Shown here piece after piece: positions 1 to 64,000 of a stretch of 64,000 nt of DNA. The notes beneath the pieces are model-generated. The model did no database searches. It was not told the DNA's origin and saw only the letters and a list, made by a program, of their open reading frames with translations. Origin of the DNA: Bacteroidota bacterium. Lineage in GTDB: Bacteria > Bacteroidota > Bacteroidia > Bacteroidales > UBA4417. Numbering within the stretch: position 1 is the stretch's first letter; each line of letters begins with the position of its first letter. Location of the stretch: positions 1 through 64,000 of the forward strand of contig JACAAZ010000014.1 of NCBI GenBank assembly GCA_013376995.1, written 5' to 3'. The position numbers were made by a program, and so were the translations under genes.

Positions 1-1
1 G

Positions 2-15
2 TTGGCTGAAGCCAA
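2..15. repeat. REP-like hairpin left of the Y1 transposase
   Basis: A perfect inverted repeat TTGGCT-GA-AGCCAA lies at 2-15, and the window opens with GTTG just at its 5' side. IS200/RAYT transposases act on short imperfect hairpins flanked by a guide tetranucleotide, so this may be a recognition hairpin for the transposase at 120-578. A partial copy of the right arm (gaagccag) occurs near 52-59. The element's outer boundary cannot be set because the window starts here. Confidence 0.4.
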
Positions 16-119
16 ACTGGAATAGATAGTGAGTAGTTTAAAACATCCATTGAAGCCAGATTAATGACTGCTAAATAAAGGAGTCAACAAGTGAATTTAG
101 CCACATAAAAAAATATTTT

Positions 120-578
120 ATGAGCTGGGTAAGAGTATATATTCATTTGGTATTCTCAACAAAAAACAGAGAACCATTCTTAAATTCATCAGAAATCAGA
201 AAAGCTGTTTTTCAACATATCAAACAAAATGCGAAAGAGAAAGGTATTTGGCTTGACAGCGTCAATGGCTGGAATGATCATGCACATTGTTTGATCTCAC
301 TTGGGGGAGAACAAACCATAAGTAAAGTAGCTCAAATGATAAAAGGGGAATCCTCGTTTTGGATAAATCATAACAACATTATAAATAACAAATTTACCTG
401 GCAAGATGATTTCTGGGCTGTAGGTGTGAGCGAAAGAAACGCACAGTCAGTAAGAAATTATATTCATCGCCAGGAAGAACATCATAATAAAGAATCTTTC
501 ACCAAAGAAGTAAATGATTTTATGGTTAAATACGGATGGAGTTATGTTCAAGAGGCTGATCAAAAAACGACTAGTTGA
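120..578 (+). CDS. IS200/RAYT-like Y1 transposase
   Basis: This 152-residue protein has the size and motifs of the Y1 HUH transposase family (IS200/IS605 TnpA and REP-associated tyrosine transposases). The HUH pair is in 'NDHAHCLI' around residues 51-58, and the catalytic tyrosine with its glutamine is in 'NYIHRQEEHH' near residue 113. The opening 'YIHLVFSTKNREP' is also typical. Such enzymes cut single-stranded DNA at hairpins and do not leave target duplications. No accessory tnpB is present, which favours a stand-alone RAYT or IS200-type copy. The ORF looks intact. The gene lies at the window edge and is transcribed toward the end of the flox operon, with a terminator-like hairpin between them. 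Confidence 0.85.
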   Translation: MSWVRVYIHLVFSTKNREPFLNSSEIRKAVFQHIKQNAKEKGIWLDSVNGWNDHAHCLISLGGEQTISKVAQMIKGESSFWINHNNIINNKFTWQDDFWAVGVSERNAQSVRNYIHRQEEHHNKESFTKEVNDFMVKYGWSYVQEADQKTTS

Positions 579-663
579 GAATGCACAAATAATAGAATGA
601 ATAACTAATACTAAGCAAATATTGTAACACTTTACTGTTTGTTCAACTTATTTCCCGGTATTG

Positions 664-695
664 AAAAAAAGACCTGAAGGATATCCAACAGGTCT
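664..695 (-). terminator. Rho-independent terminator of the hdr-flox operon
   Basis: On the minus strand a 7-bp stem (agacctg / caggtct at 670-676 and 689-695) is followed by a run of seven T. It lies 22 bases beyond the floxA stop, in the right place to end the operon. The rest of 579-717 holds nothing else I recognise. Confidence 0.75.
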
Positions 696-717
696 GCTTA
701 TAAAATCATCTGATAGT

Positions 718-1557
718 TTAGTATTCGTCAGGCAGCTGTTTAAGCTGTGTCCTGGTAAATACAGGCCCGTCCTTGCATACGAATACCTTGCCCACGTTGC
801 ACCTGCCACATTTACCAAGGCCGCACTTCATTCTGTTCTCAAGAGTAGTATAAACCTGCTCATCAGTGAATCCATATTTCTCGAGCACAGGGAAGGAGAA
901 TTTTATCATCACAGGAGGTCCGCAGACAATAGCGATAGTATTTTCACTCACGGGCTTTATCTTATCAAGAATGGTTGGAACAAATCCGACTTCTCCCTTC
1001 CATCCCGGGGTTTCTCCACCCGGATCGACAGTCAATACCAGGTTCACATCCGGACGGTTTTTCCATTCCTCCAGTTCATGCTTGTAAACAAGGTCATCAA
1101 CCGAGCGTGCTCCATATAGAATCGTAATATCCTTGAATTGATCCCTGAGATCAAGGCATGTCCAGATCACGCTTCGCATCGGTGGCAAGGCTATTCCACC
1201 TGCAATGAACAATAGGTTCTTCCCTTTCCATTCATCTATCGGGAAAATGTTGCCATAAGGGCCCCGGAATCCAATTGTGTCACCTTCCTGTAAACTTGCA
1301 AGTTCCGAGGTAACTCTTCCAACCTGCCTGAACGTGCATTCAATATATCCTTTACGGGTATGAGGAGAAGCAACGCAGAAAGTCACTTCACCTTCACCGA
1401 AAACGGAATACTCTCCAAATTGACCGGTCCTGAAGGAGAAATTGTTGGCTTCTTCTTCATTGGTGAACTTCAACCTGAATGTTTTGACCATTGGTGCCTC
1501 CTCAGTGATCTTCTCGATCTCCATGAGGTAAGGCTGGTAAATATTCTGTTGCTCCAT
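718..1557 (-). CDS. floxA: FloxA-like FAD/NAD(P)H oxidoreductase subunit
   Basis: A protein of about 279 residues of the ferredoxin-NADP reductase superfamily, resembling AsrB and hydrogenase gamma subunits. It has an N-terminal flavin-binding barrel ('QFGEYSVFG'), an NAD-binding part with 'LLFIAGGIALPPMRS' and 'CGPPVM', and a C-terminal iron-sulfur motif with cysteines at about 245, 250, 253 and 261. In the known flox-hdr clusters this subunit takes electrons from NADH and feeds HdrABC. I place the start at the ATG at 1557, one base after the floxB stop, which suggests translational coupling. A TTG at 1572 would add five residues and overlap floxB. It is the last gene of the seven-gene operon. 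AsrB of a sulfite reductase is the alternative, but asrC is absent. Confidence 0.8.
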   Translation of the reverse strand: MEQQNIYQPYLMEIEKITEEAPMVKTFRLKFTNEEEANNFSFRTGQFGEYSVFGEGEVTFCVASPHTRKGYIECTFRQVGRVTSELASLQEGDTIGFRGPYGNIFPIDEWKGKNLLFIAGGIALPPMRSVIWTCLDLRDQFKDITILYGARSVDDLVYKHELEEWKNRPDVNLVLTVDPGGETPGWKGEVGFVPTILDKIKPVSENTIAIVCGPPVMIKFSFPVLEKYGFTDEQVYTTLENRMKCGLGKCGRCNVGKVFVCKDGPVFTRTQLKQLPDEY

Positions 1558-1558
1558 A

Positions 1559-2581
1559 TTATTGTAATGCAATTGAAGTTAAATGTTCTTTAATATTCAT
1601 GTCGACGGGGCATGCCCTTGAACACCTGCCACAACCTTCACAGCCTAATACTTTTAATTGTTCAGGCATATAGGAGAATTTATGCATAATTCTCTGCCTC
1701 CATCGCTGGCTTTGCACTTCCCTTGGATTATGTCCGGATGTGTGCAGAGTGAAAAGTGAGAATCCGCAGGAGTCCCAGAGACGAAGGCGAACACCCTTTT
1801 TAGTATTCTGTTCATCCTGGAAATCGAAGCAGGCACAAGTCGGGCAAACAAATGCACAGGCTCCGCAGCCAATGCACCTGAGTGACTGATCAAGCCAAAG
1901 TTCAGCACTGTTAAAAGCAGCAGTTGTATTGCTGATTACTTTGTCGAGGTCAAAAACAACCTTAACATCAGCAAGGAACTTTTCCTTATCGATGGAGGGA
2001 GATGCATCAGTTAGCAAGTCATTAAATAATCCGGATAATTTCTTGCCTTTTTCCGTAAGTATCTCAACCAGTAACTCATCCTTGCTGATAGCAGTGAACT
2101 GGATATCACTACCGGCAGTATATCCTGGTCCGCCTCCAACAGAAGTGCAAAAGCAGTAATCGTCAGCTGTTGGGCATGAAAAGGAGATGATGGTTGTCTT
2201 TTCCTTCTTGTTGAGATAGAATGCATCAGACGGAGCTTCTCCAAATATTGCATCCAGTGACTTGAATCCGGAAGCATCGCATGGTCTGACTCCAAAAAGT
2301 ATGGTTTCAGCATAAGCATTTGGATCAATAGCTGTCTGTTTAACTGCTGCTTTCTCCAGTGTATATTCAAGCACTTTTTCTACTTTCGGAAAAGCAGCTT
2401 TTTTAGCTGATTGGGTTGAAAGCAAGACATCCAACGCGATTGTATCGAGTGTATCTACAGGCTCAATCTCGATCACTTTTCCTTTTTGAACAGGAGCGAG
2501 TACCGGAAAACCCTTTGAGCGAAATCTTTCAATTAGTTTAGAAAGATCGCTGTATTTCAGTATTTTAAGTTCTTTATCCAT
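1559..2581 (-). CDS. floxB: FloxB-like 4Fe-4S dicluster protein
   Basis: A 340-residue cytoplasmic iron-sulfur protein related to AsrA and hydrogenase beta subunits. The N-terminal 220 residues carry the family segment 'GVRPCDASGFKSLD' and cysteines around 'YCFCTSVGGGPG'. Two ferredoxin-type motifs follow: 'CIGCGACAFVCPTCACFDF' near residues 234-252, with extra cysteines after the cluster motif, and 'CEGCGRCSRACPVD' near 310-323. Its role would be to pass electrons between the FloxA flavin and FloxC/FloxD. It lies 3 bases after floxC and is 1 base from the preferred floxA start. Confidence 0.8.
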   Translation of the reverse strand: MDKELKILKYSDLSKLIERFRSKGFPVLAPVQKGKVIEIEPVDTLDTIALDVLLSTQSAKKAAFPKVEKVLEYTLEKAAVKQTAIDPNAYAETILFGVRPCDASGFKSLDAIFGEAPSDAFYLNKKEKTTIISFSCPTADDYCFCTSVGGGPGYTAGSDIQFTAISKDELLVEILTEKGKKLSGLFNDLLTDASPSIDKEKFLADVKVVFDLDKVISNTTAAFNSAELWLDQSLRCIGCGACAFVCPTCACFDFQDEQNTKKGVRLRLWDSCGFSLFTLHTSGHNPREVQSQRWRQRIMHKFSYMPEQLKVLGCEGCGRCSRACPVDMNIKEHLTSIALQ

Positions 2582-2584
2582 CGT

Positions 2585-3388
2585 TTAGATAATGAAATTT
2601 TCCTTATCATCAGGTTTAAAAGTGGAAAGCGCATAAACTGCATCAGCCTTCATTCCCGCAGTTGCTCCAAATCCGGTCTTGATAGGATCGATAAGCTGGT
2701 ATGTTAGAAGGTTGAGTGGTATGTCCATTGGACAAGCATTTGCACATTCACCGCAATTGATGCATCTTCCTGCCAGGTGCATGGCACGCATGAGATGGTA
2801 ATCAAGGTTGCCACGTTCATGGCTTGCAACCGGGATCCATTGAGGTTGGTTGACATCCGTAGTACACCTGTGGCAATAGCACATGGGACAGGCTGCCCGG
2901 CAGGCATAGCATTTTATGCATTTCTCGAATTCCTTGTTCCAGAATTCCCAGCGCTCTGACACAGACATGGCTTCGATCTTTTCGATCCTTGCTTTTTCAT
3001 CAGGAGTAATATCAATATTTGCTTTCTCCAGAAATGCCTCGATCGACTGGAAATCACTGAATTCAGTGAGGCTTGCGTCATCATTTACAAACAGGATATA
3101 AACCTCCCCATCCTTGATCTGAAATTCGGAGGCCAATTGCATTATGCTCCTTAAAGCTGCAACATTGGCCAGAATCCCAAGCTTTCCAAGGTGTTTGACT
3201 TCGTGCTTGAGCAGGTATCCTGACAAGTTAAAAGTACAGGCAGGTGTATATATCAGCTTTGAAGCCTGTTCAACTGTCCTGGCAAAAATTGCACGGACTC
3301 GATCAGTTGATCCTTGCCCGTATCCGATAAAAGCATCTATCGTTTTATCGTTCAGTAACTTGGTTACTTTATTTATCAGTTCATTCAT
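2585..3388 (-). CDS. floxC: FloxC-like ferredoxin-type subunit
   Basis: A 267-residue protein with two 4Fe-4S motifs. The first, 'CIKCYACRAACPMCYCHRC' near residues 154-172, has three cysteines beyond the usual four. The second is 'CINCGECANACPMD' near 208-221. The N-terminal 140 residues have no cluster motif but contain a lone cysteine in 'TPACTFNLSG'. Order and size match FloxC of sulfate reducers, an electron wire between the NADH module and the Hdr module. The start overlaps the floxD stop by 8 bases (ATGAATGA). Confidence 0.75.
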   Translation of the reverse strand: MNELINKVTKLLNDKTIDAFIGYGQGSTDRVRAIFARTVEQASKLIYTPACTFNLSGYLLKHEVKHLGKLGILANVAALRSIMQLASEFQIKDGEVYILFVNDDASLTEFSDFQSIEAFLEKANIDITPDEKARIEKIEAMSVSERWEFWNKEFEKCIKCYACRAACPMCYCHRCTTDVNQPQWIPVASHERGNLDYHLMRAMHLAGRCINCGECANACPMDIPLNLLTYQLIDPIKTGFGATAGMKADAVYALSTFKPDDKENFII

Positions 3389-3839
3389 GGTTGCTGACCT
3401 CCTCCTTCAATAAAGTGGAAACTGCAATCTTGTTATAATTTTCATAAGGACCCATTTCCCTGATCTTTGCTACAGTATTGTTGACTACGTCAGCCCATTT
3501 GAATCCCTCAGCGGCTGAAACCCAGCTGAACAGGATACGTTCAGTGTCAATGCCTGTGAAGTTCATGAGATTCCTGAATACAATCCAACGCCTGCGTGCA
3601 TGGAAATTTCCAGTGCTGTAATGGCAGTCATTAGGATGGCAACCGGAAACGATGATCCCGTCTGCCCCATTTTCAAAGGCTTTCATCAGGATCATAAAGT
3701 CAATCCTGCCAGTGCATGGGAAACGGATGATCTTCACATTGGCTGCATACTTGGTCCTGCTTGTACCTGTTAGGTCAGCGCCTGCATATGTGCACCAGTT
3801 GCACACAAAGGCTACTATTTTAGGTTCAAAATCCTGCAT
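3381..3839 (-). CDS. floxD: FloxD / MvhD-like electron-transfer subunit
   Basis: A 152-residue protein of the MvhD (hydrogenase delta, 2Fe-2S) family. It shows the family's conserved cysteine segments: 'CNWCTYAGADLTGTSR' near residues 13-28, 'RFPCTGRID', and 'GCHPNDCHYSTGN' near 80-92. In methanogens MvhD delivers electrons directly to HdrA. Here it sits between hdrA (11 bases upstream) and floxC (8-base overlap), exactly where a bridge between the two modules is expected. Confidence 0.9.
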   Translation of the reverse strand: MQDFEPKIVAFVCNWCTYAGADLTGTSRTKYAANVKIIRFPCTGRIDFMILMKAFENGADGIIVSGCHPNDCHYSTGNFHARRRWIVFRNLMNFTGIDTERILFSWVSAAEGFKWADVVNNTVAKIREMGPYENYNKIAVSTLLKEEVSNHE

Positions 3840-3850
3840 GTTGCTATCAA

Positions 3851-5851
3851 TTAATCGTTCAACAAAGCCATTACTTCAGTATATACCTGCTGGTTTGAAT
3901 ATCCATGAATGTCGATAGCCTTGGTGCGGCACAATGCTACACAGGTTCCACATCCCTGGCATAAGCCTTCATTTACTTTGGCCAGCGTTTTGATCACCTC
4001 CCCATTCCTGTTCTTGATTTCTTCCCGCTCAATAGCCTGGTATGGACATACACTTTGGCAAAGGAAGCAACCAACACAGGATGAGAATACAGGAGGAGCC
4101 TGCCTGTTTACTACAGCAATTAATGGCTCTCTTGTGAGTTCATCATTACTAAAGAGCGCTGCTACCTTTACTGCAGCTCCAGAGGCGGCGGCAACAGATT
4201 CAGGAATATCCTTGGGAGCCTGGCAGGCACCTGCAAGGAATATACCTGCCGTATTGGTTTCAACAGGTTTAAGTTTGGGATGTGCTTCAGCAAAGAATTT
4301 GTAAGCATCATAGGAAACATGAACAGTTTGGGCCAAAGCCTCAGCACCGTGATTTGCAACGCCTGCAGTTGCAAGAACTACCATGTCGGCTTCAATCTCA
4401 ACAGGCTCAGCACCCATGAGGGTATCAGCCCCCTTAACTATCAGTTTACCATTCTTTTCATAAATGGTAGATACACGCCCGCGGATATACTGGGTTTCAT
4501 CCTCTACAATGGCTCTGCGTACAAATTCTTCATACATTTTGCCACCGGCACGGATGTCCATATAGAACACATAGGGCGTTCCGTCATGAACCTTATGTTT
4601 GTAAAGCATAGCGTGCTTTGCCGTATACATGCAGCATATTTTTGAGCAATACTCAATACCTTTTGCTGGATCGCGAGATCCCGCGCAGGCTACAAATACG
4701 ATCTTCTTGGGGATCTGTCCGTCAGATGGCCTGCGAATTTCACCCATAGTCGGACCGGATGCAGAAGCCAGGCGCTCAAACTGCAAACCATCAATTACGT
4801 CCTTGTATTTGCCATAGCCGTATTCAGGGAAGAAATCAGATTTCAATACGTCAAAACCGGTTGCAAGAACAATAGCCCCTGCTTCAATTTCTACCAGTTC
4901 ATCTTCCTGGTCAAACCTGATAGCTTTGGTAGGACAAACAATTTCACAAACCTTACACTTTCCTTTGATATAGTAGGTGCAGTTTTCACGATCGATCACC
5001 GGCTTATTGGGAACTGCCTGGGGAAAAGGTACATAAATGGCTGGCCTGAAACCAAGGCCACGTTCAAATTCATTTGGGATCTTCTTTTGAGGGCATTTTG
5101 TCGTGCAAAGGCCACAACCTGTGCAAAGATGTTCATCCAGGCTTTTTGATTTCTTTCTTACGGTTATCTTAAAGTTGCCGATAAAACCATCTACTTTTTC
5201 AACCTCGGCATAAGTATACAGGGTAATATTGGGATGCTGGGCGATCTCAACCATCCTGGGAGTAAGAATACACTGTGAACAGTCGAGGGTTGGGAAGGTC
5301 TCTGATAATTGTGACATATGTCCCCCGATGGATGGTTGCTTTTCAACCATTACTACTTTATGTCCGCAATTTGCAATATCCAGTGCAGCCTGTATTCCTG
5401 CAACTCCGCCTCCGATAACAAGAGCAGTCTTGGTAACAGGAACTTTAATTGAATTGAGGGCTTTATTCTTTTTAACCTTTTCAACCATAACCCTGACGAG
5501 ATCCTCAGCTTTCTCAGTTGTGAGGTCATCCTTAGGGTGCACCCAGGAGCAATGCTCACGGATGTTTGACATCTCGCAGAGGTATGGGTTCAGGCCGGCT
5601 TCTGAGCATGCTTTCCTGAACGTAGGCTCATGCATACGAGGGGAACAGGCTGCAACAACGACACCATCCAGTTTATGTTCCTTAATGGCCTCTTTAAGCA
5701 TGGTCTGACCAGGGTCGGAACACATATATTTATAATCAGTACTGAATTCTACCCCTTTCAGCTCCTTTGATATTTGGGCAACTTTCTCGCAATTGACGGT
5801 GGCTGAAATATTCTCACCACAGTGACAAACAAATACTCCTATCCGCGACAT
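3851..5851 (-). CDS. hdrA: HdrA-like bifurcating flavoprotein
   Basis: A 666-residue HdrA-family protein, full length for the family. The N-terminus has the 'VCHCGENI' motif (C9, C11) and 'ACSPRMHEPTFRKAC'. A FAD-binding Rossmann motif 'VIGGGVAGIQAALD' lies near residue 145, followed by 'CSQCILTPRM'. Four ferredoxin-type motifs are readable: 'CTGCGLCTTKCP' near 245, 'CKVCEIVCP' near 300, 'CVGCFLCQSVCP' near 595 and 'CQGCGTCVALC' near 632. HdrA FAD is the site of flavin-based electron bifurcation in methanogens. Here it would receive NADH electrons through FloxD and split them between HdrB's disulfide site and ferredoxin. The gene begins 2 bases after hdrB. Confidence 0.9.
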   Translation of the reverse strand: MSRIGVFVCHCGENISATVNCEKVAQISKELKGVEFSTDYKYMCSDPGQTMLKEAIKEHKLDGVVVAACSPRMHEPTFRKACSEAGLNPYLCEMSNIREHCSWVHPKDDLTTEKAEDLVRVMVEKVKKNKALNSIKVPVTKTALVIGGGVAGIQAALDIANCGHKVVMVEKQPSIGGHMSQLSETFPTLDCSQCILTPRMVEIAQHPNITLYTYAEVEKVDGFIGNFKITVRKKSKSLDEHLCTGCGLCTTKCPQKKIPNEFERGLGFRPAIYVPFPQAVPNKPVIDRENCTYYIKGKCKVCEIVCPTKAIRFDQEDELVEIEAGAIVLATGFDVLKSDFFPEYGYGKYKDVIDGLQFERLASASGPTMGEIRRPSDGQIPKKIVFVACAGSRDPAKGIEYCSKICCMYTAKHAMLYKHKVHDGTPYVFYMDIRAGGKMYEEFVRRAIVEDETQYIRGRVSTIYEKNGKLIVKGADTLMGAEPVEIEADMVVLATAGVANHGAEALAQTVHVSYDAYKFFAEAHPKLKPVETNTAGIFLAGACQAPKDIPESVAAASGAAVKVAALFSNDELTREPLIAVVNRQAPPVFSSCVGCFLCQSVCPYQAIEREEIKNRNGEVIKTLAKVNEGLCQGCGTCVALCRTKAIDIHGYSNQQVYTEVMALLND

Positions 5852-5853
5852 GG

Positions 5854-6771
5854 TTAAGCCTCCATTTTTTCAGGGTTAGCAACTTTTTTGGATACTTCTG
5901 CGGGTTCTGCATTTTTAACCGGCTTGTCAGGCAGGATAACTTCCGTCATATGCCTGTTTAATCCGAGTGTTTTTGCATCTAACCCAACTGCCAGCCCAAG
6001 TACCTGTGAAATATAGAGTACGGGCATTGAAATCTTTTCATCCAGGTATTTGTTGATTTCCGGGCGGCGCATATCCAGGTTCGAATGACACATTGGGCAT
6101 GCAACTACCATAACCTCAGCTTTTCGGTCAGAGGCATCCTTCAGGATATCCCCTGATAACCTGGCAACTGTATCAGTGCGGGATACTGACATACCTGCAC
6201 CGCAACATTCAGTCTTGAAAGCCCAGTCGATGGCATTGCCTCCGGATTTCTTGACCAGCACATCCATACTTTGGGGATCTTCAACACGGTCAAAATTCAG
6301 GATTGCATGAGGCCTGACTAAAAGGCATCCATAATAGCAAGCTGTATTGTAATTGAAAGGTTTAACAACTTTCTCCTCTAATTTATCAGTGATATATTTG
6401 TCGATAAACTGAATGATATTGAGAATATTTGTTTTCCCGCTGTATTTCAGATCGATGATGCCGGTTACTTTTGAACAGAGGCTGGCATCTTCGGCTAGTT
6501 CGTGTTTTGTTACTGATAACCTGTTGTAACAAGCAGCACAGGGAACGACTATATCAGTAATTCCTTCTTTCTCGGCCAATGCCATAATACGGGCAGGAAG
6601 GCTCAATGAGAGTTCCTTGTTCAGATTGTGGGCAGCAGTTGCTCCGCAACAGTTCCAATCGGGTATTTCGACTAATTCGATGTCAAATACCTTGGCAAGT
6701 GCAACCACGGATTCCTGGTATTCACGGGCTCCACCTTTCATGGAACAACCTGGATAGAATCCTATTTTCAT
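5854..6771 (-). CDS. hdrB: HdrB-like disulfide reductase subunit
   Basis: A 305-residue protein with two intact CCG domains. The first has 'YPGCSMKGG', 'WNCCGATAAH' and 'PCAACYNR'; the second has 'ACYYGC', 'ECCGAGMS' and 'CPMCHSNLD'. In HdrB of methanogens these cysteines bind two non-cubane [4Fe-4S] clusters that cleave the CoM-S-S-CoB disulfide. The physiological disulfide here is unknown: Bacteroidetes are not known to make CoM/CoB, and no dsrC is in the window. The C-terminal 40 residues are lysine and glutamate rich and look like a disordered tail. The start overlaps hdrC by 4 bases (ATGA). Confidence 0.9.
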   Translation of the reverse strand: MKIGFYPGCSMKGGAREYQESVVALAKVFDIELVEIPDWNCCGATAAHNLNKELSLSLPARIMALAEKEGITDIVVPCAACYNRLSVTKHELAEDASLCSKVTGIIDLKYSGKTNILNIIQFIDKYITDKLEEKVVKPFNYNTACYYGCLLVRPHAILNFDRVEDPQSMDVLVKKSGGNAIDWAFKTECCGAGMSVSRTDTVARLSGDILKDASDRKAEVMVVACPMCHSNLDMRRPEINKYLDEKISMPVLYISQVLGLAVGLDAKTLGLNRHMTEVILPDKPVKNAEPAEVSKKVANPEKMEA

Positions 6772-7346
6772 AGTTTTACCTCCTTATTATTCTGAACTCT
6801 GTTAAATATTTCAGCAATCTTTTTTCTTCCCTTGATGATCTCTGGTATGGGATTTAGTTTGCCTTTGACAAACATTTTAGGAGCAATCATTACATCCTGT
6901 GTCATAGCGCCTGTCCTCATCTTATAGTCCACAACCATTCCCATTTCGTACAAACGCCCGGTATAATTGATAGAATCGAGGAAGGACTTATGGAAAGCAA
7001 TTATCTTTTTGGCTTGAGGATTCGTTTTCTTAGCCCTGACTGACTTCTGCCTTAAATTATCCATTAACCTTGGTATGTCAATCTCCATCGGGCAACGTGT
7101 GAGGCACATCTCGCAACTTACACAAAGCCATATGGTCATGGATTTCAGAAGCTTATCATAGTTTTTGGGGTCGTCAGTCTGTAACATGCGCATGACCAGG
7201 CTGGGAGGATAGTCCATTTCAGAACTCAAAGGACAACCCGCAGAACACTTGCCGCATTGGTAACATTTATTAATAATAACACCGGTATCCATCCGTAATT
7301 CACCACTCAGGGTCATTGGGTGGTGCTGATCATGTGAAGCGGACAT
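6768..7346 (-). CDS. hdrC: HdrC-like 4Fe-4S subunit
   Basis: A 192-residue protein with two 4Fe-4S motifs, 'CYQCGKCSAGCPLSSEMDYP' starting at residue 28 and 'CVSCEMCLTRCPMEIDIP' near residue 75. This is the standard HdrC architecture, which relays electrons from HdrA to HdrB. It is the first gene of the seven-gene operon. A TAnnTTTG box lies 72 bases upstream. No membrane segment is visible, so the complex should be cytoplasmic (HdrABC type, not HdrDE). Confidence 0.9.
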   Translation of the reverse strand: MSASHDQHHPMTLSGELRMDTGVIINKCYQCGKCSAGCPLSSEMDYPPSLVMRMLQTDDPKNYDKLLKSMTIWLCVSCEMCLTRCPMEIDIPRLMDNLRQKSVRAKKTNPQAKKIIAFHKSFLDSINYTGRLYEMGMVVDYKMRTGAMTQDVMIAPKMFVKGKLNPIPEIIKGRKKIAEIFNRVQNNKEVKL

Positions 7347-7418
7347 ATGGCTTATTTTTCAGTAAGGTTAAACATTATTTGCAATCAAATAAGGTTTTCT
7401 TGTTATCTGATTAACAAG

Positions 7419-7426
7419 CAAAGATA
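7419..7426 (-). promoter_or_regulatory. Putative Bacteroidetes -7 box of the hdr-flox operon
   Basis: The minus strand reads TATCTTTG, an exact match to the Bacteroidetes -7 consensus TAnnTTTG, 72 bases upstream of the hdrC ATG. A TTTG lies 15 bases further upstream, closer than the usual 19-21, so only the -7 element is well supported. Confidence 0.5.
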
Positions 7427-7745
7427 TATTTTTCAATATTCCAAAAATGAATTTTTCTAATTTGTAATGCTTATAAATTTCAGTGAAATCAGTTGGTACA
7501 GAGGAGTGATCAAGGCTATCCTAGTAGTTGAATATCAGTAAGGTGTAAAACTCAAATTTGAAAATGGAGTTGAGAATGGAAAGGCCATTTTGGCAATTAT
7601 ATTCAGAATGCTCTTAAATATGTTGATAATTAGATATCAAGTGAGGCTACCCTGAGATTCGCAGGTAATTTTTAAGTCTGAAAAGGGATATGAAACTATA
7701 AACAGAAATTCATAAGTTGCCGGCTAAAGCATTCCCATATAAACC

Positions 7746-7779
7746 TGAAGGCTGTCCTGGTCGCATAGGACAGCCTTCA
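7746..7779 (-). terminator. Strong hairpin downstream of the TPR gene
   Basis: Perfect 13-bp arms (tgaaggctgtcct at 7746-7758 and its complement at 7767-7779) enclose an 8-base loop. It lies about 120 bases beyond the stop of the leftward TPR gene. No long T run follows on either strand (only 'ggtttatat' on the minus strand), so termination or 3'-end protection is likely but not certain. Confidence 0.5.
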
Positions 7780-7897
7780 TCAGTCGTGAACTTAGATGGT
7801 AGTGATAGTATTATATGCTATCTGCCATCTAAATTCAACTTAATAATGGAGATTATTTATGACTGCAATTTCTTCACGTTTAGCCATAAGCTGGGAA

Positions 7898-9589
7898 CTA
7901 CTTAAGAGCTGGAATTGCTTGTTTTGCAGCTGCATTTTCAGGATCCAGAACTAGAATTTTCTCCCAGAAAACCATTGAATCAGCCTTAGCTTGGTCTTTA
8001 GTTGCGTCATCCTTGGCTGTTTTTGCAGCATCAAATTTCAGGTAATTGTAATACCCAAGATAACGATACGATTCGATCAGGTCCGACTTGTAACGTTGAT
8101 TGTCATTCTTAGCTTCAAGTATTTCCATTGCCTTCTGATAATCGTCCTTAGCCAGGCCCAGGGTTGTTTCAGGATCCATACCAGCGAGCGCCCGGGCTCT
8201 CCACAAATATCCAAGATATGAATTTGGAGCAAGGGCTACGACCTTAGTAAATGCTGAATCTGCATGGATAAGGTATTCCATTTTCTTGGCGGAGTCAGCT
8301 GTACCTGCAACCTCATTGGCTAAGACCAGCATATCTTTACCAATGCTGAAATATACAGATGAAGCAACATCGTATTTCTTCGCAACAATGAATTTTTCGT
8401 AATATTCAACAGCTAACAGGTTCTTTTTCTGTTTTTCGTAGGAGGCAGCAATATCTGAAAACAAATCTGTCTTGGTAGTATCCATTTCAAGGCATTTCTT
8501 CAGATTGATTATCCCAACTGAGTCACTCCCTGTTTTAATCAACAATTTACCGTAATATTCATAGTCAGTAGGAATGATCTTACTTGTATCTTTAGCTGAG
8601 CGCAATGCAAAGAACTTTGACATGGCATCTAATCCTTCGGGATATTTTTTAAGTTCAAAAGATGAATATCCTTTTAGGCGTAACATGACAGGATTTGAAG
8701 GATCTTTCTGCAGTACAGTAGAGATCAGGCTAATTACCTTATCATACTCCTTATTGAAATAGAGAATGGTGATATACCTGGATAAATCTTTGTCAGAATA
8801 CTCAGCCAGTTGTATATATTTTCCATAACATCTGCTTGCATTCCCAAACTTACCAAGGATGTACTCAAGTTCACCAAGCCCTTTTAAAGCAGGTATATAT
8901 GTTGAATCATGTGACAGGACAATATTCAACAGGTCTTCAGCACCCTGGTAATTCCGGGCCCTTACATTAATATCAGCGAGATATGTTTGAGCCTCACTGT
9001 TTTTAGGATCGTTATAAATAGCTTGTTCAAAACGACCTGATGCAAGTCCATTAAAGGAAACCTGGAGATAGTTCTCTCCTAATTTATAATAGAACTTCCC
9101 GGCAGCTAAATAGGGCTTTGCATTTTTCTTATCAAATCCTGAAGCTGAAGTCAGTAATTCAAAGCATTTTACAGAATCTCCGGCATTAAATCTTGCTTCT
9201 GCAATTTCAATAAGTGATATCACATCTTTTGCAGATAGTGCAGACTTCTGGATCTTATCCAGGGTAAGCAAAGCCTGGGCTTTATTACCCGACAAGTTAT
9301 CAAGCAATGCTAAGCCGACAGGGGCAAGGTTTGATTTGGGATCTGTCAATGGAATTTTATCAAAGCAAAGCTTGGCCGAATCAGGGTTATTCTGAATGGT
9401 ATAGATTTTTCCTAAAAAGAACCAGTCATTAGCATTACCGGATGCTTTGAGACTGTTGCGAAATTCTGATTTAGCCCTTCCATATTGTTGCATTTCGAGC
9501 CAGCGCATTGCTACTGAATTTTGAGATGATGCACTATACTGAAATGCCAGGCAGAATGCGATAAAAAAAAGAGATGCGACCTTCTTCAT
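7898..9589 (-). CDS. Exported TPR-repeat protein
   Basis: I place the start at the ATG at 9589, which gives a clean signal peptide (KK, hydrophobic core, cleavage near 'SASSQ') and a mature protein of about 540 residues. The 26 codons upstream in the same frame overlap the PstS-like gene and look non-coding. The body is a chain of tetratricopeptide-type helical pairs, with repeated phrases such as 'AQTYLADINVRARNYQGAED' and 'ALKGLGELEYILGKFGNASR'. TPR proteins are scaffolds and no catalytic motif is visible. It is the last gene of the exbB-exbD-exbD-tonB-pstS-like operon, so a periplasmic role linked to that energised system is inferred. Confidence 0.8.
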   Translation of the reverse strand: MKKVASLFFIAFCLAFQYSASSQNSVAMRWLEMQQYGRAKSEFRNSLKASGNANDWFFLGKIYTIQNNPDSAKLCFDKIPLTDPKSNLAPVGLALLDNLSGNKAQALLTLDKIQKSALSAKDVISLIEIAEARFNAGDSVKCFELLTSASGFDKKNAKPYLAAGKFYYKLGENYLQVSFNGLASGRFEQAIYNDPKNSEAQTYLADINVRARNYQGAEDLLNIVLSHDSTYIPALKGLGELEYILGKFGNASRCYGKYIQLAEYSDKDLSRYITILYFNKEYDKVISLISTVLQKDPSNPVMLRLKGYSSFELKKYPEGLDAMSKFFALRSAKDTSKIIPTDYEYYGKLLIKTGSDSVGIINLKKCLEMDTTKTDLFSDIAASYEKQKKNLLAVEYYEKFIVAKKYDVASSVYFSIGKDMLVLANEVAGTADSAKKMEYLIHADSAFTKVVALAPNSYLGYLWRARALAGMDPETTLGLAKDDYQKAMEILEAKNDNQRYKSDLIESYRYLGYYNYLKFDAAKTAKDDATKDQAKADSMVFWEKILVLDPENAAAKQAIPALK

Positions 9590-9647
9590 GTGAATCTGTA
9601 TTAACGAATTATTATGCTTGATTATAAAAAGTTTGTTTAACTCTGCG

Positions 9648-10589
9648 CTAATTAGTGATTTTAACAAGTCTCATGGGTTGAGTGATAGGGAGGACGCCTG
9701 TTTTTTGAATGATCCTTTGTCCTTTATCACTGGCAACAAAAGAAGTAAACCCGGACCCCAAACCAGCCCTTGGTTCGGAAATCAAAGCATAGATATACCT
9801 GCTGAAAGGATATTGATTGGTAGCCAGGTATGCCTGGTAAGGTTGATACGAGTTATCTGGTGTTGGGATGGCTTCCCTTGAGATTGCAGCAACTTTAATT
9901 TTGCTGAGGAAAGTAAGGCATTTGGGGTCATCACGGTCACTGACCCAATTAACTCCGATCAGTCCGATGGTTTCAGGGTTCCTGGAAACGAAATCCACAA
10001 CATCAAGATTGTACTTTAATGCCGACAACTGATCACCCAGTTTTCCTGTTTTAGTGACTGAGTCGACCATATACCTGACTGTGCTGGAGTTAGGGTTATC
10101 AAATACCACCTTGATTTTACCAAGTTTTGATTTCTTGTTTATTTGATTCCAGTTTGTTAATTCGCCAAGCAGAATTTTTTTGATTGTTTCAACTGAGAGC
10201 AGGGTATCTGGATTTTTAGGATTCAGGATAATGGCAATCCCATCCAAAGCCAGTCGAACTTCCCGTGGAAAGAATTTTTTAGAATGAAAATAATCCATTT
10301 CTTTTTTAGATAGTGGCCTTGATACAATAGCCAGCCTTACTGAGTCCTTCAGAAGCAGATTAAGAGCGTCGACTTCAGGAAGATATTTTGGATGGATAAG
10401 CGCATATTTGTAAACTGCGTGAAAAACAGGTAATTCCGCTTCAATGAGTGGTTTAAATGTTTCATCCACAGCTATTGTTGCGTCACCGGTAGTTGGCGTG
10501 TCAGTGTACTTGTCACTGGCATTTTTGTTTTTGCAACCTGAACTTAGGAGCAGGAATATAAGGCTAAGAAAAAGAAGTATCTTCTTCAT
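9648..10589 (-). CDS. PstS-like substrate-binding lipoprotein
   Basis: The ATG at 10589 opens a lipoprotein signal 'MKKILLFLSLIFLLLSSGC' with its lipobox cysteine at residue 19. The mature part has the fold signatures of phosphate-type (PstS, PBP-like) binding proteins, such as 'LLLKDSVRLAIVSRPLSKKE', 'DGIAIILNPKNPD' and 'ILLGELTNWNQI'. The C-terminus has 'YPFSRYIYALISEP', also common in PstS. No pstCAB genes are nearby, so it probably does not serve an ordinary ABC importer here. It follows a TonB/ExbBD set and a small membrane protein in the same direction. Phosphate as ligand is family inference only. Confidence 0.75.
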   Translation of the reverse strand: MKKILLFLSLIFLLLSSGCKNKNASDKYTDTPTTGDATIAVDETFKPLIEAELPVFHAVYKYALIHPKYLPEVDALNLLLKDSVRLAIVSRPLSKKEMDYFHSKKFFPREVRLALDGIAIILNPKNPDTLLSVETIKKILLGELTNWNQINKKSKLGKIKVVFDNPNSSTVRYMVDSVTKTGKLGDQLSALKYNLDVVDFVSRNPETIGLIGVNWVSDRDDPKCLTFLSKIKVAAISREAIPTPDNSYQPYQAYLATNQYPFSRYIYALISEPRAGLGSGFTSFVASDKGQRIIQKTGVLPITQPMRLVKITN

Positions 10590-10593
10590 GGTT

Positions 10594-10803
10594 TTAATTT
10601 TCAGCTGAGGAACCGGAATCTTCTGATGCGATATCAAATGAAGAATGGTATGTCCTGTAACCTCTGAAGATAGCATAGATAACAAACAATATGCCAACTG
10701 CTATATTCTGCAAAGGTGAAAGAACATACCATCTTTTGATCAGGAGAAAAACTCCTGTAAGAAGATAAACGCCGGCCAAGCAATAACTTATGATTTTCCT
10801 CAA
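10594..10803 (-). CDS. Small two-helix membrane protein, TTG start
   Basis: A 69-residue protein with two predicted membrane segments ('ISYCLAGVYLLTGVFLLI' and 'IAVGILFVIYAIFRGY') and a short acidic tail. No ATG is available in frame between the preceding stop and the coding part; the best start is TTG at 10803. It lies between tonB and the PstS-like gene and ends 4 bases before the latter, so it is probably translated with it. Function unknown. Confidence 0.6.
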   Translation of the reverse strand: MRKIISYCLAGVYLLTGVFLLIKRWYVLSPLQNIAVGILFVIYAIFRGYRTYHSSFDIASEDSGSSAEN

Positions 10804-10845
10804 AATACCGGCTTTTTCAGTGATATAGTTAGCTTACCCTAAACT

Positions 10846-11664
10846 TTACTGAAGGGTAAATTTGATCGGAAGATTGAATTGAACCGGTACGGATTTTCCA
10901 TTCTGGCGTCCGGGGATCCATGATGGCATAGCCCTTACAACACGTAACGCTTCTTCATCACATCCTCCTCCAATACCACGTAATATCCTAACATCAGAAA
11001 TCTGGCCTGACTTATTAACAACAAATGTTACGTAAACAGAACCGGCGATTCCGCTTTCCCTTGCCATTTGAGGGTACTTGATGTTCTCACGAAGGAATTT
11101 CATCATGCTTTGTTCACCACCGGGGAATTCAGGCATCTGTTCAACAACAGTAAAGGGCTTTTCATAAACCTCTTCAACTACTTCCTTCTTGGTGGCATTA
11201 AGATCAGCAAGGTCCTGGGCATCAGCATCGTTACTGTTACCTTTAACATCGATAGTTGAGATGTCGAGCTTGGATTTATTCAATTCATCCTGGTTCTTCA
11301 TTACCTGGTCATCCTTAACTTCATCATCGTTCTTGATAACCGGGGGAGTAAATTGGATTGTGCTCTTGATCTTTTGTGGAGGAGGCTCATCAAGCTTTAT
11401 TTTCTCTGGCTCTTTAGCTTTTTTCTCCATCTTGATATTAGAGAGGGCATTTACTTCAACATTAGCTTCTTTTCTGTCAGGGATCATACTCTTGATCAGT
11501 CCCGGGAGAGTGAAAGCGAGGATGAATAATGCTAATGTGAGTATGATTGCCAGACGATGACGTTTGGAGGAAAGTTTGCGCATGATATAGGCACCATAGT
11601 CTTTCGGTCTTGTTTCGAAAACTATATCACACCATTCGTCTGAATATATATCTACTTTTTGCAT
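10846..11664 (-). CDS. tonB: TonB-family energy transducer
   Basis: A 272-residue protein with one membrane helix near residues 38-58 ('LAIILTLALFILAFTLPG'). A proline/lysine/glutamate-rich periplasmic linker follows ('EKIKLDEPPPQKIKS'). The C-terminal TonB domain spans roughly residues 180-272 and ends in 'PVQFNLPIKFTLQ'. The cytoplasmic N-terminus ('RPKDYGAYIMRKLSSKRHR') is the form usual in Bacteroidetes. It should carry proton-motive energy from the adjacent ExbB/ExbD motor to outer-membrane receptors. A second TonB-like gene lies at 53987. Confidence 0.9.
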   Translation of the reverse strand: MQKVDIYSDEWCDIVFETRPKDYGAYIMRKLSSKRHRLAIILTLALFILAFTLPGLIKSMIPDRKEANVEVNALSNIKMEKKAKEPEKIKLDEPPPQKIKSTIQFTPPVIKNDDEVKDDQVMKNQDELNKSKLDISTIDVKGNSNDADAQDLADLNATKKEVVEEVYEKPFTVVEQMPEFPGGEQSMMKFLRENIKYPQMARESGIAGSVYVTFVVNKSGQISDVRILRGIGGGCDEEALRVVRAMPSWIPGRQNGKSVPVQFNLPIKFTLQ

Positions 11665-11707
11665 ACTATCAGTTCTTTATTGGTTTGGATAACCTGGAAT
11701 CTCCTGA

Positions 11708-12322
11708 TCAGATATTCATATCCTTAATGAGGGCTTTGTCAATATCATCAAGGTCCACAATTGCATATCTGCTGATACTGCAAATGTTCATCTCATCCAA
11801 TGCATCTACCAGGTTCTTATAGTTGGCATCATCAGTTGCCATTATACGGACTATAGGTGCATTTTTGTTGTTACGTAATTCGGTTAGCCTTTTCTGGTAT
11901 ATTTCTTCGCTCATCTTGGTCTTGACCTTTTCTTGCTTGAGGTCTTCAACTTGCTTAGCTACATCGAAATTCTTTTCAAGCAACATCTTTCTCAAACCAT
12001 CTGCTGCATAGGTAGTTTTGAGGACCTTAGCTCCTTCAGATTTTCCGTAGTAATAAAAGACAGCATTATTCTTACCAAGAACCAGGGTAATAGCCTGGGA
12101 AGCTTTGGCAACTGTTTGCTGATCTTCATCAACTTTCTTGTTTGAAGGCATGGCAATTTCCATGGTCTGAGGCTTGATCATCGAGGTTGCAAGCATAAAG
12201 AAAGTGATAAGAAGGAACCCAAGGTCAACCATAGGGGTCATATCGACTCTTGATGGTATCTTTTTCGATCTTTTCTTCCCGCCTTTTTTGTGCGAGCCGC
12301 TATCTTGACTTATTTCTGCCAT
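11708..12322 (-). CDS. exbD: ExbD-family biopolymer transport protein (second copy)
   Basis: A 204-residue ExbD/TolR protein. One membrane helix contains 'VDMTPMVDLGFLLITFFML', with the conserved Asp of the proton path in 'PMVDLGFL'. A periplasmic domain follows. A lysine-rich stretch precedes the helix. It lies between the other exbD and tonB. Paired exbD genes are common in Bacteroidetes TonB operons. A short helical insertion ('VEDLKQEKVKTKMSEEIYQK') sets this copy apart from its neighbour. Confidence 0.9.
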   Translation of the reverse strand: MAEISQDSGSHKKGGKKRSKKIPSRVDMTPMVDLGFLLITFFMLATSMIKPQTMEIAMPSNKKVDEDQQTVAKASQAITLVLGKNNAVFYYYGKSEGAKVLKTTYAADGLRKMLLEKNFDVAKQVEDLKQEKVKTKMSEEIYQKRLTELRNNKNAPIVRIMATDDANYKNLVDALDEMNICSISRYAIVDLDDIDKALIKDMNI

Positions 12323-12346
12323 TTTTCTAAAAAATTAGAAGTTTCA

Positions 12347-12952
12347 TTATTTAGCGTTTGGGCCTTCCAATCGGGTTATCAGATTGTAACGATTTTCGTC
12401 GAGTTCCTGTAAACTCTTCATCACTTTCTTGATAACAGGATAAGGTGTGGATTCATCAGCTTTAATAGCGATGCGTAGATCCGGATTGATGTCCCGGGCT
12501 GCCTTGACCCAATTCTTAAATTGGTTATCTGTTGAGTCAGAAGGAATCCCCAGGTTATTGTTCGGGAGATCCCGGATCTCAGGTTTCAGGTTCAAATAGG
12601 TTTTCATAGCTTGCATTGGATTCCCAACGACATCAAGCACAGAATAACGTTTGATTTCATCTGGTGTAAGGACGACACTATAGTCACCAGCCATTTTTTC
12701 GATCAGCTGTTGTCTTTTGTCCTGCCCGTCAATTCCGAAATATATTTTACCTGTTTTATCGACAAGGATTGTCATAATGTTGGTTTCAGGTATTTTGATT
12801 TCCGAAACGGAGGATGGAGTGGCTACCAAAACCGGCTCCTTCTTTACGAAGTTTGATGTCAACATAAAGAAAGTGAGCAGCAGGAAGGCTACGTCGCACA
12901 TCGCCGTCATATCAACCCAGGTGCTTTTTCTTTTAACTTTTGCTTTTGGCAT
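12347..12952 (-). CDS. exbD: ExbD-family biopolymer transport protein (first copy)
   Basis: A 201-residue ExbD/TolR homologue with the membrane segment 'VDMTAMCDVAFLLLTFFML' near residues 12-30, where Asp in 'AMCDVAFL' is the conserved proton-path residue. The periplasmic part ends in 'KKVMKSLQELDENRYNLITR', typical of the family. It is 28 bases downstream of exbB and 24 bases upstream of the second exbD, so the three should form one motor, possibly with a mixed ExbD pair. Confidence 0.9.
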   Translation of the reverse strand: MPKAKVKRKSTWVDMTAMCDVAFLLLTFFMLTSNFVKKEPVLVATPSSVSEIKIPETNIMTILVDKTGKIYFGIDGQDKRQQLIEKMAGDYSVVLTPDEIKRYSVLDVVGNPMQAMKTYLNLKPEIRDLPNNNLGIPSDSTDNQFKNWVKAARDINPDLRIAIKADESTPYPVIKKVMKSLQELDENRYNLITRLEGPNAK

Positions 12953-12980
12953 GGTATTTACCGTTTAATATCAGTTAAAA

Positions 12981-13793
12981 CTATGCATGATTTGCTGCAT
13001 ATGACTGTACCAGGCTGAATCCAGCTTCATCAATGCTGTAAGTGAGTTTGTCGATACGAGTTGTAAAATAGTTGTAGAAAATCATTGCTATAGCAGCAGT
13101 TCCGATACCAAATGCAGTATTGATAAGAGCTTCAGAAATACCTCCGGCAAGTGCAACTGAGTCAGGAGCACCGGCATTGGCAAGTGCGGCAAAAGCACGG
13201 ATCATACCTAATACAGTTCCCAGAAGTCCCATGAGTGTACCCAGTGATGTAATTACGGCAAGCATAACAAGATTTTGTTCCAAAGCCGGTAATTCAAGAG
13301 AAGTAGCTTCTTCAACTTCTTTCTGGAGAGCTGAAAGTTTCTGATCTTTTACCATGCTGTTGTCTTTTTCAAGCATACGATACTTGACAAGGACTGAACG
13401 AATAACGTTGGCAACCGAACCACGTTGAGCATCACATGCACCAAGAGCAGATTCGATATCATTTTTCTGCAGGTCAGCTTTAACTACCTGTACAAAATTT
13501 ACAACATTACCTTTGCCCGAAGCTTTCGTGATGGCAATGAATCGCTCAATAACGAAAGTAATAACAGTTAAAAGCAAAGTGATAAGGATTGGTACAATGA
13601 ATCCGCCTTTGTATACTAGCCCGTAATAATTGCCTGGTAAAGCAGCATTGTCATGGTTATTTCCCTGGAAGTTAGCAGGATTACCCATCACATAATTATA
13701 TACCACAAGTGCAACTACTAATGCAACAGGAATAACCAGAGCAGAGAAACTAATGCTAAAGCCCTTACTTTTAAGATCACGATTCTTTTTCAT
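12981..13793 (-). CDS. exbB: ExbB/TolQ/MotA-family proton channel
   Basis: A 270-residue inner-membrane protein. An N-terminal helix lies near residues 13-33, followed by a helix near 65-85 ('FIVPILITLLLTVITFVIERF'). The family core follows ('ITSLGTLMGLLGTVLGMIRAF' and 'ISEALINTAFGIGTAAIAMIFY'). It forms the channel that, with ExbD, powers TonB. It is the first gene of the operon, with a TAnnTTTG box 78 bases upstream. Confidence 0.92.
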   Translation of the reverse strand: MKKNRDLKSKGFSISFSALVIPVALVVALVVYNYVMGNPANFQGNNHDNAALPGNYYGLVYKGGFIVPILITLLLTVITFVIERFIAITKASGKGNVVNFVQVVKADLQKNDIESALGACDAQRGSVANVIRSVLVKYRMLEKDNSMVKDQKLSALQKEVEEATSLELPALEQNLVMLAVITSLGTLMGLLGTVLGMIRAFAALANAGAPDSVALAGGISEALINTAFGIGTAAIAMIFYNYFTTRIDKLTYSIDEAGFSLVQSYAANHA

Positions 13794-13871
13794 ACAATCG
13801 ACTGTTAATGGTTAAGATTATTTTGATTATTTATTCTTTTGGTTTAAAGGTGTTTTTTGCTTTTAGTAAGG

Positions 13872-13879
13872 CAAATGTA
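13872..13879 (-). promoter_or_regulatory. Putative -7 box upstream of exbB
   Basis: The minus strand reads TACATTTG, matching TAnnTTTG, 78 bases before the exbB start. No TTTG is seen at the expected -33 distance. Confidence 0.4.
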
Positions 13880-14171
13880 GGTAAAAATCAATTAGAAAGA
13901 GAGTAGGTTATTGAAATTATCTTGCTGTTAGTAAACGTCTTCCCTTCTTTTTTTCGACTTGGGATTTAGATTGAAAGAATTTGCGTCGGCTACTTAATTT
14001 CAAAAGCTTTATCACTAGATATTTATACATTTTTCATGTATCCAAGTTTTCAGAACCTAATTTGGGCTGTTCAACTAAAATTTAAACTGATTCTTGATAG
14101 TGAATCCTTGGATTGTCAACGTTTCGCGAAAAGTAATATTGTGATGCACCTGAATAGAATATTCCATAAAA

Positions 14172-14209
14172 AGCAAAAAAAAAAGGCTACCAAATAAATG
14201 ATAGCCTTT
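14172..14209 (-). terminator. Rho-independent terminator of secDF
   Basis: On the minus strand an 8-bp stem (aaaggcta / tagccttt at 14182-14189 and 14202-14209) is followed by a long run of T (the A tract at 14172-14184). It lies 17 bases beyond the secDF stop. Confidence 0.85.
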
Positions 14210-14226
14210 CTTCTTAATGAAATCAA

Positions 14227-17200
14227 TTATTTGGCTTCAGCCATTTTCTTTTCATGCCTGCGTTTTTGCCACATGATCAGATCATAGGCAATAGGAGTAG
14301 CGTTCAGAATGGATGAGTAAGTACCAACTGCAACACCGACCATCAAAGCAAAACAGAATCCCCTGATTACTTCACCACCGAAGATGAACATGGCTAGCAA
14401 TACCATGAAAGTAATGCCCGAGGTATTCAAGGTTCGTCCGAGGGTACTGTTGATAGCAGCATTCATTGTTTCCTTAACATCACGTTTTGGATACAGGGCA
14501 GTATACTCACGAATACGGTCAAAGATAATTACCGAGTCCATAATTGAATAACCGATGATGGTAAGAATTGCCGCTATAAAGTGCTGGTCAATATCAAGAC
14601 TGAATGGTAAAACTCCATACAACAATGAGAACAGGGTCAAAACGATGAAGGTATCGTGGAATAGTGAAATTACACCTCCCAATCCCCATTGCCATTTGCG
14701 GAAACGGAAAACAATGTAAGCAAAGATGATAAGCAGCGAGAAGAATACAGCATAATATGCTTTTACCAAAAGGCTATATGCAATAATTGGCTGTACTTTC
14801 TGTGAACTCATTTTCCCGAGAGCCTTCTTATCCGAGTGGGCAAGAAAATCAGCCTGGGAAATACTGTTCTTATACAATGGCTTCAATCCTTCAAAAAGTT
14901 TATTCTCAACAATTGAGTCAACCTTAGGCGAAGAATCATCAATCATGAATGAAGTGGTGATCTTAACCTGGTTGTTAGGCCCGAATGTCTTGACTTCCGG
15001 CTCTTTTCCATAAACTTTGGCAAGTGCAATGCGAACATTGTCAGTCCTGACATCCTGATCAAAACGAACAACGTAGGTACGCCCACCTTCGAAATCGATG
15101 CCATAGCTAAGTCCCCTTACAAAAAGAGAAACGATTCCAATGATAACCAGAGAACCTGAAATGATATAGAAGGTCTTCCTTAATTGAATGAAGTCAATTT
15201 TGGTATGAGTGAGGATGTTCTCGGTGTAACGTGTCCATACAGTGATCTTCTTATTTCCATCCAGAAGGCGGGTGAAGAGAAGACGTGTAATAAAGATTGC
15301 ACAGAACAATGAACTGAGAATACCAATGATAAGTGTGGTAGCAAAGCCCTGAACCGGGCCAGATCCAAAGACATAAAGTACAATACCAGTTAAGAGTGTT
15401 GTAACGTTACTGTCGATAATAGCTGTAAGAGCATGTTTGTAACCGTCATTGATGGCAAGCCGCATACCTTTGCCTGCCCGGATTTCTTCACGGATACGTT
15501 CATAGATAATAACGTTCTTATCGACGTCCATCCCCAGGGTAAGAACTATACCGGCAATACCAGGAAGAGTAAGAACAGCTCCAATGGAAGCCAGAATACC
15601 GAAAACAAACAACATGTTGACAAACAGAGCAACGTTTGCGATCATACCGGCTCTGTTGTAATAGAATATCATGTATAGCAGGGTAAGGAAGAAGGCGACA
15701 ACGAATGACCATAAGCCGGCGTTTATAGCCTCTTTACCCAATGTAGGTCCAACTACAGCCTCTTCAACAATACGGGCAGGAGCCGGTAGTTTACCTGATT
15801 TCAGAACAGTTGCAAGGTCCTGGCCTTCTTCAATGGAGAAATTGCCGGTAATGGATGAGCGGCCATTAGGAATTTCATCATTTACTCTTGGAGCAGAATA
15901 TACGTATCCATCAAGAACGATGGCTACTTGTTTGCCGACATTTGCTGCAGTAAGGTTTCTCCAGGTTTTAGCACCTTCGGAGTTCATGCTCATAGCAACT
16001 TCAACTTTTCCGTTCTGGTCATAATCCTGACGTGCATCAACGATAACGTCACCTGCAAGCGAAGCAGTATTTTCGCGGTTTGATGAACGCAAAGCATAAA
16101 GTTGGAGCACATCAGGCATTTCCTTTTCAGGTTTTACACCCCATGCAAGGATAAGATTCCTGGGGAAAAGCTTGCTAACCTTGCTCAAAAGCCTGTTAAC
16201 GCGGGCAGTATCCTTTATGGCAGCATATCCAACTGTTGAACCTTCGCTGGGATAGTACTGGCCATCCTTGCCCTGGTATATAGCGGGACGGAAATAGGCA
16301 TACAAAGGATTTTCCTTAGCGTATTTTTCAAAGCTCTCTTTGTCCTTGCCTTTGGCAGTAGTATCTTTCTTCAGTTTGTCTAACAAGGCCGATTTGCTGG
16401 CAGTGTCAGCAACTTTAACTGGCTTCTTATTGAGAGAATCAGCTTTAGCTTTGGTGGCAGTTGTGGAATCAACTGATTTATTATCGAGAGAGTCGATACC
16501 GGTGAGGCCGGCAAGCCGTTTGTTAGCTTCGCCGAAGTAACCTGAAAGCTGGGTGAATTGATAGGTTTCCCAGAATTCAAGTTTAGCAGTTCCCTGCAGA
16601 AGTTTCCTTACACGTTCAGGTTCCTTAATACCAGGAAGTTCGATAAGAATCCTGTCGCTGGTTGTCAGTTTCTGGATATTTGGCTGGGTAACGCCAAAGC
16701 GGTCAATACGATTATGCAGAATATTGTAGGTGCGTTCGTAGGCATCATTACATTCCGTACGGATCACTTTCAATACTTCTTCATTAGTGGAATTTGGTTT
16801 GATCTTGTCGCGCATTTCCATCCTGCCAAATATGGCGGATAGTTTGGCATTGGGATCAACTTCCTTGAATGCTTCCCCAAAAAGCGTAACGAAGTCGCGC
16901 TGGCTGTTCTTTTGCCTTTCTGCGGCCAGGTTCATGGCTTTTTTGAAAGTTGGGTTAGGGCTGTATCCTGACATGGCATTAACAACATCCGAAACCGAAA
17001 CTTCGAGGGTTACATTCATCCCGCCTTTGAGGTCAAGACCTAGGTTGATCTCACGCTCTTTACACTCTTTGTAAGTGTATTTGCGAAGAAGGATGTTGTA
17101 AACCGGGAGGCTGGAAACCGAATCCAGGTAATAACGTTCGCGCACAGCTGCTATTGAGTCGGCGATTGAAGCCTCTTTAGTGGCGTCTCCCATGGCAAGC

Positions 17201-17349
17201 TTTTTTACAAGCGCCATTGCCTGTTCATCCCTGGCATATTTACTGGCTCTGTTCTCAGTAATCCGGGAGATGACAGTAAAAGAGAGTTGGAAAAGGCACA
17301 CCAAGGCAAACGCGATAGCAAAAAAACGAATTGCGCCTTTATTCTGCAT
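14227..17349 (-). CDS. secDF: SecDF fusion, protein translocase subunit
   Basis: A 1040-residue SecD-SecF fusion, the usual form in Bacteroidetes. The ATG at 17349 is chosen because a membrane helix begins at once ('AIRFFAIAFALVCLFQLSF') and a promoter fits just upstream. SecD signatures include 'INLGLDLKGGMNVTLEVSV', 'HNRIDRFGV' and the 'LTLGMDVDKNVIIYERIREE' helix. The SecF half starts near residue 730 with 'GIDFEGGRTYVVRFDQD' and ends with 'IGYSIMDSVIIFDRIRE' and 'LGRTLNTS'. Twelve membrane helices are expected. It uses proton motive force to pull proteins out of SecYEG. A Ser/Lys/Asp-rich low-complexity insertion lies in the P1 region at about residues 283-336. Confidence 0.95.
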   Translation of the reverse strand: MQNKGAIRFFAIAFALVCLFQLSFTVISRITENRASKYARDEQAMALVKKLAMGDATKEASIADSIAAVRERYYLDSVSSLPVYNILLRKYTYKECKEREINLGLDLKGGMNVTLEVSVSDVVNAMSGYSPNPTFKKAMNLAAERQKNSQRDFVTLFGEAFKEVDPNAKLSAIFGRMEMRDKIKPNSTNEEVLKVIRTECNDAYERTYNILHNRIDRFGVTQPNIQKLTTSDRILIELPGIKEPERVRKLLQGTAKLEFWETYQFTQLSGYFGEANKRLAGLTGIDSLDNKSVDSTTATKAKADSLNKKPVKVADTASKSALLDKLKKDTTAKGKDKESFEKYAKENPLYAYFRPAIYQGKDGQYYPSEGSTVGYAAIKDTARVNRLLSKVSKLFPRNLILAWGVKPEKEMPDVLQLYALRSSNRENTASLAGDVIVDARQDYDQNGKVEVAMSMNSEGAKTWRNLTAANVGKQVAIVLDGYVYSAPRVNDEIPNGRSSITGNFSIEEGQDLATVLKSGKLPAPARIVEEAVVGPTLGKEAINAGLWSFVVAFFLTLLYMIFYYNRAGMIANVALFVNMLFVFGILASIGAVLTLPGIAGIVLTLGMDVDKNVIIYERIREEIRAGKGMRLAINDGYKHALTAIIDSNVTTLLTGIVLYVFGSGPVQGFATTLIIGILSSLFCAIFITRLLFTRLLDGNKKITVWTRYTENILTHTKIDFIQLRKTFYIISGSLVIIGIVSLFVRGLSYGIDFEGGRTYVVRFDQDVRTDNVRIALAKVYGKEPEVKTFGPNNQVKITTSFMIDDSSPKVDSIVENKLFEGLKPLYKNSISQADFLAHSDKKALGKMSSQKVQPIIAYSLLVKAYYAVFFSLLIIFAYIVFRFRKWQWGLGGVISLFHDTFIVLTLFSLLYGVLPFSLDIDQHFIAAILTIIGYSIMDSVIIFDRIREYTALYPKRDVKETMNAAINSTLGRTLNTSGITFMVLLAMFIFGGEVIRGFCFALMVGVAVGTYSSILNATPIAYDLIMWQKRRHEKKMAEAK

Positions 17350-17397
17350 GTGATTAGAATTTAGATAGTTAACTAAGAATGCTATTTTTTGAGCCTG

Positions 17398-17428
17398 CAA
17401 AGATAGAAATCTATTAGCAAATAACAAA
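17398..17428 (-). promoter_or_regulatory. secDF promoter (TTTG-N19-TATCTTTG)
   Basis: The minus strand carries TTTG (17425-17428), 19 bases, then TATCTTTG (17398-17405). This is a complete match to the Bacteroidetes vegetative promoter (-33 TTTG, -7 TAnnTTTG). It lies 48 bases upstream of the secDF ATG and supports that start. Confidence 0.75.
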
Positions 17429-17516
17429 TTGGCAAAAGAAAAGAAAAGAGAACGAATGGGTTAGGGAGGGGTTATGGGGGGTCAATTGTTATTCGATAGT
17501 CATTCAATTGTCATTT

Positions 17517-17530
17517 CCGCCAGCTGGCGG
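17517..17530. repeat. Dispersed palindrome CCGCCAGCTGGCGG, copy 1
   Basis: A perfect 14-bp palindrome sits inside a longer motif, gtcattcaattgtcattt before it and tcattcgattgtc after it. Nearly the same block recurs at 47540-47580 upstream of alaS. The remaining bases of 17429-17828 hold the csp terminator and otherwise no gene that I can see. Confidence 0.7.
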
Positions 17531-17768
17531 ATCATTCGATTGTCGCCCAAAAGTTGTTTTGTGAGCATTCATTAATGGCTAAGCAGAATGCGTAAGAAGC
17601 TTAGTGTAAACAGATAGAGAGATAATATATTGGGTTTTTCAATTCCAGGGAGTAGGAGAAACAATTGAAATTTATTCTAGCGTAGTAATTGCTCTTTTAG
17701 TCCGGCCATTTAATAATGATGGAGCAGATTAAATTTATTATTTAAACTATATGAGATTAATACAGTTT

Positions 17769-17796
17769 AAAAACAAAAAACCCCGCATATGCGGGG
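17769..17796 (-). terminator. Rho-independent terminator of the cold-shock gene
   Basis: A perfect palindrome CCCCGCATATGCGGGG (17781-17796) is followed on the minus strand by a T-rich tract (17769-17780). It starts 33 bases after the cold-shock protein stop. Confidence 0.9.
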
Positions 17797-17828
17797 TAGA
17801 GGAATTTGTGTCAAATACTTTATGTAAA

Positions 17829-18020
17829 CTATGCTTGTTTTACATTAACGGCATTCAATCCTTTTTTTCCTTCTTTAAGCTCAAAGCTTACTACGTCGTT
17901 CTCACTAATCTGATCTACCAATCCGGTAACGTGTACAAAATACTCTGTGCCTGATTCATTGTCTTTAATAAATCCAAATCCTTTGGACTCATTGAAAAAT
18001 TTTACTGTTCCCTGTTTCAT
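17829..18020 (-). CDS. Cold-shock domain protein
   Basis: A 63-residue single cold-shock domain protein with both nucleic-acid-binding motifs: RNP1-like 'SKGFGFI' near residues 13-19 and RNP2-like 'EYFVHV' near 27-32. The ATG at 18020 gives the standard start 'MKQGTVKFFN'. A frame extending to 18068 adds 16 residues that do not belong to the family. It acts as an RNA chaperone. The gene is monocistronic, with its own terminator and a TAnnTTTG box. Confidence 0.93.
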   Translation of the reverse strand: MKQGTVKFFNESKGFGFIKDNESGTEYFVHVTGLVDQISENDVVSFELKEGKKGLNAVNVKQA

Positions 18021-18042
18021 GATGTTTGTTAAAAAATTTTCA

Positions 18043-18050
18043 CAAAGATA
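18043..18050 (-). promoter_or_regulatory. Putative -7 box of the cold-shock gene
   Basis: TATCTTTG on the minus strand, 22 bases before the ATG. A TTTG lies 15 bases further upstream, shorter than the usual spacing. Confidence 0.45.
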
Positions 18051-18094
18051 AGTTTTTTCCTGATACAAATTGCATTATGATTTGCAAGCCTGAA

Positions 18095-18889
18095 TTATTT
18101 AGACAAATTTGCCTGCCTGCTGCCGAATAACAGGTCAAATGACGGCCAGAGTTGCCAGTGATTTCCGAATGGATAACTTCCATAGGTTAAAATATATCCG
18201 CCCTTGATAGTCAGCTTTTTACCAAGCTTCCAGAAGATATTTCCACTATTTTCAGCATTAAAATTCGTTTCATTCCTGGTAACAAAAAATAACCTGATAT
18301 TTTCTTCATAATTCCAATTTTTTAATATCCTTCCCTGGAAAGATGAGCCCACCCGAATGGAAACACCCTTATAATACTGAGCCATCCTGGGGAAAAAAAC
18401 AGGCAGGTCAATAGTAGCCATCGGGTCTATCTTTCCTGTTCTCAATGCTAGCGCAAATCCTCCGGTTAACGAAATAATACCAAGATCATTTATTGTTTTT
18501 GATGCAATTATTCCAGAGTTGATACCTAGCATAAATGGAAAATCAAATTCAGGAGAAATCAGTCCCCCGGTTCCTTTGCGGCTTACTGTGTTAAGGAAAG
18601 CGGAAGGAATGCTCAGTTGATGCTCGCTGCTTACAAGAAATCCGGAATATGATCCAAGCCGGACTTTTATTCCAAGGTTAGGCATTAAAGGCATCAGTAA
18701 TATATTTGAATTTATTTCAAGCTTTTCACTTAATCCATATCTGAAGGGCTGTAGCAACCCGCTTTCCCATTTGCCTTTTTGCATCAGACTGGCTGTATGG
18801 TAACTGCCGCGGGTGAATGGTAATTCTGACTGGGCCATCAAAGAGCCTAAAATGAAGAAATTGATGAGAAATATATACAGATGTTTCAT
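18095..18889 (-). CDS. Exported protein, possible outer-membrane barrel
   Basis: The ATG at 18889 gives a signal peptide ('MKHLYIFLINFFILGSLMAQ'). The mature protein of about 245 residues is rich in alternating aromatic and polar residues and glycine ('GKKLTIKGGYILTYGSYPFG', 'GVSIRVGSSFQGRILKNW'), as in an outer-membrane beta barrel. I recognise no named family. It follows the EEP-fold lipoprotein gene by 47 bases on the same strand and may be co-transcribed with it. Confidence 0.6.
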   Translation of the reverse strand: MKHLYIFLINFFILGSLMAQSELPFTRGSYHTASLMQKGKWESGLLQPFRYGLSEKLEINSNILLMPLMPNLGIKVRLGSYSGFLVSSEHQLSIPSAFLNTVSRKGTGGLISPEFDFPFMLGINSGIIASKTINDLGIISLTGGFALALRTGKIDPMATIDLPVFFPRMAQYYKGVSIRVGSSFQGRILKNWNYEENIRLFFVTRNETNFNAENSGNIFWKLGKKLTIKGGYILTYGSYPFGNHWQLWPSFDLLFGSRQANLSK

Positions 18890-18936
18890 TTTTAACAGGC
18901 TAATTATTTTTATCACGTAATTAAAATCAATTTGGA

Positions 18937-20061
18937 TTATTCACTTTTCAATACGAATCTTGAGCTAACTGCAGCATGGTCTGATAAGGTCAATGCATAT
19001 TGATGCGTTATTGCCGAGTTGGCAACCCACTGAAAATTTGTGAACAGATAGTCGAGCGTGCGATCCCAAAAGTGTCCGGGCCTGGTGGTATGAGTAAAAT
19101 GTTCCAGCTGGTGTTGTTTAAATTCTTCCAGGGGGAAAGCACAGGTATAATTGTCATAGATCGGACGCAGCCATTCCGCTTCCGGAGTGTAGTTACTGCC
19201 TGCTTTATGCTGAGGGTCATCGCCCGGTTGATGATATGATTCACCGGGGCATTTGTCTTCCATGCAAAAATCAGTGGAATCACTTCCGGGAGGAAGTGTG
19301 TTGAAATCGCCACCGGCAACGAAATATTCTCCCAATGCATCCCTTTTGTCAAGTTCAGCTTTGAATTCCTCAAAATGCCTATGCTTTGTATCATCGGTTG
19401 CAAATGCAGATGCATGCAGGTTTAGCAGGGAGAATTCCTTGTATCCCGGAATATGTACTTTAGCTGTTACGATGCATGAATGCAGGTAAAAATAATTGAC
19501 AATCCCGGCCTGGTCGCCTCTTGTGGCCAGGTTAATCCTTTTGGAATCAGTTAATGGCCATGGGGAAAGAATAACAAGGCCCATATCCATCCTGCCTAAT
19601 CCATCGCTGGGGATAAATTCAGATTTCCATTCAGAAACATAGGCTGCATAGTTGAAATAGGTATTATCCAGTATGTACTGAAGTTCATTAATGTAACTTG
19701 TTCGTTTGGAGTTCACATCACATTCCTGCAGGAACAGGATATCAGGGTGCACGGAATCTATTTGTTTAACAATTGCCTCAAGGTGTGGCATAACTTCCTC
19801 CCTGGTGAAAAGTGTATTATTCCCGCAGGCATCTCCAAACCAGGAGTCCCGTCCGATACTGAATCGGATGTTCCAGGTCATCACAGTAATTGCGGCAGTA
19901 TCCAGTTGGGGTGGATCCTTAATCTTTGAAGCTGTATACATAACTGCGTTTTCTTCGCGGTCAAAGCTGGTTGCGAGCGGCTCACAAGAGGAGAACAGCA
20001 GCAATATCAGTATAAATGCGAGCAAGCTATTAGCCTGTGATTTTAATTTGATAACATTCAT
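18937..20061 (-). CDS. Endonuclease/exonuclease/phosphatase-fold lipoprotein
   Basis: A 374-residue protein with an N-terminal lipoprotein-type signal (lipobox-like 'LLFSSC' near residues 21-26). The EEP superfamily motifs appear in order: 'VMTWNIRF' near 60, 'LFLQECD' near 112, 'GGDFNTLP' near 253 and 'LSDHAAVSSRF' near the end. The family cleaves phosphodiester bonds in nucleic acids, inositol phosphates or sphingolipids. The substrate cannot be read from sequence. The location is predicted to be periplasmic or outer-membrane anchored. It is divergent from the FG-GAP gene. Confidence 0.8.
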   Translation of the reverse strand: MNVIKLKSQANSLLAFILILLLFSSCEPLATSFDREENAVMYTASKIKDPPQLDTAAITVMTWNIRFSIGRDSWFGDACGNNTLFTREEVMPHLEAIVKQIDSVHPDILFLQECDVNSKRTSYINELQYILDNTYFNYAAYVSEWKSEFIPSDGLGRMDMGLVILSPWPLTDSKRINLATRGDQAGIVNYFYLHSCIVTAKVHIPGYKEFSLLNLHASAFATDDTKHRHFEEFKAELDKRDALGEYFVAGGDFNTLPPGSDSTDFCMEDKCPGESYHQPGDDPQHKAGSNYTPEAEWLRPIYDNYTCAFPLEEFKQHQLEHFTHTTRPGHFWDRTLDYLFTNFQWVANSAITHQYALTLSDHAAVSSRFVLKSE

Positions 20062-20210
20062 AGTTACATCATTTATTTGGTAAACATACTGAAAAATTGA
20101 GAAATCCGTATTTCTACCGGAGTGATTAATTTGCCGACCTTTGTAACCAACGAGCGGAACTTATTTCATCAAAAGATCTTCCCTGAATTTTACAAAGAAT
20201 TGAAAAGACC

Positions 20211-22454
20211 ATGAAATCCCGACTCTTCTTCTTACTGATATTCGGGTATTCAATCCTGGGATATTCACAGTCCGGGCCTTTATCTATTTTTAATCCCTCC
20301 CAGGTCCCTGTTCTGAATCTCAATGGTGATACACTTGAATATCCATTCGCAGGCGGGCTGAATAACTGTCAATTCGGCAGCATTGACCTGAATATGGACA
20401 ACATTAAGGATCTGATCGTTTTTGACAGGCATGGAAACCGGGTGTTGCCATTTATCAATAACAACATTCCCGGAACTATCAGTTATTCCTATCGCCCTGA
20501 ATTTGCCTCTGAATTGCCTGCAATAAGCCAATGGATAGAATTGCTTGATTATAACGGGGATGGAAAGGAGGATATTTTTACTTATACGACCGGCGGAATA
20601 AAAGTGTTCAGGAATGAAAGCTCAACTTCCCTCAAATTCAGGCAGGTTAGTTTCCCTTACCTGCTTTCCATGCAGGGAAGCACACTTACGAATATCCTTG
20701 TAACCTATGCTGATTACCCTGCAATCGTTGATGTAGATGGTGATGGAGATATGGACATACTGACCTTTTGGGGGTTGGGGTCATTTGTTGAATGGCATAA
20801 AAATATGTCAGAAGAATATTACGGAAATGCTGATTCGCTTGTATTTGTAAAATCATCTACTTGTTGGGGGCGTTTCGCTGAGGGAATTGAATCGAATGAG
20901 ATCAAGCTGGATACCTGTATTGATTTTGGCCAGAAGACTTTAAAGGATTCTGATCCCAAACATACCGGGTCAACCTTATTCGCAAATGATTTCAACCAGG
21001 ATGGAATCATAGATATGGCAATAGGAGATGTTGATTTCCCGGAAGTAATTGAGCTAACCAACAGTGGATCTCAGGATACAGCAATAATGACAGCGCAGAC
21101 AACCAATTTTCCCGGCACTGAACATCCTGTTTATCTTACTTCTTTTCCTGCTATTTGTTCTGCTGACGTAGATAATGACGGAATTAAAGATCTTCTGGTC
21201 TCTTCATTTGACCCAAGCCTCGTCAGATCCCAAAGTGACCATAGCAGCTGGTTATACCTGGCTTCAGCTGATAAAACAATGAATGGCCTATCCTTCCAAT
21301 TCTTGCAGGATGATTTTCTCCAGGATCAGATGATTGATATGGGATCAGGTGCTTATCCTTTATTCTTTGACTTTGATGCTGACGGGTTGCAGGACCTGGT
21401 TATCGGGAATTACGGACAACTTGATTCAAGCTGGATTGATCCAACTTATGGGTTGCAATGTTCTTATATTTCTACTCTTGCCCTATTCAGGAATGTTGGG
21501 ACTGCTGAAAAGCCCGCTTTTCAATTGATAACAAGAGATTACCTCGGACTCAGCAGCCTTGGGATGCAATCCCTCGTTCCATGCGCTGGAGATTTGGATG
21601 GAGATGGAGATACTGATTTGCTTATTGGAAATTCGAAAGGGAAGCTTGTTTACTTTGAAAATACTGCAAATGCCGGCGCACCTGCAAATTTTGTGATGAA
21701 AGATCCTGCTTTTAAGCAAATTGATGTAGGCGATTTTGCCGCACCCCAGCTGATAGACCTGGATAAGGATGGATTAACAGATATTGTTTGCGGAAGGCGT
21801 GACGGGCAACTGAGTTATTACCGAAACACTGGCCCGCAATCCAATCCTGAATTTGAAATAGTCACTGATTCGCTGGGAGGTGTTGATGTTACCAATACTG
21901 CATTGTCTTATTTTGGTTACAGCGTGCCTTACTTTTACCGCGGTAAGGATCAGAGAACTGCATTGTTGGTAGGCTCAGAATTTGGTGAGATATTCTTATA
22001 TGCTGCGATTGATGGTAACCTGGACGGGAAGTTTTTGGCAGAAGGAACAATCGCCGGTATCAATCCGGGGTGGAGATCATCTGTTGCTTTAGCTGACCTG
22101 GATTCGGATCATTTCCCTGATATGATGGTTGGGAATTATTCCGGAGGATTGAACTATTACAGGGGCACAGAGGAAACCCCTTTTGGAATCGCGGATGAGG
22201 GTTTGTCAGCTCCGCCAGGAATGGAACTTTCACCTAATCCTTCGACGAAAAAGGTTCTGATAAACCTTTCTGCTTATGAAATAGGTAGAGCAGATTTGAG
22301 AGCAATGCAGGTTGATGGGAAACAAGTTGCACAACTTAAAGACATCCAATTTCCTTATGTATTGGATATCTCGAAGTATAAAACAGGATTCTACCTTGTA
22401 CAAGTATTAACCGGCAAAGGCATTATTACCGGGAAGATGATAAAGGTTAATTGA
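20211..22454 (+). CDS. FG-GAP/VCBS repeat protein with T9SS sorting domain
   Basis: A 747-residue exported protein with a signal peptide ('MKSRLFFLLIFGYSILGYSQ'). The body holds at least eight FG-GAP/VCBS-type calcium-binding loops, for example 'DYNGDGKEDI', 'DVDGDGDMDI', 'DFNQDGIIDM', 'DFDADGLQDL', 'DLDGDGDTDL' and 'DLDKDGLTDI', consistent with a beta-propeller. The last 80 residues form a type A type IX secretion sorting domain ('ELSPNPSTKKVLINL' to 'GKMIKVN'). It is therefore predicted to cross the outer membrane by T9SS and be attached or released at the surface. Ligand unknown. No enzymatic domain is visible. Confidence 0.85.
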   Translation: MKSRLFFLLIFGYSILGYSQSGPLSIFNPSQVPVLNLNGDTLEYPFAGGLNNCQFGSIDLNMDNIKDLIVFDRHGNRVLPFINNNIPGTISYSYRPEFASELPAISQWIELLDYNGDGKEDIFTYTTGGIKVFRNESSTSLKFRQVSFPYLLSMQGSTLTNILVTYADYPAIVDVDGDGDMDILTFWGLGSFVEWHKNMSEEYYGNADSLVFVKSSTCWGRFAEGIESNEIKLDTCIDFGQKTLKDSDPKHTGSTLFANDFNQDGIIDMAIGDVDFPEVIELTNSGSQDTAIMTAQTTNFPGTEHPVYLTSFPAICSADVDNDGIKDLLVSSFDPSLVRSQSDHSSWLYLASADKTMNGLSFQFLQDDFLQDQMIDMGSGAYPLFFDFDADGLQDLVIGNYGQLDSSWIDPTYGLQCSYISTLALFRNVGTAEKPAFQLITRDYLGLSSLGMQSLVPCAGDLDGDGDTDLLIGNSKGKLVYFENTANAGAPANFVMKDPAFKQIDVGDFAAPQLIDLDKDGLTDIVCGRRDGQLSYYRNTGPQSNPEFEIVTDSLGGVDVTNTALSYFGYSVPYFYRGKDQRTALLVGSEFGEIFLYAAIDGNLDGKFLAEGTIAGINPGWRSSVALADLDSDHFPDMMVGNYSGGLNYYRGTEETPFGIADEGLSAPPGMELSPNPSTKKVLINLSAYEIGRADLRAMQVDGKQVAQLKDIQFPYVLDISKYKTGFYLVQVLTGKGIITGKMIKVN

Positions 22455-22462
22455 TCAATTGA

Positions 22463-23194
22463 TCAGAAGTTGGGTTTCAGGGCATAATGATGATAATAGT
22501 CATCAATCACTGAAGCTGCCTGTGCGGCATCATCCACTAACGTAAAGATGTTCATGTCTTCTTCATTGATGTTCTTTTCTTCCACCAGCCGCTCCTTGAT
22601 CCAGGTAATCAATCCACTCCAATATTCTGTTCCAACCATTACTATTGGAAAGCGAACGAGTTTGTGGGTCTGTATGAGGGTTACTGCTTCGAAAAATTCA
22701 TCCAGCGTTCCAAAGCCTCCCGGCAGGACAATATATCCCTGGGAGTATTTCATAAACATCAGTTTACGGACGAAGAAATAATCGAATGTTATAAGTTTAT
22801 CAGGATCGATAAAAGGATTGGATGATTGCTCGAATGGCAGACGTATATTTAATCCAACAGACTTGCCTCCTCCAAAATGTGCTCCTTTATTAGCAGCTTC
22901 CATTATACCAGGTCCACCGCCGGAAATCACCCCGAAGCCTTTTTTAGTAAGCAGGTAAGCTATTTCCTCAGCTATTTTGTAATACTTATTGTTTGGTTGA
23001 ACACGCGCTGAGCCAAACATGGTGACGCATGGGCCTATCCTGGCCATTTTTTCATAACCGCCTACAATTTCGGCCATGATCTTGAAAACAGACCACGAAT
23101 CATGTGATTTCGTAACATTCCAGTCTTTTTGGGCAATGGCTTCTCTTATGCGGTCTTCTTCGCTAAGGTTAATCAGATCGTCTTCTATATGCAT
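22463..23194 (-). CDS. LOG-family (TIGR00730) nucleotide hydrolase
   Basis: A 243-residue Rossmann-fold protein with the two LOG family signatures, 'GGGPGIMEAANKGAHFGGG' near residues 96-114 and 'PGGFGTLDEFFEA' near 158-170. Plant and bacterial LOG enzymes release free bases from nucleoside 5'-monophosphates (cytokinin activation or nucleotide salvage). Many bacterial members were once labelled lysine decarboxylase. It is convergent with the FG-GAP gene, and both stop codons fall inside one short palindrome. Confidence 0.88.
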   Translation of the reverse strand: MHIEDDLINLSEEDRIREAIAQKDWNVTKSHDSWSVFKIMAEIVGGYEKMARIGPCVTMFGSARVQPNNKYYKIAEEIAYLLTKKGFGVISGGGPGIMEAANKGAHFGGGKSVGLNIRLPFEQSSNPFIDPDKLITFDYFFVRKLMFMKYSQGYIVLPGGFGTLDEFFEAVTLIQTHKLVRFPIVMVGTEYWSGLITWIKERLVEEKNINEEDMNIFTLVDDAAQAASVIDDYYHHYALKPNF

Positions 23195-23344
23195 TTCTAT
23201 GCCTTAAATAAGTTGTTTCACTTTTGCATTAATTCTATAGATTAATATCCAAATCTGTTAAAAGTTATCCGGATTTGAAATAAGGATATAAAATTAGGCA
23301 ATATGTTCATGCTATCAGAATAAGCATTCATTGCGAATCCGGCT

Positions 23345-23950
23345 TCATTTATTCAAGATCAGCTTATCTTGATACTCATTATACTCCCTGAACAGTTGAA
23401 AGATAGAATCTACAGAATACGTGCCTTCCTCTGCTTTCTTCATTATAACAGGATCATCAGCAAAATGCTCTGTAATAAACTTCCGGAGTTTCTCCATAAT
23501 TTTAGGTATCGGAAGCAGGAAGTCACTCCCTGGTTTTTGCAGATAATACCCGCTATAATTATTATCAGCATAGAAACCAATGCCTCCTGTTGAGGTACCA
23601 TTAAAAAAAGTTGTTTGTTGTGAATGATAGTCCTCGAACGAAAGTAGTGAGTAATACCCTCGTACTTCAATGCGGAAGAATCGTTTAGTATTATATTGTT
23701 CCATAAACCATGAAGCATATTCTTTTCCCTGGATTGTGAAACCCTTGACATCGGAAGGACTAAACTTTTTTTCCCGACCATCCGGACTTTTATATTTCAG
23801 GTACATCATATCTTTGAAATGCAGCTCGCCAACAACAGTATCACCTTGAAGCGTAAGATAATATCCATTTATGTAGCATTTAGGCTGGGCGAATGATTTT
23901 AAACCGGACAGTGCCAGGAAGAGAAGGCATAATGTTATAATCCGTTTCAT
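23345..23950 (-). CDS. Exported protein of unknown function
   Basis: A 201-residue protein with a signal peptide ('MKRIITLCLLFLALSGLKSFAQ'). The mature domain starts 'GYYLTLQGDTVVGELHFKDM', a pattern common to uncharacterised Bacteroidetes exported proteins. The C-terminal third is helical and charged. No catalytic motif is recognised. It sits between uvrA and the LOG gene on the same strand, with gaps of about 130-150 bases. Confidence 0.6.
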   Translation of the reverse strand: MKRIITLCLLFLALSGLKSFAQPKCYINGYYLTLQGDTVVGELHFKDMMYLKYKSPDGREKKFSPSDVKGFTIQGKEYASWFMEQYNTKRFFRIEVRGYYSLLSFEDYHSQQTTFFNGTSTGGIGFYADNNYSGYYLQKPGSDFLLPIPKIMEKLRKFITEHFADDPVIMKKAEEGTYSVDSIFQLFREYNEYQDKLILNK

Positions 23951-24084
23951 ATTGAAATTGATTATTACAACAATTATTATTTATGTCAGCCGCTAGTAAT
24001 ATTTAATAAAGAGCAATCCTTCTCCAGCAGGCTTATCAAATAGTCATTTGTAACCAGGAAAGGTCAATTGAAGTTTGAGTTTTA

Positions 24085-26949
24085 TTACAGTACTTCTTTG
24101 AGGTACTGAGCAGTATAGCTGTCCGTATTTTTCACCAACTGTTCTGGTGTTCCTTCAGCCACAATCATTCCGCCCCTTATTCCTCCGTCAGGGCCTAGGT
24201 CGATGATATAATCTGCAACCTTAATAACTTCAAGGTTATGCTCAATCACTAACACTGTATTTCCTCTTTCAACCAGTTTGTTCAGCACATCCAATAGTAC
24301 ATTAACATCTTCAAAGTGCAGCCCGGTTGTTGGTTCATCAAGGATATAAAGTGTCCGCCCAGTGTCCCGCTTTGAAAGTTCAGTTGCGAGCTTTACCCTT
24401 TGGGCTTCTCCTCCTGAAAGCGTTGTCGATTGCTGGCCGAGGGTAATATAGCCGAGGCCGACCTCATTCAGGGTACGGATCTTTTGAAGAATAGTGTGAA
24501 TGTTTGAAAAGAAGTCGACAGCCTGTTCGATGGTCATGTTGAGCACATCGTTGATCGATTTGCCCTTGTACCGAACTTCCAGTGTTTCCCGGTTGTAGCG
24601 TTTGCCTTCGCATTCTTCGCAAGGGACGTGAACATCGGGCAGGAAATTCATTTCGATCACCCGCACACCGGCACCCTGGCAGGTTTCGCATCTTCCACCT
24701 TTTACATTGAAGGAGAAACGACCGGGTTTGTAGCCCCTGATTTTTGATTCAGGCAAAGCTGTGAAAAGTTTCCGGATCTCATCAAAGACCCCCGTATAAG
24801 TCGCCGGGTTTGAACGCGGGGTTCTCCCAATCGGGGATTGGTCTATCTCGATAACCTTATCAATCTTATCTATTCCCTGGATTGAATCGTATGGCAGGGG
24901 CTTGTGCTCAGAACGATAAAAATGCTTACTAAGGATAGGGTAGAGGGTTTCATTTATCAGGCTGGATTTTCCACTCCCGGAAACACCTGTTATGCATACA
25001 AATACTCCTAATGGAAGCTTTAGATCTACGTTCTTTAGATTGTTTCCTTTGGCCCCAGACAGAAGCATGAAGTCTCCGTTTGATTTTCGCCTTTTTGCCG
25101 GAACAACAATTTGCTTTTTCCCGCTCAGGTAATTGCAGGTGATGCTGTCAAGTTTGAGCAGTTCCTGGGGTGTACCCGTAACTACTATCCTTCCCCCGTG
25201 TGTTCCGGCCCCCGGTCCTATATCCACTACAAAGTCGGCAGCCATAATCATATCCTTGTCGTGTTCAACAACGATAACTGAATTTCCTGTATCTCTCAAA
25301 TCATTCAGCGCTTTGATCAGCCTGTGGTTATCCCTTTGATGAAGACCGATGCTGGGTTCATCAAGGATGTACATCACACCGACAAGTTGAGAGCCAATCT
25401 GGGTGGCAAGGCGAATACGTTGTGATTCGCCACCGGATAAGGATCCTGACGGGCGCCCGATTGTGAGGTAGTCAAGGCCTACATCCAGCAGAAAACCAAG
25501 CCTGTTGCGGATCTCCCTGATAATTTCATGTCCAATTAGCTTCTTGCGTTCATCCAGCAACTCTTCCAATTCGTCAAACCACGCCGCAAGACTGGTAAGA
25601 TCCATTTCTGAAAGCTCCGCAATGTTCTTGTTCCCAACGAGGAAACAGAGGGCTTCTTTCTTCAGGCGGCTCCCCTGGCAAACCGGGCAGTGGACCTTAT
25701 TCATAAAACCATCAGCCCAACGTTTTAGTCCCTCTGATGAACCTGATTCTGTCTGATTAAGAATATGCTGGACAATGCCTTCAAAATTCAGCGAATAGGT
25801 TGAAGTGACCCCGAGGTAGTCATGAGCTACCTTGATCACTTCGTCGGATCCATGCAGAATCGTTTGAATTGCATCTTCCGGAACTTCTTCCAGTGGAGTG
25901 TCAAGGTTGAAATGGTATTTGTGTGCAATTGCTTCCAATTGACGGAATATCCATGAAGGTTTGTATTCGCCGATTGGAACAAGACCACCTTTACGGATAC
26001 TTTTTTTAGGGTCAGGGATTATCTTGGTAAAATCCACTTCAGAGATCACTCCGAGGCCTTTGCAATGCGGGCAATAACCGTAAGGTGAATTAAAGGAGAA
26101 GGTGTTTGGCTCAGGTTCCTCGAATGAGATGCCCGTCTGGGGATCCATCAGCAGCCTGCTATAATGATGAGTTTCATAGCTGGTAAGATCAAGGACCATC
26201 AGCATACCCTTGCCATGCCTTAAAGCTGTAAGAACTGAGGTGGAAATTCGTTGTGAGGATTTGCCACTTACATCAATATCATCAATTATAATCTCAATAT
26301 CATGGGTTTTATAACGGTCGACCTGCATGCCAAATGCGAGGGGAGTAATAACCCCATCAATCCTGACCTTTGTAAACCCTTGTTTCCTGACTTGTTCGAA
26401 CAACTCTCGGTAATGCCCTTTCCGCCCTTTTACGAGGGGAGAGAGAATGTGGATCTTCTTTTTTGAGAACTGGGTTTGGATCAATTCTACAATTTGGCTG
26501 TCGCTGTAACGAACCATCTGGTGTCCGCTGGAGGGTGAAAATGCATCACCAATTCGGGCATATAGGAGACGAAGGAAATCATAAATCTCAGTTATTGTTC
26601 CTACGGTTGACCGGGGATTACGGTTCGTGGTTTTCTGTTCTATGGAGATTACCGGGCTTAAGCCGGTGATCTTGTCAACATCGGGGCGTTCAATATCACC
26701 TATAAATTGTCGGGCATAGGCTGAGAAGGTCTCCATATACCTGCGCTGACCTTCGGCATAAATGGTGTCGAAAGCCAGTGATGATTTTCCACTGCCGCTT
26801 AGCCCGGTAATAACAACAAGTTTGTTCCTGGGAATGACAAGATCAACGTTTTTCAGGTTATGAACCCTTGCTCCGAAAATCTCGAGGTTATCTTCGGGTT
26901 CCAGTAAGAGGGGAGTATCGGGAAGTGTATGATTAATAAGCGATTCCAT
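24085..26949 (-). CDS. uvrA: Excinuclease ABC subunit A
   Basis: A 954-residue UvrA of normal length. The first ATPase half has Walker A 'GLSGSGKSSLAFDT' near residues 49-62 and the signature 'LSGGESQRIRLATQIG'. The second half has 'GVSGSGKSSLINET' and 'LSGGEAQRVKLATELS' with Walker B 'LYILDEPTTGLHFED'. Zinc-binding cysteines are present in 'CPHCKGLG' with 'CPVCQGS', and in 'CETCQGAG' with 'CEECEG'. It recognises damage in nucleotide excision repair. It lies 32 bases downstream of the lytic transglycosylase gene, perhaps by read-through. Confidence 0.97.
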   Translation of the reverse strand: MESLINHTLPDTPLLLEPEDNLEIFGARVHNLKNVDLVIPRNKLVVITGLSGSGKSSLAFDTIYAEGQRRYMETFSAYARQFIGDIERPDVDKITGLSPVISIEQKTTNRNPRSTVGTITEIYDFLRLLYARIGDAFSPSSGHQMVRYSDSQIVELIQTQFSKKKIHILSPLVKGRKGHYRELFEQVRKQGFTKVRIDGVITPLAFGMQVDRYKTHDIEIIIDDIDVSGKSSQRISTSVLTALRHGKGMLMVLDLTSYETHHYSRLLMDPQTGISFEEPEPNTFSFNSPYGYCPHCKGLGVISEVDFTKIIPDPKKSIRKGGLVPIGEYKPSWIFRQLEAIAHKYHFNLDTPLEEVPEDAIQTILHGSDEVIKVAHDYLGVTSTYSLNFEGIVQHILNQTESGSSEGLKRWADGFMNKVHCPVCQGSRLKKEALCFLVGNKNIAELSEMDLTSLAAWFDELEELLDERKKLIGHEIIREIRNRLGFLLDVGLDYLTIGRPSGSLSGGESQRIRLATQIGSQLVGVMYILDEPSIGLHQRDNHRLIKALNDLRDTGNSVIVVEHDKDMIMAADFVVDIGPGAGTHGGRIVVTGTPQELLKLDSITCNYLSGKKQIVVPAKRRKSNGDFMLLSGAKGNNLKNVDLKLPLGVFVCITGVSGSGKSSLINETLYPILSKHFYRSEHKPLPYDSIQGIDKIDKVIEIDQSPIGRTPRSNPATYTGVFDEIRKLFTALPESKIRGYKPGRFSFNVKGGRCETCQGAGVRVIEMNFLPDVHVPCEECEGKRYNRETLEVRYKGKSINDVLNMTIEQAVDFFSNIHTILQKIRTLNEVGLGYITLGQQSTTLSGGEAQRVKLATELSKRDTGRTLYILDEPTTGLHFEDVNVLLDVLNKLVERGNTVLVIEHNLEVIKVADYIIDLGPDGGIRGGMIVAEGTPEQLVKNTDSYTAQYLKEVL

Positions 26950-26981
26950 AGGGGGGGCGTCACCAGGCTGACCTGGAATAA

Positions 26982-27986
26982 TTACCTGTATAGTTTACCA
27001 GCAGTCACCGTATCATTAAAGATCATTTCAGCTTGAGAGATTTGATTCAACAACTTGTCGAAATCTTCAAATCCTTTATCAGGCACTGTAATCGAATAAT
27101 TTTTGCCAGCGCTAATGGTTAGTTTGTCTTTCCTTAACCAGGGATTAAATTCCTTCAGCACCTTATAATTTAACCCAAGGCTGCTGGCAAATTGAACCAG
27201 GTTTGAAACACTGGTATCAATTATTATTTTATGTGTGGGGATCACAGGATACATATCCTTGTTCCTTAGGTAATATCCGAATTCAGTCGGATGTTCATAA
27301 AGAAGTTTGAAAGCAAGTATCCTGAACATGTATCTTGATGTTTCCGTATTGAGGTACAGGTCATAATAATTTGAAGTCTTTTGTGCGGAGGAAGCATTTT
27401 GTATTCTTGACTCTCCGGCATTATAAGCAGCAGCACATAATGTCCAGTTGTTGAATAAGCCATATGAATGACGAAGTAGTTTACAGGCAGCTTCGGTCGA
27501 TTTTTCAAGGTCGTATCTCTGGTCTACTTCTTCACTGATCTCGAGCCCATATTTTTTACCTGTGTCGGGCATAAACTGCCAGAAACCTGCAGCACCAGAG
27601 GGAGATGATACGGTACTAAGCCCGCTTTCAATTAAAGCCAGGTACTTAAAATCATCAGGTATTTGATTCCTTTTTAGTATAGGTTCAATTACTGAAAAGA
27701 ATCGTTTTGTCTTTTTAAGCAGGATCAGGGTATTCGACTGCCAGAAAGCATTTACAGAAAGTTCCCTGTCGAAGCCTTCTCTAACGTAATACTGCTTTAG
27801 CGGAACCTGTTCCCCTGCAAAATCTGCAAAAGCTGGCAAAACAGGGGAGAATACCCGGTTATTCAATTGATATTCTTTGAGGTAATCAAGGTCTGACGCC
27901 GGTTTCTGGCGGCTGGTAAAGAACAGGAAACCTTCCAGCACACAAAAACAAGCCAGGGCAACAATGAGGATGGTTTTCTTATCCAT
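26982..27986 (-). CDS. MltD-like lytic transglycosylase
   Basis: About 334 residues with an N-terminal membrane anchor or signal ('TILIVALACFCVLEGFLFF'). The SLT domain is in the middle: 'LALIESGLSTVSSPSGAAG' holds the catalytic glutamate, followed by 'FWQFMPDTGKKYGL' and 'AAYNAGESRI'. The C-terminal 70 residues ('VSNLVQFASSLGLNYKVLKE') resemble a LysM-like peptidoglycan-binding module. It cleaves glycan strands in the periplasm. I prefer the ATG at 27986; a start at 27998 would add four residues. Confidence 0.88.
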   Translation of the reverse strand: MDKKTILIVALACFCVLEGFLFFTSRQKPASDLDYLKEYQLNNRVFSPVLPAFADFAGEQVPLKQYYVREGFDRELSVNAFWQSNTLILLKKTKRFFSVIEPILKRNQIPDDFKYLALIESGLSTVSSPSGAAGFWQFMPDTGKKYGLEISEEVDQRYDLEKSTEAACKLLRHSYGLFNNWTLCAAAYNAGESRIQNASSAQKTSNYYDLYLNTETSRYMFRILAFKLLYEHPTEFGYYLRNKDMYPVIPTHKIIIDTSVSNLVQFASSLGLNYKVLKEFNPWLRKDKLTISAGKNYSITVPDKGFEDFDKLLNQISQAEMIFNDTVTAGKLYR

Positions 27987-28030
27987 GGAAATAATCACTT
28001 AGGAGAGTTAAGAAGGCTAATGAAGGATGA

Positions 28031-28576
28031 TCACGGAAAGAGGTTAATATTTTCTGCCATTAGCGGAGCAATTGCATCTTTTCCTGAAAGGGAAGGATTG
28101 CTGATTCCCCAATCAATACCGACAGCCGGATCATCCCAACGAATGCTTCCTTCTGATTCCTTATTATAAACATTCGTGCATTTGTAGGAGAATATTGTGT
28201 TGTCCTCAAGAGTGACAAAACCGTGCGCAAACCCGGCAGGTATCCAGCACAGCCATTTATTGTCTCCTGTCAGGTTCATGGAGACCCATTTGCCAAAGGT
28301 AGGAGAACTACGACGGATATCAACTGCTATATCCAAAACTGCGCCCTGTATAACTCTTACCAGTTTGCCCTGCGCCCATGGCTCACGTTGAAAATGAAGC
28401 CCACGTAAGACACCTTTCTGAGAAAGTGATTCATTGTCCTGGACAAACCTTGAGCTAATTCCTAATTTTTCGAATTTTTCAACATGAAATGATTCCATGA
28501 AGTATCCCCTCTCATCGCGGAATACATCGGGTTTAACAATAATAACATCAGGTATTTCAGTTGGAATTAGTTCCAT
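28031..28576 (-). CDS. rfbC: dTDP-4-dehydrorhamnose 3,5-epimerase
   Basis: A 181-residue cupin of the RmlC family with the expected sequence: 'FRDERGYFMESF' near residues 20-31, 'RFVQDNESLSQKGVLRGLHFQ' with the catalytic histidine near residue 62, 'KLVRVIQGAVLDIAVDIR', and 'WIPAGFAHGFVTLED'. It makes dTDP-4-keto-L-rhamnose for surface polysaccharide. No rfbA, rfbB or rfbD genes are nearby, so the rest of the pathway must be elsewhere. It leads the mltD-like and uvrA genes. Confidence 0.93.
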   Translation of the reverse strand: MELIPTEIPDVIIVKPDVFRDERGYFMESFHVEKFEKLGISSRFVQDNESLSQKGVLRGLHFQREPWAQGKLVRVIQGAVLDIAVDIRRSSPTFGKWVSMNLTGDNKWLCWIPAGFAHGFVTLEDNTIFSYKCTNVYNKESEGSIRWDDPAVGIDWGISNPSLSGKDAIAPLMAENINLFP

Positions 28577-28590
28577 GTTGATTAAGGGGG

Positions 28591-28667
28591 TGTTAGGTAT
28601 TGGGGATTAGTTATTGGTAATAAGTTATAGGGGCTCGGTGTTCGGCGTTTGAGGTTTGAAGTTGATT
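28591..28667. repeat. Degenerate 7-bp repeat array (TATTGGT type)
   Basis: Eleven consecutive 7-base units in one phase between rfbC and lpd: tgttagg, tattggg, gattagt, tattggt, aataagt, tataggg, gctcggt, gttcggc, gtttgag, gtttgaa, gttgatt. TATTGGT is a rotated reverse complement of the TAACCAA unit at 32087 and 49479. Confidence 0.65.
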
Positions 28668-28699
28668 AGCCGCAGGCAGTGGCACCCGCGAGATTTAGA

Positions 28700-28717
28700 G
28701 TCCGCCGGATGGCGGAC
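28700..28717. repeat. GC-rich inverted repeat between rfbC and lpd
   Basis: gtccgcc and ggcggac (7-bp arms, 4-base loop) lie in otherwise non-coding DNA. Its core resembles the CCGCC...GGCGG palindromes at 17517 and 47558 but the flanks differ. No T run follows, so a terminator is not favoured. Confidence 0.45.
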
Positions 28718-28809
28718 CAGCGGTAACAGAGTTCCAATTATTGTGTCAGGCTTTTATGTAGGTGTTTTAAAGTTCGGAAGGTATATGTCATAAGCAGAAG
28801 CGTTCCACC

Positions 28810-28844
28810 TTTGATATTTGATATTTGCATTTTGTCTTTTAACT
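28810..28844. repeat. 7-bp repeat array (TTTGATA type), short
   Basis: Five in-phase units (tttgata, tttgata, tttgcat, tttgtct, tttaact) end just beyond the lpd stop codon. The first two units are identical to those of the array at 55664-55761. Confidence 0.6.
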
Positions 28845-28845
28845 T

Positions 28846-30237
28846 TCAAATATGTATCACCTCACCATAGGCTGCTGCAACAGCTTCCATCACGGCTTCA
28901 CTCATGGTTGGGTGGGGGTGTATGGATTTGATGATCTCATGGCCGGTTGTTTCGAGTTTTCGGGCAACTACAACTTCTGCGATCATTTCTGTTACATTAT
29001 CACCGATCATGTGGGCTCCGAGCCATTCTCCGTATTTGGCGTCAAATATCACCTTGATAAAACCTTCCTTATTTCCGGCTGCACTTGCCTTACCGGATGC
29101 GGTGAATGGGAATTTGCCAACCTTAATATCATATCCGGCTTCTTTTGCAGCTTTTTCAGTCATGCCAACCGAAGCAATTTCAGGAGAAGTATAAGTACAA
29201 CCAGGGATATTTCCATAATCGATTGGTTCCACATGAATACCTGCTATTTTTTCAACGCAGGTGATACCTTCGTGTGATGCAACATGCGCAAGAGCAGGTC
29301 CGTGGACAATGTCACCAATGGCATAATATCCATCCACATTGGTTTTATAGAAATCATCAACCAATACTTTACCTTTCTCGGTTTTTATACCTGTCTCTTC
29401 CAGCCCTATACCTTCAAGATTTGTAGTGATACCAACTGCAGATAGAACTATATCGCATTCAACTATCTCGGTGCTTTTGGAAGTCTTGATAGTCACCTTG
29501 CAGGCATTTCCTGCAATTTCAACTGATTCAACGGTTGAAGAGGTCATTACTTTCATGCCTGCTTTCTTGAAGCTGCGTTCAAGTTGCTTGGATACTTCTT
29601 CATCTTCGAGAGGAACAATTGTTGGAAGAAACTCAACCAGGGTGACTTCAGTGCCGATAGAATTGTAGAAGTAAGCAAATTCTGATCCTATAGCTCCAGA
29701 ACCAACAACAACCATGCGTTTAGGCTGCACCGGCAGGGTCATGGCTTCCCTGTAGCCAATTATCTTTTTGCCATCCTGTTTAATATTAGGTAGTTCCCTT
29801 GAGCGGGCTCCTGTTGCAATAATGATGTGAGAAGCTGTAAGTTGTGTTACTTTCCCTTCGGCATCAGTGACTTCAACGATCTTTCCGGGTTTAATCCTGG
29901 CAAATCCCTGGATATGTTCAATCTTGTTTTTCTTGAAGAGAAATTGAATTCCCTTGCTCATTCCTTCGGCAACATCGCGGCTTCGTTTTACAATGGCTGG
30001 CAGGTCAGCTGTTGCATCACCTGTCATTTTAATGCCATAATCTGCCAGGTGTTTGGTATAATTAAAGACCTGGGCACTTTTGAGCAAGGCTTTGGTAGGA
30101 ATACAGCCCCAATTCAGGCAAATGCCTCCCAGTTCTGCTTTCTCAACAACTCCTACTTTAAACCCCAATTGGGAAGCACGGATAGCAGCTACATAACCTC
30201 CTGGTCCACTGCCAATAACAATAACATCAAAGTTCAT
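28846..30237 (-). CDS. lpdA: Dihydrolipoyl dehydrogenase
   Basis: A 463-residue flavoprotein disulfide reductase of standard length. FAD-binding 'VIGSGPGGYVAAIRASQLG' is near residues 6-24, the redox-active pair is in 'GGICLNWGCIPTKALL' near 40-55, and the NAD-binding 'VVGSGAIGSEFAYFYNSIG' is near 178. The C-terminal 'SIHPHPTMSEAVMEA' carries the catalytic His-Glu pair. It reoxidises lipoyl groups of 2-oxoacid dehydrogenases and the glycine cleavage system. gcvP is 6 kb away in the same direction but not in the same operon. Confidence 0.96.
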   Translation of the reverse strand: MNFDVIVIGSGPGGYVAAIRASQLGFKVGVVEKAELGGICLNWGCIPTKALLKSAQVFNYTKHLADYGIKMTGDATADLPAIVKRSRDVAEGMSKGIQFLFKKNKIEHIQGFARIKPGKIVEVTDAEGKVTQLTASHIIIATGARSRELPNIKQDGKKIIGYREAMTLPVQPKRMVVVGSGAIGSEFAYFYNSIGTEVTLVEFLPTIVPLEDEEVSKQLERSFKKAGMKVMTSSTVESVEIAGNACKVTIKTSKSTEIVECDIVLSAVGITTNLEGIGLEETGIKTEKGKVLVDDFYKTNVDGYYAIGDIVHGPALAHVASHEGITCVEKIAGIHVEPIDYGNIPGCTYTSPEIASVGMTEKAAKEAGYDIKVGKFPFTASGKASAAGNKEGFIKVIFDAKYGEWLGAHMIGDNVTEMIAEVVVARKLETTGHEIIKSIHPHPTMSEAVMEAVAAAYGEVIHI

Positions 30238-30380
30238 AGTATGAACATTTTAATTTGCACGACAAAATTATTAAATTTAATGATAGGTGCCTATGCCAGG
30301 CTATGTGTTAAAGTAACAAGAGTTGCAGATAATTGTTCTCTTTCCAACGGTTTGTAAAGCCTTTCCGAGAAGTATGATCA

Positions 30381-30409
30381 AAAAAAACGGCTTCTGTCTG
30401 AAGCCGTTT
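30381..30409 (-). terminator. Rho-independent terminator of the lipoprotein gene
   Basis: A perfect 10-bp stem (aaacggcttc at 30385-30394, complement at 30400-30409) with a 5-base loop is followed on the minus strand by a run of T. It lies 19 bases after the lipoprotein stop. Confidence 0.9.
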
Positions 30410-30428
30410 CCTGATCAAAGCAAATTTC

Positions 30429-31124
30429 TTATTTCTTCATCTGGCCGTCTCCTTGTGCAGGAGCAGCTGCTTTCTTATCGATAACAGTATAACCTTCGGG
30501 AACTTTGAATTTTTCGGCAGGGATTTTTGCATCAAAATCAACTTTTTCTGCAACTATTGAAATTCCAGCCATTTCAAGTTTGAGGAGGATGTTTTTATAA
30601 TGAACACCTGTAGCAACCATTGAAGGATTTGCGCTATCCGGAGCCATGCTGTATTTGGTACCGGTTAACCCGGCAACAGTTTCAGTTCCATCTTCCTTAT
30701 ATTTCATTTTCTTTTTCAATTCATCACTCAGGCTGCTGAAATATTGTTGCTCAAGAAGTTCTTTAGGAATTTCCTGCTTAAAGGCTTCCTTGGTTGCTGT
30801 ATTTTGACCATTCCTGATATTTTCAAGCTCATAATGGATGCTGGTCAATCCTTCACGAATATCAAATGCATGGGATTGAACAGTTTGTCCCATCATGCTT
30901 CCCTGCGTAATGATTTCCCTGGTTTCTTTGTTTCCAAAATCATCAAAGTATATAGTTTGTGAAATGGTCATGCCCATCATATTCATGGGTTTGTATGTTA
31001 CGATGCCGGATTTAATGCCGTAAGGGCCGCCATTCTTACCAGCTCCGTTTCCCTGGTTGCCTGAATTGCAGGCCATCAGCAAAGTCAGGCCGATTACCTG
31101 AACAAGGAGTAAGATTTTTTTCAT
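30429..31124 (-). CDS. Lipoprotein of unknown function
   Basis: A 231-residue protein with a lipoprotein signal; the lipobox is in 'LTLLMAC' with cysteine near residue 19, followed by a Gly/Asn-rich linker. The mature domain opens 'IKSGIVTYKPMNMMGMTISQ' and has alternating strands ('QTIYFDDFGNKETREI'), suggesting a periplasmic beta-rich domain like the LolA/LppX or DUF4412-type folds; this is a guess from pattern only. It is monocistronic with its own terminator and a TAnnTTTG box at 31163-31170. Confidence 0.6.
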   Translation of the reverse strand: MKKILLLVQVIGLTLLMACNSGNQGNGAGKNGGPYGIKSGIVTYKPMNMMGMTISQTIYFDDFGNKETREIITQGSMMGQTVQSHAFDIREGLTSIHYELENIRNGQNTATKEAFKQEIPKELLEQQYFSSLSDELKKKMKYKEDGTETVAGLTGTKYSMAPDSANPSMVATGVHYKNILLKLEMAGISIVAEKVDFDAKIPAEKFKVPEGYTVIDKKAAAPAQGDGQMKK

Positions 31125-31196
31125 TATCGATCAGTTTAGTTTTGGATGCTTGAAATTGTGCGCAAAGGTATGATTTTTACTAATAGGGCCTGAAGG

Positions 31197-31664
31197 TCAA
31201 TCTTTAAACCTGACAGGTAGCTGCCGGTCAAAGCCTTCTTCGAGCGAAATGAAGGTTTCGGTAAAGGAAATTTCAGGAATAGACTGGATCTGCTCTACAA
31301 TTATTTTCTTCAGGTGTTCATTGTTATGTGTGTAGATCTTGATCAGCAGGGAATATTTCCCTGAGATATGATGACACTCAACAATTTCTGGTATCTGGCG
31401 AATTTTTTTGAATACTTCATCATGTGTAGATGTTGAAGTCAGGTTTACCTGGATACCAATAAATGCGCAGGTCATGTAACCCATTCCTTTCGGGTTTAGC
31501 ATTACCTGTGAGCCTGAAATACTGCCCGATTCCTTAAGCTTTTGAATCCTTTGATGGATTGCAGCACCTGATAGCTTGCAGCGGCGTGCGATTTCGAGGT
31601 ATGGCATTCGCGCATCCTTCATGAGAAATTCAAGGATCTTTCGATCAAGTGCATCTATGTTCAT
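31197..31664 (-). CDS. Lrp/AsnC-family transcription regulator
   Basis: A 155-residue protein with an N-terminal winged helix ('LDRKILEFLMKDARMPYLEI', 'RRCKLSGAAIHQRIQKLKES') and a C-terminal RAM ligand-sensing domain ('CAFIGIQVNL' to 'ISFTETFISLEE'). Members bind amino acids and regulate amino-acid metabolism as multimers. It is divergent from the Cys/Met PLP enzyme gene at 32193, a natural candidate target. Confidence 0.92.
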   Translation of the reverse strand: MNIDALDRKILEFLMKDARMPYLEIARRCKLSGAAIHQRIQKLKESGSISGSQVMLNPKGMGYMTCAFIGIQVNLTSTSTHDEVFKKIRQIPEIVECHHISGKYSLLIKIYTHNNEHLKKIIVEQIQSIPEISFTETFISLEEGFDRQLPVRFKD

Positions 31665-31980
31665 GTTCCGGAGGGCTGAGTTATAATTTGATACTTCTGA
31701 TGAGTTTGTGAGACGTTAGAGTTACTAAATATCAAAAATATAAACAAATTGCTTACAGTATTTAAAAATATATTTAAATTTAGTTATGGAAAGTAATAAA
31801 TCGTTAGCTCTTTGTTGAATATTGATAGTTTTGTTCCTGAGTTGAATAGGATGGTGACAGGGAGTCTCACGGCTTCTAAATGACTTATTCAATTGAAAAA
31901 ATATTGGAACGCTGAATACGCGGATATAAGTGCGGAGAAAACGGAAAAATCAAAAGATAAAAAGGGCAGAAGTTAAAGTG

Positions 31981-32029
31981 CAAATATCAAATATCAAACA
32001 TCAAATATCAAATATCAAACATCAAATGA
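31981..32029. repeat. 7-bp repeat array (CAAATAT type)
   Basis: Seven exact-phase units: caaatat, caaatat, caaacat, caaatat, caaatat, caaacat, caaatga. Read on the minus strand and rotated, the main unit is TTTGATA, the same as the arrays at 28810 and 55664. Confidence 0.85.
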
Positions 32030-32086
32030 CGAACCCTTTCAACGCCTTCGCCAAAGGCAGCTTAACACCAAACCCTTTCAACGCAG

Positions 32087-32170
32087 AACCAATAACCAAT
32101 AACCAATAGCAAATAACAAGTAGCAAATAACAAGTAGCAAATAACAAATAACAAATAACAAATAACACAA
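32087..32170. repeat. 7-bp repeat array (AACCAAT / AACAAAT type)
   Basis: Twelve in-phase units: three aaccaat, then alternating agcaaat and aacaagt, then aacaaat three times and aacacaa. A further aaccaat follows at 32172 after a one-base slip. The array abuts the PLP-enzyme gene start region. Confidence 0.85.
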
Positions 32171-32192
32171 TAACCAATAACACTAGTACACC

Positions 32193-33392
32193 ATGAAACA
32201 CGATCCAGCAAATGCAATCTTTGACCTTAAGCAGTTCGGGGAATATGGAGATGTTAATCCATCAATTACGGATTCTGCTACGTATACATTTATGCAGGCC
32301 AAGACTATGTCGGCTACTTTCCATGGTGAAACTGAAGGTTGTTTTCTGTATTCCAGGCATTGGAATCCCAGTAACAAATACCTGGCTGATGCAATATCTG
32401 CCATGGAAGGTACAGAAGAAGGATGGGTAACCTCATCCGGAATGGGGGCAATTACAAACACCATACTTCATCTGTGCAAAAGCGGTGACCATATCGTTTC
32501 CAGTATGACCACCTATGGTGGCACCTTTGCATTCCTTCAGAATTATCTGCCAAAGTTCAACATCCATACAACTTTTGTTGATATTGCAGATTTAGAGGCA
32601 GTCAAGAAGGCTATTCAGCCCAATACCAGGCTGATATATACTGAATCCATGACGAATCCGCTATTGCAGATTTCTGATATCCCTCAATTGGCAGAAATTG
32701 CAAATACTCATGATATAAAGCTAGTTGTTGACAATACATTTACACCTATGATCATTTCCCCGGCCAAGTTGGGGGCTCATGTGGTTGTTTACAGCCTTAC
32801 CAAGTTTGTGAATGGAAAGAATGATTGTGTAGCCGGAGCTATCTGCGGTTCCCGCGATTTCATCAATTCACTTATTGATGTTAATGATGGAACAGCTATG
32901 CTACTTGGACCGGTACTGGATCCAATGCGCTCATCCTCTATTTTGAAGAACCTGCATACTTTGCATATCCGGATGCAACAACATAGCCGGAATGCAGCCT
33001 ACCTGGCAACTAAGTTTAAAGAAGCTGGCATCAGGGTGATCTATCCGGGTTTAGCTGAGCATCCGGGGAATTCATACATGAAAAAAGTCATGAACCCTGA
33101 TTTCGGATTTGGCGGCATGCTGGCCATCGACCTGGTAACTGCTGATAAGGCCGGCAGGTTTATGGAACTCATGGAAATGCATGATGTAGGTTACCTTGCG
33201 GTGAGCCTTGGGTATTTTAAGACCTTGTTCAGCAATTCGGGGAAAAGCACCTCTTCTGAAGTTCCTGAGGAAGTTCAACGCAAAATGGGTTTATCAGAAG
33301 GACTTATTCGCTACAGTGTAGGCCTTGACCATGATATTGAACGTACCTGGAAGAGGATTGAACATTGCCTGGAATTGATGGAAATTAAATGA
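32193..33392 (+). CDS. Cys/Met metabolism PLP-dependent lyase
   Basis: A 399-residue enzyme of the cystathionine gamma-synthase / methionine gamma-lyase superfamily. Readable motifs are 'FLYSRHWNPSNKYLADAI' near 50-67, 'SSGMGAITNTILHL' near 80, 'YTESMTNPLLQISDI', 'VVDNTFTPMI' and the PLP-lysine region 'VYSLTKFVNGKND' near residue 208. It should cleave or form a gamma- or beta-substituted bond in a sulfur amino acid. Whether it is a lyase (methanethiol or sulfide release) or a synthase cannot be decided from sequence alone. The divergent Lrp-type regulator fits amino-acid control. Confidence 0.85.
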   Translation: MKHDPANAIFDLKQFGEYGDVNPSITDSATYTFMQAKTMSATFHGETEGCFLYSRHWNPSNKYLADAISAMEGTEEGWVTSSGMGAITNTILHLCKSGDHIVSSMTTYGGTFAFLQNYLPKFNIHTTFVDIADLEAVKKAIQPNTRLIYTESMTNPLLQISDIPQLAEIANTHDIKLVVDNTFTPMIISPAKLGAHVVVYSLTKFVNGKNDCVAGAICGSRDFINSLIDVNDGTAMLLGPVLDPMRSSSILKNLHTLHIRMQQHSRNAAYLATKFKEAGIRVIYPGLAEHPGNSYMKKVMNPDFGFGGMLAIDLVTADKAGRFMELMEMHDVGYLAVSLGYFKTLFSNSGKSTSSEVPEEVQRKMGLSEGLIRYSVGLDHDIERTWKRIEHCLELMEIK

Positions 33393-33454
33393 TTTGAACA
33401 GAAAGCCTTTATTCAATGTTTTGATTAACTCTATAGCTTCTAGCAATATTTCAT

Positions 33455-34141
33455 ATGCCGCACCAGGAAAAACATTTTACGGGATCGCAGAAAGTTCGTG
33501 ATATAGTTATCGGTATGTCTGATGGCCTGACTGTGCCTTTTGCACTCACAGCAGGGTTAACAGGCGCTGTTGCTTCTAATGTGATCATTATAACTGCAGG
33601 CCTTGCAGAAATTATTGCAGGTTCTATTGCCATGGGGCTTGGGGGATACCTTGCCGGAATTACAGAATATCAGCATTACCAATCGGAAAAGAAAAGAGAA
33701 TTCTGGGAAGTTGAGAATCTGCCTGAACGTGAAAAGGAAGAAATAAGAGAGATTTTAGGCCAATATGGTGTGAAGGAAACCTCAAGAGAAGCATTTATTG
33801 AAGATCTTTCACAGGATCCGGGAAAATGGGTAGATTTTATGATGCGTTTTGAACTGAACCTGGAGGAGCCTGAAGTAAACCAGGCCAGAAACAGTGCCCT
33901 GCTCATCGCGCTTTCATATGTTATTGGAGGAATGGTTCCTCTTTCGGCCTACTTTTTCACTTCAAATCCATTGAGTGGACTTTCTATTTCAGTGGTTGTA
34001 ACATTGCTTGCCCTCTTTACCTTCGGGTACCTTAAAAGTAAGATAACAGGACAGGCGCCACTGGCAGGGGCTATTAAGACTACAATCATCGGTGCTCTTG
34101 CAAGCGCAGCTGCATTTTTAATTGCCAGGCTTATTTCATGA
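33455..34141 (+). CDS. VIT1/CCC1-family iron/manganese transporter
   Basis: A 228-residue membrane protein of the VIT1/CCC1 family. Membrane helices start at 'DIVIGMSDGLTVPFALTAGL', a conserved opening with Asp and Met in the first helix. A cytoplasmic helical, glutamate-rich segment (about residues 75-135, with 'ENLPEREKEEIREIL' and 'FMMRFELNLEEPE') corresponds to the metal-binding domain of plant VIT1. Three helices follow. The family exports Fe2+ or Mn2+ from the cytosol by proton exchange. It is convergent with the antiporter gene, 14 bases away. Confidence 0.88.
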   Translation: MPHQEKHFTGSQKVRDIVIGMSDGLTVPFALTAGLTGAVASNVIIITAGLAEIIAGSIAMGLGGYLAGITEYQHYQSEKKREFWEVENLPEREKEEIREILGQYGVKETSREAFIEDLSQDPGKWVDFMMRFELNLEEPEVNQARNSALLIALSYVIGGMVPLSAYFFTSNPLSGLSISVVVTLLALFTFGYLKSKITGQAPLAGAIKTTIIGALASAAAFLIARLIS

Positions 34142-34155
34142 AAGACGGAAACCGA

Positions 34156-36369
34156 TCAGGAGACAGTTTTTAATATGAGGATGGAAGGCAGGACTTCCAG
34201 GTTCTTGATCTTGCCTGTAAAAAGCGTTTTCCATTCCTCTACAGGAATCACAACCAAATCGTTTGCCTTATCGGGAAGGATCTCTTCGGATAAGGAAGAG
34301 AAGGGTTTAAACAACAACTTCGAACTAAACTCTTCTGACAGTTCAACTGGAAATTCAGGAGGAAGTCCAGTGTCACGTGTATTCAGAAGCGTAACTGTAT
34401 GAGTCTCATTCCGGATTAACAGGTTCCGGATCATCCTGAGTATAACTGGGTTTGCAGTTCCGGGAATCAGAACTAAAACCCTGGAGCAATCGGAATAATA
34501 CTTATCTACAAAAATTCCAATATTGCATTTACAGTCATTCAGCACCCTTCTTATCTTTCCACCAAGGTAGTTTTCAGTGAAAACTGAACGCGCACTACCC
34601 ATCAGTAGCATATCAAAATTACCCTTGTTAGCTGTCCGGATAATTTCATTCTGAACATCATCCGTTGCCTTATAGATAGTTTTGATAGTTATACCGTCAG
34701 CCTGTGCTGCTTTTTTGATCGGTGAAAATCCCTCTTCTTCAAAAATTAACGCCTGCGCAGGATGTACTTCTGAACTTGGAGTAAGGTGAATCGCAGAGTA
34801 TTGAATTTTTCCCTGTTCACTTCCAGGAGGTGACAATTGCTGCGCTACTTTCAACAAGGTACTACCCATGGCCGGGGGGCCGAAAGATATAAGCACTTTG
34901 AAAGGTTCAGTGAGTTTGTCTACAACAGACTGTGCTTTCTTTCGGAAGAAATGATCGTTCAACTGAAGTAAGGGGTTAGTCATAAATGTTGTAACAAGAG
35001 CCATCAATACCATTATAGCAAATATCTGAGGAGAAAGGATACCCAATTCATAACCTATATTCAGAACTACAAGTTCGATAAGACCTCGGGTATTCATCAG
35101 AATTCCAATAGCTAGCGAAATATTCCATGAAAGACCTCCATATCTGGCAGCCATCATTCCACCCCCAAATTTCCCGATAATCGCTACTGCAAGCACCAAA
35201 AGAAAAATCCACCAGTGGTATCCTTCATTCAATAACCCGATTTGTGTTCGGAGCCCTGTAAATGCAAAAAACAGTGGCAGAAATAATACAAGACTGATGT
35301 CTTCAATTTTTTCAATCAGGTTTTTCTTGAAGTCAATATTATGAGGCATAATTAGTCCGGCAACAAATGCTCCAAATAAGGCATGTATGCCGATCGACTC
35401 TGTGATATAGGAAGAAAAAAGCAGAAGAGAAAAGATGAGTGCAATAAGTGTTTTATTGATTGTTTCTTTAGCTATATAGATCTTACCAACCCTGGCCAGG
35501 AACGGCTGGACCAAAAAAAGCATGACCCCGATGTAGATCAGGGTGAGAGAGATCGTATAAATAGCCCCGACCATGGATCCAGATTTAACAATAGCAATCA
35601 CTATTGCGAGCATTGCCCAGGCAGTAACATCATCAATGGCCCCGCAGGTAAGTGCCATAGTGCCCAGAGGAGTCCTGGTAATACCTCGTTCCTGCAAGAT
35701 CCTGGCCAATACCGGGAAAGCCGTGATGCTCATGGAAATCCCCATGAACAGTGCAAAAGGCAGAAAACCTATATTTTGCGGGGAGTAATTTGCGAATAAG
35801 AAAAGGGAGAGAATAACTCCAAGCAAGAAAGGGATAATTATACTGGAGTGGCTAACCAGTACTGCTGTGCTGGCGGTATTCTTAAGTAATTTCAAGTCCA
35901 GTTCCATGCCAATGATAAACATGAACAGGATTAGTCCTATCTGGCTGAGAAATTGCAAAGTGTCCAGCGAACCGTGCGGAAAGATAAAACCAAAAGTGCC
36001 CGGAAAGAAGAGTCCAAGGAACGATGGTCCCAACATGATACCAGCAAGCACTTCGCCAATTACTGTTGGCTGCCCTATTTTCTGAAAAAAGAAACCGAAT
36101 AATCTTGAAACCAGAATGATCACAACAATTTGAAGAAGCAGAATACTAACCGGGTGATGAAAGCTTTGGGAAACGCTCGCCTTAAGCTCTATCCATGTAC
36201 TCTTTGACTGTTCCGGATTTGCATTAATAACTTTCCCTGTAATGACAGAAGAATGAAAACTGGATAAACTACTCTCCAGTTTTTTCCCCTGTCCAAGCAC
36301 AAACCACATCAATACGACAAAAATGCTGATTGATAAAATGTAGAAAATGCTGTTACGGGATAATTTCAT
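34156..36369 (-). CDS. CPA2 cation:proton antiporter with C-terminal USP-like domain
   Basis: About 737 residues from the ATG at 36369, which begins directly before the first helix ('IFYILSISIFVVLMWFV'). Around a dozen helices of the Na+/H+ exchanger fold follow: 'QPTVIGEVLAGIMLGPS' near residue 100 and the ion-site motif 'CGAIDDVTAWAMLAI', whose Asp pair is usual for electrogenic exchangers. The final 240 residues are soluble and resemble universal-stress-type domains ('FDMLLMGSARSVF', 'CNIGIFVDK'). An N-terminal periplasmic loop of about 50 residues separates helix 1 from the core. Which cation it carries is unknown. Confidence 0.88.
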   Translation of the reverse strand: MKLSRNSIFYILSISIFVVLMWFVLGQGKKLESSLSSFHSSVITGKVINANPEQSKSTWIELKASVSQSFHHPVSILLLQIVVIILVSRLFGFFFQKIGQPTVIGEVLAGIMLGPSFLGLFFPGTFGFIFPHGSLDTLQFLSQIGLILFMFIIGMELDLKLLKNTASTAVLVSHSSIIIPFLLGVILSLFLFANYSPQNIGFLPFALFMGISMSITAFPVLARILQERGITRTPLGTMALTCGAIDDVTAWAMLAIVIAIVKSGSMVGAIYTISLTLIYIGVMLFLVQPFLARVGKIYIAKETINKTLIALIFSLLLFSSYITESIGIHALFGAFVAGLIMPHNIDFKKNLIEKIEDISLVLFLPLFFAFTGLRTQIGLLNEGYHWWIFLLVLAVAIIGKFGGGMMAARYGGLSWNISLAIGILMNTRGLIELVVLNIGYELGILSPQIFAIMVLMALVTTFMTNPLLQLNDHFFRKKAQSVVDKLTEPFKVLISFGPPAMGSTLLKVAQQLSPPGSEQGKIQYSAIHLTPSSEVHPAQALIFEEEGFSPIKKAAQADGITIKTIYKATDDVQNEIIRTANKGNFDMLLMGSARSVFTENYLGGKIRRVLNDCKCNIGIFVDKYYSDCSRVLVLIPGTANPVILRMIRNLLIRNETHTVTLLNTRDTGLPPEFPVELSEEFSSKLLFKPFSSLSEEILPDKANDLVVIPVEEWKTLFTGKIKNLEVLPSILILKTVS

Positions 36370-36470
36370 GCTATGATTCGGGGATTCCAATTGCGGCGGC
36401 AAAATTAGTGCATATTTTGTCAATTACGGATCAATACACTCATTTTCAATTTTTGAGAAAGAGTTAAAAT

Positions 36471-36501
36471 AAAAACGGCCGCCACGAATCATGACGGCCG
36501 T
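36471..36501 (-). terminator. Rho-independent terminator of gcvP
   Basis: Arms acggccg / cggccgt (36475-36481 and 36495-36501) are followed on the minus strand by TTTTTATTTT. It lies 20 bases beyond the gcvP stop. Confidence 0.85.
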
Positions 36502-36521
36502 CCAGACTTTATACTTTCATA

Positions 36522-39401
36522 TCAGGCATAATCTTCAACAGGAGCGCAACTGCAAACAAGATTCCTGTCACCAAAAGCATCATCAATTCGGGTAACGGAA
36601 GGCCAATACTTATCAGCTTTCTCGCATTGAACAGGGTATGCAGCTTTTTCGCGGGAATAAGGGAATTCCCATAATTCAGCAGTTACCATGGCAATAGTAT
36701 GAGGCGCTTTCTTGATCACGTTCAAATGCTTATCAGTTTTCCCTTCTTCAATGGAGGTAATCTCTTTACGGATGTCAATCATCGCTTCAACAAAACGATC
36801 CAATTCGTAGAGCGGTTCGCTTTCTGTTGGCTCCACCATCAGCGTCCCTATAACCGGGAAAGCGACTGTAGGAGCATGGAAACCATAGTCCATTAACCTT
36901 TTAGCAATGTCAATAACGGCAATATCTGCTGTTTTCAGGAACTGGTTGCAGTCAAGGATCATTTCATGAGCTACGTGACCTTTGCGGCCAGTATAGAGAA
37001 TCTTGTAATGATCCTGAAGTTTTGCCCTAAGGTAATTTGCATTGAGAATCGCGTAACGGGTGGCATCTGTCAATCCATCTCCACCCAGCAGTTTTATATA
37101 TGCATAGGAAATCGGCAGGATGAGAGCACTTCCAAAAGGTGCAGCAGCTACCGATGAAATAGCTTGTTCGCCTCCTGTCTTAACTTCCGAGTGCCCTGGA
37201 AGGAAAGGTACGAGATGTGATGCAACTCCAATGGGCCCGACACCCGGTCCACCGCCACCATGTGGGATGGCAAAGGTCTTGTGCAGGTTGAGATGGCAAA
37301 CATCAGCCCCGATGAGTCCGGGGTTGGTTAGTCCAACCTGGGCATTCATATTTGCACCATCCATGTAAACCTGGCCTCCATTTTCGTGAATAATGGAAAC
37401 GATCTCAAGGATGTTTTCTTCGAAAACCCCATGTGTTGAAGGGTAAGTAACCATCAAGGCTGCAAGTTCATTCTTGTATTTTTCAGCTTTTTCCTTCAGG
37501 TCCTGTGTATCGATATTTCCATTTTCGTCTGTCTTAACTACCACAACACTCATTCCTGCCATGGCTGCGCTTGCAGGGTTAGTGCCATGCGCAGATGCAG
37601 GTATGAGGCATATATTACGGTGTGCATTGCCTATGGCAGAATGATAAGCAGAAATGACAAGGAGGCCTGCATATTCGCCTGAAGCTCCTGAATTAGGTTG
37701 GAAAGATATTGCCTTGAATCCTGTAATTTCACAGAGAGCTTTTTCCAGTTCCTGGATCATCAGTTGGTATCCTTCTGCCTGGCTGACAGGGATAAAAGGA
37801 TGCATTTCGCCAAATTCCGGCCAGCTCAGTGGTATGAGTTCAGCGACTGCATTCAGTTTCATGGTGCAGGATCCGAGTGGGATCATGGAACGGTTTAGGG
37901 CCAGGTCGCGGTTTTCGAGTTTCTTCAGGAAGCGCATCATTTCGGTTTCTGAATGATACTGGTTAAAAACCTTTTCCTGCATAAAAGCTGACTTCCTGTC
38001 GAACTTTTCATCGAAGGACCGCATGAGTCCGCATACTGCCGGATCACAGATAAACTCGCTGAACAGCTTCTTGTTTGCTGATGCCAGGATATGAATGATC
38101 AGGTTAACGTCATCTAATGAAGTGGTTTCATCCAGGCTAATCCCGATGGTTTCATGATCGATATAGCGGAAATTTACCTGGCTTTCAAGCGCCAATCGTT
38201 GAATTTCTTCCCTTGAAGATGTTCCGGGTATGCGGATCCTGATAGTATCAAAGAAATTTTCATTCAATTGCTTGTAGCCATATTTCTCAACTTCCTGGGC
38301 AAGAACGGCAGTAAGGATATTTATATGCCGGGCTATTTGCCTTATTCCCTGTGGGCCATGATATACAGCATACATTCCAGCCATAATAGCCAGAAGAGCC
38401 TGGGCTGTACAGATATTGGACGTGGCACGCTCGCGCTTGATATGTTGCTCCCTTGTCTGCAGTGCCATGCGTAAAGCCCTGTTCCCTTGCGCATCTATGG
38501 AAACGCCGATAATACGGCCAGGCATATAGCGTTTATAGTCCTCTTTTGTTGCGAAGAAGGCTGCATGTGGCCCTCCGTAACCCATAGGGATACCAAAACG
38601 TTGGGTAGATCCAACTACTACATCAGCTCCCCATTCACCCGGCGGGGTAAGCAGGGCAAGGCTGAGAAGATCAGCTGCGACAGCAACAGTAATGTTCCTG
38701 CTATGTGCTTCTTTAACAAGCTTAGTATAATAGTTGATTACTCCGAATTGATTCGGGTATTGAAGCATGATTCCAAACACTTCAGGAGTGAAGGCTATTT
38801 CCCTGGTGCAAACAAGCTGAATTTCGATTCCGAGCGGAAGTGCTCTTGTCCTAAGTACATCGATGGTTTGCGGGAAAAGGTTCCTTGAAACGAGAAAGAC
38901 GTTCGAGTTGTTTTTAACAGCTTCCCTTGGACGAGCATTGAACATCATGATCATGGCCTCTGATGCTGCCGTTGCTTCATCGAGGAGGGAAGCATTGGCC
39001 ATAGGCATGCCTGTGAGATCAATGATCATGCTTTGGTACACAAGAAGGGCTTCGAGCCTGCCCTGTGAAATTTCTGCCTGGTAAGGAGTATAGGAGGTAT
39101 ACCAACCCGGATTCTCGAAAATATTCCTGAGAATGACTCCAGGGGTGATGGTGTTGTAGTAACCCTGGCCTATATAAGTTTTAAAGACTTTGTTCTTTGT
39201 TGCAAGAGCTTTGATGTGGTTGAGATATTCATATTCATTCAAGCCCTTAGGGAGGTTCAGCGGCTTATCCAGGCGAATGGAGGATGGTACTGTTTCGTCA
39301 ATCAGTTGATCAATGGAATTAACTCCAATTGCTTCAAGCATTTTGCCTAGCTCAGCTTTGCCGGGACCGTTATGACGGTCAATAAAGTTATTGGTTATCA
39401 T
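36522..39401 (-). CDS. gcvP: Glycine dehydrogenase (decarboxylating), fused P-protein
   Basis: A 959-residue full-length P-protein with both halves (P1 plus P2) fused. N-terminal '[21 protein letters not shown]' is typical. The PLP-binding lysine is in '[20 protein letters not shown]' near residue 705. It decarboxylates glycine and passes the methylamine group to lipoyl GcvH. gcvT and gcvH are not in the window. The gene is monocistronic, with a TAnnTTTG box 38 bases upstream and a clear terminator. No glycine riboswitch is visible in the short leader. Confidence 0.97.
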
Positions 39402-39439
39402 TTAGTTATGATGTTTTTTACATTATTTTAATGATGGGA

Positions 39440-39447
39440 CAAAGATA
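39440..39447 (-). promoter_or_regulatory. Putative -7 box of gcvP
   Basis: TATCTTTG on the minus strand, 38 bases upstream of the gcvP ATG. No TTTG is seen at the usual -33 spacing. Confidence 0.45.
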
Positions 39448-39578
39448 GTAATCTTACAATGCTGTGATAATTTGTTCGCCTTATTGTTAATTAATTAACG
39501 GTGTTGTTGAAAAATCTCTATGACATTGCATCAGGGCATTCTATGCAGGTTTTATGTTAGTGGTTTTTTCATTTGAGT

Positions 39579-39586
39579 TATCTTTG
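39579..39586 (+). promoter_or_regulatory. Putative -7 box of the EamA transporter gene
   Basis: TATCTTTG on the plus strand, 76 bases upstream of the start at 39663. Between it and gcvP there is no gene. Confidence 0.45.
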
Positions 39587-39662
39587 CGGCGAATTTCAGG
39601 CTATTGACCGGATTTGTTGAATTTATCATCTGGTTTTAGGGTCAACAGTTATATTTATAGGA

Positions 39663-40580
39663 ATGGAAGTAAACAGGAAAGTGTTTAAAGGAGCAATGGC
39701 CATTTGTTTTGCGGCCATGCTGTGGGGCCTGGATGGAATTGTATTAACTCCGCAATTGTACAGGTTGGATATAGGCCTGGTAGTATTCGTACTGCATGCT
39801 TTTCCCTTTGTAATAATGAATTTCCTTTTTTACAGGGAATACAGGCACCTGAAAACATTCACAGGCAATGATATCCTGATGTTTCTCCTGCTTTCGATCT
39901 TTGGAGGGGCAATTGGGACGCTGTCAATTGTAAAGGCATTATTTCTCGTTAATTTCAAGGCGCTTACCATAGTGGTTTTGCTGCAAAAGCTGCAGCCTGT
40001 GTTTGCTATTTCTCTGGCTGCTTTGATTTTAAAGGAGCGGATGAAGCCCAATTTCCTGGTTTGGTCGGGATTGGCTATTGCAGCCGGTTACTTCCTTACC
40101 TTTGGTTTCAGTATACCTGACCTTTCTACAAACAATAATACAGGACTTGCTGCTGCATTTTCTCTGCTGGCTGCTTTTGCCTTTGGAAGTTCAACAGTAT
40201 TCAGTAAGAAGGTGCTTCAGAAATACAATTTCTTCACTGCTACTTTTTACAGGTATGGAATAACGGCATTGGTAATGCTGATCATGGTACTGATGACTGG
40301 CAGAATAGTACAAATACCCAATGTCAGCGGCTTTGAGTGGATCATATTCCTGATCATCGGATTTACGACAGGTTCAGGAGCTATATTCCTATATTATTTC
40401 GGATTAACCCGGATAAGGGCAATGTTGGCAACAATTTGTGAGTTATGCTTCCCAATCTCTGCTATTCTCTTTGATTATTTGTTTAATCATAAGGTACTGA
40501 CAACCATTCAATGGATCAGTGCCCTGGTTATGATTTTTGCTATTCTTAAGTTGAGCATTCAGAAAGCAGATAGTAAGTGA
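39663..40580 (+). CDS. EamA/DMT-family transporter
   Basis: A 305-residue integral membrane protein with about ten helices in two EamA repeats. The first begins 'GAMAICFAAMLWGLDGIVLT' and ends 'VVLLQKLQPVFAISLAALIL' near residue 120; the second ends 'TICELCFPISAILFDYLF' near residue 278. DMT permeases export or import metabolites such as amino acids or nucleotides by proton exchange. The substrate is not predictable here. It is a single gene on the plus strand, convergent with the ECF sigma gene. Confidence 0.88.
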   Translation: MEVNRKVFKGAMAICFAAMLWGLDGIVLTPQLYRLDIGLVVFVLHAFPFVIMNFLFYREYRHLKTFTGNDILMFLLLSIFGGAIGTLSIVKALFLVNFKALTIVVLLQKLQPVFAISLAALILKERMKPNFLVWSGLAIAAGYFLTFGFSIPDLSTNNNTGLAAAFSLLAAFAFGSSTVFSKKVLQKYNFFTATFYRYGITALVMLIMVLMTGRIVQIPNVSGFEWIIFLIIGFTTGSGAIFLYYFGLTRIRAMLATICELCFPISAILFDYLFNHKVLTTIQWISALVMIFAILKLSIQKADSK

Positions 40581-40696
40581 TCTGTTTAGTTTTTCAGGAC
40601 TGAATCAGACGAATATTACCAGGTTATTATCCCAAATGCAGCATTTTGGAGGGATACTACCCATTATTTAATAATATGATTCATAAGCAGAAATGA

Positions 40697-40732
40697 ATAA
40701 GGCCAGAGATAGCGCAATCCCCGGCCTTTTAT
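40697..40732. terminator. Probable bidirectional terminator
   Basis: A short stem aaggcc / ggcctt (40699-40704 and 40723-40728) with T-rich flanks on both strands lies between the converging EamA and ECF genes. The stem is only 6 bp and the loop is 18 bases. Confidence 0.45.
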
Positions 40733-40750
40733 TAAATATTAAACCAATTA

Positions 40751-41257
40751 CTAATCAGAAAATTCTTTAAGGTTGTCCATCAATTTGCGACGGGTGAAGA
40801 ATATCCTGCTCTTAACAGTTCCAATTGATATGTTAAGGCTATCGGCTATTTCCTTGTATTTGAAACCATCGTTGTGCATTTCAAAAGGAAGCCGCTGATC
40901 CGGAGCCAATTGAGAAATACTATTCTTGATCTCTTTTTCTGAATACTTTGAGTCAGGAGATGCGAATTCTGACTTGCGCGGTATGTTCAGGTAAAACAGA
41001 TCTTCCGTGTTATCTATAATTGTATTTGCCTTTTGATTCCGACGATAATTATTGATGAAAGTATTTTTCATAATAGTATATGTCCATGCTTTCAGGTTTG
41101 TATCATCGGCAAATTTATCCCTGTTGGCGAGAGCTTTCAGGTAGGTGTCCTGTATCAGGTCTTTTGCTTCTTCCCTGTTGGAAGTAAGCATGTTTGCATA
41201 ATACTGCAGGTTTTCATGCAAACTGACTAATTTATGGGTGAATTCTATCTGGGTCAT
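40751..41257 (-). CDS. ECF-type RNA polymerase sigma factor
   Basis: A 168-residue sigma-70 ECF protein. Region 2 is readable as 'EAKDLIQDTYLKALANRDKF' with 'LKAWTYTIMKNTFINNYRR', and region 4 as 'LPFEMHNDGFKYKEIADSLN' with 'SIGTVKSRIFFTRRKLMDNL'. The ATG at 41257 is chosen over an upstream in-frame start at 41299. No anti-sigma gene lies next to it. A CarH-like MerR regulator is 308 bases upstream on the same strand. In several Bacteroidetes such regulators control light-responsive sigma factors, so a functional link is inferred. A TAACTTTG box lies 29 bases upstream. Confidence 0.9.
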   Translation of the reverse strand: MTQIEFTHKLVSLHENLQYYANMLTSNREEAKDLIQDTYLKALANRDKFADDTNLKAWTYTIMKNTFINNYRRNQKANTIIDNTEDLFYLNIPRKSEFASPDSKYSEKEIKNSISQLAPDQRLPFEMHNDGFKYKEIADSLNISIGTVKSRIFFTRRKLMDNLKEFSD

Positions 41258-41565
41258 GGTAAAATCGTTGTTTAATAATATCGACGCAAAGTTAAACAAA
41301 ATTAATTAGAACGTTTAAAAATAATGTTAATTAAGTGTTAAAAAGCACTAACTACAGTATTAGTAAGGGTTTTACGTGTTCTTTATTTTTATTTAGAATG
41401 ATTAAAAGGTGTTTACGAAAATACAACGAACAATTAAACAAAACAAGAGAATGAGATAAAAAATATGTTAAATATTAGATATAATATTTTAATAAACAAG
41501 TAATCAATTACTTAAATAAGCAATTGAAATAGATGTGTTGATTAAATAAGATGAGATTTTTCTCT
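41258..41565. other. AT-rich region between the MerR-B12 and ECF genes
   Basis: About 300 bases, strongly AT-rich, with no gene. It holds the ECF -7 box (TAACTTTG, 41287-41294 on the minus strand) and, just upstream of that box, AACGTTT at 41310-41316. The same heptamer recurs at 42508 upstream of the MerR gene and may be an operator half-site. Confidence 0.45.
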
Positions 41566-42450
41566 CTAATTGATTTTTTCGAGGAAATTCTCCAAATCCC
41601 GGGGAGATTTCAGGAGCATCATATTTTTGGAGAGAACAGGAGTTGTATGTTGAAAAAGATAGCCGCTAAGCAGAATAGTTTTCTCTGAAAAAAGTTCTTG
41701 CATCTTTGTTAAAAGGCGCTGGATAGTATCATTCGGCATTGAGCAGGTGATAGATGTAAAAATATAATCAAAATGACGGATGCCGGCTATTTCAGAGAGA
41801 TCAGAGATGGGGACATTTTGTCCAAGGTATATAACCTGGTGGCCGGCTTTTTTAATCAAGTAATGTGTAAAAAGAAGCCCTAGCTCATGGTATTCCTGCT
41901 CGGGCAGGAAAAGCATAAAGACCTTGGTGTGTTCTCCGGTAGCAGGATTCTGACCATCAATTGCCATAATAAGTTTCTGCCTGATAAGGTTGGATACAAA
42001 ATGTTCCTGTGCAGGTGTTATAGTTCCTGTTTGCCACAATACCCCAATCTTTTCAAGAAACTTTGAAAGTATATCTGTTATAGTGTGCTCAAATCCTAAT
42101 TTGATGATGGCTGATGAAAGAATTTTGTCGAACCGCACCTCATCCATTTCAATCATGGATAGTACAAGGCTCTCTACTTCATGATTATACGATGAATCTT
42201 TATAGGAAATATCCAGTAATTTCTGATTGATAGATTCTGTATCCATAGCAACAATACTGGATATTTTTAACCCGTATTTGTTCAGAATGGAAACATTAAG
42301 CAACTTTTTGAGGTTATCGTCAGTATAATAGCGAATATTGGTCTGGGTGCGGGCAGGCTCAATAAGATGATACCGCTTCTCCCATATACGTATTGTATGG
42401 GCTTTGATACCGGTAAGCTTTTCGAGGTCCCGGATGGAATATTTGATCAT
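41566..42450 (-). CDS. CarH/LitR-like B12-binding MerR regulator
   Basis: A 294-residue protein from the ATG at 42450. Residues 1-72 form a MerR DNA-binding domain ('SIRDLEKLTGIKAHTIRIWE', 'RYHLIEPARTQTNIRYY'). A four-helix cobalamin-capping bundle follows, with a W-x9-EH motif (W139, E149, H150). The Rossmann-like B12 domain carries E-x-H-x-x-G, with H188 as the expected lower ligand. These motifs characterise adenosylcobalamin photoreceptors of the CarH/LitR group, which repress in the dark and dissociate in light. The residue after the motif tryptophan is Gln (Q140); in the Thermus CarH this position is a histidine that becomes the upper ligand after light. No carotenoid genes are in the window. 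Confidence 0.88.
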   Translation of the reverse strand: MIKYSIRDLEKLTGIKAHTIRIWEKRYHLIEPARTQTNIRYYTDDNLKKLLNVSILNKYGLKISSIVAMDTESINQKLLDISYKDSSYNHEVESLVLSMIEMDEVRFDKILSSAIIKLGFEHTITDILSKFLEKIGVLWQTGTITPAQEHFVSNLIRQKLIMAIDGQNPATGEHTKVFMLFLPEQEYHELGLLFTHYLIKKAGHQVIYLGQNVPISDLSEIAGIRHFDYIFTSITCSMPNDTIQRLLTKMQELFSEKTILLSGYLFQHTTPVLSKNMMLLKSPRDLENFLEKIN

Positions 42451-42587
42451 AAAACCGAAATTGGTTGTGCAATTTCGCAATAGAACATTGTAAAACCAAA
42501 AATGTTTAACGTTTTATACGAAAAGAATAAACTAAATGCTCCAGAAATGGATTATCCGACTCAAATTCATGTCGAATTAAAGGCCTT

Positions 42588-44795
42588 TCAGGCTAATTTC
42601 CAGCGGCCGGTCAGGGCCTCAACTTTTGTTTTAACCTTTGCCAGTTCAAGTTTCTGAAGTTTTACAAACGAATTGGTAGCAGGGTTTCCGAGGACAGCAT
42701 CCATTTCCTCTTTGTTCTCATAAACCATTTGCCTGAAAGGATCATTATAATCTCGATTGCGTGATTCCTCAACGGCTTTAATGTATTTCTGTTTATACAA
42801 AAAATATTCATTTAATAATGCTGTAAAGAGCTTGCTGTCGATCGTATCTGCAGAAGTCAATTCAGAGAGAGAAGAGAGGGCATGCTGAAATTTGTCGGAA
42901 GGGTATCGGGTAGCTTCAGAATGATAGAACTCATGAACATCTTCCCAACTTACCAGTTCATAGGAGATTAATTTTTGTCTTAATTTTTGAAGCTGGCTTT
43001 CACGTATAAGTTGCCCTCCAACATTAGTATAATTTTCCCTTTTACCGGCATTGGATAGGTCTTTGCTAAGAACATCGATGGAGTACTCTGTATGAGATAA
43101 GATATGATCGATAATCGCATCCATAGCATAAATGAGGATGTTTTCCCTGTAAGCTCTCCATGCTTCCGGAACTTTGATTAGCAGGCATTTCCTTTTTCCA
43201 TGTTCATACTCGTGGTCGCTAAGTTCAATTTCCTTTACAGCAGGATCATTTGCCTGGATAAGGTTTCTTCCAACATCGGCAATCTCAGAAGGAGGACTAA
43301 GCTTTTCTTTATTTTCTGAACCGGCTTTCACCCCTGCTAACATCTCTAATTTGGATACTGCGGCAAACATTGCATTTACAGTATCCGGAGCCAGGTAAGC
43401 TGATTCAAGCAACTGCAAAGGTTCCGGCCGTTTGTCCCGGTCAGATGTTTTCCATGAATTGCGAGCAAGAGCATACATATTGTACATGAACCAGTAGGCA
43501 GGCATTATAACAAGCCTGTCCAAAGAAAAATCATTGCTAACCAGGCTGAATGGCAAGGTAATATTGAGTTCTGAAGGATAGTCAGCCTTTGAAAGAATGG
43601 TATAGGGGGCAAATTTTGAATTATGCTTCACACTGGTACATAATGCCGGCCAAAATCCTCTTGCTGCGATAAGTTCACCATCGGCTCCCCGGCTATTATG
43701 ATTCGACCCGATGGTTGCACCAGCTGCAATATTACTCTGCCCTTCGATGGTGGCAGCAATCAGGAAGGAATTGTTGTGATGCTGCTCATGGGCGGGAAAG
43801 ATCAATGAATTGAGTACTTCACAGCAGGAGATAGTTGCATTGTCACCCAGGAAAGAATTGATAAGGCGCGCTCCATACTTCAACTGCGAGTTCGAACCCA
43901 TGATAAAACGGACGGCTTTAACCCCATAGAAAATCCTGCAGCCACAACCGATTATTCCATTTACCAGTTCACATCCTTCGCCAATTTGAGTGGGCATTTC
44001 GGGAGAGGAATTGATTGTAAGGTTCTTGAGCTTGTTTGCGCCTTTAAGATAGGCATCCATCCCGGTCCTGACATCCTTGACAATGCTACAGTTCTTGATC
44101 ACTGTCCTGCTTCCCAGCGTGCCATAATATCCCCTGAAATTATCGAACTTCTTTTCGGTCATTTCCCTAAACCTGCGTTGCAGGTCATGGTCGTGCCGGT
44201 TCCTGCTCCATAGCCAGGCATCCCCGGGAAGCATACCATCAAACGGCATTACTTTTCTTCCTCCATTCTCATTGCATATCTCCAGCCAGATCCTGATATC
44301 TTCATTTTCCCCTTCCTTAAGAATCCCATTTCCAAATTTAGCGTGATCAGATGCTGCTATTTCGTTTACATTGGCAACAATTACCTCATCACCGGTAATG
44401 TAGTATGCAAAATAATTCACATTGTCAATCACAACATTGTCGCCAAAATCGCAATTGATGATTGTACTGTTATAAAGCCCAACAGGTACACGGAGGTCGT
44501 GGAATTCAAGGTAATATGGTTCGAGATTCCCTATCCTGACCAATCCGAAGAACTTGCAGTTCTTTACCAGTTCCGGATTAAATGCATCAGAAACCAGGAT
44601 TTTATTCCAGTCATCACTTGAGTTGAGGTTCCTAACCAGTATTTCGATTTCATGAGCTGTAAGCTGCCGATAGCGACCATTCCCCGGATTTTGTTTATTT
44701 CGCAGATAATATTCATCCTTCCCGATAGGAATATAGTCGGAGGGGATAAACTGGTATCCCAAAGTGTTGATAGGGTGCTTGACAATTTCGCTCAT
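42588..44795 (-). CDS. DUF4954 family protein, beta-helix rich
   Basis: About 735 residues from the ATG at 44795. I recognise it as the DUF4954 family of Bacteroidetes. The first 400 residues show hexapeptide-like turns of a left-handed beta-helix ('NSTIINCDFGDNVVIDNVNY', 'GAATIGSNHNSRGADGELIA', 'LINSFLGDNATISCCEVLNS'), the fold of acyl- and nucleotidyl-transferases. The C-terminal 300 residues are mainly helical. Function is unknown; a transferase or sugar-phosphate role is only a fold-based guess. It precedes the MerR-B12 gene by 137 bases on the same strand. Confidence 0.75.
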   Translation of the reverse strand: MSEIVKHPINTLGYQFIPSDYIPIGKDEYYLRNKQNPGNGRYRQLTAHEIEILVRNLNSSDDWNKILVSDAFNPELVKNCKFFGLVRIGNLEPYYLEFHDLRVPVGLYNSTIINCDFGDNVVIDNVNYFAYYITGDEVIVANVNEIAASDHAKFGNGILKEGENEDIRIWLEICNENGGRKVMPFDGMLPGDAWLWSRNRHDHDLQRRFREMTEKKFDNFRGYYGTLGSRTVIKNCSIVKDVRTGMDAYLKGANKLKNLTINSSPEMPTQIGEGCELVNGIIGCGCRIFYGVKAVRFIMGSNSQLKYGARLINSFLGDNATISCCEVLNSLIFPAHEQHHNNSFLIAATIEGQSNIAAGATIGSNHNSRGADGELIAARGFWPALCTSVKHNSKFAPYTILSKADYPSELNITLPFSLVSNDFSLDRLVIMPAYWFMYNMYALARNSWKTSDRDKRPEPLQLLESAYLAPDTVNAMFAAVSKLEMLAGVKAGSENKEKLSPPSEIADVGRNLIQANDPAVKEIELSDHEYEHGKRKCLLIKVPEAWRAYRENILIYAMDAIIDHILSHTEYSIDVLSKDLSNAGKRENYTNVGGQLIRESQLQKLRQKLISYELVSWEDVHEFYHSEATRYPSDKFQHALSSLSELTSADTIDSKLFTALLNEYFLYKQKYIKAVEESRNRDYNDPFRQMVYENKEEMDAVLGNPATNSFVKLQKLELAKVKTKVEALTGRWKLA

Positions 44796-44885
44796 AACTT
44801 GATTGATTCTAAACAAATAATCGCCTTATTGTTGTAATGTAATTCCTGATAAGCAGGATACCTGGCATGCAAAAGTTGTTCTCTG

Positions 44886-47498
44886 TCAGGTATTCACCAA
44901 TGCCCTGGCCTGATCAAGAGCAGCCTGAAGGCCGGCCGGATTTTTACCTCCTGCCGTAGCAAAGTTGGATTGGCCTCCTCCGCCACCTTGAATATTCTTT
45001 GCCAATTCCCTCACTATTTGACCGGCATTCAGTTTCCTGTCTGCAACCAGGTTGTCGGATATCATCACTGTAAGGCCTGCTTTCCCTTCAGATTCGTTTC
45101 CGAGGACCAGGAAGAGGTTATCAACTGAATTCCTCAGTGAGAAAGCAAGGTCTTTAATAGCTGCAGCATCCAGGTCAGTTAAAGCTGAAATGAAATTTAC
45201 ACCATTGACTGATTCAACTTTTTTGATCAACTCATCCTTAAACATCCCTGCTTTTGCACTGTTGAGTACCTCAAGCTGCTTACGGAGTTCTGAATTTTGT
45301 TCGATGAGTTGGTTAATTCCCTTAAGCGGATCAACGGGGTTCTTAACCAGCTGTTTGATCAGTTCTAATGTATCAGACTGCTGTATCAGCAATTCTTCCA
45401 CCTTATTTGCAGTAATTGCTTCAATACGCCTAATCCCTGCTGCAATTGCACTTTCGCTGACAATCCGGAACATCCCGATCTGGCCGGTTGCGCTTACATG
45501 AGTTCCTCCGCAGAGTTCAACCGAGTTTCCAAATCGGATCACCCGGACATTATCACCATATTTTTCACCAAAGAATGCCAGGGCACCAAGTTTTTGGGCT
45601 TCTGCCATCGGGATGGAACGATGCTCATCCAATGCAGAATTTTCACGAACAAGATTGTTGACCATGGATTCAACCTGCCTGATTTCCTCATCTGTCAACT
45701 TCTGAAAATGAGAAAAGTCGAAGCGAAGGTAATCCTGGCTAACAAATGAGCCTTTCTGTTCTACATGCGTGCCAAGTATGCTGCGCATGGCATAATGCAG
45801 GAGGTGAGTCGCGGAATGGTTGTTTGCAATCTGTTTTCTTCTACCGATGGAAACGGCGGCAACAAAAGAAAGTGCAGGGTTTGACGGAAGTTTCTCTACC
45901 AGGTGTACAATCAGGTTGTTCTCTTTCCTTGTATCAATGATCTCAATTGCCTCTGAACCGGAAGTGAGTGTTCCGGTATCGCCGATTTGACCGCCGCTTT
46001 CAGCATAGAAAGGCGTCTGATCGAATACCAGTTGGTAAACCTCTTTGCCTTTGGCTATCACTTTGCGGTAGCGGGTAATTTTTACAGGGGCTTCCAGTTT
46101 GTCATATCCCAGGAAAGTTACTTTTTCAGATGGAATAAGTTCTACCCAGTCTTCTGTTTCGACTGTAGCATCCTGGCGGGAACGATTCTTCTGTTCTTCA
46201 AGCCGCTTTTGGAATCCTTCCATGTCGACCGTCCAGTCAATTTCCCTGCTCATCAATTGTGTAAGGTCGATCGGAAAGCCATAGGTGTCATACATTTCAA
46301 AGGCGAAATCGCCGGCAATGCATTTTTCAGCGTTTCCGACAGCGACATACTGGTGAAATTTCTGAATCCCGATGGTCAAGGTACGGAGGAATGATTGTTC
46401 CTCTTCTGTAATCACTCTTTCGATCAGGGATAATTGAGCACTGAGTTCAGGGAAGAAAGGGCCCATCTGTTTCTCAAGGATGGGGATTAATTTAAAGAGG
46501 AATGGTTCCCTGACATTAAGAAATGAATAACCATAACGTACGGCACGCCTCAGAATCCTCCTGATTACGTATCCTGCCTTGACATTCGACGGTAACTGGC
46601 CGTCAGCAATTGCAAACGTAACAGCCCTGAGGTGGTCAGCCATAACACGCATGGCGATATCACTCTTTTTTTCTTTTCCGTAAGGTATACCAGAGAGCCT
46701 TGAAATTTCTCCTATAATGGGGGTAAAGACGTCGGTATCATAATTGGATTGCTTGCCTTGCAGCACCATGCAGAGCCTTTCAAACCCCATACCGGTATCA
46801 ACGTGCTTTGCCGGCAGAAGCAGCAGGGAACCGTTGGCCTGCCTGTTGAACTGAATAAATACGTTGTTCCATATTTCGATAACCTGGGGATGGTCCTTGT
46901 TAACCAGCTGGTCACCTGGGATTGCCTTGCGCTCTTCTTCGTTCCGGATATCAACATGGATTTCTGAACAAGGTCCGCAAGGGCCTGTATCTCCCATTTC
47001 CCAGAAGTTGTCTTTCTTTGAACCTCTTAGAATCCGGCTCTCATCAATGTATTTTTTCCAGATTTCAAGGGCTTCCGTATCTTCTTCAAGGTTATCGCTG
47101 CTATCACCACCAAAAATGGTTACATAGAGTTTGTTTTTATCGATTCCATAAACCTTGGTAAGAAGTTCCCAGGCCCATTCAATGGCTTCAGATTTAAAAT
47201 AGTCGCCAAATGACCAGTTCCCCAGCATTTCGAACATGGTATGATGATAAGTGTCATGTCCAACTTCCTCAAGATCATTATGCTTACCGGAAACCCGGAG
47301 GCATTTCTGGGTATCAGCGATCCGGGGAAATTTTACAGGCGCATTGCCCAGGAAAATATCCTTAAACTGGTTCATACCGGCATTGGTAAACATAAGCGTG
47401 GGATCGTTCTTGATCACCATTGGCGCAGATGGAACAATTTGGTGTTGCTTTGATTTAAAAAAGTCGAGGAAGGTCTTGCGGATTTCTGTACTTGTCAT
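44886..47498 (-). CDS. alaS: Alanine-tRNA ligase
   Basis: An 870-residue AlaRS. The class II catalytic core opens 'STEIRKTFLDFFKSKQHQIV', with 'MLGNWSFGDYFK' near residue 90 and 'GMGFERLCMVLQGK'. The editing domain has the zinc-binding 'NHSATHLLHYAM' near 560 and 'CGGTHVSATG' near 663. The C-terminal DHHA1 part ends in the glycine-rich 'GGGGGQSNFATAGG'. All domains are present. It is divergent from the M23 peptidase, an order I associate with Bacteroidetes genomes. Confidence 0.97.
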   Translation of the reverse strand: MTSTEIRKTFLDFFKSKQHQIVPSAPMVIKNDPTLMFTNAGMNQFKDIFLGNAPVKFPRIADTQKCLRVSGKHNDLEEVGHDTYHHTMFEMLGNWSFGDYFKSEAIEWAWELLTKVYGIDKNKLYVTIFGGDSSDNLEEDTEALEIWKKYIDESRILRGSKKDNFWEMGDTGPCGPCSEIHVDIRNEEERKAIPGDQLVNKDHPQVIEIWNNVFIQFNRQANGSLLLLPAKHVDTGMGFERLCMVLQGKQSNYDTDVFTPIIGEISRLSGIPYGKEKKSDIAMRVMADHLRAVTFAIADGQLPSNVKAGYVIRRILRRAVRYGYSFLNVREPFLFKLIPILEKQMGPFFPELSAQLSLIERVITEEEQSFLRTLTIGIQKFHQYVAVGNAEKCIAGDFAFEMYDTYGFPIDLTQLMSREIDWTVDMEGFQKRLEEQKNRSRQDATVETEDWVELIPSEKVTFLGYDKLEAPVKITRYRKVIAKGKEVYQLVFDQTPFYAESGGQIGDTGTLTSGSEAIEIIDTRKENNLIVHLVEKLPSNPALSFVAAVSIGRRKQIANNHSATHLLHYAMRSILGTHVEQKGSFVSQDYLRFDFSHFQKLTDEEIRQVESMVNNLVRENSALDEHRSIPMAEAQKLGALAFFGEKYGDNVRVIRFGNSVELCGGTHVSATGQIGMFRIVSESAIAAGIRRIEAITANKVEELLIQQSDTLELIKQLVKNPVDPLKGINQLIEQNSELRKQLEVLNSAKAGMFKDELIKKVESVNGVNFISALTDLDAAAIKDLAFSLRNSVDNLFLVLGNESEGKAGLTVMISDNLVADRKLNAGQIVRELAKNIQGGGGGQSNFATAGGKNPAGLQAALDQARALVNT

Positions 47499-47951
47499 TC
47501 GGGTTGGGTTTGATGGATGGAGAGAGTGGGGGTTATTTCGTCATTCGATTGTCATTTCCGCCAGCTGGCGGTTCATTCAGTGGTCATTTGTCAGGGCAAA
47601 GGGCGAAGGAATTGGGCATAGTGCAATTCTCATAAAATCTTTGCGTCTTAGTGCCTTTGCGAGATTATTTGTGGTCGTTCAATGGCCAATCAATTGTCAT
47701 TTAAGTTAGATAGACATATATTGATCAGAGTAGGGTTTGTGATTAATATACTTGTATTAAGGGCAGTTTTTTGTGAATTAGGGTTTTAGGTTTTAGTTTT
47801 CTTCGGGAATGAAAGAAGTGAATTCATCTGGTTTCTTAACATTTCTTCACAGATGGTAGGGATGCAAATTTAAGGTAAATAGTTAATTTTGCCGAAATGA
47901 GCTTCATAATAGCTATTTTTAAGACTTATTCCGTTGTTTTAAATTGATCTG
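47499..47951. other. Divergent region between alaS and the M23 peptidase gene
   Basis: About 450 bases with no credible gene. It holds the second copy of the dispersed palindrome (47558-47571). A fragment ctttgcgtcttagtgccttt (47640-47659) begins a period-8 run that continues to 47662. A TAATTTTG box (47884-47891) lies 60 bases before the M23 start. The alaS promoter was not identified. Confidence 0.55.
47558..47571. repeat. Dispersed palindrome CCGCCAGCTGGCGG, copy 2
   Basis: The same 14-bp perfect palindrome as at 17517-17530, with matching flanks (tcattcgattgtcattt before it, tcattc after it). The two copies, 30 kb apart, agree over about 40 bases, so they are members of one repeat family. 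Confidence 0.75.
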
Positions 47952-48923
47952 ATGGCCAAAATCCGATACCAGTTTAACACCAAATCGCTGAAGATAGAGA
48001 AGGTGCAGGTTAGTTTCAGGGAACGACTGAGACGCTGGCTTTTTTCACTGGCATTTGGGTTGGTATTTGGAGTAATCGTCATTGTGCTTGCCTATAACTT
48101 TGTTTCTTCACCACGTGAGCGAATACTCAAGAATGAAGTTGAGCAGTATAAACTGAATTACAAAATACTCAACGACAGGCTGAAGAACCTGCAAACCGTC
48201 CTTGATGATCTGCAGGACAGGGATGATAATATCTACCGGGTTATTTTTGAAGCTGAGCCTGTACCTGCTTCTATGCGCAAGGCCGGATACGGGGGAGCTG
48301 ACAGGTATTCAAAGCTCAGCGGGGTAAGTAATTCGGATATCATCGTGAGCACAACCAAGAAGTTGGATGAAATCACCGGGCAGATGTATGTGCAATCCAA
48401 ATCATTTGATGACGTCTTCAAAATGGCCAAGAATAAGGAGAAAGTCATTGCCAGCATCCCCGCCATTCAGCCTGTCGATTTTCATGATCTTCGCAGGATT
48501 GGATCCTATTTTGGTTACCGTACCGACCCATTCTACAAGGTTACTAAATTTCATGAGGGTATTGATTTTGCAGCTGCTGTAGGAACCCCTGTATATGCAA
48601 CAGGCGATGGAGTCGTTACAGAAGCTGAGTTTAACAGGGGCGGTTATGGCATGTGTATCAAGATCAACCATGGATACAGTTATGAGACTTTTTATGCGCA
48701 TCTTTCAAGTATGAAGGTCAGGATAGGACAGAAGATAACCAGGGGAATGATTATAGGTGCTGTGGGAAATACCGGTAAATCAACTGCCCCACATCTTCAT
48801 TATGAAGTTCATAAGGGCGGAAATCCCATCAACCCGATTTATTTCTTCTTCAACGATATAACTCCAAAGGAATACCAGGCTATGATAGAGCAGTCATCAA
48901 AGCCTTCGCAGACACTGGATTAG
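47952..48923 (+). CDS. M23 family peptidoglycan endopeptidase
   Basis: A 323-residue protein with a short cytoplasmic N-terminus, one membrane helix near residues 29-50 ('WLFSLAFGLVFGVIVIVLAY') and a coiled coil near 58-95. A C-terminal LytM/M23 domain spans about 185-300. The zinc and catalytic motifs are 'FHEGIDFAAAVGTPVYA' and 'HLHYEVHKGGNPINP'. It should cut peptide cross-links in the periplasm, or activate other hydrolases. alaS is divergent upstream; a small MerR gene follows 605 bases later with heptamer arrays in between. Confidence 0.93.
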   Translation: MAKIRYQFNTKSLKIEKVQVSFRERLRRWLFSLAFGLVFGVIVIVLAYNFVSSPRERILKNEVEQYKLNYKILNDRLKNLQTVLDDLQDRDDNIYRVIFEAEPVPASMRKAGYGGADRYSKLSGVSNSDIIVSTTKKLDEITGQMYVQSKSFDDVFKMAKNKEKVIASIPAIQPVDFHDLRRIGSYFGYRTDPFYKVTKFHEGIDFAAAVGTPVYATGDGVVTEAEFNRGGYGMCIKINHGYSYETFYAHLSSMKVRIGQKITRGMIIGAVGNTGKSTAPHLHYEVHKGGNPINPIYFFFNDITPKEYQAMIEQSSKPSQTLD

Positions 48924-48931
48924 AGGGCGGA

Positions 48932-48987
48932 GCGCATGGTGCATAGGGCTAGCGCATAAGGCGAAGGGCATGGGGCGAAGGGCAGCA
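48932..48987. repeat. 7-bp repeat array (GGCGAAG / GCGCATG type)
   Basis: Eight degenerate in-phase units begin 9 bases after the M23 stop: gcgcatg, gtgcata, gggctag, cgcataa, ggcgaag, ggcatgg, ggcgaag, ggcagca. Weaker than the neighbouring arrays but with the same period. Confidence 0.55.
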
Positions 48988-49007
48988 TGCTGTTATGTGG
49001 AGAGTGA

Positions 49008-49105
49008 GATAAAAGATAAAAGATAAAAGGAAAAAGATAAAAGATAAAAGATAAAAGATAAAAGGAAAAAGATAAAAGTTAGAAGTAGGAAGTAGGAAGT
49101 TGAAC
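49008..49105. repeat. 7-bp repeat array (GATAAAA to GTAGGAA)
   Basis: Fourteen in-phase units: gataaaa three times, ggaaaaa, gataaaa four times, ggaaaaa, gataaaa, then gttagaa, gtaggaa, gtaggaa, gttgaac. The unit sequence changes at 49078 with no break in the 7-bp phase. Confidence 0.85.
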
Positions 49106-49254
49106 AGGCATTGATGTTATTGAGGTATTTTAGTAATTTGAAAATTTGGCAATTTGAAAATGTGGAAATATTCAACGCCAAGTACTACCCGTTTAAGTAC
49201 CGAACCCCGTTAACGCCAAACCTTCATAACCAATTGTCAGTAGCCTGTAGGCCT

Positions 49255-49506
49255 TAAGCAGCAAGGAGTAAGCAGTAGGCAGTGAGCAGTAGGCAGTAGG
49301 CAGCAGGCAGAAAGCAGTGAGTAGTAGGCAGTAGGCAGTAGGCAGTAAGCAGTAGGCAGCAGGCAGAAAGCAGTGAGCAGCAGGCAGTAGTCAGTAAGCA
49401 GCAGGCAGAAAGCAGTGAGCAGCAGGCAGAAAGCAGTGAGCAGCAGGCAGTAGGCAGTAAGCAGCAGGCAGTACGCAGTAACCAATAACCAACTTCCAAT
49501 AACCAA
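49255..49506. repeat. Large 7-bp repeat array (NNRGCAG to TAACCAA)
   Basis: Thirty-six consecutive 7-base units in one phase. Most fit NNRGCAG (taggcag, caggcag, aaagcag, tgagcag, taagcag). A longer-order pattern is visible: caggcag-aaagcag-tgagcag recurs. The last four units switch to taaccaa, taaccaa, cttccaa, taaccaa without loss of phase. It ends 22 bases before the MerR start codon. Confidence 0.92.
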
Positions 49507-49528
49507 TTCCCTTACACATCCCAACTCC

Positions 49529-49861
49529 ATGCCTCTCAGGAAGAACGAAATAGGAAAGCTTTATTACCGGATAGGCGAAGTTGCCAATATGTTTGGAGTG
49601 AATACCTCTCTTATCCGATTTTATGAGAATGAGTTTGATATTATTAAACCTCATCGTAATAAGAAAGGTAACCGGCTTTTTACCCAGGCCGATGTCGATA
49701 ATTTCCATGTCATTTTCAGCCTGATCAAGGAAAAGGGATATACCCTGGATGGGGCCAAGCAGCATCTTAAGAAACAGAACAAAATTCCTGATAACCAGGA
49801 GGTTGTTCGTACGCTGCTCCGCGTGAAACGTTTCCTGCTTGAAATCAGAAGCGACCTTTGA
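49529..49861 (+). CDS. Small MerR-family transcription regulator
   Basis: A 110-residue protein consisting of a MerR winged-helix domain ('[20 protein letters not shown]', '[20 protein letters not shown]') and a short C-terminal helix ('[19 protein letters not shown]'). There is no effector domain. It follows the M23 gene after 605 bases of heptamer arrays; the largest array occupies its probable promoter region. Target genes unknown. Confidence 0.88.
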
Positions 49862-49883
49862 TTTTGAGCATGGGTTTGAATAA

Positions 49884-49919
49884 AAAATAGCGGAACAGTA
49901 TTAACTATTCCGCTATTTT
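49884..49919. terminator. Bidirectional terminator between MerR and M16 genes
   Basis: A perfect 12-bp stem (aaaatagcggaa at 49884-49895, complement at 49908-49919) with a 12-base loop lies between two converging genes. A-rich and T-rich flanks make it usable in both directions. Confidence 0.88.
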
Positions 49920-49941
49920 AATTTTAATATTGATGCCTTTC

Positions 49942-52755
49942 TTATTTTGCCGGCAACCAAACTGCTTTAAAGATGGTCGGATTGGAATAGAATTTCCTGG
50001 CAGCTTCCGTTAACTGTTCAGGCTTGATATTCTTCAGGCGTTCCTCTTTTGTAAGAATCCTCTCAGGATCAGTACCTCTCAGGAAGGCAATCTGAAGTGA
50101 ATTAAGCCAGTAATCATTCTGCTTGAGACTGACCTTATTCTGTTCGATTTCCGGCTCTCTTGCCTGGTTCCAGTCATATTCAGTTATTCCGCCATCAAGC
50201 ATCGTGCTTTTTACAAGGTCCATGAAAGCCTGGTCTACCTTTTCTACATTATCAGGGCTGCAAGGGAAATTGCTCTGAACAAGGAATTCTTCACGCGGAT
50301 ATTTCTGCAATGATCCACCAATTCCGCCTCCATAAATGGCACTCATCTTTTCACGGATGGTGTCAATAATCTTATTGTTTATCACTTCATTCACCTGGGC
50401 CAGCATGAAATTATCATCGGCATTGAATGGCATTTTCCCTGTGATATAATGCATAACCATTGCCTGGGGCTCAGAACCCTTGTGAAGTGTGAATGTATTC
50501 TTGCCTGGCATGGGGAATAAGCCTATGTCCTTATACTGGGTATTGATTTCAGCGGAAGGCAACCCGCCAATGTATTTTTCAATTAGCGGAACGATCTGTT
50601 TCTCTGAAAAACTCCCGACAATCGAATAATACATTCCATTGGCATTGCATATTCGTTCCTTGTAATATGCAATGGAATGGTCAACATTGATCTTGTCATA
50701 ATCAGAAGTACTTTCAATAACATGTGCCCTTTTATTTCCCTGGTAGAATGAGTTATAGGCGGTGTCCATGAACAGGTACTGCGGATCTTGCTTTAAGGAT
50801 TCCAATTGTTGTTTTGAACGACTAATGAATGATTGGAAAGCTGCCTCATCTTTACGGGGCGAGGTGCATTTAAGGTATAGCAACTGGAACATGGTTTCCA
50901 TGTCTTTGGATGAAGAGTTGCCATTGACTGATTCAGTGTATTCAACCACTTCGGGAGCAATACTGGCAATCTTTCCGGAAAGGAATTTATTCAGGTCAGC
51001 GTTGGTGAACTGTCCGTAACCCATATCTTCCTGGACATTGTTGCACCATTGCGCACTTTGGTAATCATCAGCCTTGTAAAGGCTGAATCCGCCAAACCGT
51101 GATCCTTTGAGCAGTACTTCGTCATTTTTGAAATCCGTAGGCCTGATACATACAACAGCATTGTTGCTCAATGTGAAGGTCGTTGTGCCCAGTTTCTCAT
51201 TTTTCTCTGTCTTGATTATTTTACCAGGAACAGGTTCTTTTTCAAGCAGGGAGGATGCAATTTTATTTTCGTGGTATGCTTCAATCTTTTTTGAGAGAGT
51301 AGCGTCAATCCATCCTTTTACCTGTGACTGCGTTGGCAGGTCAGGTTGAGTTTTGGAAGTGAGCAAAGCAAGATAATTATTATCAATATCCATCTGTTTC
51401 CTGACTTTATCAAAGTCATTCAATGTGATTGAATTGATATTGTTTTTTATGTAATTGTATTCCCATTCTACTCCCGGGACTGCGTCACCTTCCAGGAAAT
51501 TGTTTACAAGCTGGTATACCAACTCACCGGATTCTGTTTTATCCCGTTCATTATAGCGTTTCTCTATATCAGATAAGAGGATCGACTTAGCCCGTGTAAG
51601 TTCATCAGCGCTGAAACCATACTCCTTAACCCTCATGCATTCCCGTGTAACGGCCTCTACAGCTTTCTCAATCTGGGTGCTGCCACACATGGCCTGCACA
51701 GTGAAGTTTTCATATCCGCGGGCCCAATATCCGCCTATATAGGCATATGCGTAAACGAAAGGAGGATCGGCAGATGTCCTTAATTCATCAAACCTTGCAC
51801 CCAGCATTGTAAAGCATAGGTTCTGGACCAGGCTGTTGCGAAAATCAACTACGGTTTTAACAGTATTCCGTTGATGGAAACTTCCGCTAAGTGAAAAACT
51901 TGTGCGGTTGGCTTCCGGATCGCTGAGTACAATGACCTGGCTTTGTTCGATCGGTTTAACCTCTGTTCTTTCAGGCCGTGTCCTCAAAATGGAAGGATCT
52001 TTAAAATTCCCAAACTTTTCAATGATCAGTTTTTCGGCATCTGCTACGGGTAGATCACCAACAACCATAACTGCTTGCAGAGAAGGGCGGTACCAGTCGT
52101 GGTAGAAATTTCGCAATACATCGTGTTTGAAGTTGCTGATGATGGAGTCCTTGCCAATGGGAAGCCGAACTGAATACTTTGAGTTCTTGAACATGATTGG
52201 CAGCCATTTTCGCATCATCCTGTCATCTGCACCTTTGCCAAGGCGACTTTCTTCAAGAATGACACCTCTTTCCTTGTCGATTTCATCGGGAGTCAAAAGG
52301 GCGGCACCACTCCAGTCGGCAAGGACGGTAAAAGCTTTATCCAGTTTTTCAGCATCATCACTTGGAACCGGTAAAATGTAAACAGTTTCATCAAAACCGG
52401 TATATGCATTCAGATCATTTCCGAATCCGACACCAATACTTTGGAGATAATGTACCAGTTCATTATTTGGGAAATGCTGAAGGCCGTTAAAATTCATATG
52501 CTCCATAAAATGGGCAAGCCCCAGTTGATCATCATTCTCAAGAATTGAACCGGCATTAACTGCGAGCCGGAGTTCAACCTTCTTTTCTGGCTTTTTATTG
52601 TATTGAATGTAGTATTTAAGTCCGTTAGGTAAAAACCCGGTTTTTACGTTAGGATTAAAAGGGATAGTGCCAGAGGCTTCATTGTTAACTTGTGCAAGCA
52701 CAGCCTGGCTCACCAGCAGGAAGGTGAATAACAGCAGTGTGATCAGCTTTTTCAT
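49942..52755 (-). CDS. M16 (insulinase-type) zinc peptidase
   Basis: A 937-residue exported protein with a signal peptide ('MKKLITLLLFTFLLVSQAVLAQ'). The inverted zinc motif H-x-x-E-H is in 'GLAHFMEHMNFNG' near residue 85, with the third ligand glutamate in 'ERGVILEESRLG' near 165. A second, inactive M16 repeat fills the C-terminal half. The family degrades peptides inside a clam-like chamber; here it should be periplasmic. Upstream on the same strand are hldD and the second tonB, with a 174-base gap before this gene. Confidence 0.92.
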   Translation of the reverse strand: MKKLITLLLFTFLLVSQAVLAQVNNEASGTIPFNPNVKTGFLPNGLKYYIQYNKKPEKKVELRLAVNAGSILENDDQLGLAHFMEHMNFNGLQHFPNNELVHYLQSIGVGFGNDLNAYTGFDETVYILPVPSDDAEKLDKAFTVLADWSGAALLTPDEIDKERGVILEESRLGKGADDRMMRKWLPIMFKNSKYSVRLPIGKDSIISNFKHDVLRNFYHDWYRPSLQAVMVVGDLPVADAEKLIIEKFGNFKDPSILRTRPERTEVKPIEQSQVIVLSDPEANRTSFSLSGSFHQRNTVKTVVDFRNSLVQNLCFTMLGARFDELRTSADPPFVYAYAYIGGYWARGYENFTVQAMCGSTQIEKAVEAVTRECMRVKEYGFSADELTRAKSILLSDIEKRYNERDKTESGELVYQLVNNFLEGDAVPGVEWEYNYIKNNINSITLNDFDKVRKQMDIDNNYLALLTSKTQPDLPTQSQVKGWIDATLSKKIEAYHENKIASSLLEKEPVPGKIIKTEKNEKLGTTTFTLSNNAVVCIRPTDFKNDEVLLKGSRFGGFSLYKADDYQSAQWCNNVQEDMGYGQFTNADLNKFLSGKIASIAPEVVEYTESVNGNSSSKDMETMFQLLYLKCTSPRKDEAAFQSFISRSKQQLESLKQDPQYLFMDTAYNSFYQGNKRAHVIESTSDYDKINVDHSIAYYKERICNANGMYYSIVGSFSEKQIVPLIEKYIGGLPSAEINTQYKDIGLFPMPGKNTFTLHKGSEPQAMVMHYITGKMPFNADDNFMLAQVNEVINNKIIDTIREKMSAIYGGGIGGSLQKYPREEFLVQSNFPCSPDNVEKVDQAFMDLVKSTMLDGGITEYDWNQAREPEIEQNKVSLKQNDYWLNSLQIAFLRGTDPERILTKEERLKNIKPEQLTEAARKFYSNPTIFKAVWLPAK

Positions 52756-52929
52756 AATAGGATTATTTGATTCAAAATGAATATAAATTGGGTTGAATAA
52801 TGTTCTTATTCCAAAAACGATGTTCCAGTAATTTCAATCAGGATGAACAGAAAACAAGGCAAACAAAAATAATAAGTGGTAATTAGTTAACGAAGTATTA
52901 AATATGGAGATATAAGAGGTTGAAATTAA

Positions 52930-53904
52930 TTAAAAATACCTGGCTGTAACCAGAAATTCCTTTACATATTCAGCTACACCTTCTTCAAGTGAGTAAAAGG
53001 GTACAGAATACTTAGCTTCATTGATGAGTTTGTTCATTTCTGCTTCGGTAAAATACTGGTATTTCTCGCGAATATCCATAGGTGTATCAATAAACTGAAT
53101 ATTTACCGGGAGGTCAAGGACCGTAAATACAGCTTCAGCAAGATGGAGAAAGGCTCTTGCCTTACCTGTGCCCAGGTTATAGAGTCCTGATGCAGGGTTA
53201 GTATTCATCAGGAAGTATAACACGTCTACCACATCTTTCACGTAAATGAAATCGCGAAGTTGCATGCCATCTTTGAAATCTTCCCTGTGTGATTTGAAAA
53301 GCCTGACCATGCCTGTTTCCCGGACCTGGTTAAACGCATGGAAAACAACTGATGCCATTCGAGCCTTATGATATTCATTCGGGCCATATACATTGAAAAA
53401 CTTAACTCCAGCCCAAAAGGGAGGGGCTTTTTCCTGTTGTATAACCCATTTATCAAAATCATTTTTGGACTCACCATAAGGATTGAGAGGCTTTAATTTC
53501 TTTATTATTTCATGGTTGTCGCTATAACCATATTCTCCCATTCCATAAGTGGCGGCAGATGATGCATATATGAGAGGGATGCCGGCCAGGCTGCATATTT
53601 CCCAGACCTTCTTGGAATAATTAAGGTTTAAACGGTCGAAAACAGATTTGTCAAATTCTGTTGTGTCAGTTCTTGCACCCAGGTGATAGACAGCTTCCAC
53701 ATCACCTTGGTTTTTTTTGATCCATTCAAAGAAGTCATCACGATGCACTTTACCAGCCAGTGCTTTGTGTTCCAGGTTTTTTGCCTTTAATGGATTACTG
53801 AAATCATCTACAACAATAACCTGGGTAAGGCCCTTGTTGTTGAGCTTGTTAACCATGCAACTTCCTATAAAGCCTGCGGCGCCTGTAACAACCTGGTATT
53901 TCAT
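52930..53904 (-). CDS. hldD: ADP-L-glycero-D-manno-heptose 6-epimerase
   Basis: A 324-residue extended short-chain dehydrogenase. NADP-binding 'VTGAAGFIGSCMVNKLN' is near residues 5-21. The family-specific 'YHLGARTDTTE' is near 73, and the active site has 'YASSAATYG' with 'YGESKNDFD' (Tyr-x3-Lys). 'FFNVYGPNEYHKARMAS' is also diagnostic. It makes the L-glycero heptose for lipopolysaccharide core. No other heptose gene is adjacent. A TACCTTTG box lies 19 bases upstream. Confidence 0.9.
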   Translation of the reverse strand: MKYQVVTGAAGFIGSCMVNKLNNKGLTQVIVVDDFSNPLKAKNLEHKALAGKVHRDDFFEWIKKNQGDVEAVYHLGARTDTTEFDKSVFDRLNLNYSKKVWEICSLAGIPLIYASSAATYGMGEYGYSDNHEIIKKLKPLNPYGESKNDFDKWVIQQEKAPPFWAGVKFFNVYGPNEYHKARMASVVFHAFNQVRETGMVRLFKSHREDFKDGMQLRDFIYVKDVVDVLYFLMNTNPASGLYNLGTGKARAFLHLAEAVFTVLDLPVNIQFIDTPMDIREKYQYFTEAEMNKLINEAKYSVPFYSLEEGVAEYVKEFLVTARYF

Positions 53905-53986
53905 AAGCTTCGTTTGAACTATTCAAAGGTACGGTAGTAATTGGAATTATATAATCTGATACGGGGTCGAAATGTAAACAACAGGG

Positions 53987-54775
53987 TTATCCTGAAAAAT
54001 GTAGTTTCAGGTCGAAACGGATGGGTAAGGTCAGGACAATATTGACCGGTTTTCCTGCCCTGAGCCCAGGTTTCCATAGCGGCATACCTGAAATTACGCG
54101 CATTGCTTCATTGTCGAGTAAAGGATCAATGCCTTTCACGATTTTAACATCTTTCACCTCGCCATCACTGGTAATTACAAAACAAACAAGAACGGTCCCC
54201 TGAAGATGTTTGTCAATTGCCGGTTCAGGATAACGGACATTCTTGCTCAGGTATTTTGCTAGCCCGTCACGGCCTCCTTCAAATTGAGGGATCACATCGG
54301 CAGCGAGAAAAACTTCGCCTGATCCCCATGGGATTCCCTGGCCGGAATGTGCTGCATTTCCACCCGTCGTCGAGCCTGTAGTAGCTTCTGAATTTTTAGA
54401 GACAAGTTCGTCTGTCTCTGCAGGTGCAGTTTCAGATACTTCCTTAAAATCGGGGGATGTCTTTTTAATAGTCTTATTGTCTTCCTTCTTTTTATCCGAT
54501 CTGATTGATTCAAGCCCGGAAGAAAAAATGGAAGGTATGGCATTATTAACACCTACCGAGATAGATGGCATCTCGTAAATGGGTTGGTGATTATGAACCC
54601 ATTTCATCCCTGCATAAAACAGGATTATAAGCAGGAGAAAGATGCCTAGTGCTATCAACAGGCTATACCCGATCCTCCGGTTTGCATTTTTTCGCAGCAC
54701 ATATGCTCCATACGCCTGGTTACGACCTTCAAAGGCTATGTCGTGGAGAGAAATATGTTCCGTCTTATTAGTCAT
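53987..54775 (-). CDS. TonB-family protein, second copy
   Basis: A 262-residue TonB-like protein. The N-terminus 'LHDIAFEGRNQAYGAYVLRK' and one membrane helix near residues 33-55 match the Bacteroidetes form. A Ser/Thr/Lys-rich linker with a Gly-rich stretch follows, then a C-terminal TonB domain from about 165 ('VIPQFEGGRDGLAKYLSKNV' to 'PIRFDLKLHFSG'). No exbBD accompanies it, so it may use the motor encoded at 11708-13793 or another set. It has a good promoter match 16 bases upstream. Confidence 0.88.
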   Translation of the reverse strand: MTNKTEHISLHDIAFEGRNQAYGAYVLRKNANRRIGYSLLIALGIFLLLIILFYAGMKWVHNHQPIYEMPSISVGVNNAIPSIFSSGLESIRSDKKKEDNKTIKKTSPDFKEVSETAPAETDELVSKNSEATTGSTTGGNAAHSGQGIPWGSGEVFLAADVIPQFEGGRDGLAKYLSKNVRYPEPAIDKHLQGTVLVCFVITSDGEVKDVKIVKGIDPLLDNEAMRVISGMPLWKPGLRAGKPVNIVLTLPIRFDLKLHFSG

Positions 54776-54791
54776 TCAACTGTATCAGGGG

Positions 54792-54821
54792 CAAAATTAT
54801 TCGAGGGACATGACTATACAA
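54792..54821 (-). promoter_or_regulatory. Promoter of the second tonB gene
   Basis: On the minus strand TTG (54819-54821) is followed after 19 bases by TAATTTTG (54792-54799), close to the Bacteroidetes promoter consensus. It lies 16 bases upstream of the ATG. Confidence 0.6.
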
Positions 54822-54987
54822 TAGGTGTTTTGAAAAATTAACGTTTCCGGTTCAAAGGGATTGTATTTTATCTGCCTAATTGCTTGAACAAAACAAAAAT
54901 AGTCAATCCATGATGAACATCAACAGCAGACCTATGTTGTAAGTTGCGAATCAGAAATTGTTACTTTCGGTCTGTAAATCACAAAAT

Positions 54988-55395
54988 ATGAACGATCTTT
55001 TCAAAAAGATGAATTATAAAGGGCAGAGATTAATACATATTATCCATGCTCCTTCATCGTTTGAAAAAAACCTGGATTCCCTGCCTGGCGAAGCTATCAT
55101 CAAGCCTGAAATTGGAGATGAGGAAGAGGCTGAATTTGTATTGATATTTTCAACGAAGCTTGAAGAAGTCACTGTATTCGCAAAGAACCATATGGCGAAA
55201 TTAAAGGGTGACGCAGTAGTGTGGATTTGCTATCCAAAAGGTACCTCGAAAAAGTTCAAGTGCGATTTTAACAGGGATACCTGCTGGGAAGCCTTACAGA
55301 AAATGGGGCTGGAAGGAGTCAGGATGATAGCCATTGATGAGGATTGGTCCGCGCTGAGGATGAGGAAGGAGGAGTTTGTGAAAAAGAAAAGATAA
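54988..55395 (+). CDS. Small cytoplasmic protein, DUF3052-like
   Basis: About 135 residues from the ATG at 54988; an upstream in-frame start at 54958 is less likely. Readable features are 'GQRLIHIIHAPSSFEKNL', 'AEFVLIFSTKLEEV', 'LKGDAVVWICYPKGTSKKFK' and 'VRMIAIDEDWSALRMRK'. The pattern of a strand, 'vWicyPK' and a C-terminal 'DWSalR' recalls DUF3052, but I hold this loosely. The last residues are KKKR, and the stop codon TAA lies within the first unit of the heptamer array that follows, so the tail may derive from repeat sequence. Confidence 0.65.
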   Translation: MNDLFKKMNYKGQRLIHIIHAPSSFEKNLDSLPGEAIIKPEIGDEEEAEFVLIFSTKLEEVTVFAKNHMAKLKGDAVVWICYPKGTSKKFKCDFNRDTCWEALQKMGLEGVRMIAIDEDWSALRMRKEEFVKKKR

Positions 55396-55439
55396 AAGAC
55401 AAAAGGAAAAAGATAAAAAACAAAAGGAAAAAGATAAAA
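55391..55439. repeat. 7-bp repeat array (GATAAAA / GGAAAAA type)
   Basis: Seven in-phase units: gataaaa, gacaaaa, ggaaaaa, gataaaa, aacaaaa, ggaaaaa, gataaaa. The units match the array at 49008-49105. The first unit supplies the stop codon of the preceding gene. Confidence 0.85.
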
Positions 55440-55663
55440 GTATGAAGGCTACAATGCAAATTTTTCATTGCAAATTTCAAAATGCAAATTTCAAGAGTAA
55501 AATACTCTGAAGGGGAGCCTTTGGGCAAAATTGAAAAAGATAAATTACAAACTGCAAAGGTAAATTGCTATTAGTCAGAAGAATAAGGTAAATTGCCCCG
55601 AAGGTGGGCCATTAGCTCAGAATCAATTGCTTAAAGGGGAAGACAAAATCTATGGATTGAATA
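55440..55663. other. Non-coding stretch between heptamer arrays
   Basis: AT-rich DNA with the word tgcaaatttc repeated near 55470-55493 (gcaaatttcaaaatgcaaat) and no gene that I recognise. It belongs to the non-coding block between the DUF3052-like gene and the converging hexosaminidase gene. Confidence 0.5.
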
Positions 55664-55761
55664 TTTGCAGTTTGATATTTACAATTTGCAATTTGCAATC
55701 TTCGATTTAACACATGCAATTTGATATTTGCAATTTGACATTAGCAATTTGATATTTGCAA
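55664..55761. repeat. 7-bp repeat array (TTTGATA / TTTGCAA type)
   Basis: Fourteen in-phase units, including tttgata, tttgcaa, tttgaca and ttagcaa. It ends about 30 bases beyond the stop codon of the leftward hexosaminidase gene. The units match the short array at 28810 and, inverted, the one at 31981. Confidence 0.85.
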
Positions 55762-55793
55762 TTTGAATTTTATTTTCCAGGATCTCGTCCATT

Positions 55794-58115
55794 TTATTCA
55801 ACAGTAATCTCATCGGCAAAAATCCATGATAATCCCCCCTTATATTCATGCCAATCGGGGAGGGTGCCCGTGTTTTTAGCAGCTACCCTTATAAATCTTG
55901 CCTTTATTGGGGTGAATTCAACTGAAAATTCCCGGTCCTCCTTGCTTTTCGAAGGCTGGGGATCTGTATGGATTGTACCTGATTTCTGCCAGTTTATTCC
56001 ATCAATACTTGTTGAGAACTCCACATCCAAAGGATAAAGCACCCAGGAATTAATCCGCTGGATAAAATGAGTGGTAATCTTGTGGATATTGCAAGCCTGT
56101 AATAAGTCGATAACTACATCCATATCTGTTCCTTCATAACCTTGCCAGCCATTATTGAAGGATGATGTACCCAGGAGCCCGTCTGTCATGGCCTGGTCGC
56201 CACAAGCAGGATATTTGATGCTGTAAGGTTTGTATATATGTACGGGTTTGCCGGAAGTGATATTACTGATAATTGTTCTTTCAATGTTCTTACCCAGGCG
56301 TTTCCCATTTTTAAAAACGCTGGCTTTGATGGTACAGCTAGAATCAATTGCAAAAGGCCGCTTGAAGTGGTTTGAAGATAATAATGGCTCACTTCCATCA
56401 ACTGTATAATATATTTCTGCTCCCTTTACTTCATCTGACAATTTTACAAGGTTCCGATGCCCGATACTGTCATATATGGTGGTGATATCCACATCAAAGC
56501 TACCCTTACTGAAGTTAACGCCCTTGTAGGTCAATCGCTTGTATTGATCTTCCATCCTTGAGGAAAAGTCATCCCAGTTCCTTGTTTCCTTTGGTGACCA
56601 GTTGACTTCTGCCAATGCTATTGCTCTTGGATAGGCCATGTATTCTAGATGTTCAGGAGTTGATATGTATTCTGTCCATACATTTCCCTGTGCCCCGAGG
56701 ATGTGTTTGCCCTGTTCCTGTGTCAGGACAGGAGGAATAGGTTCGTATGAATACACTTTCTTAAGGGTGGTATAACCACCGATTGCCAGAGGTTCTGATG
56801 CCGGGTCAGCCTGGTAATGGTCGAGATAACAATAATCGCCTGGAGTCATGATCACATCATGATCCAGCCTGGCAGCATCAATTCCTCCTTCTATTCCTCT
56901 CCATGACATCACCGTTGCTTCAGGTGCAAGTCCTCCTTCCAGTATCTCATCCCAGCCTATCAAGCGGCGGCCTTTGGAATTCAGATAGCGTTCCATCCGT
57001 TTTGTGAAATAACTTTGCAGTTCCATTTCATTTTTTAGGCCTTCTGCTTTCATTCGTAACTGGCACTTCGGACAAACATGCCAGCGGCCTTTTTCAGCTT
57101 CATCCCCGCCAATATGGATATAAGGTGATGGGAAAAGTGACATTACTTCATCCAGGACATCCTGCAAAAAAAGAAATGTAGAATCATTACCGGCACAGAA
57201 AATATCATCTGAAATGCCCCATTCGGTGAGGACTTTAAAAGTATCGCCAGAACAGGAAAGATTCGGGTAGGCTGATAATGCTGCAAGGCTGTGCCCTGGC
57301 ATCTCAATTTCAGGAATGACATTTACAAATCTTTCAGAAGCATATTGTACAATTTCGCGGATTTGATCCTGGGAATAATAACCTCCATAAGAAATGCCGT
57401 CTGATTCGGATGTTTTCCCAATCACGGTTCCGGATCGATTTGAACCAACTTGAGTAAGTTTAGGATATTTCCGGATCTCTATCCGCCATCCCTGGTCGTC
57501 GGTAAGGTGCCAGTGAAAAGTGTTCATTTTGTAGGTTGACATGAGATCAATATACTTCTTGACAAATTCTAACGGGAAGAAATGCCTGCATACATCCAGG
57601 TGCAATCCCCGGTATGGAAATCTGGGTTTATCCCGGATTTCAACTACCGGAAGTTTAAGTGTTTTCCGTATACCGCCTTTGAGTTCCAGTTCGGCAGGCA
57701 TCAGCTGAAACAAGGTTTGAGTGGCATAAAAAAGTCCGCAGGCATTGGTTGCCCGGATCAGGATGCCATGTTTTGAGATATTTAAGGTATAGCCTTCTCT
57801 TCCAAGTGTTGGATCAGCACCCGTAAGACTTAGCTCTATCGACCTTTTTACTTTTTGTCCCGGAGTTATCTCGCGGATGACAAGGCCAGGAACTCCGGCA
57901 AAGCTCAGTTTTAGAGAAATGAGTTCTGCAATCTTTCTAATCTCAGGCTTTGCTGGATCAATATAGATCGTGGTTGAATTGTGAATACTAAACTTTCCAT
58001 TTCCGGCATGAATTTCCATAGGAAGTGGAACTAACCCTGGTATTTTACCGGCAATTGCATCCGCAGCTCCTGGTAGCAGCATCAGCAGGAGAATGAGATT
58101 TATCAGGTGTTTCAT
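55794..58115 (-). CDS. GH20 beta-N-acetylhexosaminidase
   Basis: About 773 residues from the ATG at 58115, with a signal peptide ('MKHLINLILLLMLLPGAADA'). An N-terminal GH20b domain is followed by the TIM barrel: 'GLHLDVCRHFFPLEFVKKYI', 'FHWHLTDDQGWRIEI', and the catalytic Asp-Glu pair in 'IHIGGDEAEKGRW' near residue 335. The C-terminal 150 residues look like a discoidin (F5/8 type C) carbohydrate-binding module. It removes terminal GlcNAc or GalNAc from chitin oligomers, glycans or peptidoglycan. It is the last gene of the amino-sugar operon, 13 bases after the kinase. Confidence 0.93.
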   Translation of the reverse strand: MKHLINLILLLMLLPGAADAIAGKIPGLVPLPMEIHAGNGKFSIHNSTTIYIDPAKPEIRKIAELISLKLSFAGVPGLVIREITPGQKVKRSIELSLTGADPTLGREGYTLNISKHGILIRATNACGLFYATQTLFQLMPAELELKGGIRKTLKLPVVEIRDKPRFPYRGLHLDVCRHFFPLEFVKKYIDLMSTYKMNTFHWHLTDDQGWRIEIRKYPKLTQVGSNRSGTVIGKTSESDGISYGGYYSQDQIREIVQYASERFVNVIPEIEMPGHSLAALSAYPNLSCSGDTFKVLTEWGISDDIFCAGNDSTFLFLQDVLDEVMSLFPSPYIHIGGDEAEKGRWHVCPKCQLRMKAEGLKNEMELQSYFTKRMERYLNSKGRRLIGWDEILEGGLAPEATVMSWRGIEGGIDAARLDHDVIMTPGDYCYLDHYQADPASEPLAIGGYTTLKKVYSYEPIPPVLTQEQGKHILGAQGNVWTEYISTPEHLEYMAYPRAIALAEVNWSPKETRNWDDFSSRMEDQYKRLTYKGVNFSKGSFDVDITTIYDSIGHRNLVKLSDEVKGAEIYYTVDGSEPLLSSNHFKRPFAIDSSCTIKASVFKNGKRLGKNIERTIISNITSGKPVHIYKPYSIKYPACGDQAMTDGLLGTSSFNNGWQGYEGTDMDVVIDLLQACNIHKITTHFIQRINSWVLYPLDVEFSTSIDGINWQKSGTIHTDPQPSKSKEDREFSVEFTPIKARFIRVAAKNTGTLPDWHEYKGGLSWIFADEITVE

Positions 58116-58128
58116 AAACTGTTGGAGG

Positions 58129-59241
58129 CTAATTAATGGATGACTTGCATTTCGAAAGCGCTTCCTTAACAATTTGTTCCATTTCTACGGCCTGCTTCTC
58201 CATGCATTGGATAAGACGAAACTGAACCCTCGCCCTTATGAGGTTATGATCCGGGTAGTTGGTCCTGAAATAAGGGTCTCCATCCAGAAAATCAGTAAGG
58301 AAGCGAATACCGATGATAAATGTCATGAAGCGCGAAGAAAATGACAGGTAATCGATTTCAGCAGAGGTAAGGCTTGATTGCGTTTCCTTGATAAATCCGC
58401 GTGTATAAGCCTTGTAAATATTCAGGTTGATGTCAACTTTACTAAGATCTTTCTCATCTTCGCAAACAGAGTTTGCACCGGTTCTGATAGCATCCCCAAA
58501 ATCGAAAAGGACAGATCCCGGCATAACCGTGTCGAGATCAACAATGCAAATGGCTTTGTTTGCCTCGTTAAAAAGTATGTTGTTGAATTTCGTGTCGTTA
58601 TGCGTAATGCGTAAGGGAAGCAAGCCTGACCTGATCATCGAAGGTATCCTGAGCATCTCTTTAACCCGATCCTCAATAAATCCAATTTCCAGCGGGATCT
58701 CCTTAAGCCTGTTTACAGGGTCAGACTTTACAGATTGATAAAAGGTTGCCAGCCTCGTTTCAATGTTATGGAAATTAGGGATAGTCTCAGAGAGCTTATT
58801 TGCAGGTAAATCTGCAAGGTCGGAAATGAACCTACCGAATGCCTTTCCCCCTTCATAGGCTATAGCTTCATTCTCAACAATATTATATACGTGGGTGCCG
58901 GGAATATACCTGTAAATTCGCCAATACTCCTGGTTTTCATCGCAGTAGAAGGATTTGCCGTCATTCGCGGGGATAAGTTGCAGCAACCTGTTATGACTGT
59001 TTCTTTGATTGTTATTCAGTTTTGTCCGAAGGTGGCGAGTAACAACTTCAATGTTTTGCATCAGGCCTGCCACATCCTTAAAAATATAATTATTTACCCA
59101 CTGTAGGAAATATTTCGATTCATCACCTTCAATGCTGACAAGGAATGAATCATTGATATGACCAGTGGTTTCAGGGCTGAATCCCGATATCTTGCCAGCT
59201 ATCCTGAAATTCCTGACTATTGCGGGAATATCTCTCTCCAT
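58129..59241 (-). CDS. NahK-like N-acetylhexosamine 1-kinase (APH fold)
   Basis: A 370-residue aminoglycoside-phosphotransferase-fold kinase. The catalytic loop is 'RITHNDTKFNNILF' near residues 211-224 and the metal site is in 'CIVDLDTVMPGSVLFDFGDA'. N-terminal 'GHINDSFLVSIEG' fits the nucleotide loop. Length and motifs resemble bifidobacterial NahK, which makes GlcNAc-1-P or GalNAc-1-P. The adjacent sugar nucleotidyltransferase, 6 bases upstream, supports a sugar-1-phosphate product. Substrate not proven. Confidence 0.8.
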   Translation of the reverse strand: MERDIPAIVRNFRIAGKISGFSPETTGHINDSFLVSIEGDESKYFLQWVNNYIFKDVAGLMQNIEVVTRHLRTKLNNNQRNSHNRLLQLIPANDGKSFYCDENQEYWRIYRYIPGTHVYNIVENEAIAYEGGKAFGRFISDLADLPANKLSETIPNFHNIETRLATFYQSVKSDPVNRLKEIPLEIGFIEDRVKEMLRIPSMIRSGLLPLRITHNDTKFNNILFNEANKAICIVDLDTVMPGSVLFDFGDAIRTGANSVCEDEKDLSKVDINLNIYKAYTRGFIKETQSSLTSAEIDYLSFSSRFMTFIIGIRFLTDFLDGDPYFRTNYPDHNLIRARVQFRLIQCMEKQAVEMEQIVKEALSKCKSSIN

Positions 59242-59247
59242 AAATCG

Positions 59248-60156
59248 TTATTGCCAAAGTTTTCCAGGATAGGTACCTTCCTGCATCAGTTCAACCAGTT
59301 TTTTTACTACCAGTGGTTTATCTTCTTTATAGGTAACGCCGAACCATCTATCGTGACTTTGCAGGACTTTTACCTTAGCCTGTTTGGTCTTGATCATCTG
59401 GTCAACGACGAAAGGGATGTAAAATTCAGATTTCAGGTTAGAGCCATTTTCTTTGAGGAATTCCGCAAAAGAGGGCTCCGCCTTCCTGAAAAAGTCAGGT
59501 GTAAATCCCCAGAAATTCATTGAGACGATTTCATCTTTCCTGAGGGGCAGTGGATCAATATTTTCCTGAATATCAGCAATTCCTTGAGGTGTAAATTGGA
59601 TTTTTGTCCGTTCAATCACTTCTGAAAGCCAGCCGTCGGCATCCCTGGTGCATATTCCCCTTGACACAGCACCGAATTCGCTCATGGTATTGACTAGATC
59701 GTATCCAACCATGGCATATTCATCCTGGTTTTTTCCTGTCAGTGATCCCAGGTATTGTGCCATTACCTGGAAAGCCCCGGCACCATAGAAGTCATCTGCA
59801 TTTATCGCTGCGAATGGTTCCCTGATTTTTTCAGCAGCCATAAGAATAGCATGTCCTGTTCCCCAGGGTTTAACCCGCCCTTCCGGGACCGAAAATCCAA
59901 CTGGAAGTTTGTCTAATTCCTGGAAGACATAATCAACTTCTATATGTTTTTCAAGTTTTGAAATGAATACTTCCCTGAAATCAGCTTCTATATCTCTTCG
60001 AATGATGAAGACAACTTTGCCAAAGCCTGCCCTGATAGCATCAAAAATGGAATAATCAATGATTGTTTCTCCTGCGGGCCCAACAGGATCTATCTGTTTG
60101 AGGCCTCCATAACGACTGCCCATTCCGGCAGCCATAACGAGTAATGTAGGTTTCAT
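59248..60156 (-). CDS. Sugar-1-phosphate nucleotidyltransferase
   Basis: A 302-residue GT-A-fold NTP transferase. The nucleotide-binding signature is 'VMAAGMGSRYGGLKQIDPVG' near residues 7-26, and the metal-binding region includes 'AINADDFYGAGAFQVMAQYL' near residue 110. There is no C-terminal beta-helix, so it is not a bifunctional GlmU. With the NahK-like kinase it would convert GlcNAc-1-P or GalNAc-1-P to a nucleotide sugar. Which nucleotide is used is unknown. Confidence 0.82.
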   Translation of the reverse strand: MKPTLLVMAAGMGSRYGGLKQIDPVGPAGETIIDYSIFDAIRAGFGKVVFIIRRDIEADFREVFISKLEKHIEVDYVFQELDKLPVGFSVPEGRVKPWGTGHAILMAAEKIREPFAAINADDFYGAGAFQVMAQYLGSLTGKNQDEYAMVGYDLVNTMSEFGAVSRGICTRDADGWLSEVIERTKIQFTPQGIADIQENIDPLPLRKDEIVSMNFWGFTPDFFRKAEPSFAEFLKENGSNLKSEFYIPFVVDQMIKTKQAKVKVLQSHDRWFGVTYKEDKPLVVKKLVELMQEGTYPGKLWQ

Positions 60157-60291
60157 TAAGTCTGGTTATTGGTTTTATTAGTGAAACTCAAATTTTAAAA
60201 GTGAAGTGTATTAAAATTTGTTAGTTGAACAATCCCGTCACAGACGGAGGGTATAATAACTGTTCACAAATAGCAATTCGGAATAAAGTCC

Positions 60292-61650
60292 TTATACCCG
60301 TGACTTCCTTATTTTATGTCCAATGGTTGCGTAATAAATGATGAAGAGGTATATAGGGGTCATGATCCATAGCGCTTGCTGGAATCCAATGGATTGCCCG
60401 AGTTTTGCGTATGTTGGGGGGATGAGCGCGCCACCGGCTATTCCCATGATGAGCAGTGCTGAACCTATTTTTGTGTATTTCCCGATATTATCCAGGGCTA
60501 GAGGCCAGATTGCAGGCCACATCAAAGCATTTGCCCATCCCAATAAGGTGACGAAAAATACTGCGTTGGGAATGAGTGGAATGTTGAAACCTGGGATGGA
60601 GTTCAGCCAACCAAATACATTTGCGAAATAAGTTGTCTCAGTAGTTGATGAAAGTGCTGCTCCAAGAGCAAAAATTACTCCCAGGATCGCTGAAAACACA
60701 AGTGCTTTCGACTGGCTGATCACTTTTGGGATTAGAATTATGCCCAGGATGTATCCGAATACCATGAAGGCCATTGTGTAAGCAGTAAGGCGTGAAGCAT
60801 AATCGAGGTGCAGCGATCTCCCGAATTGGGTTAGACTGTCACCAGCCATAACTTCCACTCCAACATAAACGAACAGGGTGATGATTCCCAATAAAAGGTG
60901 TGGTATCCGCAAAGCTCCCGGGATCTGCCTGATAAAATCTCTGAGTGTTGTATGATCTGAGTCGTCGTGTTCGTCTTCGATTTGGTTTGGCAGTGCCGAA
61001 AACTTAACAAGAATCGCAAAAACAGCAAGAATGATAGCCATACCTGTGTAAGGGCCAACAATGCGGGAAGCAAGTTCATTCAGCAGAAGGTTCTTTTGAT
61101 CCGGTGTGAGAAGAGCCAGGTTGCTTTCGCTGAATTTATCCATTCCGTGCATGATCAATGCAGTTAGCACCAGCGGACTGAAAACTCCAGCCATTTTATT
61201 GCAAACGCCCATGATCGCCATGCGTTTTGCCGCGCTCTCCCTTGGGCCAATGATTGTAACGAAAGGGTTGGTCGCAGTTTGAAGCAATGCAAGGCCAGTG
61301 CCCAGTACAAAAAGTCCGGCAAGGAAAATCCCAAACTGACGTGTATAGGCAGCGGGAATGAAAATCAGCGCTCCGACAGCCATGATCATAAGCCCGGTAA
61401 ACACCCCGTTCTTATATCCAATTTTCTTAAGCACAAAAGAAGAAGGAAGTGCCATGATAAAATAGGCTATGTAAAAGGCAAGAGTTACAAGGCTTGCCTG
61501 GAATGGAGTAAGTTCGCAGGCAGTCTGTAAAAATGGCATCAGTGAGCCATTCAGCCAGGTAACAAAGCCGAAAATGAAGTATAACACCCCAATTATGGAT
61601 ATTGACATTAAATAATTAGACCGGTTAACCGTGGAACTGGATGAATTCAT
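60292..61650 (-). CDS. Sugar MFS permease, NagP/FucP-like
   Basis: A 452-residue major facilitator protein with twelve predicted helices. The first helix has 'YFIFGFVTWLNGSLMPFLQ', the typical FucP/NagP opening, followed by 'FYIAYFIMALPSSFVLKKIG' and 'GLALLQTATNPFVTIIGP'. In Bacteroidetes and Shewanella such permeases import GlcNAc. It lies 35 bases after nagB and 135 bases before the nucleotidyltransferase in the operon direction. Confidence 0.87.
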   Translation of the reverse strand: MNSSSSTVNRSNYLMSISIIGVLYFIFGFVTWLNGSLMPFLQTACELTPFQASLVTLAFYIAYFIMALPSSFVLKKIGYKNGVFTGLMIMAVGALIFIPAAYTRQFGIFLAGLFVLGTGLALLQTATNPFVTIIGPRESAAKRMAIMGVCNKMAGVFSPLVLTALIMHGMDKFSESNLALLTPDQKNLLLNELASRIVGPYTGMAIILAVFAILVKFSALPNQIEDEHDDSDHTTLRDFIRQIPGALRIPHLLLGIITLFVYVGVEVMAGDSLTQFGRSLHLDYASRLTAYTMAFMVFGYILGIILIPKVISQSKALVFSAILGVIFALGAALSSTTETTYFANVFGWLNSIPGFNIPLIPNAVFFVTLLGWANALMWPAIWPLALDNIGKYTKIGSALLIMGIAGGALIPPTYAKLGQSIGFQQALWIMTPIYLFIIYYATIGHKIRKSRV

Positions 61651-61685
61651 TATTGTTCGTTTTAGTAAGTCAGTAATTTATGTGA

Positions 61686-63638
61686 TCAATCAACTGTATA
61701 TCTGACGAATACTTCAATTGCTTCATATTCGGCCATACCAAACTTATCGTATAACCTGGCAGTATTCCTGTTTCGTTCTTCTGCTCTTTGCCAGAATTCA
61801 CGTTTGTCGGAGCCCATAAACATGGCGCCATCCTTCTGCGACTGGTGCCTGAAAATGGCATTGCGTTTTATTTCAACTTCCTCGGGGGACAAAGGGACGG
61901 CCATATCAACCATATCCAGTTCCCATTCCTGCCAGGCGCCCCTGTAAAACCAAATCCTGCAGTCTTTGAACCATTCATCGTCAATCATCCGGTGAAGTGC
62001 TTCAATAATGATATCAATGCAAACCCTGTGAGTTCCGTGAGGATCCCTAAGGTCGCCGGCAGCATAGATCTGGTGTGGTTTTATTTTCCTGAGGAACTCC
62101 ATGGTGATAAGGATGTCAGCTTCACCAGCGGGGTTCTTTTTAACAGTGCCGGACTCATAGAAAGGTAAATTCAGGAAATGTACATTCTCTTCCGGCAGAC
62201 CAATATAGCGGCAGGAAGCGCGTGCCTCTCCTTTTCTTATAGCTGCTTTAATGGCAAGCAATTCGCCGGGCTCGATACTCTCTTTATTCTTGTGTTTATA
62301 ATACTCGGCTGTTTTCTGGTAGATCTTCTCAGCCTCAAAATCTTTTATATCGAAGATATCCTCAAAATTGGTGACAAAATCAATATACCTGAGTGCATCA
62401 TCATCACTGACTGCAATACTGCCGGAAGTCTGGTATGCCACGTGAACATTGTGTTTTTGCTCAACAAGCCGGGCAAATGTTCCCCCCATGGAGATAACAT
62501 CATCATCAGGGTGCGGGCTGAACAACACAACGCGCTTGGGGTAGGGGAGTGCCCGCTCGGGCCTGGTGGAATCATCAACTCCCGGTTTTCCTCCGGGCCA
62601 GCCGGTTATGGTATGCTGAAGGTCATTGAAGACATCGATATTGATCTTGCTGAATGGCCCGTGTTCTGTAATCAGGTCACTCATGCCATTATCATTGTAA
62701 TCGCGTTCAGAAAGTTTGAGTATAGGTTTTTGAACTTTCAGGCATAACCAAAGTACTGCTTTACGGATCAGCCTGTCATTCCATTCGCAGGTACTTACAA
62801 GCCAGGGAGTTTTGAACCTGGTAAGCTCAATTGCGGCTGCTCTGTCGAGAATAATGAACGTATTTGGATGATTCTGCAGGTAACTGGTTGGAATGGTATC
62901 CGTAATGGGTTCTTCGACGGCTTTTTGGATGATGGAAGCTTTTCCTTCGCCCCATGCCATCAGGAAAATTTCCCGGGCAGCCATGATAGTTCCGACGCCC
63001 ATAGTGATGGCATATTTCGGAACATTTTCTTCCCCGTTAAAAGAATCGGAAGTGTCGATCCGGGTAAGCCTGTCGAGGGTGACAAGGCGGGTCCTTGAAT
63101 TCAGTGCGGAACCTGGTTCATTGAAGCCAATATGTCCCGTGCGTCCTATACCCAGGAGTTGAATGTCTATTCCTCCTGCTTCCTTGATCTTTATTTCGTA
63201 AGTCTTGCAAAAAGCATTGACCTCTTCCAGGGGAAGGTCGCCTTTAGGTATGTTGATATTTTCAGCAGGGATATCAATATGCCGGAATAATCGCTCCCAC
63301 ATGAAATGGTGATAGCTCTGGCTGTGTTCCGGGTGCAGGGAGTAATATTCGTCAAGGTTGAATGTGACAACATTACTAAAACTCAACCCTTCTTCCTTGT
63401 GAATACGAATGAGTTCATTATACACATGGATGGGAGTTGAGCCTGTAGCCAGGCCCAATACCAGGTTTTTACCTTCTGTAGATCGTTGCCTGATCATTTC
63501 AGCAATGCGCGAGGCGATTACTTTTGAAGCCTCAACGGCTGAATTGGCAACCTTAACCGGAAGTTTCTCATACCGTGTTGCAAATGCATCAGCATCGGTT
63601 ACTCCATTGATGGATAAAGAATATGGGATCATATTCAT
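61686..63638 (-). CDS. nagB: NagB fused to a PIG-L/LmbE-type deacetylase domain
   Basis: A 650-residue bifunctional-looking protein. Residues about 25-290 are glucosamine-6-phosphate deaminase: 'GLATGSTPIHVYNELIRIHK', 'FNLDEYYSLHPEHSQSYHHF' with the catalytic Asp, and 'GIGRTGHIGFNEPGSALNSR' with His and Glu. In E. coli the residue before 'GHI' is the catalytic-triad Asp141; here it is Thr. Residues about 370-640 form a PIG-L/LmbE domain with 'SPHPDDDVISMGGTFARL' and 'LRDPHGTHRVCIDI', the metal-binding motifs of GlcNAc deacetylases. The fusion is common in Bacteroidetes. It converts GlcN-6-P to fructose-6-P and may also deacetylate its own substrate. Confidence 0.92.
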   Translation of the reverse strand: MNMIPYSLSINGVTDADAFATRYEKLPVKVANSAVEASKVIASRIAEMIRQRSTEGKNLVLGLATGSTPIHVYNELIRIHKEEGLSFSNVVTFNLDEYYSLHPEHSQSYHHFMWERLFRHIDIPAENINIPKGDLPLEEVNAFCKTYEIKIKEAGGIDIQLLGIGRTGHIGFNEPGSALNSRTRLVTLDRLTRIDTSDSFNGEENVPKYAITMGVGTIMAAREIFLMAWGEGKASIIQKAVEEPITDTIPTSYLQNHPNTFIILDRAAAIELTRFKTPWLVSTCEWNDRLIRKAVLWLCLKVQKPILKLSERDYNDNGMSDLITEHGPFSKINIDVFNDLQHTITGWPGGKPGVDDSTRPERALPYPKRVVLFSPHPDDDVISMGGTFARLVEQKHNVHVAYQTSGSIAVSDDDALRYIDFVTNFEDIFDIKDFEAEKIYQKTAEYYKHKNKESIEPGELLAIKAAIRKGEARASCRYIGLPEENVHFLNLPFYESGTVKKNPAGEADILITMEFLRKIKPHQIYAAGDLRDPHGTHRVCIDIIIEALHRMIDDEWFKDCRIWFYRGAWQEWELDMVDMAVPLSPEEVEIKRNAIFRHQSQKDGAMFMGSDKREFWQRAEERNRNTARLYDKFGMAEYEAIEVFVRYTVD

Positions 63639-63668
63639 TCCTCGAATAAAAAAGCTGAAAGTTGACTG

Positions 63669-64000
63669 TTAATCCTTGATAAATACCTTGTTCATTACGA
63701 GTGCCACTGTTCCAAGTATGCCTGCATTGTTTCCCAGGCTGGAAGTAATGATCTGGGCATCACGCCGGATCTTGGAGATTGTGTATTTATTGAGGTTCTG
63801 TTGAATGGGATCAATAAGGTAATTCTCGGCCTGGGTAAGTTCACCACCGATAATGATGAGTTCAGGGTTGAAGAGATGAATAAGGACGGCAATACCTCTG
63901 CCAAGATGTTCGCCAATGCTGGATAGCAGGCTGATCGCAAACTGGTCGCCACGCTGGGCAGCCTGTAAAATAATTTCAGAGTTTATTTTTTCGAGGTCAT
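63669..64000 (-). CDS. ROK-family sugar kinase, C-terminal part
   Basis: The window contains only the last 109 codons; the gene continues past 64000. The readable C-terminus ends '...SSLGNNAGILGTVALVMNKV' and the stop at 63669, with 'FNPELIIIGGELTQAENYLI' upstream, both typical of ROK kinases such as glucokinase and N-acetylglucosamine kinase. As the gene before nagB in an amino-sugar operon, it is a plausible GlcNAc 6-kinase. The CXCGXXGC zinc motif would lie outside the window. Confidence 0.8.
   Translation of the reverse strand, partial: DLEKINSEIILQAAQRGDQFAISLLSSIGEHLGRGIAVLIHLFNPELIIIGGELTQAENYLIDPIQQNLNKYTISKIRRDAQIITSSLGNNAGILGTVALVMNKVFIKD

Follow-up and report, generated by a model that had tools for sequence, protein, structure and literature searches.

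A complete hdrCBA-floxDCBA operon occupies the minus strand of this Bacteroidales genome at positions 718-7346 of the window (the whole 64,000-nucleotide stretch of DNA that was analyzed). Across 393 genomes of the order, an 11-subunit-type NuoL, belonging to a complex I without NuoEFG, was found in 43 of 44 genomes with a flox-type HdrA compared to 106 of 349 others; like all co-occurrence counts given here, these are raw and ignore the relatedness of the genomes. We consider it probable, judging from gene content and gene linkage, that the encoded complex uses NADH to reduce, by bifurcation, both ferredoxin and a disulfide other than DsrC, with 11-subunit complex I re-oxidizing the ferredoxin.

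The hdrCBA-floxDCBA operon and its relatives

All seven HdrABC-FloxABCD subunits are present in a single operon. The ORFs, Pfam and profile matches, and motifs bear out both the identity of the seven genes and their completeness as proposed in the initial annotation, and the Bacteroidetes-like host that it suggested is likewise correct. Neighboring ORFs are spaced by -14 to +11 bp, and the genes are as follows:

hdrC, 6768..7346, minus strand: 192 aa; two [4Fe-4S]-type motifs (C28-38 and C75-85)
hdrB, 5854..6771, minus strand: 305 aa; two complete CCG motifs (C9,41,42,78,81 and C149,189,190,225,228)
hdrA, 3851..5851, minus strand: 666 aa; FAD domain, with inserted and C-terminal ferredoxin-type clusters
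floxD, 3381..3839, minus strand: 152 aa; MvhD/FlpD family
floxC, 2585..3388, minus strand: 267 aa; electron-transfer subunit resembling FdhB; two [4Fe-4S]-type motifs plus additional conserved cysteines
floxB, 1559..2581, minus strand: 340 aa; sulfhydrogenase-beta-like iron-sulfur subunit
floxA, 718..1572, minus strand: NAD(P)H/FAD/[2Fe-2S] subunit; ORF called from TTG

The -14 bp overlap between floxB and floxA arises because the floxA ORF was called from its TTG. An ATG sits five codons inside this ORF, at the position where the ORFs of relatives start, and is likelier to be the true start. Promoter and terminator scans return matches at chance level (17 versus 15.7 expected and 7 versus 6.4 expected, respectively).

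Loss of cluster ligands was looked for as evidence against the assignment, and a motif scan finds the motifs intact, both CCG domains of HdrB included, in agreement with the earlier reading. The two CCG stretches of HdrB (Pfam) contain the cysteine motifs CX31CCX35CXXC and CX39CCX34CXXC. CX2CX2CX3C motifs occur twice each in HdrC, FloxB, and FloxC, and three times in HdrA, which also contains one CX7CX2CX3C. FloxA combines FAD, NAD, and Fe-S domains (Pfam) with one [2Fe-2S]-type motif, while FloxD matches FlpD at 163 bits (Pfam) and contains five cysteines, counted without a preset ligand list.

HdrA matches the HdrA2 profile at 786 bits over residues 3-664 and the solved HdrA 5odc_A with an E value of 8e-207; alignments to solved HdrABC chains cover almost the full length of both HdrA and HdrB (8rvu_b in the case of HdrB). 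The best NCBIfam score of HdrB is to SdhE of fumarate reductase (168 bits, below cut-off), followed by CoB-CoM HdrB (158). The methanogen HdrABC-MvhADG and formate dehydrogenase-Hdr complexes (5odc, 7bkb, 8rvu) have HdrA and HdrB subunits homologous along their length to those encoded here, and the MvhD family is common to both. FloxC resembles the FdhB-type subunit of the formate dehydrogenase-Hdr complexes: its structure model best matches chain E, of the FdhB type, in formate dehydrogenase-Hdr and Elp-Hdr complexes, with query TM scores of 0.70 and 0.64 but rmsd values of 10-11 Å. The electron input differs, being the NAD(P)H module FloxAB here and a hydrogenase or formate dehydrogenase catalytic subunit in the methanogen complexes. 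To our knowledge, CoM and CoB are not expected in a bacterium. Among solved chains, FloxB and FloxA are closest by sequence to the beta and gamma subunits of Pyrococcus sulfhydrogenase I (9nez); unlike in that enzyme, none of the seven operon proteins contains a [NiFe] hydrogenase large-subunit domain (PF00374, 0/7). A comparison with MetFV-HdrABC-MvhD likewise gave no MetF match among the seven.

The subunit set is the same as that of FlxABCD-HdrABC from Desulfovibrio vulgaris and Bilophila wadsworthia, a likeness drawn from the described gene sets. The D. vulgaris genes presumably run flox first. In the portion of the literature available to us, the B. wadsworthia order is written hdrCBA-flxDCBA. 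The hdrCBA-floxDCBA order also occurs in Bacteroidota (including Bacteroides oleiciplenus), Ignavibacteriota, Chlorobiota, and Geobacter-type genomes, and a 2019 paper describes the gene set, in its accessible part, as widespread among anaerobic bacteria. Among cultured Bacteroidales, Dysgonomonas sp. HGC4 and Segatella paludivivens also carry hdr-flox. The initial annotation regarded the set as established in sulfate reducers, which is too narrow given its occurrence across Bacteroidota, Ignavibacteriota, Chlorobiota, and Geobacteraceae. Taken alone, the operon is an unremarkable example of a known and widespread kind.

Association with 11-subunit complex I

The genome encodes nuoABCDHIJKLMN without EFG at 474.3-485.2 kb of contig C1, separate from the contig that carries hdr-flox. 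Complexes of this type are represented by B. fragilis NUO and D. hafniense Nuo, whose electron donors are given as unknown (PMC7002350) and as an open question (PMC11238625), respectively, in the parts of these sources available to us. Here, 11-subunit complex I is a partner candidate of Hdr-Flox, not a homolog. The count of 44 genomes with flox-type HdrA leaves out HdrA matches of 45-48% identity, the sole type in five genomes. For 22 of the 44, complete or partial flox genes were read next to hdrA; the remaining 22 were assigned from the identity of their HdrA. NuoL was counted at cut-offs of 1e-100 and 1e-150, so broken genes can be missed, and family totals of 117 and 120 were assumed because genomes without a match are not all listed. 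Since 106 genomes have the 11-subunit type without a flox-type HdrA, hdr-flox cannot be its only donor.

Some relatives join the two gene sets, in several different arrangements spread over at least five families. In G109 the order is hdrCBA-nuoABCDHIJKLMN-floxDCBA, with the nuo genes between hdr and flox. The nuo operon follows hdr-flox on one strand in G084, G270, and G250, and does so after an intervening PF01180 gene in G143. At loci L088 and L090 the two are divergent neighbors 276 and 289 bp apart, and in G115, G224, and G370 they share a strand with other genes between them. Two observations count against the proposed link: in G343, the HdrA found close to the 11-subunit-type NuoL is of a different type (47%), and no nuo genes were seen beside non-Bacteroidota hdr-flox loci in up to 9 kb of flank. 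Clustering the flanks of 47 loci, a set in which at least three entries duplicate one contig, places a PF01180 dihydroorotate-dehydrogenase-like gene in six loci and complex I genes in up to five. The same clustering yields many further clusters of 3-4 loci each. In the G084 assembly, floxD and floxA appear to be frameshifted.

Among the 43 genomes with both gene sets, HdrA and NuoL lie within 15 kb of each other in 8, at least 23 kb apart on one contig in 7, and on different contigs, where distance is not readable, in 28. The proximity (8/43 within 20 kb) corresponds to a p value of ~1e-8, calculated for a genome size of 4 Mb and for independent genomes, a condition that relatedness violates. 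A shared anaerobic-respiratory lifestyle combined with ordinary clustering of energy genes, with no special Hdr-Flox partnership, could produce such a pattern, and we rate this as a tentative, somewhat unlikely explanation. The 35 of 43 genomes in which the loci were not seen within 20 kb, 28 of them with the loci on different contigs, are consistent with it. So is the enrichment of the 14-subunit-type NuoL in hdr-flox genomes (15/24 versus 4/125); this type was defined by a 41-45% cross-match, with nuoEFG confirmed by reading in G000, G006, and G013 only. Shared lifestyle could therefore explain part of the association with the 11-subunit type. A 14-subunit nuo operon lies near hdr-flox in the congeners G006, G007, and G013. 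The 149 genomes behind this count (24 + 125) were scored after excluding, as not flox, FlpD matches without an adjoining FloxC, namely a 180-190 bit group (loci read), fused HdrA-FlpD proteins, and a ~95-bit group (few loci read). Lifestyle and clustering fit less well with the diversity of joined arrangements, one of which has nuo inside the hdr-flox operon, or with the joined case G250, whose HdrA belongs to the Ignavibacteria branch of an HdrA tree that has open forks and long branches.

Proposed electron flow and ferredoxin sinks

From the genes, motifs, homology, order, distribution, and linkage in relatives described above, we infer the NADH specificity, bifurcation, direction, ferredoxin sink, and disulfide of Hdr-Flox. 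The operon would encode a soluble complex in which NADH is oxidized by FloxA at FAD, and electrons would pass from the FloxA [2Fe-2S] cluster to FloxB, on through FloxC (an FdhB-like adaptor) and FloxD, and into the flavin of HdrA. There the pair would be split: one electron would reach ferredoxin via the HdrA ferredoxin domains, and the other would travel through HdrC and the two HdrB clusters to a disulfide other than DsrC. Reduced ferredoxin would most likely be re-oxidized by 11-subunit complex I, which would form menaquinol and build up a proton gradient. A similar role, in which NADH is oxidized and its electrons bifurcate to ferredoxin and a disulfide, has been proposed for Hdr-Flox of D. 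vulgaris and B. wadsworthia in the portions of those reports available to us.

Ferredoxin partners were sought in the whole genome, as the initial annotation had advised. Rnf was rejected as a sink, with a best RnfC match of 43 bits against a cut-off of 246 in an assembly that is 97% complete; 11-subunit complex I is the favored sink. The statement that no hydrogenase is present is true at best for the window. Genome-wide, six PF02906 ([FeFe] hydrogenase) matches and one PF00374 ([NiFe]) match, the latter on C1, exceed the cut-off. The [FeFe] hydrogenases are rival ferredoxin partners, and NuoE/F/G-like genes lie near their matches. The complex might accordingly work mainly in reverse or as a redox valve, with ferredoxin and a thiol reducing NAD+ or with a ferredoxin-NADH-H2 link through these hydrogenases in fermentation, and reverse operation in fermentation has been described for D. 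vulgaris in the accessible part of the source. We regard this as unlikely; it does not alone account for the co-occurrence with complex I or for the shared operons. Electron delivery from Hdr-Flox to 11-subunit complex I by way of ferredoxin remains the preferred reading. It is doubtful that in Bacteroidales the electron-input device missing from this complex I is Hdr-Flox itself; in the boldest form of this idea, Hdr-Flox would dock on the NuoBCDI arm, replace NuoEFG, and drive the proton pump directly with no free ferredoxin.

DsrC, sulfite reductase, and the disulfide partner

The physiological disulfide, which the initial annotation had left as an open question, can be narrowed in that DsrC is disfavored. 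The scheme put forward for sulfate reducers, in which DsrC serves as partner, would draw on the single DsrC homolog in the genome and on the two-cysteine DsrC of 3/24 flox-positive relatives (G084, G109, and G143). The homolog encoded here, however, lacks the cysteine 11 residues before the last one, and this one-cysteine tail belongs to the sole DsrC match, so that no two-cysteine DsrC was found in the genome. The neighbors of its gene encode PF07992 (SQR-like), DUF1641, and DrsE_2 proteins. Across the 149 genomes, DsrC is not associated with hdr-flox (6/24 flox-positive versus 34/125 others); it gives no match in any of 15 congeners, 10 of which have hdr-flox, and is absent from 9 of 10 hdr-flox genomes reached through named loci. 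Unlike the genomes of sulfate reducers with Hdr-Flox, moreover, this assembly contains no match to the PF01077 sulfite reductase domain (control positive in 11/14). Taken together, these results make DsrC a very improbable partner in this genome. That FloxA and FloxB are instead AsrAB of a sulfite reductase can be dismissed with near certainty, as their distant homology (AsrA 137 bits, AsrB 198 bits) falls far under the curated cut-offs (323 and 289, respectively), higher scores are obtained with other models (PRK08345 254.6, ShyB 147), the genome has no sulfite reductase domain, and the genes belong to an operon with HdrABC-MvhD.

The interest of the operon lies in the evidence on its partners rather than in the operon alone. 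The data speak against DsrC as a general Hdr-Flox partner in this group. Because flox-type HdrA almost implies 11-subunit complex I in the sampled order, and the operons are joined in some genomes, Hdr-Flox is a concrete donor candidate for some NuoEFG-less complex I. With this candidate and the evidence against DsrC in hand, the questions of the complex I donor and of the disulfide become testable by deletion mutants.

The hdr-flox operon and its predicted electron path

The window opens contig C6 of the source assembly (5.05 Mb in 43 contigs, 96.7% complete) and takes in its initial 64 kb; in it, seven genes form a tight single operon on the minus strand, running from 7346 to 718 in the order hdrC-hdrB-hdrA-floxD-floxC-floxB-floxA. 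Pfam and NCBIfam matches agree with the gene names given in the initial annotation. HdrA matches the NCBIfam profile HdrA2 with 786 bits, the floxD product matches the Pfam profile FlpD with 163 bits, and HdrC matches the NCBIfam profile for CoB-CoM HdrC with 57 bits. HdrB scores higher with SdhE of a fumarate reductase (168 bits) than with CoB-CoM HdrB (158 bits); all of these NCBIfam matches fall short of their curated cut-offs. Motif reading also bears out the earlier description of the cluster motifs as intact, including both CCG motifs of HdrB, whose ten cysteines align to cysteine positions in 8rvu_b, an HdrB of solved structure, and presumably ligate noncubane clusters. The operon observation is confirmed, and the seven genes form one operon of known type. 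An IS200-like Y1 transposase gene (PF01797) lies at the contig edge (120-578, plus strand), separated from the floxA end by 139 bp.

The nearest solved chains to FloxA and FloxB are the gamma and beta subunits, respectively, of Pyrococcus sulfhydrogenase I (9nez). FloxC has only generic ferredoxin matches in Pfam, and its profile matches the FdhB-type subunit of Hdr complexes. The AlphaFold model of FloxC (pLDDT 88 overall, 55-63 at residues 171-190) best matches chain E of 7bkb (query TM 0.70) and chain E of 8rvu (0.64), with an rmsd of 10-11 Å. This homology of FloxA, FloxB and FloxC suggests an NAD(P)H module that is connected to an HdrABC core by MvhD together with an FdhB-like adaptor. 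The substrate is probably NADH rather than NADPH, by analogy with the D. vulgaris complex, as later papers describe the published work on it. FloxC (2585-3388) has three extra cysteines, C170, C172 and C175, after its first [4Fe-4S]-type motif; they are invariant in 34 aligned sequences and could form a third metal site.

A locus scan with one genome per species yielded 551 confirmed loci, the best 80 of which were retained. By ORF calling, 29 of these best 80 have all seven genes labelled in the window's order (including L146, with a split hdrB), and many of the remaining loci are truncated at a contig end or disrupted by conflicting ORF calls. Hosts among the best 80 include Bacteroides oleiciplenus, Dysgonomonas sp. 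HGC4, Segatella paludivivens and Alistipes sp. dk3624 (floxD unlabelled), as well as Ignavibacteria, Chlorobiaceae and Geobacteraceae. In the HdrA tree the window groups with four Bacteroidota MAGs (support 100), nested in a wider group; of its 42 rows, 27 are Bacteroidota, 9 have no assignment and 6 are MAGs whose labels name other phyla. Given this host range and tree placement, the operon is of an ordinary, widespread type. Nine Chlorobiaceae-type loci (L118, L121, L122, L125, L126, L140, L141, L148 and L158) have a protein of ~500 aa in place of HdrB and no separate HdrC labelled; this protein is perhaps an HdrB-HdrC fusion. The HdrA of L091, from a MAG titled Bacteroides fragilis, is identical to that of genome G052, and the title may reflect a mislabelled bin.

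DsrC as a candidate disulfide partner

The initial annotation had raised the question of dsrC elsewhere in the genome. One DsrC-family gene is indeed present (C41:21915-22208), but its tail retains the final cysteine only, and the sulfite reductase domain (PF01077) has no match in this genome (the control gave matches in 11/14). Tails at 32 DsrC loci comprise 16 two-cysteine, 14 one-cysteine and 2 unread. In a first set of 149 genomes (the genome itself, 15 congeners and 133 others), DsrC occurs in 6/24 flox-positive versus 34/125 other genomes and in none of the 15 congeners. Chlorobium sp. N1 is the only one of ten hdr-flox genomes reached via named loci to encode a DsrC. The one-cysteine tail, the lack of association, the absence from congeners and the missing PF01077 match all argue against DsrC, which is disfavoured as the putative disulfide partner in this genome.

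The DsrC gene neighbours PF07992 (SQR-like), DUF1641 and DrsE_2 genes (L002:5917-8737), a cluster that recurs in G143 (L082). In a Bacteroidales relative, locus L081 (G084:C47:76000-95900) brings together, over ~12 kb, distant HdrA-like proteins, which we take to be Qmo-like, a two-cysteine DsrC and a distant FlpD, possibly a gene set for dissimilatory sulfur metabolism.

Complex I and the ferredoxin side

The genome encodes two complex I operons, a 14-subunit form with nuoEFG on C41 and an 11-subunit form without nuoEFG on C1 (~474.3-485.2 kb); RnfC has no match over the cut-off in this genome. Its hydrogenase matches are six to PF02906 and one to PF00374. At L191 and L192 (C39 and C1), [FeFe] hydrogenase matches have NuoE/F/G-like genes nearby and may represent bifurcating hydrogenases.

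In the first set, 11-subunit NuoL occurs in 22/24 flox-positive versus 36/125 other genomes (12/13 versus 34/120 with the genus excluded). A second, overlapping sample of 393 genomes drawn evenly from the order, with flox-type HdrA defined by at least 57% identity, gave 43/44 versus 106/349 (Fisher p 3e-19, uncorrected for kinship), and 27/28 versus 36/~90 at family level, the family total being assumed. A respiratory lifestyle is a real confounder of this association, since 14-subunit-type NuoL is enriched as well (15/24 flox-positive versus 4/125 others in the first set).

The two gene sets are linked in several genomes and loci:

G109: hdrCBA, 70 bp, nuoABCDHIJKLMN, then floxDCBA, one strand
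G084, G270 and G250: floxA then nuoA, gap ~100-210 bp
G143: PF01180 gene between floxA and nuoA
L088 and L090: hdr-flox and nuo divergent, 276 and 289 bp apart; L088 ends after nuoA and nuoB
G115, G224 and G370 (single family): same strand, ~8-10 kb apart

No nuoE or nuoF match was seen within these linked stretches; G109 has a weak NuoG-like match beyond floxA on the opposite strand. The linkage does not go back to a single inherited block, because the G250 HdrA falls in an Ignavibacteria branch of the tree. HdrA and NuoL lie within 15 kb in 8 of 43 genomes with both, at least 23 kb apart on the same contig in 7, and on separate contigs in 28, the window's own genome included. Three congeners, G006, G007 and G013, carry the 14-subunit operon close to hdr-flox.

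A dihydroorotate-dehydrogenase-like gene (PF01180) occurs near floxA in 6/47 Bacteroidota loci (L065:3982-5019, L066, L070, L071, L080:7129-8163 and L094), once between floxA and nuoA. In G343, an other-type HdrA (47% identity) lies ~5 kb from an 11-subunit NuoL (C22:11352-13304 and 18317-20230), and the flox-type HdrA is on a different contig from this pair.

In published work, the B. fragilis NUO without NuoEFG showed no NADH activity and its electron donor was named unknown (PMC7002350), the donor of 11-subunit complex I is described as an open question (PMC11238625, whose main text has no word starting with hdr or flox), and Flox-Hdr is described as an uncharacterised syntroph-associated complex (PMC7382037). 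A link between Hdr-Flox and 11-subunit complex I in Bacteroidales was not found in searches of the open-licence literature. We favour NuoEFG-less complex I as the ferredoxin sink of Hdr-Flox; direct docking of the two complexes is a bold and improbable reading. What is gained beyond a known operon type is evidence on its partners, which disfavours DsrC and favours NuoEFG-less complex I as the ferredoxin sink.
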